32,615 bases of DNA from an uncultured Flavobacteriales bacterium (GTDB lineage: Bacteria; Bacteroidota; Bacteroidia; Flavobacteriales_D; Sanyastnellaceae). Both the position numbers and the translations under genes were made by a program. The stretch lies in the NCBI GenBank assembly GCA_943787435.1, contig CALSMK010000030.1:1-32615 (forward strand). The letters are read 5' to 3'. The notes below the pieces were generated by a model that made no database searches, was not told where the DNA came from, and worked only from the letters and a program-made list of their open reading frames with translations. This document shows positions 1-32,615 of this stretch, in pieces (positions within the stretch are counted from its first letter, which is position 1; the number at the start of each line of letters is the position of its first letter).

Positions 1-2149
1 ATCGGTTTTGGCTTGAGTTCCCTCAACATCCTTTACCTCGGCGCGGGCCATGCGGCGAAGGTGATGTCGATTGCGACGCTTCCCGGAATTCTGGCTGGCG
101 TGCTCGTGGCATATCGGCGCAACCTCTGGTTGGGAGCGGGCCTGGCGGCAGCGTTTACCGCGATCAATTTGTCGGCCAATCACTTTCAAATGACCTACTA
201 CTTGGCCTTTTTGGTGGCGGGCGTGGGCATTGCAGAAACGATCCGACTTGTCCATGGCGGGCGCTGTGAAGCAAGCCTTGATCACCGGAGCAGTCCTCCT
301 TGTGGCAGCAGGTGCCGCCATTGTACCGAATGCGGCTTTGATCAAACCCACTTTGGATTACACCCCCCACACCACCCGGGGAGAAGTTTTGTTGACCCCA
401 CAAGAGGGGGTGGAATTGTCAGGGTCGGGTTTGGACAAGGACTACATCCTTCAGTACTCCATGGGCGCCTGGAGAATGGTGGAGCATCCTGGTTCCGGAC
501 ATCAAGGGCGGCAACAGTCCCCTGTATTGGGGGGAGCAGAGTTTCAGTGGCGGGGCGTTTTACTTCGGGGCGATCCTGATGGCCTTGTTCATGGTGTCCT
601 TGATGGTTCGACGCGATGTTCTTCGTTGGCCCATGCTCGTAGTGGCGCTGATGGCCATCGTGTTGTCATGGCGCGACGCGTCTTGGCTCACCGATTTTTT
701 CTTGGACCATGTTCCCGGTTTTGCCAAGTTCCGTGACACCAAAATGATGCTCATGCTCATTCAATGCATGATCCCCATTGGGGTGGGGTTGTTGTTGAAG
801 GATGTGGCCGATGGCCAAGTGAAGTGGGGCCGCAAATTGTTCATCGCAGCAGGTGTGCCTGTGGTGTTGCTGCTTGGTTTTGCCGTGCTCCCCACTGCGT
901 TCTTTGACTTTGAAAGCCACGTGCGGCCAGACAGGGCGGTGGAGCAGTTGGGCGCTGCCCGGGCATTGGAACAGCGGTTGGAAGTCTACAGCGCGGATGT
1001 TTGGCGCAGTTTTGGACTTGTGCTGGTGGCGATGCTGGGCTTGTTGGCTGCCGTTCGCTCAAGGCCAATGGTGCACGTCCACTTGCGGTTCATGGGGTGT
1101 TTGGCGTCTTGGCCTTGTTGACCCTCGTGGACATGGTTTCGGTGGACCGCAGGTATCAGCCCAAGGATCGGGGTTGGGTTCGAAATGTGGAATTCACACA
1201 CCCTTACGTTCCGGCCAATGCCGACAACGCCATTTTGTCGGACCGTCTGCGCCGAGATCCGGCTGTTCAAGTGGCCGTGGATGCAGAGGTGTCGAGGGTA
1301 AAAGAGGCGTATCCTGGGCGCATTGGCAAGCGGGAAGAGCGGGTTTTGGAGGCGGCGAAGTTTTCTGGATTGCAGACGGTGGACCACTTTCGGGTGTTGA
1401 ACTTTCGCGGGCGTTCAGCGATGCGACCGCCAGTTACTTGCACCGGAGTGTCGGTGGCTACCACGGTGCGAAGTTGCGCCGTTACCAGGATTTGATAGAG
1501 CGGGTGCTTCAACCTGAGCAGCAGCAATTTGCCGCTTTGGCGAATTCAGCGGGCATGGAAGCAGCCTTGTCGGCCATGCCGGTGCACTCACATGCTCAAT
1601 GCTCAGTACATCATTTACGACCCAGCGCAGCAGCCGATTTCCAATGATCAGGCGCTGGGCAATGCTTGGTTTGCGACCAGGTTGGAGCATGGCCGATGGC
1701 GCCGATGCTGAAATGGAGGCCCTTCAGTCCTTGACCAATCCACGCGAAGCTGTGGTGCCAGAGGTCCATTCAGATGCCCTCGCTGGTGTTGTGGTGGGAG
1801 CTGCGGATGGAGGCCAGGCGGAGCTGGTGTCGTTTACGCCAGACTTTCAGCAATACCGTGTTTCAACGCCGGCCAAAGGCCTGCTGGTGTTCAGCGAGAT
1901 TCACTATCCAGAAGGGTTGGCAGTTGACCATCGATGGAGAGCCCGCTGAACTTCTTGCGCGTGAATTATGCATTCCGTGCCGCGGTGGTGCCAGCAGGAG
2001 ATCACACTGTGGAGATGGCCTTTGTGCTGCCTTCTGTGGATTCTGCGAGGACGATGGCTTCAGCGGGAAGCGGTCTGCTGCTGCTGTTGATTGTGGGCGC
2101 CTTTGCTGCGGCTTTCAAGGGACGCGGTCGCGTGGAGCCGGTCAGTTGA
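1..2149 (+). pseudogene. YfhO-like polytopic membrane protein, 3' part, multiply frameshifted
   Basis: The 5' end lies outside the window; the frame is already open at base 1. Pieces in different frames together give a hydrophobic protein of the YfhO family (large multi-pass membrane proteins, some linked to glycosyl transfer onto surface polymers). Recognisable blocks are GHAAKVMSIATLPGILAG near base 50, NLSANHFQMTYYL near 170, VPDIKGGNSPLYWGEQ at about 492-539, the late block [18 protein letters not shown] near 1591, and a final transmembrane helix at about 2050-2120. Continuity requires frame changes near 255, 480, 1060, 1410, 1585, 1690, 1915 and 1955. Family-like sequence resumes after each one, which suggests sequencing indels rather than old decay. 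The stop at 2147-2149 converges on the minus-strand gene that follows. The family call rests on remembered motifs; the exact role is unknown. Confidence 0.7.
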
Positions 2150-2163
2150 CCGGTACCCTTTTT
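2138..2163 (+). terminator. possible terminator between convergent genes
   Basis: An inverted repeat CCGGTCA-GT-TGACCGG (2138-2153) is followed by TACCC and five T (2159-2163). It overlaps the stop of the YfhO-like gene and the likely stop of the opposing gene. The stem can be drawn as 5 bp with a 6-nt loop, so it is modest. Confidence 0.35.
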
Positions 2164-3419
2164 CCTGCCACTTTCGCACCATTCTGCGCAGCCATGCTCG
2201 CGTGGTTTGAAGTGGTGCGGCGGGCTTTTCCGAATCATCCAACGCAGGAAAACCATGGCCAGCGGAAGCCGAATGTGCACGATAGGTCGACAAGTGGGAC
2301 AGGCAAGGCACCCAGGTGCTCTTGATTTCCAAAGCTGTGCGACCCATCACCACCCGATTGGCATTCAGAGAAATTCCCCAGGAGATGAATTCGAACAGCA
2401 TCCGCTGATAGAGGGCAAAGTTCTTGTTGACCTCGGGGTCAAAGCCCACGTAGTAAGCTTCGATGGTTCCGCTCGCTGCGTGGTGCATGCCGCAATGAAA
2501 TCCCACCAGCTTTCCTCGTCGCGGTAAGTCACCAAGGCAAAGTCTTCACCGAAGGCTTCGGAGAAGTCGCGCAAAGTCGAGGTCTTCCAATCCCCCCATC
2601 ACGATGCTTGCCCTTCCATAGACCAACTCATAGAGCGCAATCAGGTCTGGCCCAAGTTGCTCGAGTTCAGTTTTTTGGGACACCCTTTTCAACGACAAAC
2701 TTGAACTGCGGGAAAGGATGCTGCGAACCTTGGTGCGGGCTTTGGTGCGCAGGGCAGCCTGCCATTGGTCGGTGGAATTCCAGTGGGGATCCAACGGCAC
2801 TTCCATGACGGGGTCGAAAGAGGCCCGTGCCCAACGAGAGCTCCAATGCGGAGCGATGAGTGCGTCACGTTCAGGCCCAAAGTCCTTGGCCATCCAAACC
2901 CGAATCCCCCATTTTTTCGCGCAGATGTCGAAGGCTTGCTCCGTCCATTTCACCTGCCAAGATGGAGGCACTTTCTTCCCTCCAGAGGTAAGTGTGTTCT
3001 CCGCTGCCCAAGCTCTGTCCCGCTACCAGGGTCTTGAACCGAAAGGGACGGCCGCCGGGCTGCATGATGGCCGTGGCGATTTTCACACCGATGGATACGT
3101 CCATGTGTTCTGCTGGAGACCGCGATTCGGATTGTACCGCTTGCATCATGATGCCACCCAGCCATGGCCCGTCTGGGGCCTTGATCATTCCAATGCAGCA
3201 CTTGACTTTTTGGTGACCCGCCATGGCTTCCAAGTACCGTCGGTCCAAATAGGCAGAGCCACCGGGCAGTGCCTCCCACTCCTGCCAAGGCACATCACTG
3301 GGTGACTCGAACCAATGCCATTTGGCTTGGTTCAAGTTCAACGCACCGGATTCCATGGGGAGAATCGATGATGGGGCTTGGGTGGGGGAAGGAGGCGCAA
3401 CGGCAGCCATGTGGGTCAA
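2142..3419 (-). pseudogene. FemAB/GNAT-like acyltransferase (Acetyltransf_6 type), frameshifted
   Basis: Starts at ATG 3419. The first intact piece (3419 to about 2920) has the N-terminal half of a FemAB/BioF2-type protein, with PSDVPWQEWEALPGG and YLDRRYLEAM. The frame then changes near 2920, giving VKWTEQAFDICAKKWGIRVW and continuing to about 2555. A further change leads into the C-terminal GNAT fold (MGFHCGMHHAASGTIEAYYVG, then MGRTALEIKS near 2335). After about 2300 the frame is uncertain; the most likely end is a TGA at 2142-2144. The MGRTALEIKS block near the C-terminus is typical of this acyltransferase superfamily. The substrate cannot be told. It lies 75 bp downstream of the DCC-family gene on the same strand and may be the last gene of that run. 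Confidence 0.5.
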
Positions 3420-3494
3420 AAATACAGCGGCGAGGGGCCGATGATGCCGGGCTTCGCATGCTTTGGCATTTGTCCTACGAGATTTAGAACCCTG

Positions 3495-3924
3495 TCAGGC
3501 GAGCATCCGCATGGGGTCAGCTGGCATGGGGCATCCATTGGATACACGGCCAAACCACTTGTGGCGGTTCCGAGCGGTCATCTGATAAAACCCTTGCCGC
3601 ACAAACCGGGGTAAAATTTTGAAGGTCTTGCCCAGCGAAGGTCTACCGATGACCATCAAGGCTTCGCTGATGGCTGCTTCACCGCACGTGGCCTTCCCGT
3701 TGTGCCACAATGCCACAGCATCTTGGCTCTCGGGCAGCTGACTTTTCAAACGCAATGTCATGGCATTGGCGCCATCCAGGGGAGCAAATCGCAGATTTTG
3801 ATGGCCTGGACGCTCCCATCTCAGCAACCGGCGCACGGCGCGGTGGCAAAGGGCGCAGTCCACCATCAAAAAAAAGGACGGGCCCATTGGGAACAGGGAA
3901 GGCGTCTTTAGAATTCTCCTCCAT
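3495..3924 (-). CDS. DCC-family (DUF393) thiol-disulfide oxidoreductase-like protein, one frameshift
   Basis: A small protein of about 142 aa with the N-terminal signature expected of the DCC/DUF393 family. Residues VLFFDG lie in one frame and DCALCHRAVRRLLRW in the next, so removing one base in GATGGTGGAC restores FFDGDCALC, the characteristic Asp-Cys-x-x-Cys site. The break lies beside a run of eight A on the plus strand (3868-3875). I place the start at ATG 3924 because the reading frame upstream of the break begins there with MEENSKDAFPVPNG. That start lies inside the last codons of the upstream receptor gene (17 bp overlap) and implies translational coupling. Family members are putative redox proteins of uncertain substrate. 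The C-terminal part, with PSLGKTFKILPRFVR, reads cleanly to the stop at 3495. Confidence 0.7.
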
Positions 3925-6449
3925 CGAAACTTCCACCAGAACCTCCGCCGTAGCCGCTGCGTCCACGCTTTCGTTGGCCGGGCTCGAGTTTACCAAAAGA
4001 CCAAGTCAAACTGGCATAAATGAAGCGGCTTTGTCGCTTAAATGTGCCGTCTTGGAAGAAATCTCGGCCTTCGGAAGTGTATGACCATTCTTGCTGGTCA
4101 AACACATCGCTGACCCGAGCCGAAGCCCTCACTTTGCCGTCATAAAAGTCTCGGCTGACTGCGGCGCTGTGCGATATGTAGCCTTGGAAAGTACCTTGTG
4201 TATAGCGCGATGGCGCTCGATATCGGCCGTTGATTTGGACCTTCCAGTCCCCTTTGACCAAGGCGGAGACTTGGTAGCCCGCGCTGCCTTGGAATCCATT
4301 GTTTCCAAGGTCGGGAGCGAGGTTGGAGCCATCGGTTTTTTGATGGTAAATGCTGCCGTTGACACGCATTTGAAGGGCGCGGCCTTTGCGCCACATGGCC
4401 ACCACTTCCAAGCCAGAATTGGTTTGTCTGGCCAGGTTCACATAGGTGCGGTTGGCAATGCCTTGGTCGTCCACTTCAATGAAGCGTCGAATGACATCCC
4501 GGGTGGTCTTGTAGAACAGGGATGTCGTGACCGTGAGTGCCTTGGTGGTCAGCTGGTGGCCAAACTCCAATCCGTCGGTGTACTCGGGCAAAAGAAAAGG
4601 GTTGCCATACCTGAGGTTGCGAGGATCTGCATTGTCCACAAAGGGATTGACTTGACGTCCCCTGGGTCGGTTGACACGGCGGTTGTAGCTCAAGACCCAT
4701 TGGTTCCGGTCGTCCACAGTGTAGCTGAGGTTGCTGGAAGGGTAGAAGCTGGTGTAGTTGTTGACGAAGGTGGCGTCAGATCCGCCGAGTTGGGTCAATG
4801 CTGCTGCAATGTCAGCGCTGTCTCCCATCAGTTCTGCCGTGGTGTAAACGACTTCGCCACGTCCGCCGACTTGTACGCCCCAAGCACCAAATTTCCGGCC
4901 CCAGGTCACGTAAGTGGCATGGATGTCTTCGCGGTAGCGGAAGTCATAGGCCTGGACAAAAGGGGTGCCTGCGCTGTCGCGTTGCCAGAATTGTTGGTCC
5001 TCGTTGCTTTCCCTCAAAATGGTCTTGTAGCCCAGCTCCAGTTTTCCATCGTTGTCCAATGGTTTTTCGTAATCCAGCTGCAGGGTGGCATTCCAATTGG
5101 TTCCATCGTTCAGGTTCGCATTGGAGAGATAGGCTGAGTCCAAAATGGGGGTGGGTAAATCCTGCCACAGAGAGTCGTGGGATTGGCTGCTGCGCTGGGA
5201 CCAGCGGGCAAAAGCTTGAAGTACATGGCGTTCTTCATACTTGTGCTCGTACCCCAAGTCCAAGTCGGTGGATGCATTGTCGCCACCGGAAAGTCCATAT
5301 CGGGTAAAGCCGCCGAGGGCATCGGTGCTCCAGGTTTCCAAGTTCAGCACATCCTTTGCCCCGGAACTGCTCCCTTGGTTGGTTCGCAGGCCAATGTTCC
5401 ACGTTGTTTGCGAGGAGGGCATATAGTCCAATGTTGCCTTGAAGTTCCAGCTGGATCTCAGGTTGTCAGACATGCTGCTTGAAGTCAACACACTCAAAGA
5501 ATCATAAGCGCCAGCCAGGTCTCCACCAAAGGCTTGTTCTCGAATGCTGTTGCCGCTTCGGAAGCCATTGCGCTGGTTCCACCCGGCATTCATGGAGAAG
5601 TTGAATTGCTGACCGCGGATGTTGCCATTGAATGATCCGCTGTGGTTTTCGTTCGATCCCCACGTGACGCTCACTTGCCCATTTTTGCCTTCGAGCTTGT
5701 CTTTTTTTGAGGATGATGTTGAGGATGCCAGCCACGCCTTCTGGGTCATACTTGGCTGTGGGGCTGGTGATGATTTCGACCCGATCAATGCTGCTGGCCG
5801 GGATTTGTTCCAAAAGGTTTTGTGTGGCTGAACCCGTCATGCCGCTTGGCCTTCCGTCAATCAAAATGGTCACGTTGCCTGAACCGCGCAGGCTCAAATT
5901 CCCGTCGATGTCCACATCGATGCTCGGTACGTTCCTGAGGAGTTCGGTGGCGTTGGAGCCCGCACTGTTCAGGTCGTCTCCCACGCGAAAGACCTTGCGG
6001 TCGATCATCATTTCCAGGGTCGAACGTTGCTCGACAACTTCAGCTGCCTCCAGGGCCTGAATGTTGGGTTCAAGTCGAACCACGCCCAAGTTTTGCTCAA
6101 TGCCGCCGCGGGGGGTCAATCGGATGTCCCCCACCTCAATGGACACGTAGCCCATGAAGCCCACTTGCGCCCGAAATCGGCCGAGGGGGATTTCGGTGAT
6201 GCGGAACCTGCCTTTGGCGTCGGTGACGCCTCCGGTGATGACCTTGTTTTGGTCAAAGGCCAAAATGCTGATGGTGGCAAATTCAATGGGATTGCCGGAA
6301 TTGGAATCTTCAACGGTTCCAAAAACGACTCCGATTTTCGGGCGTTCTCCTTCTCCAGAGCCAGGCCTTTGTCCACCTTGTGGGCGTTGAGCCATGACCG
6401 CGATTGGAAGTGCAATCAGGATGCCAAGGGCGAATTGTTGCAGGTTCAT
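3908..6449 (-). CDS. TonB-dependent-receptor-like outer membrane beta-barrel protein, one frameshift
   Basis: About 847 aa after joining two pieces. A signal peptide (MNLQQFALGILIALPIAVMAQ) is followed by a carboxypeptidase-regulatory-like domain at about residues 40-125 (GTVEDSNSGNPIEFATI, TDAKGRFRI), then a plug domain at about 150-240 (NATELLRNVPSIDVDIDG, then LSLRGSGNVTILIDGRPSG). A long outer-membrane barrel of the OMP_b-brl_3 type fills the rest (YNRRVNRPRGRQVNPFVDNA). It ends in a Gly-rich tail. The single frame change falls exactly at a run of seven T on the plus strand (5702-5708); six would join NIILKK to DKLEGKNGQVSVTWG. The gene starts 30 bp after the stop of lacZ, so one transcript is likely. 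Import of an oligosaccharide is a guess from context; members of this barrel family often have unknown cargo. Confidence 0.85.
5702..5708. other. homopolymer T7 at the receptor frameshift
   Basis: Seven T on the plus strand, where six would keep the receptor in one continuous frame. This is either a sequencing/assembly indel or a phase-variation-like tract; a 7-base run is short for the latter. Confidence 0.7.
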
Positions 6450-6479
6450 GTTTACAGAACGGCTTGAAGGGTGTTAAGT

Positions 6480-9755
<3,276 letters not shown>

Positions 9756-9790
9756 TCAATGCCACGGGGTCCCCAACACCTTTTCGCATC

Positions 9791-11443
9791 ATGACCAGCA
9801 CTTTTTCGGCGCTCGATTACGCCATTTTCATCGGCTATGCCATCCTGATTTTGGGGGTGGGACTCTGGGTTTCTCGGGACAAAAAAGGCCACCAAAAAAA
9901 CGCCGAGGATTACTTTTTGGCCAGCAAATCATTGCCTTGGTGGGCGGTGGGTGCTTCGTTGATTGCGGCCAACATCTCTGCCGAACAATTCATCGGCATG
10001 TCGGGCTCCGGCTTCAAAATCGGATTGGCCATTGCTTCTTACGAATGGATGGCGGCCTTGACCCTCATCATTGTGGGCAAATACTTCCTGCCGATTTTCA
10101 TTGAGAAGGGCCTTTACACGATTCCTGAATTCGTGGAACAGCGGTATTCCACCAACCTCAAGACCATCTTGGCGGTCTTCTGGATTTCCCTTTATGTCTT
10201 CGTGAACCTTGCGTCGGTGCTCTATTTGGGGTCGTTGGCTTTGGAGACCATCATGGGGGTTCCCATGGCGTATGGCGTGCTTGGACTCGGTCTTTTTGCC
10301 GCAGCTTATTCCCTGTATGGCGGACTCTCAGCGGTGTCTTGGACGGACGTCATTCAGGTGATTTTCTTGGTGATGGGTGGACTGGTGACCACCTACCTCG
10401 CATTGGATGCTGTCTCTGGTGGAGGCGGCATGTGGGCGGGATTCCAAACCATCTATGAGGCGGCGCCAGACAAGTTTGCGATGATCTTGGACAAGGGCCA
10501 CCCCGAGTACATGAACCTTCCTGGAATCGGAGTTCTGGTGGGAGGCATGTGGGTGGCCAACATTTACTACTGGGGATTCAACCAGTACATCATTCAGCGC
10601 ACACTGGCTGCCAAGTCGCTCAAGGAGTCCCAGCGGGGCATCCTCTTCGCTGCGGGTCTCAAGCTCATTCTGCCTCTGATTGTGGTTGTTCCTGGAATTG
10701 CCGCCTACGTCATGACCCAAGATGCGTCGGTGATGGCCGGCCTGGGAGAGGCTGCAGTCAACAAGCCTCCCACGGGGGCGAATCCCGATTACGCCTACCC
10801 TTGGCTTCTCCAGTTTTTGCCCAACGGCTTGAAGGGCTTGGCTTTTGCAGCGCTTGCAGCCGCCATTGTTTCCTCGTTGGCGTCCATGCTCAACAGCACC
10901 TCGACCATCTTCACGATGGACATCTACAAGCCCTACATCAACCCCACCGCCGATGACCGTGCCACGGTCCGAATGGGCAGGATTTCTGCCGCTGTGGCTT
11001 TGGCCATTGCCTGTGTCATGGCGCCCCTCTTGGGAGGAATTGACCAAGCTTTCCAATTCATACAGGAGTACACAGGGGTGGTCAGCCCGGGCATCCTCGC
11101 TGTGTTCATCCTCGGCCTGTTCTGGAAAAAGACCACCAACAAAGGCGCCATCACCGGTGCTTTGGTGTCCATTCCCATTGCCATGTATTTCAAGGTGGCC
11201 CCCAAAGGGTGGTCAGAGAGCGCGTTGTTCTTGGATTTGCCCTTCTTGGATCAAATGGGCTTGACAACGCTGTTGACCATGCTGGTGATCGCGGTTGTGA
11301 GCCGTTCCGAAGGAAAGGGAGAAGATGATGCCAAGGGCATTTCTCTCACCAGAAGCACGTTTGCCACTGAGCCTCTGTACAACATTGGAGCTTTCGCTGT
11401 CCTGACGGTTCTCGCCGTGTTGTATGCCTTCTTCTGGGGGTAA
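9791..11443 (+). CDS. sodium/sugar symporter, SSS family, vSGLT-like (probable Na+/galactose)
   Basis: A 550-aa inner membrane protein with about 14 hydrophobic segments. It resembles the Vibrio Na+/galactose transporter vSGLT very closely, as far as I recall that sequence. Shared blocks are GVGLWVSRDKKG (23-33), ANISAEQFIGMSGSG (60-74), ASYEW (82-86), YYWGFNQYIIQRTLAAKS and FAALAAAIVSSLASMLNST. Gln66 and Glu85 align with sugar ligands Gln69 and Glu88 of vSGLT, and the Asn and Lys of the other sugar-binding positions also appear conserved. The start at ATG 9791 gives the family-like N-terminus; an upstream in-frame ATG at 9731 adds 20 unlike residues. Divergence from an exported beta-galactosidase supports galactose or glucose as substrate. 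Confidence 0.93.
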   Translation: MTSTFSALDYAIFIGYAILILGVGLWVSRDKKGHQKNAEDYFLASKSLPWWAVGASLIAANISAEQFIGMSGSGFKIGLAIASYEWMAALTLIIVGKYFLPIFIEKGLYTIPEFVEQRYSTNLKTILAVFWISLYVFVNLASVLYLGSLALETIMGVPMAYGVLGLGLFAAAYSLYGGLSAVSWTDVIQVIFLVMGGLVTTYLALDAVSGGGGMWAGFQTIYEAAPDKFAMILDKGHPEYMNLPGIGVLVGGMWVANIYYWGFNQYIIQRTLAAKSLKESQRGILFAAGLKLILPLIVVVPGIAAYVMTQDASVMAGLGEAAVNKPPTGANPDYAYPWLLQFLPNGLKGLAFAALAAAIVSSLASMLNSTSTIFTMDIYKPYINPTADDRATVRMGRISAAVALAIACVMAPLLGGIDQAFQFIQEYTGVVSPGILAVFILGLFWKKTTNKGAITGALVSIPIAMYFKVAPKGWSESALFLDLPFLDQMGLTTLLTMLVIAVVSRSEGKGEDDAKGISLTRSTFATEPLYNIGAFAVLTVLAVLYAFFWG

Positions 11444-11475
11444 ACTAAAGTCAGTCGGCCATTCATCGGAGGCGG

Positions 11476-11525
11476 AAAAGTGCCGTCTAAAAAGGGGGGC
11501 AAAAGTGCCGTCCAAAAAAGGCGTT
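11476..11525 (+). repeat. tandem 25-bp imperfect repeat between convergent genes
   Basis: AAAAGTGCCGTC occurs at 11476-11487 and again at 11501-11512, each followed by an A-run and G-run, giving two copies of a 25-bp unit. It lies in the 101-bp gap between the symporter stop and the DUF1853 stop. It has no hairpin, so it is not an obvious terminator. Confidence 0.5.
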
Positions 11526-11544
11526 GTCAAGGTGAATCAGAGGC

Positions 11545-12519
11545 TTACTTTCTGATTTCGGGCCATTTCGGGTGGACCACAAAGCCCCTGGATATTTCTT
11601 CCCAACCGGCGTCACCTTCAATGACAACGGCGCACATCAACGCCCGGTGGGTGCGTGAAAAATGGTCGTGAAGGACGGCTTCCAAGCGGCTCCAGTGCAG
11701 TGGAGGATCCCCGTCCGTGGGGTGGAATTTACCCAGCCATCGGCCTTTGGGGAGCGGAAGAATTCGCACGTGTTCGCTGCCCATAACGTGGTGCGCTTCA
11801 TCGGGTTTGCACCACCATCCCGCTGCATATTCGGGATGGGCATACTTGGGCGGACGGTGTTGGTGCAGCCTTGAATGGTGGTGAAAAAACCAGCCTTTCA
11901 TCAGCAGCACCGGTTCTGGGGTGGAGATTCGCTCTTGGTGCATGAAGGCCTTAGCGGCGGGCAACCTGCTGGCAGCGAGTTGATTCACCAGCTTGTTCAT
12001 TTTCCCCTCCAGGGTGTCGTGGCGACCGGATGGGCCCACCCAATTGGACCAGGCGTTTCCGTCCTCGGCAGCGAGGTAGAATTTGCTGGCCACTTCGAGG
12101 TGAAGGGTGCGGCCTCTGTGAATGTCGTCGACCAGAAAGTCGAGTTCGCCAATGGTTCTTTTGTCGTCTTGCAATTGCACACTGTGCGCCCGCAACCGAA
12201 AGTGCGGACTGGCGTCCAACCAGAAGGCGATCAGGGCTTCAAAGTGTTTGCCAAGCAATTGTCCTGCAGGCTCGAGGACATGCGGTGGGAGCGGGTTTTC
12301 GCCCATCGCCAGCAAGGAGGCCCACTCCTCAAACAGAGGCAAGTCCGCGGACAGCGCGTCCTTGCACCAGGTGTCGTCCAACACTTGGAAGCCCAATTCA
12401 GGGTGTCGGGCCATGAGAGGAGCGGAGCCGACGGCCCATCGAAGCCGCATCAGTGCTGCGAGAGCTTGGGGTTGATCGGTCAATGGACCACTCCATCGGT
12501 TGAGCCAGGGGTCTTGCAC
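11545..12519 (-). CDS. DUF1853 family protein
   Basis: Matches the DUF1853 family by its core layout: LRWAVGSAPLM near the N-terminus, then GKHFEALIAFWL, and the signature GELDFLVDD followed by LHLEVASKFYLAAED, with WVGPSGRHDTLEGKMNKL after it. The Asp, then Glu-x-x-x-Lys arrangement in the signature resembles the core of PD-(D/E)xK nuclease folds; that is my inference and no activity is established here. The open frame extends to 12798, but that would overlap almost all of a coding ORF on the other strand. I therefore favour the GTG at 12519 (324 aa), just before VQDPWLNRW, as the start. The family is more familiar from Proteobacteria. It faces an ORF/DUF4924 pair across a 32-bp divergent gap. 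Confidence 0.75.
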   Translation of the reverse strand: MQDPWLNRWSGPLTDQPQALAALMRLRWAVGSAPLMARHPELGFQVLDDTWCKDALSADLPLFEEWASLLAMGENPLPPHVLEPAGQLLGKHFEALIAFWLDASPHFRLRAHSVQLQDDKRTIGELDFLVDDIHRGRTLHLEVASKFYLAAEDGNAWSNWVGPSGRHDTLEGKMNKLVNQLAASRLPAAKAFMHQERISTPEPVLLMKGWFFHHHSRLHQHRPPKYAHPEYAAGWWCKPDEAHHVMGSEHVRILPLPKGRWLGKFHPTDGDPPLHWSRLEAVLHDHFSRTHRALMCAVVIEGDAGWEEISRGFVVHPKWPEIRK

Positions 12520-12551
12520 GCTGCGAAATTCTACCTTCGCAACCGAAAGCC

Positions 12552-12800
12552 ATGAGAACCGTAGCTCAAATTCCCCATCGCGCCATGCGAATTGTTGTTC
12601 AAGAATGGAATGACAAATACCACGTGCAATTCGTTTGGGGTCCTTTGGAACAGACCTATCGTCTTCCTGTTGAGGGAAGTGGAGGGCTGGAGTCGGTGCG
12701 GGAATTTGCCTCGCGATTGGTGCCAGAAGTGGAGCAGATGTTTCTTCAAATGAAAGAGACCAGGGCTGCTGCATTGAACCCGGATTCCCCGAAGACATGA
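12552..12800 (+). CDS. small conserved-looking hypothetical protein
   Basis: An 82-aa ORF whose stop codon overlaps the start of the DUF4924 gene (12797-12800, ATGA). A later ATG at 12585 (MRIVVQEWNDKYHVQFVWG) may be the true start. The sequence reads as a small alpha/beta protein with no signal peptide or membrane segment and no known motif. Coupling to DUF4924 is the only functional clue. Confidence 0.6.
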   Translation: MRTVAQIPHRAMRIVVQEWNDKYHVQFVWGPLEQTYRLPVEGSGGLESVREFASRLVPEVEQMFLQMKETRAAALNPDSPKT

Positions 12801-13330
12801 CCGAGACAACTGCTTCCGAAAAACGAGACCAGCATGTGGTGGAGTACCTGTTGTACGAATGGCAAATGGAGGATTTGGCGCGCGCTGTCGAATTCGATTT
12901 GCCGGCGCTAAGGGTCCACTTGTCTGCGGCCTATGAAGGAGACCGGCTGGAAGCCGAGTTGACTTGGTTCGCGGATTTAATGCGCGATTTGAGGAGGGAG
13001 AACAAATCCCATTCTGGACACAGGTCCAAGTTGGATGAGCTCATGATCGAGCTGACTTATCTGCACAAAACGCTGATGGAAGTCCTGAAGGACGAAGAGT
13101 ACAAGTCGGCGGTGGACGGAGCTCAGCCCCACCTTTCGGCCATGGAGGCCAAGGGAGAAGCGGGGAAATCAGAGGTGGAATCCATGCTGATTGCCTTGTA
13201 CGGGTGGTTGGTGCTTCGGATGTCGGGAAAAACGGTCACGCCAGAAACCCAAGAGTCCCTGGATGTGATCCGGGACTGGGCCAACTTGTTGGGGCAGCGT
13301 TACATCCGAATGCGAGCTGGCGAGCTTTGA
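12797..13330 (+). CDS. DUF4924 family protein
   Basis: A 177-aa, mostly helical soluble protein that fits DUF4924, a Bacteroidota family of unknown function. Supporting blocks are VVEYLLYEWQMEDLARA near residues 14-30, WFADLMRDLRREN, then SMLIALYGWLVLRMSGKT and the final DWANLLGQRYIRM. The length is typical for the family. It overlaps the preceding 82-aa ORF by four bases. It ends 15 bp before a convergent gene, with no visible terminator. Confidence 0.85.
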   Translation: MTETTASEKRDQHVVEYLLYEWQMEDLARAVEFDLPALRVHLSAAYEGDRLEAELTWFADLMRDLRRENKSHSGHRSKLDELMIELTYLHKTLMEVLKDEEYKSAVDGAQPHLSAMEAKGEAGKSEVESMLIALYGWLVLRMSGKTVTPETQESLDVIRDWANLLGQRYIRMRAGEL

Positions 13331-13345
13331 ACGGCTCGTCGACAG

Positions 13346-13777
13346 TCAGCTGGCCTTCCTGCGAGAGGAGGGGTCAGTGGGTGAAATGACGCGGTCGGGA
13401 CGCATCTGGCCTCCCTTGTCTGCTTTTTGAGTCATTCGCAACGTGTGAATGAAGCGAGCGAAGCCATCCACCCAAGTGCCGTGAGGCGTTCCCTGAGGAA
13501 CCCAGCGCACAGGTCGACCTGAGTCCAGAAGGTCGGCCAGTTTCCTGGAGTCTGGATTGGGGTGGACCAAAAACACAGGGCGGCTGTCTAGAATGGCTTG
13601 CTCCAAGTTGGAGGTAACCAAAACCTCTGTTGGCTGGGCCTTGAGGCTCGAGAGGGTTTCTTCGAGTTGAATATCCAAAGCGGGCAGAATGGAGTCCAAA
13701 CCTTCAAAAAGGTCAGGCAATGCCTTCAGCGCATTGGGCAGGATTTCGACCCTGAAAACGGGAGAAGTGAGTACCAT
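13346..13777 (-). CDS. hypothetical protein
   Basis: A 143-aa protein that I do not recognise. I chose ATG 13777 (MVLTSPVFRVEILPNALKAL) because upstream residues from the earlier in-frame ATG at 13849 look non-coding. The N-terminal half is helical and amphipathic (LPDLFEGLDSILPAL), and the middle has alternating strand/helix character (TEVLVTSNLEQAILDSRPVF). The tail is polar and basic. There is no signal peptide or membrane helix. It is divergent from the adenylyltransferase gene at 13914. Confidence 0.55.
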   Translation of the reverse strand: MVLTSPVFRVEILPNALKALPDLFEGLDSILPALDIQLEETLSSLKAQPTEVLVTSNLEQAILDSRPVFLVHPNPDSRKLADLLDSGRPVRWVPQGTPHGTWVDGFARFIHTLRMTQKADKGGQMRPDRVISPTDPSSRRKAS

Positions 13778-13913
13778 GATGTTGACATACGCAAGGTTTC
13801 GACGAAGGTTACAGTGTTCAACTTGGAATTTGTGATGGGCGTCAACCATTCAAAGTGGATAAGCCTGAGTCTCCTTTGTTGATTGCGCCCTTGGACCTCG
13901 GAATTTCACATGA

Positions 13914-14990
13914 ATGGGGATTGCGTCGTTCCGTCCGAAACTGTTTGCCCTTTCCAATGCGAAGGAAAGGGAGGCTTGGCGCGTGTTTTCGCAGTCTCGG
14001 TCAGCCCCTCTTGACTCCAGTCGTCTGGCGGGCCAATGGAAGGAATGGTACAGATGTGAACATCCTCAAGCGGGGCCGTTGCCCACCGATGAGGTCTTGG
14101 AGTTCGCCTTTGCTGCCCGTCAGGGATCAACGGAGACCGGGAGGTATGGCACAGTGGCTTGGTACCCTTGGAGAAATCAGGCCATTCTTTTGTTAGAAAA
14201 AGAGGAGTTTATTCAAGTTCGAACCAACCGGAATCAGTTGAAAATTCGGGAGGAGGAGCAGGTCAGTTTGTCGGCCAAGAATGTTGGCGTGGTTGGCCTT
14301 TCGGTGGGACGGAGCATTGCATTGGCCCTGTCCATGGAGCGGATCGCAGGAAAGCTTCATTTGGCAGATTCAGATCAGATTGAGCTGTCCAATCTCAACC
14401 GGATGCCGTGTTCCCTTTTTGAATTGGGGACGTCCAAATTGGTGTCCACTGCGCGCGCCATTGCAGAGGTCGATCCATTCATTGAAGTCGAAGTCTGGCC
14501 CGAAGGGTTTCGTGCCGAGAACATTGGCGATTTCATGGAAAACCTGGATTTGGTGGTGGACGCATGCGATGGGTTGCAAGCCAAAGCATTGTTGAGGATG
14601 GGTGCCCGAGATCGACGCGTTCCTGTGGTCATGGAGACCAATGACCGAGGATTGATTGATGTGGAGCGCTATGACCTGGAGGAGACCCAAGATTTTTTGC
14701 ATGGCCGAGTAACGGCTGAGCAAATGAGCGAGTTGGCCAGCGGAGGATCATGGTCGCCTGAATGGCTCGACGCTTTCGTTGACTTGTCCGAAATCAGCCC
14801 TCGTGCCCAAGAGAGTTTGGCCGAAGTGGGAAAGACCTTGGCGGGTTGGCCTCAATTGCACAGCGACGTTGCCCTTGGCGCGGGCGCCGCGGCTTCCACC
14901 ATACGTCGACTCCTGCTGGGGGAAGAGATCGCCGACCAACGCATTCGATTTGATTTAAATGAGCAGCTCTCCGTCGCATATACCGCGTGA
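13914..14990 (+). CDS. ThiF/E1-like adenylyltransferase, Rv1355c-type
   Basis: A 358-aa protein of the E1/ThiF superfamily, most like the N-terminal half of mycobacterial Rv1355c-type proteins. After an N-terminal extension (FRPKLFALSNAKERE; YGTVAWYPWRNQAILL at 78-93) comes the nucleotide-binding Rossmann core: VGVVGLSVGRS (124-134) replaces the usual GxGxxG, and ADSDQIELSNLNR (151-163) supplies the acidic pair and the Arg finger. DLVVDACD and PVVMETNDRG follow. No zinc CxxC pair or catalytic-thiol loop is obvious. The nitroreductase-like second domain of Rv1355c is absent. Family logic predicts ATP-dependent adenylation of a carboxylate or protein C-terminus; the substrate is unknown. It overlaps the acyltransferase gene by 32 bp, so the two probably work together. 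Confidence 0.8.
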   Translation: MGIASFRPKLFALSNAKEREAWRVFSQSRSAPLDSSRLAGQWKEWYRCEHPQAGPLPTDEVLEFAFAARQGSTETGRYGTVAWYPWRNQAILLLEKEEFIQVRTNRNQLKIREEEQVSLSAKNVGVVGLSVGRSIALALSMERIAGKLHLADSDQIELSNLNRMPCSLFELGTSKLVSTARAIAEVDPFIEVEVWPEGFRAENIGDFMENLDLVVDACDGLQAKALLRMGARDRRVPVVMETNDRGLIDVERYDLEETQDFLHGRVTAEQMSELASGGSWSPEWLDAFVDLSEISPRAQESLAEVGKTLAGWPQLHSDVALGAGAAASTIRRLLLGEEIADQRIRFDLNEQLSVAYTA

Positions 14991-15705
14991 GTCAGTGGAC
15001 ATCGCCCGCACTTTGCGGGAGGTGACCCTACACGTTTTTCGGTCGGCTGACGACCCGAAACTCTCTGAGCGATTTGCACAGGGACACGAGGCGGTATTGC
15101 GCGCTGCGGGCATCACCAAGTTGACCTCGTTTGGGCAAGATTGGTTGGGCGATGAAAATGCGATTCTGTTTTTGCTGACCTGTCAGGATGATGAAGTGTT
15201 GTTGAGTGGAATGCGCCTTCAACGCCGTTCCGGGTATGGCAGCCTTCCCATGGAGCGTGCTGTGGGCAGTCAATACCCTGAGTTGGGCGACCACTTGGAC
15301 AACCTTCAGGATGAAGGCTGTGCTGAGTTTTGTGCGTTGTGGAGCCGAAGAGAAACGGCAGTAGCTGGCATTGCCATGTTGCCCATGGCTTGTGTCGGGT
15401 TGGGTTTGATGCCTCAATTGAACATCCGGCATGGTTTTGCTTTTATGGGGACCAACATGCGGCCGATTCAAAGGGAATTGGGCTTTACCATTTTGGAACA
15501 CATCGGTGAGGATGGGCAGTTTGATTACCCCCGACCTCCCATCCGTTCTGAGGTGGGGCATTTCTGCCATCCAGAAAGCCTGAATGACGCCGCAGAAGAT
15601 GTGCAACTGATGGCGCGTCGGGCTGCAGAAGAGCCGAATCATACGCACAGCATGGACGGTCGTTTCCATCGCATCCATTACCGGGTGGAGAACCACATCG
15701 CCTAA
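14959..15705 (+). CDS. GNAT-like N-acyltransferase
   Basis: A 248-aa soluble protein with a GNAT/acyl-amino-acid-synthase-like pattern: a variable N-terminus, an acidic strand-turn EVLLSGMRLQRRSG (near 80-93), SLPMERAVGSQYPEL, then EFCALWSRRETAV (near 122-134). The helix-rich block GLGLMPQLNIRHGFAFMG and RELGFTILEHIGE correspond to the acyl-CoA-binding and C-terminal core. The acyl donor and acceptor are not evident. A GTG at 14995 is an alternative start that would avoid overlap with the upstream gene. The stop TAA overlaps the next start by one base (TAATG at 15703-15707). This gene sits between the adenylyltransferase and a sensor kinase, which suggests a shared product or signal. Confidence 0.6.
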   Translation: MSSSPSHIPRESVDIARTLREVTLHVFRSADDPKLSERFAQGHEAVLRAAGITKLTSFGQDWLGDENAILFLLTCQDDEVLLSGMRLQRRSGYGSLPMERAVGSQYPELGDHLDNLQDEGCAEFCALWSRRETAVAGIAMLPMACVGLGLMPQLNIRHGFAFMGTNMRPIQRELGFTILEHIGEDGQFDYPRPPIRSEVGHFCHPESLNDAAEDVQLMARRAAEEPNHTHSMDGRFHRIHYRVENHIA

Positions 15706-17885
15706 TGGGCGTTCGTCCGATATACGGACGCATGCGGGGATGGGTGTGGATTGCCCTGGCATTCACCTGGTGTTTACAGGGGTGTTCGGAAGGCGCAACG
15801 GAACGGAAAGTAGACGCTTTAGAGCTGATGGCACTGGAGGACGTGGACGGAACGCTCAGGCCCGATGAGGTCCATTTGAGAGCCCAGCTTTTGCAGCCTT
15901 TGGAAGGAGAACAGCCCAATTTGGGCATGCGCAATTCAGCCTACTGGGTGAAGGTGTCGGGTTGGCAAGGTGCCCCAAGGAATGCACGCATCATCCTCGA
16001 CAATCCGACGGTGGACTCCATAGATGCGGTGATTTTGGATGGCCCAAGGGTGCTTGGTCGTCAACGGTCAGGTGCGGCTTATGGCAAGACAGAGGACTTG
16101 ATTCCCACCTTCAATTTGCCATTAAATGTGGACCATGAACTTTGGTTCAGGGTGAGGAGCACAAAGCCATTGGTTCTGCCATTCACTTTGACCCAAGTGG
16201 ACCGTGTCAAGACCATGCGGGTGCAGCGAGACTTGGCGTTGGCGCTTTACACAGGCATCGTATTGGCCATCCTGATTTACAATTGTTTTTTGGCATTCAG
16301 CACCGGACAGCAGGCTTATTTCAGTTATGTGTTGGTGGTGCTCACAGTGGGATTGGTGCAGTGGAGTTTCAATGGCTATGACCGCTTGATTTGGGGGCAC
16401 ATTCCTTGGTTGGCCAGAAATGGTTTGACGATCATGGGTGCGTCATCGGGGCTAGCAGCGTTGATTTTTGCCCGAGAATTCTTGGAGGTCAGGCGGTACA
16501 CCCCGAAGTGGAACCGATGGATTCAAGGCCTCTTGGTCATCTATGCTTCGGCCTTGCTGGCGGCCCTTGTTGAATCAGCCACTTTTGGCGTATAACTTGG
16601 TCAATTTGGGGGCGTTGTCTGCGCCGGCGATGATCGTGTTGTCATTGATCAGCTGGCGGCGGGGAAACACATCGGCCCTCTGGTTTTTTGTGGCTTGGCT
16701 CATTTTTTTGGTGGCTGTCACCACACAAGCGCTTCGAGATTTTGGGGTCTTGCCTTCCACTCCTGTAACGGCATTGTTTATGCCCCTGGGTACCGTCTTT
16801 GAAATGCTGTTGCTCAGCTTTGCCTTGGGCAACAGGATTAACCTGCTCAAGCGGTCGTCAGATGCGGCCAACGCCAAAGCCTTGGCGGCCTCTTTGGAAA
16901 ACGAGCGCATTGTGAAGCAGCAGAATGCCGAGTTGGAAATGCGGGTCCAGCACCGCACCGAGGCTTTGGGTCAAGCAAACGCAGAATTGTCGGGGGCGCT
17001 GGATGAATTGAAGGGTGCCCAAGACCAGTTGATTCAAACTGAAAAGTTGGCGTCATTGGGTCAAATGACAGCGGGCATCGCCCATGAGCTCAACAACCCC
17101 ATCAATTACGTCCAAAGCAATGCCACATCGCTGCGCAGGGACATCGAAGAGCTCATCGAGATTGTCGACGCTTACTCGGAGGCGTTTGCCGCCATGGCAG
17201 AAGGGGCCCATGGCGCCCAAGCCATGGCTGAAGCTGCCGCTGAGAAGTCCAGGAAATTGGACTTGGACTTTTTGAAAGAGAAAGCCGGCAATTGGTGGCG
17301 GGCATCTTGGAGGGCGCTGATCGCACCACAAAAATTGTCGGTGGCTTGAGGGTTTTTGGACGAATGGATGGTGACAAGCCCGTGAAGGCATCTTTGGCGG
17401 AATTGCTGGAAGCCAGCATCACAGTGTTGGGGAACCGCGCGAGAAGCAAAGCGAAAATCGAAGTGTCTCTCAGAAGATGTGCCTGAGCTGTGGTGTCAAA
17501 GCGGAAAGTTGAGTCAGGTCTTCATGAACATCGTGGTGAACGCGGTTCAAGCCACGGAGAGCCGCTGGTCGGATGCCGAGCAGCGCATCGTGCGGGTGGA
17601 ATTGAAGCACCTCATGGCCATGGGGGAAGGTGTGAACACTTTGGAGGTGCGGTTCAGGACAATGGCACTGGGATGGATGAGGAGACCCGTCAGCGGGTAT
17701 TTGACCCTTTCTATACCACCAAAGATGTGGGCAAGGGAACGGGCTTGGGCTTGAGCATTGTCAAGGGCATTCTCGATGACCACGGCGCCCAAGTAGAAGT
17801 GGAAAGCACCATGGGGGATGGCACCACATTCATTCTGACCTTTCCGATCACCGATGAGGCGCAAACCAAAACGGAGGCGGCCTGA
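15705..17885 (+). pseudogene. 7TMR-DISM sensor histidine kinase, frameshifted
   Basis: About 725 aa over five frame pieces. A lipoprotein-like signal from the second Met at 15732 (WCLQGC) leads into a 7TMR-DISM extracellular domain (about residues 40-160; RNSAYWVKVSGW), seven hydrophobic segments, a coiled coil, the HisKA H-box [20 protein letters not shown] at about 17046-17105, and an HATPase domain with N-box VFMNIVVNAVQA, G1 DNGTGMDEE, F-box FDPFYTTKD and G2 GTGLGLSIV. Frame changes are needed near 16570, 17295, 17470 and 17660. All catalytic motifs survive, so sequence error is more likely than decay. The start codon overlaps the acyltransferase stop. It probably passes phosphate to the receiver proteins just downstream. 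Confidence 0.88.
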
Positions 17886-17905
17886 CTTTGCATTGAACTG
17901 AAAGC

Positions 17906-18504
17906 ATGGCAGAGGAGACCATACGCGTCCTCTACCTCGATGACGAGGAGCCCAACTTGTTTTCGTTCAAGGCGGCCTTTCGCCGGGACTTTGAGGTGCA
18001 CACCTGCGACGAGCCCCACAAGGCGGTGCGCCTGCTCGACGATGCGCAGTTTCCACGTGGTGCTCAGCGACCAGCGCATGCCGCGGATCAGCGGGGTGGA
18101 GTTTTTTGAGCTCATCATGCCCGACCACCCGGATGTGTCCAGCCGCATCCTCGTGACGGGTTATGCCGACACCGATGCCGTCGTGGACGCGATCAACAAG
18201 GGGCAGGTCTACCGTTTTGTCTCCAAGCCGTGGAATGAGGAGGAGCTGCGTGAACGTGTCATCCAAGTTCGGGTTACGACCTGAACCGATCTCGAGGGTC
18301 AGCAACGCTCGAGCAGGCCACGCAGGTGCTTGGCGGCCTGATGGAGGGCCTTGTGGGCGACCTCGATCGAGGCTGACTGCGGATTTGAGTTGGCAGGCCG
18401 TGGGGCCGACCGCTAGCCCAAGAGCTGTCGCTTCTCAAGGGCAGGATGATGGAGGAGCGCACCCGATACGGAGGTGGGTGGAGTTGCAAAATTCACGCAA
18501 ATAA
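17906..18504 (+). pseudogene. response regulator with receiver domain and C-terminal extension, frameshifted
   Basis: The receiver domain begins VLYLDDEEPNLFSF, with the acidic pair near residues 11-12. After a frame change at TTT near 18050 (one base too many) it continues HVVLSDQRMPRISG, containing the phospho-acceptor Asp, then LVTGYADTDAV and RFVSKPW with the conserved Lys. Beyond 18270 the frame changes again: GYDLNR then ATQVLGGLMEGLVGDL indicate a helical tail. Further breaks bring it to VELQNSRK and a stop at 18502-18504. No DNA-binding domain is seen. It starts 20 bp after the kinase stop, so it is the likely partner of that kinase. Confidence 0.75.
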
Positions 18505-18561
18505 GTATCGAGAAGTCTGTCCTACAGAGGGTTTAGATTCTGTTTCCGATATTGAGAATGG

Positions 18562-18991
18562 ATGTCCAAAGCGCTTGAATTTTGGTTGGTCGATGACAAC
18601 GAAATCGACCGCGTGGTCAATGGTCGGCTCATCGAGGCGGCCTTTGGTGCCCGTCCAAGTCGTTCAAAGATGGTCCCACTTTCTTGGAGGCATTGTCTCA
18701 AGATTCCGGGGTAGAGGAGGACGATTTGCGGCCTGGTTCTGCCCTTGGCCGACGCGTCGTCTGGTATTGCTCGACATCAAAATGCCGGGGCTCGATGGAT
18801 TCGGTGTCCTCGAGCGCATGGAGATGTATCCCACCACCGCCTTGTCCCGCACGACGATGTTCATGCTGAGCGCCACCCTGGACCCCGAAGAATTGCGCCG
18901 CGCAGAGGGCCACCCCATTGTGGAGGCCCTGCTGCCCAAGCCGCTCGACATCCACCAGCTTCGCGGCTGGCTGGAACAGGTCCGCCGCTGA
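18562..18991 (+). pseudogene. single-domain response regulator, frameshifted
   Basis: From ATG 18562 the protein reads MSKALEFWLVDDNEIDRVVN, with the acidic Asp pair of a CheY-like receiver. Frame changes near 18655 and 18740 are needed to reach PTFLEALSQDSGVEEDDL, then LVLLDIKMPGLDGFGVLERM (phospho-acceptor Asp), FMLSATLDPEE and LLPKPLD (conserved Lys). It ends with a helix at GWLEQVRR. The length, about 143 aa, is that of a stand-alone receiver. It is the second receiver in the cluster, so a branched or relayed pathway is possible. Confidence 0.75.
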
Positions 18992-19003
18992 TTCCCCTTC
19001 GTT

Positions 19004-20090
19004 TCAGAGGTACTTGAAGTCCTCGCCGGGCTTGATGTTTTGCAGGGTCTCGTAGATGAGGCGGATGCAGTCTTCGACGTCCTGCTTGTGCACCATCTCA
19101 ACGGTGGTGTGCATGTAGCGCAAGGGCAGGGAAATCAATGCGCTCGGCACGCCCTGGTTGGAGTACGCAAAGGCGTCCGTGTCCGTGCCGGTGAAACGGC
19201 TGGCCGCCATGCGCTGCAAGGGGAGTTTGTTGGCGTCTGCCGTGTCGATGATGCGTTGCAGCAGGTTGTTTTGGACCGCGGGGCCGTAGGTCACGCCCGG
19301 GCCTTTGCCGGCAGCCACGTCGCCCTGCTCGATCTTGTTCATCATCGGGGTGTGCGTGCAGTGCGTGACGTCGGTGACGATGGCCACGTCGGGCTGAATG
19401 CGCTCGGCGATCATTTGGGCGCCGCGCAAGCCAATCTCCTCTTGCACGCTGTTGGTGATGTACAGGCCAAAAGGCAGCTTCACTTTGTTTTCTTGCAGCA
19501 TGCGGGCCACCTCGGCGATCATGAATCCACCGGCGCGGTTGTCGAGTGCACGGCCCACGTACCACTGCTTGTTGAGCAGCATGAAGGTGTCCTCGTAGGT
19601 CACGACGCACCCGACGTGGATGCCCATCTTCTCACCTCAGCCTTGTCTTTGGCACCGACGTCCAAGAAGATGTTCTTCAGCGTGGGGCGCGCTTCTTTGC
19701 CGGCTGTGCGGGTGTGGATGGCAGGCCAGCCAAAGACGGCCTTGACGGTTCCCTTTGGGGTGTGGATGTCCACGCGCTTGGACGGGGCGATTTGGTGGTC
19801 GCTGCCGCCGTTGCGTCGCAAGTAGATGAAGCCGTCGCTGGTGATGTAGTGCACGAACCAGCTGATTTCGTCGGCGTGCGCCTCGATGACCACCTTGTAT
19901 TCGGCCTCGGGATTGATGACGCCCACGACGGTGCCATACGTGTCCACGATGTGCTCATCGATGTAGGGCTTGACGTAGTCGAGCCACAGTCTTCTGACCG
20001 GCACTTTCGAAAGCCGGTGGGCGAGGGGTTGTTGAGGTAAGCCTCCAGAAACTGCTCTGAGGCGCGCGTGATGATTTTCTTCTTGGCCAT
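19004..20090 (-). pseudogene. M42-family glutamyl/leucyl-type aminopeptidase, frameshifted
   Basis: About 360 aa of a co-catalytic metallopeptidase. The N-terminus MAKKKIITRASEQFLEAYLN at 20090 is followed by NNPSPTGF. Two one-base insertions near 19995-20015 and one missing base near 19635 interrupt the frame. Metal-ligand blocks are visible in order: EAHADEISW (His, and Asp nearby), GRALDNRAGG (bridging Asp), NSVQEEIGLRGA (catalytic and binding Glu), VTDVTH (Asp) and LRYMHTTVEM (last His). M42 enzymes are cytosolic dodecameric aminopeptidases in peptide turnover. All ligands remain, so the breaks are probably sequence errors. It converges on the second response regulator with a 12-bp gap. 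Confidence 0.88.
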
Positions 20091-20220
20091 TGCAGGGGCG
20101 AAAGTAAGCCTCTACTGGGGTCTCAGTCTGCGAAAGGGCATTGGGTTGTGCCCAAAGAATGACGGGTTGTGTGCGAGTATAAACTCACCTCTCAGATTTG
20201 TAGGAGATATCTTACCTTTG

Positions 20221-20518
20221 TGTCAGATTATAACTTGAAGTTTGTAGGCATCTTTTCGAATTTTCGCTTAAAGAACTGTACCTAAGGCAAGTAGGTTTAG
20301 TTTGGGGTAGGACTGCTGGCTTCGTCAGCGACACAACCCAAGGCCAAGTGAGTGAAGAAGTTTTATCCAGTACCGTTGACAATGTTTGTTCATGCAGGAC
20401 GCATTGAGGTTCAAGGGAGGCTCAAGTTTGATTTCTCGGAAATGACTGCAAAGTCATCTTCGGTTCTACGCGAAGAAGCGACTCTGCCCCAACGGGGGTG
20501 AGTCGCTTCTCTTTTTTT
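20221..20518 (+). ncRNA. candidate structured non-coding RNA ending in an intrinsic terminator
   Basis: 20091-20541 has no protein gene, yet it ends in a strong plus-strand terminator although the last plus-strand gene stops at 18991 and an opposite-strand gene intervenes. TACCTTTG at 20213-20220 matches the Bacteroidota -7 consensus TAnnTTTG, though I see no good -33 element. Inside the region, TTGGG/CCCAA arms near 20300-20342 enclose GCTG-GCTTCGT-CAGC. Two perfect hairpins (20442-20457 and 20458-20475) directly precede the terminator. The 5' end is a guess. It does not match what I remember of tmRNA, RNase P RNA or SRP RNA; a 6S-like RNA is possible. Confidence 0.45.
20475..20518 (+). terminator. 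strong intrinsic terminator
   Basis: Stem GAAGCGACTC (20475-20484) pairs perfectly with GAGTCGCTTC (20500-20509). An inner CCCC/GGGG helix is closed by AAC, and seven T follow at 20512-20518. The T-run fits plus-strand transcription only. No plus-strand protein gene ends here. Confidence 0.85.
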
Positions 20519-20583
20519 GGGCCATTCAATTCTAAACAAGGATGCACCGAAATGATCGCGCTAAGAATCGCAGGAAAGAGCCG

Positions 20584-21363
20584 TCAGGGTTTGGGTTCAG
20601 TAAAGACGTAAAGCAACAAGTGCGTCTTCTTTTTGGAATTCAGTTCAGATGGGCCCGTGTAGATGTACTGGGTTGTCAATTCTGGGTGGGATTCCATGAA
20701 TGCGTTGACCGTGGCTTCCCAAGTGAGTTTATCTGCCAAGAATGGGAAGTCGAATTTGTAGATGCCGCGCACCACTTCTTTCCCTTCAACAGGCGCTCGC
20801 CCTTGGGCAAAGGTTTGGTCCGAGAAATTCCAAATGGAGATCGAAGTCAATGCCGTCAGGACAGCCCCAATGGCGATGGCCAAGACCACTGGCTTTGTGG
20901 GTGACCAAGAAACCGGGCCTTCATCTGAAATGGGCACGTGCTTGAAGACAATCCAGGATGCAATCAGCACAATCCAAAAGAGTCCGTGCTCCAAAAGTTG
21001 GAAGCGGTCTCCAAATACTTGGTCGCCAATGGAGAACAGGCTAAATAGAGTCACAGAAGCAAGGATGGCCCTGAAGAACCAAGTGTCGGTGATCGTTTCG
21101 TCTCCCTTTCGCAGGCTCAAAAGAGCGACCAAGTAGAGCGAAAAGTTCACGGCCTCCAATGCGGACACCCCGGCAAGGGCCGTGGTGGCAAAAAGAGGAT
21201 CCTTGAGTCCGAGGGAGCCGAAGAATTTGATGAAAAGGGCAAAGAAGTCCTTGCCTACCCAGAGGAACTGCACATCAGGAATGATTTTGTCGACCACACT
21301 CAGGCCCCAGAAGAGGGTCCAGAAAACAAGGATGGTGGCGCGGAGGATTTTGCGTTCGTTCAT
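20584..21363 (-). CDS. membrane protein of unknown function (paralogue B)
   Basis: A 259-aa protein with about five hydrophobic segments in the first two thirds (VFWTLFWGLSVVDKIIP, then FLWVGKDFFALFIKFFG) and a soluble C-terminal domain of about 90 aa (YKFDFPFLADKLTWEATVNA). The segment SLFSIGDQVFGDRFQLLEHG matches the corresponding segment of its upstream neighbour closely, and the C-terminal half also aligns (IYTGPSELNSKKKTHLLLYV). I do not recognise the family. Its ATG overlaps the stop of that neighbour by four bases (ATGA at 21360-21363), so the two are probably co-translated. Confidence 0.8.
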   Translation of the reverse strand: MNERKILRATILVFWTLFWGLSVVDKIIPDVQFLWVGKDFFALFIKFFGSLGLKDPLFATTALAGVSALEAVNFSLYLVALLSLRKGDETITDTWFFRAILASVTLFSLFSIGDQVFGDRFQLLEHGLFWIVLIASWIVFKHVPISDEGPVSWSPTKPVVLAIAIGAVLTALTSISIWNFSDQTFAQGRAPVEGKEVVRGIYKFDFPFLADKLTWEATVNAFMESHPELTTQYIYTGPSELNSKKKTHLLLYVFTEPKP

Positions 21364-22160
21364 GGCCGGTTTTCTGTCATGATGTAAAAAATGAGGGCGT
21401 CCGCCTTTTTCAATCGAAGCGGTTTAGGAACCGTGTAGATGTGTTGGATGGACTCGTTGGGGTGGGACGCTTTGAATTGCGCAAGCGTGTTTTCGAACAC
21501 AGTGCTGCCGCCCAAGAAGGGGAAAGCGACCTTGTAGATGTGATCTCCAACTTGCTCAGCTTCGATCCCATCTGTGCGCAAATGAAAGTCGCTTGTGTTG
21601 TGTTGAAAGATGGCCGTGGCTGTGGCCATGATTAGCACGGCAGAGACTGCGGTTGCCGTGATCCATTGACCCCTTGGAAGGGTTGTGGTGCCATGCGATG
21701 GGGTGGATTCCAGCCGGATAAAGACCACCCAAGACATCAGTGAAATGAACCAAAACAGCGTGTGCTCAAGCAGTTCAAATCGATCGCCAAACCAGTGGTC
21801 GCCAATCGAGAAGAACGTGAAGGTGCCCAGGGTGAGAAGGGTTCCAAAGAAGGACCAGCGCCTCGAGGCTGAGGTGTTGCGCTGAATTTCAAAAACCAAG
21901 GCTCCACAGAAAAACACAAGTGCAAATGCTTCTAAAGCACCCGCAAAGGCGAGGGCAACGTTGGCAACGTCGGGTGAACCCAGTCCCGTTGATTCGAAGT
22001 ATTTCTGAAATTGGGCAAAGCGGTCTCGGCCCACCCAGAGAAAATGGGCGCCACCGACCACTTTGTCGATGAGGTTAAATAGCCAGAAAACCGACCAGTA
22101 GAGCAGTATGGCATACCGCACCAATTGATGGGTTGCAGAGGGGCGTTGATCAGGGTCCAT
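21360..22160 (-). CDS. membrane protein of unknown function (paralogue A)
   Basis: A 266-aa protein, paralogous to the next gene over its whole length. The start is ATG 22160 (MDPDQRPSATHQLVRYAILL); an earlier in-frame ATG at 22277 would overlap the divergent sirtuin. Features are LFNLIDKVVGGAHFLWVGRD near residue 30, several membrane helices, the shared block FFSIGDHWFGDRFELLEHTL, and a C-terminal soluble domain (DHIYKVAFPFLGGSTVFENT; ESIQHIYTVPKPL). The Trp-Val-Gly-Arg/Lys-Asp and IGDxxFGDRF blocks are the best family signatures. The function is unknown. The pair is divergent from the sirtuin across 110 bp. Confidence 0.8.
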   Translation of the reverse strand: MDPDQRPSATHQLVRYAILLYWSVFWLFNLIDKVVGGAHFLWVGRDRFAQFQKYFESTGLGSPDVANVALAFAGALEAFALVFFCGALVFEIQRNTSASRRWSFFGTLLTLGTFTFFSIGDHWFGDRFELLEHTLFWFISLMSWVVFIRLESTPSHGTTTLPRGQWITATAVSAVLIMATATAIFQHNTSDFHLRTDGIEAEQVGDHIYKVAFPFLGGSTVFENTLAQFKASHPNESIQHIYTVPKPLRLKKADALIFYIMTENRP

Positions 22161-22270
22161 ATTGAGGGTTGGAGAGAGGAAAGCTAAGAGAGATATGGAG
22201 GCATTCGAAGTGCATGAAGGAAGGTTCTCCTTACCTGGGTTTGGACGATTCTTTGGCCGAAATTGCTGGC

Positions 22271-23014
22271 ATGACAATGGAAAAGAGTCAGCCTGTGATT
22301 GTGGTGCTCTCAGGCGCTGGAATCAGCCGGGAGAGCGGGCTCCAGACTTTTAGAGATGGAGATGGCCTTTGGGAGGGGCACGACGTCATGCAAGTGGCCA
22401 CCCCAGAAGCGTGGGCTGAAAATCCAGCACTCGTCCTTGAATTCTACAACCAGAGAAGGCGGCAGCTCGATCAAGTCCAGCCCCATGCGGCTCACCGTGT
22501 GCTGGCGGATTTGGAAGGCTCATTCGATGTCCGAATCGTGACTCAAAACGTGGATGACTTACACGAACGGAGCGGCAGCAGTCAGGTCCTTCACCTGCAC
22601 GGAGAATTGCGTTTGGTTCGTCCAGAAGACGATCCAGGACTCCAGGATGAACGGTTGATTCGTGTGGGTGAAGCTGAATGTCGTGGCCCGGATGTGGTGC
22701 TTGGCGATGTGGATGAACGCGGAGTGCAGTTGCGTCCGCATGTGGTTTGGTTCGGGGAACCAGTGCCCATGATGGAACGCGCATCTGAAACCGTGGCTCA
22801 AGCCGATGAATTGTTGGTTGTGGGGACGTCCATGCAGGTATACCCCGCCGCAGGTCTGGTGAATGATGCCCAGCGCGGATGCCGCATTTCCATGGTCAAC
22901 CCTGATCCTGAATCGGCCAAAGGACACCGCTACAATTTGGATCAGTTTTATTGCGCTCCTGCTTCAGAAGGTGTGTCGATGTGGTCCTCTGAATTGAGGC
23001 GCCGTTGGCGTTAG
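22271..23014 (+). CDS. class III sirtuin, NAD-dependent deacylase (SIRT5/CobB-like)
   Basis: A 247-aa Sir2 enzyme. The start at ATG 22271 gives the normal N-terminus just before VIVVLSGAGISRESGLQTFR; the frame is open further upstream without family-like sequence. Motifs are GAGIS (15-19), TQNVDDLH (91-98, nicotinamide/NAD pocket), the catalytic His110 in HLHGEL, WFGEPVP and VGTSMQVYPAA. Tyr59 and Arg62 (FYNQRR) are the pair that, in SIRT5 and CobB, bind the acidic tail of succinyl- or malonyl-lysine, so desuccinylation is likely. The four zinc cysteines of most sirtuins are missing; the corresponding region reads GEAECRGPDVVLGDVDERG. Zinc-less variants are known in this group as I recall it. 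Confidence 0.92.
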   Translation: MTMEKSQPVIVVLSGAGISRESGLQTFRDGDGLWEGHDVMQVATPEAWAENPALVLEFYNQRRRQLDQVQPHAAHRVLADLEGSFDVRIVTQNVDDLHERSGSSQVLHLHGELRLVRPEDDPGLQDERLIRVGEAECRGPDVVLGDVDERGVQLRPHVVWFGEPVPMMERASETVAQADELLVVGTSMQVYPAAGLVNDAQRGCRISMVNPDPESAKGHRYNLDQFYCAPASEGVSMWSSELRRRWR

Positions 23015-23038
23015 ATGAGGGGCGAAACCGCCTTGGGA

Positions 23039-23435
23039 TTACATTTTGGCCACTTGAGCCATCCATACTTCACCTCTTAGAAAGCAGGTTTTGGGCTTTT
23101 CATCCTGAGCATTTTCATTGTCAATCACGGTTGACTGCGAGGTGCTGGTGTCAGGTTTGCAGTAGGACAATTCGCAACTATGTGAACGGTGGCTGATTCT
23201 TCGCAGAATTAAAGCACTTTTGGCATGAACAGAGGCAATTGGCTCGTTCAAAAATGAATCTGCATGACTGACTTCCATCATTTTACTGGCCTTCAAGCAC
23301 CTGAATTTCAATGCCCTCTCAAAGCTCTGCCCAGCAATCAAATGTTTGGGGTGTTCCGTGTGCAGCAATGGTCAGAACAGAACACATGGCCAAGAACAGA
23401 GCTGCGAATCGCAAAGTAGAGTTGCAGTCAATCAT
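23039..23435 (-). CDS. possible small secreted protein, frameshifted
   Basis: In the 23015-23503 gap, ATG 23435 opens a typical signal peptide (LRFAALFLAMCSVLTIAAHG) but meets a stop at 23319-23321. The frame one base over is open from 23368 to 23039 and ends close to, and facing, the sirtuin stop (23014). A single indel around 23320-23360 would give a secreted protein of about 130 aa with several Cys. The tail (KPKTCFLRGEVWMAQVAKM) has no motif I know. Alternatively, both frames are chance. Confidence 0.3.
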
Positions 23436-23452
23436 CGAATGGAAGTTCAATC

Positions 23453-23480
23453 AAAAGGCCCGCTGTTGGGCGGGCCTTTT
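23453..23480 (-). terminator. intrinsic terminator, potentially bidirectional
   Basis: The perfect 11-bp stem AAAAGGCCCGC/GCGGGCCTTTT has a 6-nt loop. It lies 24 bp beyond the corrected stop of the cupredoxin/T9SS protein gene. The A and T flanks allow termination in either direction. Confidence 0.8.
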
Positions 23481-23503
23481 GGAATGATATAAAACGGGAC
23501 GCT

Positions 23504-25406
23504 TTAGCGCTGTATGGCCAGGCGCTGTGGGGCATACCCACGGGGCCCTGCAAGGTAGAGGCCTGGTAGCAGCGCTGAGACATCCATGACTTGGCTTCCG
23601 GGTTGCAACGTTGCCGTATGTACGCGGCGTCCCATTCAGGTCGAACACTTCGAAGGGGGTGGTCTCGCCCCCCCAGACCACGCGAAGCTCAGAAGCTGCG
23701 GGGTTGGGCATGAGCTGCCACTGTGCATTGGACGGGTCGTCAATGCCACCGAGGACCGTCACCACAATGCACGATTCGATTTCGCATCCGTCGGCATTTT
23801 CGGCTTCGACGCAGACTTCGCAATCGCCTGTTTCTGGGCCGACCAGCGTGGCGGTATTGCCATCTACAATCAACTCGCCGCATTCAGAATCCCACTCCAA
23901 AGTCAGGCCCTCACCGGGCGTAGCGACGAAGGTGAGGCTGTCCAGTTCGCTCATCGTGACCAGTCCGGTATCGCCGGCTGCAGTGGCCAAATCCCCCAAC
24001 TCGATGTAGGTGCAAGCATCTGACACAAAGGGGTGAGAGCAAGCGTCGAAGTTGCAGGCATCGGGGTCGGGACAACCGATGGGGAAGCTGCTTTCCGGGG
24101 CCACGAAGGATCCGTAGAGATCTACAGTGAAGCCCATGCCATCCCAGTTCAAATCAGTGTCGCCGATGACCAATGAGTTGTAGTTCATTACAGTGTCACA
24201 AACACTCACGGATACGGTCGCGATGTCTTGGGCGGCGATTTCAAACCCGTTTTCTACCAGGAAGCCCTCCACATCAGGAAAAAGAACGAAGAAGAGGGGG
24301 CCGCCAGTGCTGTCTTGTGTCAAGGGCACGGGCAAGGAATAGGCGCCAGGATATCCACTTTCACAATCTTCATCGTCGACCAACCCAATGAAGTCATTCT
24401 CGCCCAGGGTAAAGAGATTGGTGTCGAAGTAATTGCAGTCGGTGTTGCCAACAGAGGTGCTGTCGTAGTTGCAGGCCAATGGGTCGTCACATGCGACTGC
24501 GAGATACTCACACAGGGAATTGTCAGGGTTGACGCAAGGGTCGTAATTGAGGGCGTCGGGATCGCCGCAGCCGTCTTCGAGGGTGCTGACCGGCGCCAAG
24601 TTCAGCCCGAGGTCTCCCAGTGACCAGGACTGTCCATTCCATTCAGATTCGATGGTATTGAGTCCAGCGATGCCGGTCATCGTGTTGCCACAGAACGAGA
24701 AGGTGGCTTGCTCGAGTGCGGAGAGCAAGAGGATGGCTTGCAATGAAGTCAGAAGTCCGTCGTCGACCGCTCCGTTGATGTAGGCTTCAAGGTCGGCGTC
24801 GACCACGACAGTCACGGGTTGGCCTTCTTCCGAAATGACCGTAGTGATGGTGCCGACTGCGGGCTGGATGTCGCAACCCAAGCCTGGATCCAAGGCGGTG
24901 ATGGGGACCAACCAGAACCCACTGCTGAAATCGAAGGTGCCGTCGTTGTATTGGCAGTCGACGTCGCTGGTGGCGGTGCTGTCAAAATTGCAGGCCAGGT
25001 CGTCGTTGCAGCCGGTCGCTGCAGCTTCCACGGTGATGGAGCCGACCATGCCGTTGGTCGCATGGCTGCCTATGCTGCAATCGTAATTGTAGGTGCCGGC
25101 AACCGTGAAAATGTGGGTGCCAATGCAGACGTCCATGCCGCTGGCGTTGACGGCGCCTAGTGAAAAGGCTTCTGGATTGTCAAAGGATTCACCGCTCAAG
25201 ACGCTCACATTTCCGTTCACATCGTGAAAACCGCCTTCATTGATAAAGGCCACCGATTCGCCCTCGTTGATGGTCAGGTCTTGCGGGGAGAAATAAAAGC
25301 TGCCGGCAAGCACGGTATGGTCTGCCCCATCGCAGGGACTTTGGGCAGCGAGGTTAAAGGTCAGCAGAAGACCGAACAGCCCTGTAAAAATAGAGGAGGT
25401 GCGCAT
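23504..25406 (-). CDS. secreted cupredoxin-domain protein with T9SS sorting domain, one frameshift
   Basis: About 634 aa. A signal peptide (residues 1-21) is followed by a plastocyanin-like domain (about 25-128) with a full type-1 copper set: His61 in GGFHDV, Cys110 in YDCSIGSH, His115, and Met120 in NGMVG. Four Asp/Cys-rich repeats of the form G-C-x-D-P-x-A-C-N-Y/F-D follow, spread along the chain (near residues 133, 280, 310 and 445). The C-terminus has the T9SS type A pattern: LMPNPAASELRVVWGG, then, after one frame change near 23630, QVMDVSALLPGLYLA and QRLAIQR with the stop at 23504. The uncorrected frame runs on to 23451 and loses the sorting signal. The protein is probably surface-anchored or secreted. 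Electron transfer or copper binding is plausible but unproven. Confidence 0.82.
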
Positions 25407-25605
25407 GTTGAGAAAGAGTGAAATGCCACCACCAAGTTGGCCTGAACCGCATCCATTGCCACGCGGGTGACGCTGAGTTGTTGCGCCTCCGGTGTGGAAT
25501 GCTCGATTTCAAGCACGGATTACAAGAAAGGTGACATGAGCGGTGAGCTGAAATGCGGGCCGGCAGTTGGCGCCGCAAGGGGCTTCATTCGCAAGGCCTT
25601 GGCGG

Positions 25606-27132
25606 TTACTTCGTCTGGTCGGTCACCACCTTGTAAGTGGGGTCTTCGAAGTGGTTGACTTCGATGATGGCGTCTGCGCGGTCGAGCAAACGTCGACAGT
25701 CGGCGGACAGGTGACGCAAGTGGACCTTTTTGCCATTTGCTGCATAGCGAGCCGTCACTTTATTGAGGGCCTCAATCGCGCTCATGTCGGACACCTTGGA
25801 CTCCGCAAAGTCGAGCACCACATGATCCGGGTCTCCTTGAACGTCGAACTTCTCCTGAAAGACGGTGGTGGAGCCAAAGAAGAGCGGGCCAAAGAGCTGG
25901 TAATGCTTCCAACCATTTTCATCGATGTGCTTTCGCGCCCGGATGCGGATGGCGTTGTCCCAAGCAAAAATCAAGGCTGCCACCACCACGCCAATGAGCA
26001 CGGCCAAGGCCAGGTTGTGCAACACCGCAGTGATGCCCGTCACCAAGACCATAATGATCACATCTGAGGTGGGCATCCTCCGGAAGGTGCGCAATGAAGC
26101 CCACTCAAATGTTCCAATGGCGACCATGATCATGAGTCCGGTGAGTGCGGCCATGGGCAGCTTCTCGATCAATGGGGCACCAAACAAAATGAACACCAGG
26201 AGCATGACTGCCGCTACGATTCCGCTCAGGCGAGCACGCGCGCCAGAACTGACGTTGATGAGAGATTGACCAATCATGGCACATCCCCCCATGCCGCTGA
26301 AGAGTCCGCTCAGGACATTGGCCGCCCCTTGGGCCACGCATTCGCGGTTGCCTTGGCCTCGGGTCTCGGTGATTTCGTCCAGGATGTTCAAGGTCAGCAA
26401 GCTCTCGACCAAGCCGACACCAGCCACGATGGCGGCGTAAGGTGCGATCAAGACCAGGGTCGCAAGTGTGAATGGGATTTGCGGAATGTGGAAAGGAGGG
26501 AAGCCGCCTTGAATGCTGGCCAAGTCTCCCACAGTTTTGGTGTCAATGCCCATGACGGCCACGATGCCAAACACCACAAGGATGGCCGTCAAGCCGCCGG
26601 GAATGGCCTTGGTGATCTTGGGCAGAAAGGCGATGATGGCCATCGCCACCAGCACCAGTGCGCCAAAGACCGCGAGGTCGGTTCCGGCCAGCCAGTGGCC
26701 CTCATCGGTTTGGAACTGGGCGATTTGACTTCCTCCAATGATGATGGCCAAGCCATTCACAAACCCAAAGATGACGGGCTGTGGAACCAGTCGCATGAGC
26801 TTACCCAGTTTCATAAAGCCAGCAGCGCCTTGCAAGAGACCGGCCAGGATCACTGTCGCAAAAATGTATTCTGGTCCATGCGAAAGGGCCAGTTCGGCCA
26901 AAACCACCGCGATGGCTCCGGTTGCGCCGCTGATCATGCCGGGCCGTCCTCCCAAAACGCTGGCCACGAGTCCCACCACAAAAGCGGCGTACAGACCAGT
27001 GAGTGGGCTTAGCCCCGCAATCAAAGCAAAGGCCACAGCCTCTGGAATGAGCGCCATGGCGACGGTCAAGCCGCTCAGGATCTCGAGGCGGTAGTCGACG
27101 GTCTGTCGGAAATTGAAGAGGGCAATCCGCAT
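25606..27132 (-). CDS. SulP/SLC26 family anion transporter with STAS domain
   Basis: A 508-aa intact inner-membrane protein. The SulP transport domain (about 1-385) shows LSGLTVAMALIPEAVAFALI, SPLTGLYAAFVVGLV, then GATGAIAVVLAEL and GLFSGMGGCAMIGQSLINV. A C-terminal STAS domain (about 415-500) contains VVLDFAESKVSDMSAIEAL. Members carry sulfate, bicarbonate or dicarboxylates; the substrate cannot be told from this sequence, and no sulfate-assimilation or carbonic anhydrase gene is adjacent. A 199-bp gap separates it from the secreted-protein gene downstream. Confidence 0.93.
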   Translation of the reverse strand: MRIALFNFRQTVDYRLEILSGLTVAMALIPEAVAFALIAGLSPLTGLYAAFVVGLVASVLGGRPGMISGATGAIAVVLAELALSHGPEYIFATVILAGLLQGAAGFMKLGKLMRLVPQPVIFGFVNGLAIIIGGSQIAQFQTDEGHWLAGTDLAVFGALVLVAMAIIAFLPKITKAIPGGLTAILVVFGIVAVMGIDTKTVGDLASIQGGFPPFHIPQIPFTLATLVLIAPYAAIVAGVGLVESLLTLNILDEITETRGQGNRECVAQGAANVLSGLFSGMGGCAMIGQSLINVSSGARARLSGIVAAVMLLVFILFGAPLIEKLPMAALTGLMIMVAIGTFEWASLRTFRRMPTSDVIIMVLVTGITAVLHNLALAVLIGVVVAALIFAWDNAIRIRARKHIDENGWKHYQLFGPLFFGSTTVFQEKFDVQGDPDHVVLDFAESKVSDMSAIEALNKVTARYAANGKKVHLRHLSADCRRLLDRADAIIEVNHFEDPTYKVVTDQTK

Positions 27133-27242
27133 GATGGGTGACGCTGGAAAAAGGGCGCGAAGCTACTGCCGACAATGCGTCTGTCATGCATTCGTTACAT
27201 GATGCTTGTGTAAAGTGTGCAGGCGTTCGGTGAGACAGGGCA

Positions 27243-27266
27243 GACGGGCGACGCTTTTGACCCGTC
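27243..27266. promoter_or_regulatory. inverted repeat upstream of the SulP gene
   Basis: GACGGG (27243-27248) and CCCGTC (27261-27266) form a 6-bp stem with a 12-nt loop in the 167-bp gap between trmL and the SulP gene. There is no T-run, so it may be a weak hairpin in the leader or chance. Confidence 0.2.
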
Positions 27267-27299
27267 CCCTTGTCTCCGCATCAGCCAGTTCACCTGAAC

Positions 27300-27767
27300 C
27301 TACGATCCACTCGAATGGTGCAGGCTGCGCAGGCCGTCGTACACAATGATGCTCACCGCGTTGGCCAGGTTCAAGCTGCGGATGTGCTCACTGAACATGG
27401 GGATGCGGTACAGATCGTTGGCATGTGCGGCCACGAGGTCGTCTGGCAGCCCCACCGATTCGCGCCCAAAGACCAAGAACATGTCATCGCGGTAGTCGAT
27501 GTCGTAATGGGGCTTTGTGGCCTTGCTGGACAAAAACGCGAAGTGTGCGTTGGCGTGCAGCTCCATGAATGCCGCCAGGCTCTCGTAGGTGCGCACATCC
27601 AAGTGCTGCCAATAGTCCAGTCCAGCGCGCTTAAGTCGGGAGTCGGTGATCTCAAATCCAAAGGGCTTGATCAAATGAAGGGTTGATCCCGATGCCAGGC
27701 TCAGCCGGCCAATGTTCCCGGTATTGGTGGGGATTTCAGGGGCGACGAGTACAATGTTGAATCCCAT
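27300..27767 (-). CDS. trmL: tRNA (cytidine(34)-2'-O)-methyltransferase TrmL
   Basis: A 155-aa SPOUT methyltransferase. It methylates the 2'-OH of the wobble base (C34 or cmnm5U34) in tRNA-Leu isoacceptors using S-adenosylmethionine. Motif 1 is NIVLVAPEIPTNTGNIGRL at residues 4-22, motif 2 is FLVFGRESVGLP (about 96-107), and motif 3 is RSLNLANAVSIIVYDGLRS near the C-terminus, forming the trefoil knot. The length equals that of typical TrmL proteins. The gene is divergent from the VWA gene. Confidence 0.95.
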   Translation of the reverse strand: MGFNIVLVAPEIPTNTGNIGRLSLASGSTLHLIKPFGFEITDSRLKRAGLDYWQHLDVRTYESLAAFMELHANAHFAFLSSKATKPHYDIDYRDDMFLVFGRESVGLPDDLVAAHANDLYRIPMFSEHIRSLNLANAVSIIVYDGLRSLHHSSGS

Positions 27768-27808
27768 GGGATGGACGGCTTAGTGATGGCTTCCCTGCCC
27801 GGAAGATA

Positions 27809-27834
27809 GGAACCTACCCGATGGGATGGGTTCC
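27809..27834. promoter_or_regulatory. inverted repeat between trmL and the VWA gene
   Basis: GGAACC and GGTTCC arms enclose CCCGATGGG, giving an interrupted hairpin in the 177-bp divergent region. It could be an operator or a leader structure. Confidence 0.25.
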
Positions 27835-27944
27835 AATGCGTCAAGGTTGACGAGGCACGCCGATGCCGTCATGATGGGGGCATGTTTGCCGGGTTGCGGT
27901 CCCAAAGTGGGGCTGCATTCATTCACCTCAATCCCCCCAATCTC

Positions 27945-28547
27945 ATGAAGCAAGTCCACTTGCATCACATTCTCCTCGACGCTTCTGGCAGCATGCAAAA
28001 CTGCCATCAGCTCACCGTGTCCACCCTCAACGAGCAAGTCGCATCCTTGCGAGAGGTCCAAAAACTGCACCCCGATCAGGAGGTCAAATTCTCGATTTCG
28101 GACTTCAGTAACGATTACCGCATGTGGTTTGGCCCCAAGCCCATTGCGGAAATCCGAGAAATCACGGAAGAGAATTACCAATTGAGGGGCACGACGGCCC
28201 TGTACGATGGCCTCGGAACCCTCATTGCCCGAACGATTGACCACGTGGGTGAAGACGCACCATCCAAGGGCACGTCGATCACCATCATGGTGCTCACAGA
28301 TGGCTATGAAAATGCCAGTCGATTTTATTCCGCAGGAGCGTTGAAAATGTTGATGGATAAGTTAACAGAAAAAGGGTGGGAATTTCGGTTTATGGGAGCG
28401 GACATTGACCCGCTTGAAGTTGGGCGTCACTTGGGTATAGATGCCAGTAGATCTAGGCGTTTTAGTAAGGACAGGCTCGGAGATTCAGTGGCGTATATGA
28501 GCCAAGAGGTGTCTTATGCTGTGGCAGAGAAAAAAAGACGATTTTAA
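27945..28547 (+). CDS. von Willebrand factor type A domain protein
   Basis: A 200-aa protein consisting of a single VWA domain. The start at ATG 27945 (MKQVHLHHILLDASGSM) is preferred over 27882. The metal-ion-dependent adhesion site is complete: DASGS (12-16), the Thr in LRGTTALYDG, and the Asp in MVLTDGYENAS. There is no signal peptide or membrane helix, so it is probably cytosolic. The tail is rich in Lys and Arg (SRRFSKDRLGD; EKKRRF). Cytosolic VWA proteins often work with AAA+ ATPases, metal chelatases or defence modules, but none is adjacent. The next gene, 62 bp downstream on the same strand, is a putative zinc/winged-helix protein. Confidence 0.85.
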   Translation: MKQVHLHHILLDASGSMQNCHQLTVSTLNEQVASLREVQKLHPDQEVKFSISDFSNDYRMWFGPKPIAEIREITEENYQLRGTTALYDGLGTLIARTIDHVGEDAPSKGTSITIMVLTDGYENASRFYSAGALKMLMDKLTEKGWEFRFMGADIDPLEVGRHLGIDASRSRRFSKDRLGDSVAYMSQEVSYAVAEKKRRF

Positions 28548-28609
28548 TGGCCTTTTGAAGCAACCTTTTTCGTTTTTGAGAGTTATATTATAGGAACACC
28601 AAACTGCCA

Positions 28610-29708
28610 TTGGAAGCATTCATTTACCGGACGCTCGACGTCGAAGAAGATTCATATACAGCGTTGCTGGAGGGGGCCAATGGTCCGCTCCGGCACCTGC
28701 GCTTCTCAGAGGGCCCCTTGGTGTCCCAAGAGACCGTGACCCAATGGGCCCATGAGGCGTGCAATGGCGACGGGGAATTAGAAACGCAAGACATATTCCA
28801 AGTCCTGGAGCGAATTCGAAAAAAGGCCGATTTTCCCCCAGATGCTGTGATTGTTCTGTTGTCGCGCATTCGACATGCCGGAAACTGGTTCAGCTTGGGT
28901 GAAGGCAACAGCCATTACATGCACGCAGACGATTGGAACCTGTTTACGGCCACGTCTTTCCGGTTGCCTGTGACGTTTCTTGCTCGCGAGCAACATCATC
29001 ATGCGTGGCATGTTCGACACCTTGGAAGAACTGGCTTATCGGGCGCATCAGGAACCCCGTGGTTGCCTTTTGGACATGTGCGAGGAGAAGAAAGACATCA
29101 GTTTGAAGATGCGAACCGCGGATGCTTGTCCGGAATGCATGGCCCGGATTCGAAGCCGTGTCAAGTCAGGGCACATGGACGCCAAAGTGGCCATTGATTG
29201 TTTTCGGCTCATGGACATGGTCAGGCGGGATTTGATGTACCGCCGCCGCTGGCGCTTGGACGTTCAGCCCGGGGCATTGAGAATCTCTGGATACGCGCAA
29301 CAAGTCGACCTGCCGGGCAAGCGGGTCGCATTGTCGCCCATCCAACGCGCCTTGTATCAGTTTTTCTTGCTGCATCCCGAAGGAGTCCGCTTGGTGGACT
29401 TGAGGGACGCCGCCAACATGGAGCAGGTGATGGCGTTGTATTTCCCCATTGCAACGGTCGGAAACATGGCCACGCAGGAGGCCACCATTCGGGGCGTTTT
29501 GTTGGATGTAGAAGGCAAGTTGCAGCAGCACTTGTCTCGAATTCGTCGGGCTTTCCGTCAGGCACTCGGCATGGACGAAGCGGAGATGTATGTGGTCAAT
29601 GGGACCCCTGGGGAGAGGTACCGGATTGCTTTGGATCGCCAATATCTACTGTGGGCCGACCGTGAAGGTGGCCAAGTGGACTGTGGCTCAATGTCCAATC
29701 CCACCTAA
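28610..29708 (+). CDS. Cys-cluster and winged-helix-like protein of unknown function, one frameshift
   Basis: About 365 aa after joining two frames near 28975 (RLPVTF continues as LLASNIIMRGMFDTLEE). The start appears to be TTG 28610; no ATG precedes it in frame. The first 120 aa are acidic and globular. The middle contains a probable zinc site, with Cys residues in RGCLLDMCEEKKD and TADACPECMARI. The last 140 aa look like a winged helix-turn-helix region (SPIQRALYQFFLLHPEGV; RRAFRQALGMDEAEMYVVNG). I do not recognise a named family. It follows the VWA gene by 62 bp. A regulator or adaptor role is only inference. Confidence 0.65.
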
Positions 29709-29829
29709 CGAGAGGGGGGAGCAATCCCCAAGTTGGATCGAGCGCACCTGCGGCCTACTGAAGGTCGGGGCCAAGCGCCTTGTGTAATTCCCTTTTCATT
29801 CTCCTCCTCACCCTCAATCCCCTTTTGCA

Positions 29830-30696
29830 TTGAAGCAACTCATCATCACCCGTTCCACAACCGATCGCTCAGACGCATCCCTCAATCTTTACCTCGCTGA
29901 AATCAGCCGAATCCCCATGATCACCGCTCAAGAAGAAGCAGAGCTCGCCTGCTTGATTCATAAGGGCGACAAACAAGCCTTGGACCGCCTTGTCAAAGCC
30001 AACCTTCGCTTTGTGGTGTCCGTGGCCAAGAAGTACCAGCACATTGGACTGCCGTTGGTGGACCTGGTCAATGAGGGCAACCTGGGGCTCATGAAAGCCG
30101 CCCAAAAGTTTGACCACACCAAAGGCTTCAAATTCATCTCCTATGCCGTGTGGTGGATTCGCCAAAGCATTTTGGATGCGGTGGCCAAAACCGGGCGACT
30201 GGTTCGGCTTCCATCCAATCAGGTGGACACCCTTCTTAAAGTCAGGTCGGCCATGTCAGACCTCGAACAATTGTTGGAGCGCGAACCTGAAGAGCATGAA
30301 ATCTCTGAGCACTTGGATGTGGCGCTCACTGTGATTTGTCAGAGCCGAAAAAACGAGTTGAAGCCCAAGTCCATCGACGCTCCTGTGGGGGAAGGAGATC
30401 CGGGTTCAGCCTCATTGGGGGACCTGATGGTCAACACAGAAGTGGAGTCGCCTGATGCGCCATTGACACGCGGCGATTTAACCCTCGAGATTTCACGTGC
30501 CCTTTCCGCTTTGACGGTCAGGGAAGCCGATGTACTGAGGCTGTGTTTTGGGCTCAACGGGCATGCGATGAGCTTGGAAGAAATCAGCCAGAAATTGGAG
30601 GTCACCCGGGAACGGGTGCGGCAAATCAGGGACAAGGGCGTCCGGCAAATGGCCAGCCACTTGAACTTGGACGAAATGAGGGTGTATTTGAACTGA
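29830..30696 (+). CDS. RpoD/SigA-like sigma-70 factor
   Basis: A 288-aa sigma factor with regions 1.2 to 4 and no region 1.1, as in the Bacteroidota primary sigma. Region 1.2 is LNLYLAEISRIPMI (residues 19-32). Region 2 contains KANLRFVVSVAKKYQ, VNEGNLGLMKAAQKFD and GFKFISYAVWWIRQSI. Region 4.2 contains EEISQKLEVTRERVRQIRDK. The start is TTG at 29830, giving KQLIITRSTTDR, the family-like N-terminus. The sequence departs from the usual primary sigma in regions 3 and 4 (for example CQSRKNELKPKSIDAPVGEG), so this may be a second, paralogous RpoD-type factor. Confidence 0.9.
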   Translation: MKQLIITRSTTDRSDASLNLYLAEISRIPMITAQEEAELACLIHKGDKQALDRLVKANLRFVVSVAKKYQHIGLPLVDLVNEGNLGLMKAAQKFDHTKGFKFISYAVWWIRQSILDAVAKTGRLVRLPSNQVDTLLKVRSAMSDLEQLLEREPEEHEISEHLDVALTVICQSRKNELKPKSIDAPVGEGDPGSASLGDLMVNTEVESPDAPLTRGDLTLEISRALSALTVREADVLRLCFGLNGHAMSLEEISQKLEVTRERVRQIRDKGVRQMASHLNLDEMRVYLN

Positions 30697-30725
30697 TTTC
30701 ATTGTGAGTTTCACAAGGCATGGGA

Positions 30726-30743
30726 CGTGTCAAGGTTGACACG
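30726..30743. promoter_or_regulatory. perfect palindrome between the sigma factor and the cyclotransferase gene
   Basis: CGTGTCA-AGGT-TGACACG forms a 7-bp hairpin, or an operator with TGTCAA/TTGACA half-sites. A T-rich stretch (CCTTTTCGTTTTTG) follows about 8 bases later. It could be a weak terminator for the sigma gene or an operator for the downstream gene. Confidence 0.45.
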
Positions 30744-30835
30744 ATTGGGATTCCTTTTCGTTTTTGGGCAAGTTGAGGGTGTTCGATCGGACAGGTCTCT
30801 GTTTGTTATTCTCATCTTTTTTATCCTTCATCGTC

Positions 30836-31699
30836 ATGGGTTTTCATCATGTCTTCGTCTACGGCACCCTACAAAAAGGGAGCTCCAATCACATTCTCTT
30901 GGCCGGTTCATCCTTCCTTGGGCCAGCCGTCACAGAGGCCTCTTTTGTGATGCGCACACTCGTGGATGAGGATGGGCGTCGGGGCATTCCTTTTGTGGGT
31001 TCGGATTTGCCAATCAGTCCCGTTCATGGTGAGTTGTATTCAGTGGATGATGAGGTGTTGCGCACCTTGGATCAATTGGAAGGATGCGTGCCCAACGACC
31101 CCGAGGCTTCATGGTACCGGCGGGAAGAGGTGACGGTGTTTGGGAGGGATGGCGCCAAATTGAAGGCGTTCATTTATCTGCATGAGCGCCCCGCCTCACC
31201 GCTGGTCCACTCTGGGCGTTGGCGCGACGCCAAGCGTTTGGTGGATTCTTGTTTCTATTTCGCCTATGGCTCCAACATGAACCCTGCTCGCATGCTGGAA
31301 CGTGGGGTTCCCTTTGATCAATGTTGGCCATCCACCTTGCCCGCGCACAAGCTGGCCTTCAACAAGCGGGGGCAGGGTGGCACAGAAGCTTATGCCCATG
31401 CCATGCCTCAGAAAGGGGAGGATTTGCCGGGTCTGCTTTATCGGGTCTCAGCCCGAGGAATCCAGGCGCTTGACCGCTACGAAGGATTGCATAGTGGACA
31501 TTACCGACGGGAGGCCATGGAGGTGACCGTGGGCCCTCAAAGCGGGACAGCACCTCACAAAGCCACCGCTTGGGTTTACCTCGCTGGCGAGTCATTCATA
31601 GAGGAGGGGCTTCCTGTCTCTGAGCAATATCTGGAGCACATACGGCGTGGGCATGCGATCCTGGGTATTGCACCTGGAGGGATGCAGCGACGGGCGTAA
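30836..31699 (+). CDS. double gamma-glutamylcyclotransferase (GGCT-like) fusion protein
   Basis: A 287-aa protein with two GGCT-fold domains. Domain 1 (about 1-120) has the substrate loop VYGTLQKG (8-15) and the probable catalytic Glu82 in LDQLEG. Domain 2 (about 138-275) has YFAYGSNMNPARMLERG (141-157) and Glu216 in LDRYEG. Both therefore keep the YGxx loop and the acid/base Glu. Such enzymes release 5-oxoproline from gamma-glutamyl amines or dipeptides. The start at ATG 30836 puts the first YGT motif at the usual distance; the frame is open upstream to 30764 with unlike sequence. Most relatives have one domain, so the fusion is notable. Confidence 0.85.
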   Translation: MGFHHVFVYGTLQKGSSNHILLAGSSFLGPAVTEASFVMRTLVDEDGRRGIPFVGSDLPISPVHGELYSVDDEVLRTLDQLEGCVPNDPEASWYRREEVTVFGRDGAKLKAFIYLHERPASPLVHSGRWRDAKRLVDSCFYFAYGSNMNPARMLERGVPFDQCWPSTLPAHKLAFNKRGQGGTEAYAHAMPQKGEDLPGLLYRVSARGIQALDRYEGLHSGHYRREAMEVTVGPQSGTAPHKATAWVYLAGESFIEEGLPVSEQYLEHIRRGHAILGIAPGGMQRRA

Positions 31700-31810
31700 C
31701 AGCTCGGAATGGCGCACTTGGCTTTGAAGCTGAATATGAAAAGCCCTCGGTGTGGATAGAAGTGCTCCGTTGGTGTGCGATTCGTGCTCCGGCCCGAAAT
31801 TGCGGCTCGG

Positions 31811-32615
31811 ATGCATTTTATCTCTTCGGCTTTTTGGGTGTTTTTGCCCCTCGTTTTGGTCTTGTATTGGGCCATGCGCGGCCATTGGAGGTGGCAAAAT
31901 GCACTCCTGCTCGTGGCCAGCTACTTCTTCTATGGCTGGTGGGATGAGCGTTTCTTGCTGCTGATCGCCGGGTCGACCATGGTGGATTACTTGGTGGGCC
32001 TGAAGTTGGGCCAAGTGACTGCTCCGCGTGCCCGAAGGGCCTGGCTTGGGGTGTCTTTGGCGTTCAACCTGGGCATGCTGTGTTGGTTCAAGTATGCCGG
32101 TTTTTTGGTCGATCAATGGGTGGCCGCTTGGTCGGCCGTGGGGGTTAGCATGGACCCGATGACCATGCGCATCATCCTCCCTGTGGGCATCAGTTTTTAC
32201 ACATTCCAAACCTTGAGCTACAGCATCGATGTCTACCGGCGTCGGATGGAGCCTTGTCGCAATGTGGTGGCGTTTGCGACCTATGTGGCCTTTTTTTCCG
32301 CAGCTCGTGGCTGGCCCCCATTGAACGGGCCACCCGGCTCTTGCCGCAGATGTTGGGGCCTCAGAAACGTGACGTCAACGTCCATTCGCTCGGGCATGCG
32401 CTTGATTTGCTGGGGGGGTGTTCAAGAAGGTGGTCATCGCCGATTCAGCCGCCGTCTATGCCAATGCCGCGTTTGGAGAAAGCGGGGTGGTCGGGTCCAT
32501 ACATGGCCTTGGGCGTGGTGGCTTTTGCCCTGCAGATCTATGGTGACTTCAGCGGCTATTCTGACATCGCCATTGGCACGTCGCGCCTCTTCGGCATTCG
32601 GTTGCGTTCCAATTT
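31811..32615 (+). pseudogene. MBOAT family (AlgI-like) O-acyltransferase, 5' part, frameshifted
   Basis: From ATG 31811 the protein reads as the N-terminus of an AlgI-type MBOAT: FWVFLPLVLVLYWAM, LLVASYFFYGWWDERFLLL, LCWFKYAGFLVDQW, then [20 protein letters not shown]. The frame then breaks at seven T (32291-32297; six give [19 protein letters not shown]), near 32375, at seven G (32412-32418; six give [12 protein letters not shown]), and near 32510, before [19 protein letters not shown]. The catalytic His region lies outside the window. AlgI relatives acetylate extracellular polysaccharides. All motifs are preserved across the breaks. Confidence 0.85.

Follow-up and report, generated by a model that had tools for sequence, protein, structure and literature searches.

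Why should a predicted adenylating enzyme and an acyltransferase stand directly upstream of a membrane sensor kinase? The question is raised by contig CALSMK010000030.1 of GCA_943787435.1 (32,615 nt, hereafter the window), from a Sanyastnellaceae genome that is 78.5% complete. On the forward strand, a ThiF/E1-like protein of 358 aa (13914..14990) is followed by a 248-aa acyltransferase (AT; 14959..15705), a 7TMR-DISM sensor histidine kinase (15705..17885) and two receivers, RR1 (17906 to approximately 18506) and RR2 (approximately 18562 to 18991). A sequence-only reading of this stretch had proposed a system that makes and detects an acylated molecule or a surface modification. The tight junctions that it described are present: ORFs 13914-14990 and 14959-15705 overlap by 32 bp, and the AT stop codon (TAA, 15703-15705) overlaps the kinase ATG (15705-15707) in the motif TAATG. 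The domains and order of the kinase and two receivers after AT are also as described, but none of the three is a single ORF in this assembly. The same gene arrangement is seen repeatedly across the phylum Bacteroidota and, given this recurrence, it is beyond chance.

Frameshifts split the kinase into three ORFs (15705-16595, 16468-17349 and 17490-17885) and put the two receivers out of frame as well. The reference for frame comparison was G012, a genome 90-94% identical to the window, whose orthologous locus (L068) has whole ORFs for the kinase (727 aa), RR1 (194 aa) and RR2 (172 aa at most). The two sequences show 0 gap openings in 4014 bp upstream (11568-15581), 28 in a further 3421 bp (15584-18989) and another 6 in the M42 peptidase gene beyond 18989. 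Judged from the assembly rather than from reads, local sequence error is a more likely cause than gene decay.

Within the kinase, the sensor half consists of an extracellular DISMED2 domain (15825..16193, converted from residues 41-163) and a 7TM domain (16230..16836) that spans a frameshift. The kinase half, a HisKA plus HATPase_c region (17056..17852), is frameshift-broken, and its HisKA piece scores 25.6 bits, slightly below the cut-off of 26.9. All four domains belong to one protein, in pieces in the window and whole in the G012 orthologue. Such proteins are few, with only 1-4 7TMR-DISM genes per genome in the 12 genomes examined. No DNA-binding domain was recognised in receivers of the window and G012 type. 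The window's genus, as represented by L068, has two single receivers and no receiver-kinase hybrid, whereas most other lineages seen have an additional receiver-HisKA-HATPase protein (RR-kinase). A conserved orphan protein on the reverse strand (13346-13849) occupies the slot of a divergent receiver in other lineages; profile comparison gave a probability of 0.2, and we rejected its assignment as a degenerate receiver.

How general is the linkage? Counting as an AT locus any ORF above 40 bits against a purpose-built AT profile, we obtained 192 distinct loci after removal of two duplicates (L080, L160), with L044 and L045, fragments of one gene, counted separately. A 7TMR-DISM kinase is adjacent or one gene off in 183 of the 192, which bears out the expectation of co-occurrence in distant genomes; the opposite pattern, homologues with no adjacent kinase in almost every genome, was not found. 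Six of the nine remaining loci run into a contig end, with 0-2 bp left beside AT in L045, L046 and L047, 684 bp in L092, 2447 bp in L112 (occupied by a ThiF-flavin oxidase fusion, ThiF-FDO) and 793 bp in L066, where the next ORF is unrecognised and which is possibly a real exception. The other three (L222-L224) are weak AT matches (119-156 bits) with PAS kinases nearby.

In our phylum sample, AT is present in 13 of 395 genomes, the window's included, and lies beside a 7TM kinase in all 13 (broken in the window). The NCBIfam model of the Rv1355c family (NF005901) matches 331/390 phylum genomes and 12/14 controls at E<=0.001, nearly always through generic ThiF/MoeB or nitroreductase proteins. 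Strong matches to its ThiF half (>140 bits) number 11 among the 390 genomes, and the neighbourhood survey places all 11 at AT plus 7TM-kinase loci; the remaining two AT genomes have an ICMT-like methyltransferase in place of ThiF. Further sampling matched 74 genomes and added 67 loci; five genomes were already in the set (G183, G066, G133, G168, G330) and two were excluded for fragmented matches (G477, G548). The 80 named loci are the best 80 of 398 and are biased to Sphingobacteriaceae.

The window AT has no match to a Pfam (E<=0.1) or NCBIfam family. The Pfam FeeM profile (PF21926) likewise does not match it, and among the AT proteins scanned finds only the weak-match L224, below cut-off. 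The description of this protein as a GNAT-like acyltransferase thus holds by predicted fold, which is AHL-synthase/GNAT-like, and not by sequence family. Its structure model (pLDDT 78) was searched for the suggested resemblance to acyl-homoserine-lactone and N-acyl amino acid synthases, and the top 15 PDB matches are all FeeM, an N-acyl amino acid synthase, or AHL synthases. The best is 2g0b (E 8.5e-08, target-normalised TM-score 0.72). On the same normalisation FeeM chains reach 0.67-0.76 and the LuxI-type AHL synthases among the top 15 reach 0.52-0.55, but identity in these matches is only 9-18%. We predict from the model that AT is an N-acyl amino acid synthase. A search for plasmid-borne copies with the AT of L144 gave no match.

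The ThiF protein matches Pfam ThiF at 68.8 bits (cut-off 28.1) and NF005901 at 349 bits over model positions 49-340 of 722, below the full-length cut-off of 476 because the second half of the model is absent from it. Its labelling as an Rv1355c-type protein is therefore right for the ThiF half, but the oxidase half is missing, the ORF stopping at 358 aa. We regard it as equivalent to only the N-terminal half of Rv1355c/TrzS-family proteins, with no flavin oxidase attached, and as a predicted N-acyl amino acid cyclase. D219 is invariant among 20 homologues and lines up with a TcdA aspartate; TrzS, with conserved aspartate D217 in its adenylation site, falls outside this alignment. Relatives of the window carry a ThiF-FDO fusion of 756-781 aa, the oxidase part of which matches the Acg nitroreductase 2ymv. 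We considered a flavin oxidase encoded elsewhere in the window's genome and rejected it, as the search found none: the query had no match at E<=0.001 in 13 genomes without FDO, the 78.5% complete genome of the window among them, gave a 19-bit match in a 14th, unrelated genome, and matched in 5/5 fusion-bearing genomes.

The enzyme beside AT varies among lineages. It can be ThiF (defined as having no recognised oxidase, a class that includes the contig-edge fragments L061 and L079 and the 693-aa L178), the ThiF-FDO fusion, a SAM methyltransferase, an ICMT-like methyltransferase, an FAD oxidase (one locus) or, in eight cassettes, nothing visible. Methyltransferases replace ThiF in other lineages while AT is retained; in the window's own family only ThiF versions were seen. 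We followed these replacements in 56 loci from 11 genera, drawn from the 80 named loci by requiring a kinase of at least 600 aa (76 left), a named genus and an RR-kinase. The change between ThiF and methyltransferase is needed once on the sensor tree (once each for DISMED2 and 7TM alone) and seven times on each of the kinase-half, AT and RR-kinase trees, which fit the organism better. The 20 methyltransferase-linked sensors form a single clade (support 99.5), and AU tests reject this clade for the kinase half (p 3e-57), AT (7e-11) and RR-kinase (3e-43). On AT, Mucilaginibacter as a single clade is also rejected (p 0.001). Along the kinase, identity tracks enzyme type and then, from about residue 400 at the end of the 7TM domain, genus. 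Identity windows hinted that the AT tail moves with the enzyme; separate trees of AT parts gave seven changes each and we rejected this.

Family f15 provides a second, partial case (41 loci, with L182 relabelled for a ThiF-FDO beyond its second AT copy and L191 dropped at a contig edge). The sensors of the thirteen loci that have either ICMT or no enzyme group in a single clade (support 99.6), and this clade is rejected for the kinase half (1e-4), RR-kinase (6e-7) and, with the FAD-oxidase locus kept outside, AT (3e-5). A clean sort is obtained here only when loci with ThiF are set against those with ICMT or no enzyme, and we chose this grouping after viewing the first tree; sorting by all enzyme states fails, with nine changes for the sensor, 11 for AT, 12 for RR-kinase and 13 for the kinase half. 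AT of f15 also mostly tracks the ThiF/non-ThiF split, requiring two changes, as does the sensor, when the FAD-oxidase locus counts as non-ThiF. In a broader set of 67 loci, enzyme type changes eight times on the AT tree and twice on the kinase tree, and oxidase presence changes seven times on both, so the kinase tracks the oxidase no better than AT does. These trees suggest that the finishing enzyme and the sensor half travel together as one unit, as in pherotype exchange. Such co-inheritance is indirect evidence in favour of a system that makes and detects its product, and it is from this that we infer detection.

We consider it probable that the window carries one form of a Bacteroidota cassette for signal synthesis and perception, with a predicted N-acyl-amino-acid-derived product read by the 7TM sensor. 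Judging by its fold, AT would acylate the amino group of an amino acid, and the finishing enzyme, judging by its family, would modify the product, most simply at the free carboxylate. In the window version the ThiF-type enzyme would adenylate the carboxylate and close an oxazolone ring, which should remain saturated because no flavin oxidase was found there. In other lineages ThiF plus flavin oxidase would give a desaturated oxazolone, and two unrelated methyltransferases a predicted methyl ester. The DISMED2/7TM half of the neighbouring kinase would read the finished molecule, as co-inheritance suggests, and the signal would pass to the receivers lacking a recognised DNA-binding domain and, in the majority of other lineages seen, to the RR-kinase as well. 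The molecule may report cell density or just the state of its producer. Several observations weigh against this cassette reading. Eight cassettes have no finishing enzyme and the one FAD oxidase adds no carboxyl cap; the f15 AT largely follows the ThiF split as well, where finer enzyme types sort poorly; and in the passages cited from mycobacterial work, tryptazolones are more abundant inside cells (PMC12856293).

Could the kinase instead be the regulator of an operon for making oxazolones or N-acyl amino acids, sensing an outside cue such as a carbohydrate and turning on production of a lipid, antibiotic or surface-active compound that is not its ligand? Biosynthesis clusters often include a regulator. 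In the passages cited, DISMED2 is predicted to be a carbohydrate sensor (PMC8846402) and that of NicD is linked to direct carbohydrate binding (PMC8544897), which also counts against the cassette reading, and workers on acyl-oxazolones call their physiological role a major unresolved question (PMC12856293, in part). We nevertheless find this explanation unlikely: within one protein, enzyme type is tracked by the sensor half but not by the kinase half, and an outside cue need not vary with head-group chemistry. A purely mechanical cause must also be weighed: enzyme and sensor are close neighbours, and homologous recombination within AT on one side and the kinase core on the other, both conserved, could carry the pair along even if function did not call for it and no ligand related them. 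In methyltransferase-bearing loci the two are contiguous, and both flanking segments show high identity. With one ThiF/methyltransferase change on the sensor tree against seven for the flanks, however, mismatched combinations were not kept in the 56 loci, and DISMED2 and 7TM behave alike, making linkage alone quite improbable.

Other doubts concern the chemistry. The AT product could be the signal while ThiF, rather than cyclising the acyl amino acid, prepares it for transfer to a different nucleophile, giving an ester, amide or thioester, or while the oxazolone is hydrolysed at once. The window's lineage lacks the flavin oxidase, and in the passages cited no oxazolones were observed for stieleriacines and kyonggic acids despite ThiF genes (PMC12479983). 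Against this, a cyclised, non-oxidised intermediate of TrzS was observed under limited oxygen, indicating that cyclisation is independent of the oxidase (PMC12856293, passages cited); we think this variant fairly unlikely. Far less credible is protein or surface-polymer modification by an E1-like system. The ThiF fold is common to E1 enzymes such as UBA5, but the family match is to Rv1355c small-molecule enzymes, the proteins examined included no recognisable ubiquitin-like partner, and methyltransferases take the place of ThiF with AT kept. The surface modification offered earlier as an alternative found nothing in its support.

The cassette that we favour resembles known systems in part. In TrzAS (Rv1356c/Rv1355c), OxzAB and TyzACB, too, an acyltransferase stands beside a ThiF-type enzyme belonging to the same NCBIfam family, and the ThiF-FDO fusion of the window's relatives is of the kind found there. 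As far as the passages cited go, TrzAS and TyzACB produce N-acyl oxazolones (PMC12856293, PMC10404671), TyzA is structurally closest to FeeM and BjaI (PMC10404671), and a signalling role for oxazolones was proposed earlier from structure and neighbouring c-di-GMP genes (PMC12856293). Unlike these clusters, for which the same passages report no sensor kinase, the cassette includes a 7TM kinase, methyltransferases can replace its ThiF, and the window enzyme lacks the oxidase.

PhcBSRQ of Ralstonia (3-OH MAME) is described in the passages cited as a methyltransferase, a sensor kinase, a receiver-plus-kinase protein and a single receiver, the last two without a DNA-binding domain (PMC8578825); compared by domains alone, this is the plan of the methyltransferase version of the cassette (L144), and the relay plan is also that of L065. 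The Bacteroidota cassette differs in adding a FeeM-like synthase and a 7TMR-DISM sensor, and in the window's genus the receivers are single only. The diversification of comQXP in Bacillus includes the N-terminal part of the receptor. There too, signal-modifying enzyme and receptor diversify jointly (comQXP polymorphism: PMC4408185, in part), but the signal is a modified peptide rather than the small molecule proposed here, and phylum and enzymes are different. Our literature search, whose coverage excluded preprints and most subscription journals, returned no description of such a cassette among the matches listed.

We lean, by a narrow balance, towards a still broader view, that of a widespread Bacteroidota quorum-sensing family using N-acyl-amino-acid-derived autoinducers in head-group dialects, each with a matching 7TMR-DISM sensor half. 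The dialects (saturated oxazolone, desaturated oxazolone, methyl ester and perhaps free acid) would change by joint exchange of enzyme and sensor half, while each lineage keeps its own synthase, kinase and relay. Because the coupling of enzyme and sensor, in the genome as well as in evolution, is seen in cultured genera (such as Pedobacter and Mucilaginibacter), both the role of oxazolones and the DISMED2 ligand are directly testable. If the reading is true, oxazolones acquire a role in physiology, and the 7TMR-DISM family concerned acquires a ligand class; in the passages cited, the only ligands of DISMED2 are predicted or reported carbohydrates (PMC8846402, PMC8544897). Exchange of a finishing enzyme together with half a receptor would be the small-molecule counterpart of peptide pherotypes.

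The 248-aa FeeM/AHL-synthase-like acyltransferase (AT) of the window has no family match in Pfam or NCBIfam, and the 15 best PDB matches of its structure model (pLDDT 78) are chains of FeeM, MesI, BjaI, RpaI and EsaI. The sequence-only reading placed it in a coupled run of ThiF-like protein, AT, 7TMR-DISM kinase and two receivers. The overlaps hold: the ThiF-like ORF (13914-14990) overlaps the AT ORF (14959-15705) by 32 bp, and TAATG joins AT to the kinase. However, the kinase and receivers are frameshifted rather than whole ORFs. By Pfam, the first kinase piece (15705-16595) holds DISMED2 and the start of 7TM, the second (16468-17349) the remainder of 7TM plus HisKA, and the third (17490-17885) HATPase_c; the two receivers are likewise out of frame. 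In a genome 90-94% identical to the window, the kinase counterpart has 727 aa and the two receivers have 194 aa and 172 aa. Aligned with it, the window has 0 gaps across 4014 bp upstream of the kinase region, 28 gap openings in the 3421 bp of the kinase/receiver region and 6 more in the next gene. We take the window frameshifts, as an assumption, to be local sequence error. Cassette kinases split into two ORFs, by frameshift or sequence error, also occur at L149:13341-15466 and L202:8415-10495.

Several neighbouring genes were noted. An M42 aminopeptidase gene (19004-20090, minus strand; family assigned via the relative at locus L041) adjoins the cassette and is frameshifted too. On the other side lie DUF1853 and DUF4924 genes (11545-13330), which are cassette neighbours in many genomes belonging to the window's family. 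A 167-aa protein (13346-13849, minus strand) without a Pfam or NCBIfam match is encoded next to ThiF, and divergently from it, at most loci of the window's genus; profile comparison with the receivers found no relationship.

AT is present in 36 of 60 relatives' genomes and in 13 of 395 genomes across the phylum (own genome counted in both), and in 46/147, 28/118 and 1/54 genomes of families f15, f19 and f44, respectively. A pattern scan of named genomes confirmed 398 places, of which the best 80 were kept; the locus set comprises 192 AT loci after dropping two duplicates. At 183 of these, a 7TMR-DISM kinase lies on the same strand, adjoining AT or one gene off. This linkage is not chance, because the 12 genomes examined have only 1-4 7TMR-DISM genes each. 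Six of the nine kinase-less loci meet a contig end (at one, L066, the next gene is visible and unrecognised); the other three, L222, L223 and L224, match AT weakly. Their divergent AT-like proteins lie outside any cassette and close to PAS-type histidine kinases; the L224 protein shows a weak match to Pfam FeeM. Two tandem AT genes occupy one cassette at L182:7296-9260 (genome G530).

By NCBIfam profile search, the window ThiF protein corresponds to the N-terminal half of Rv1355c-family proteins. Because it picks up generic relatives of ThiF and nitroreductase, the Rv1355c profile matches 331/390 phylum-sample genomes but 12/14 controls as well. In the phylum sample its ThiF half is strongly matched 11 times, every time inside an AT/7TM-kinase cassette; the other two of the 13 AT genomes have an ICMT-like methyltransferase in place of ThiF. 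The full fusion of ThiF to a flavin oxidase (ThiF-FDO) occurs in relatives with 756-781 aa proteins; the window's genus has the ThiF part alone, as do several other lineages. An oxidase query matched 5/5 genomes with the fusion and none of 13 FDO-less genomes, the window's included; a 14th, distant genome gave 19 bits. The window itself is of the ThiF-only version, from which we predict a saturated acyl-oxazolone, or the product of its hydrolysis. Published accounts give tyrosine as the substrate of TyzACB and OxzAB, and phenylalanine also for OxzAB (PMC12856293; PMC10404671).

The finishing enzyme, encoded in the slot beside AT, varies. Among the 183 kinase-linked loci it is ThiF without a recognised oxidase (69), ThiF-FDO (66), a class I SAM methyltransferase (31; 252-265 aa in the 30 measured), an ICMT-like methyltransferase (5) or an oxidase end alone at a contig edge (1). 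The remaining 11 show no ThiF, oxidase end or methyltransferase: L174 carries a 535-aa FAD-linked oxidase, L044 and L191 are cut by contig ends, and in eight no gene was recognised between AT and the kinase. We propose that the shared chemistry caps an N-acyl amino acid at its free carboxylate, which would suit ThiF and both methyltransferases, not the FAD oxidase or an empty slot.

The sensor half of the kinase (DISMED2 and 7TM) follows enzyme type in 56 named loci from 11 genera (Sphingobacteriaceae and allies). On quick maximum-likelihood trees with SH-aLRT support, ThiF/methyltransferase changes number one for the sensor half (one each for DISMED2 and 7TM alone) and seven each for the kinase half (HisKA and HATPase_c), AT and the receiver-HisKA-HATPase protein (RR-kinase); shuffled enzyme labels always need at least 11. 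With ThiF and ThiF-FDO as separate states, the sensor needs 3 changes versus 12-13 for the others. Genus labels reverse the pattern, fitting RR-kinase best (10 changes, the minimum for 11 genera), then the kinase half (11) and AT (13), and the sensor worst (16). The 20 methyltransferase-linked sensors form one clade, which AU tests reject for the kinase half, AT and RR-kinase; a careful 37-row AT tree likewise rejects a methyltransferase clade (p 1e-4). Sphingobacterium is one clade for the kinase half and AT, is unrejected for RR-kinase and is rejected for the sensor; a Mucilaginibacter clade is rejected for sensor and AT and unrejected for the kinase half. Identity windows switch at kinase residue ~400; for example, identity between Sphingobacterium multivorum, which has a methyltransferase, and S. 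alimentarium, which has ThiF, is 29% in the sensor and 66% in the kinase half.

The 41 loci of f15 form a coarser set, likewise analysed on quick trees; the window's own family shows ThiF versions only. The 13 f15 loci that carry an ICMT or lack a finishing enzyme group as a single sensor clade, a grouping rejected for the kinase half, RR-kinase and AT, although the AT tree needs just two ThiF/non-ThiF changes. When ICMT, none, ThiF and ThiF-FDO are treated as four states, no clean separation results in f15. On the quick trees of a broader 67-locus set, oxidase presence takes seven changes for AT and kinase alike.

A 517-573 aa receiver protein occurs near 21/22 f19 cassettes (L202-L226 except L215 and L222-L224), e.g. 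L203:12452-14062, ~1.6 kb from a divergent receiver. The L203 protein, the sole one scanned, is a receiver plus PglZ, which we take to be PorX-like. There may be a connection with the control of type 9 secretion.

Other cassette lineages repeat the domain plan of the PhcSRQ relay (sensor kinase, receiver-kinase, single receiver), as outlined in a report that gives a fatty-acid methyl ester as its signal (PMC8578825); the window's genus, in contrast, has single receivers only. No DNA-binding domain was recognised in the relay proteins of those other lineages. A signalling role for oxazolones was suggested earlier from their AHL likeness (PMC12856293). Mere contiguity of enzyme and sensor may explain their joint inheritance, yet the kinase half shares the sensor's gene and does not travel with it. 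We infer every functional step of the cassette model. A signal-receptor pair would be expected to leave such joint inheritance of finishing enzyme and sensor half, at odds with the history of the rest of the kinase, much as described for comQXP in Bacillus (PMC4408185).
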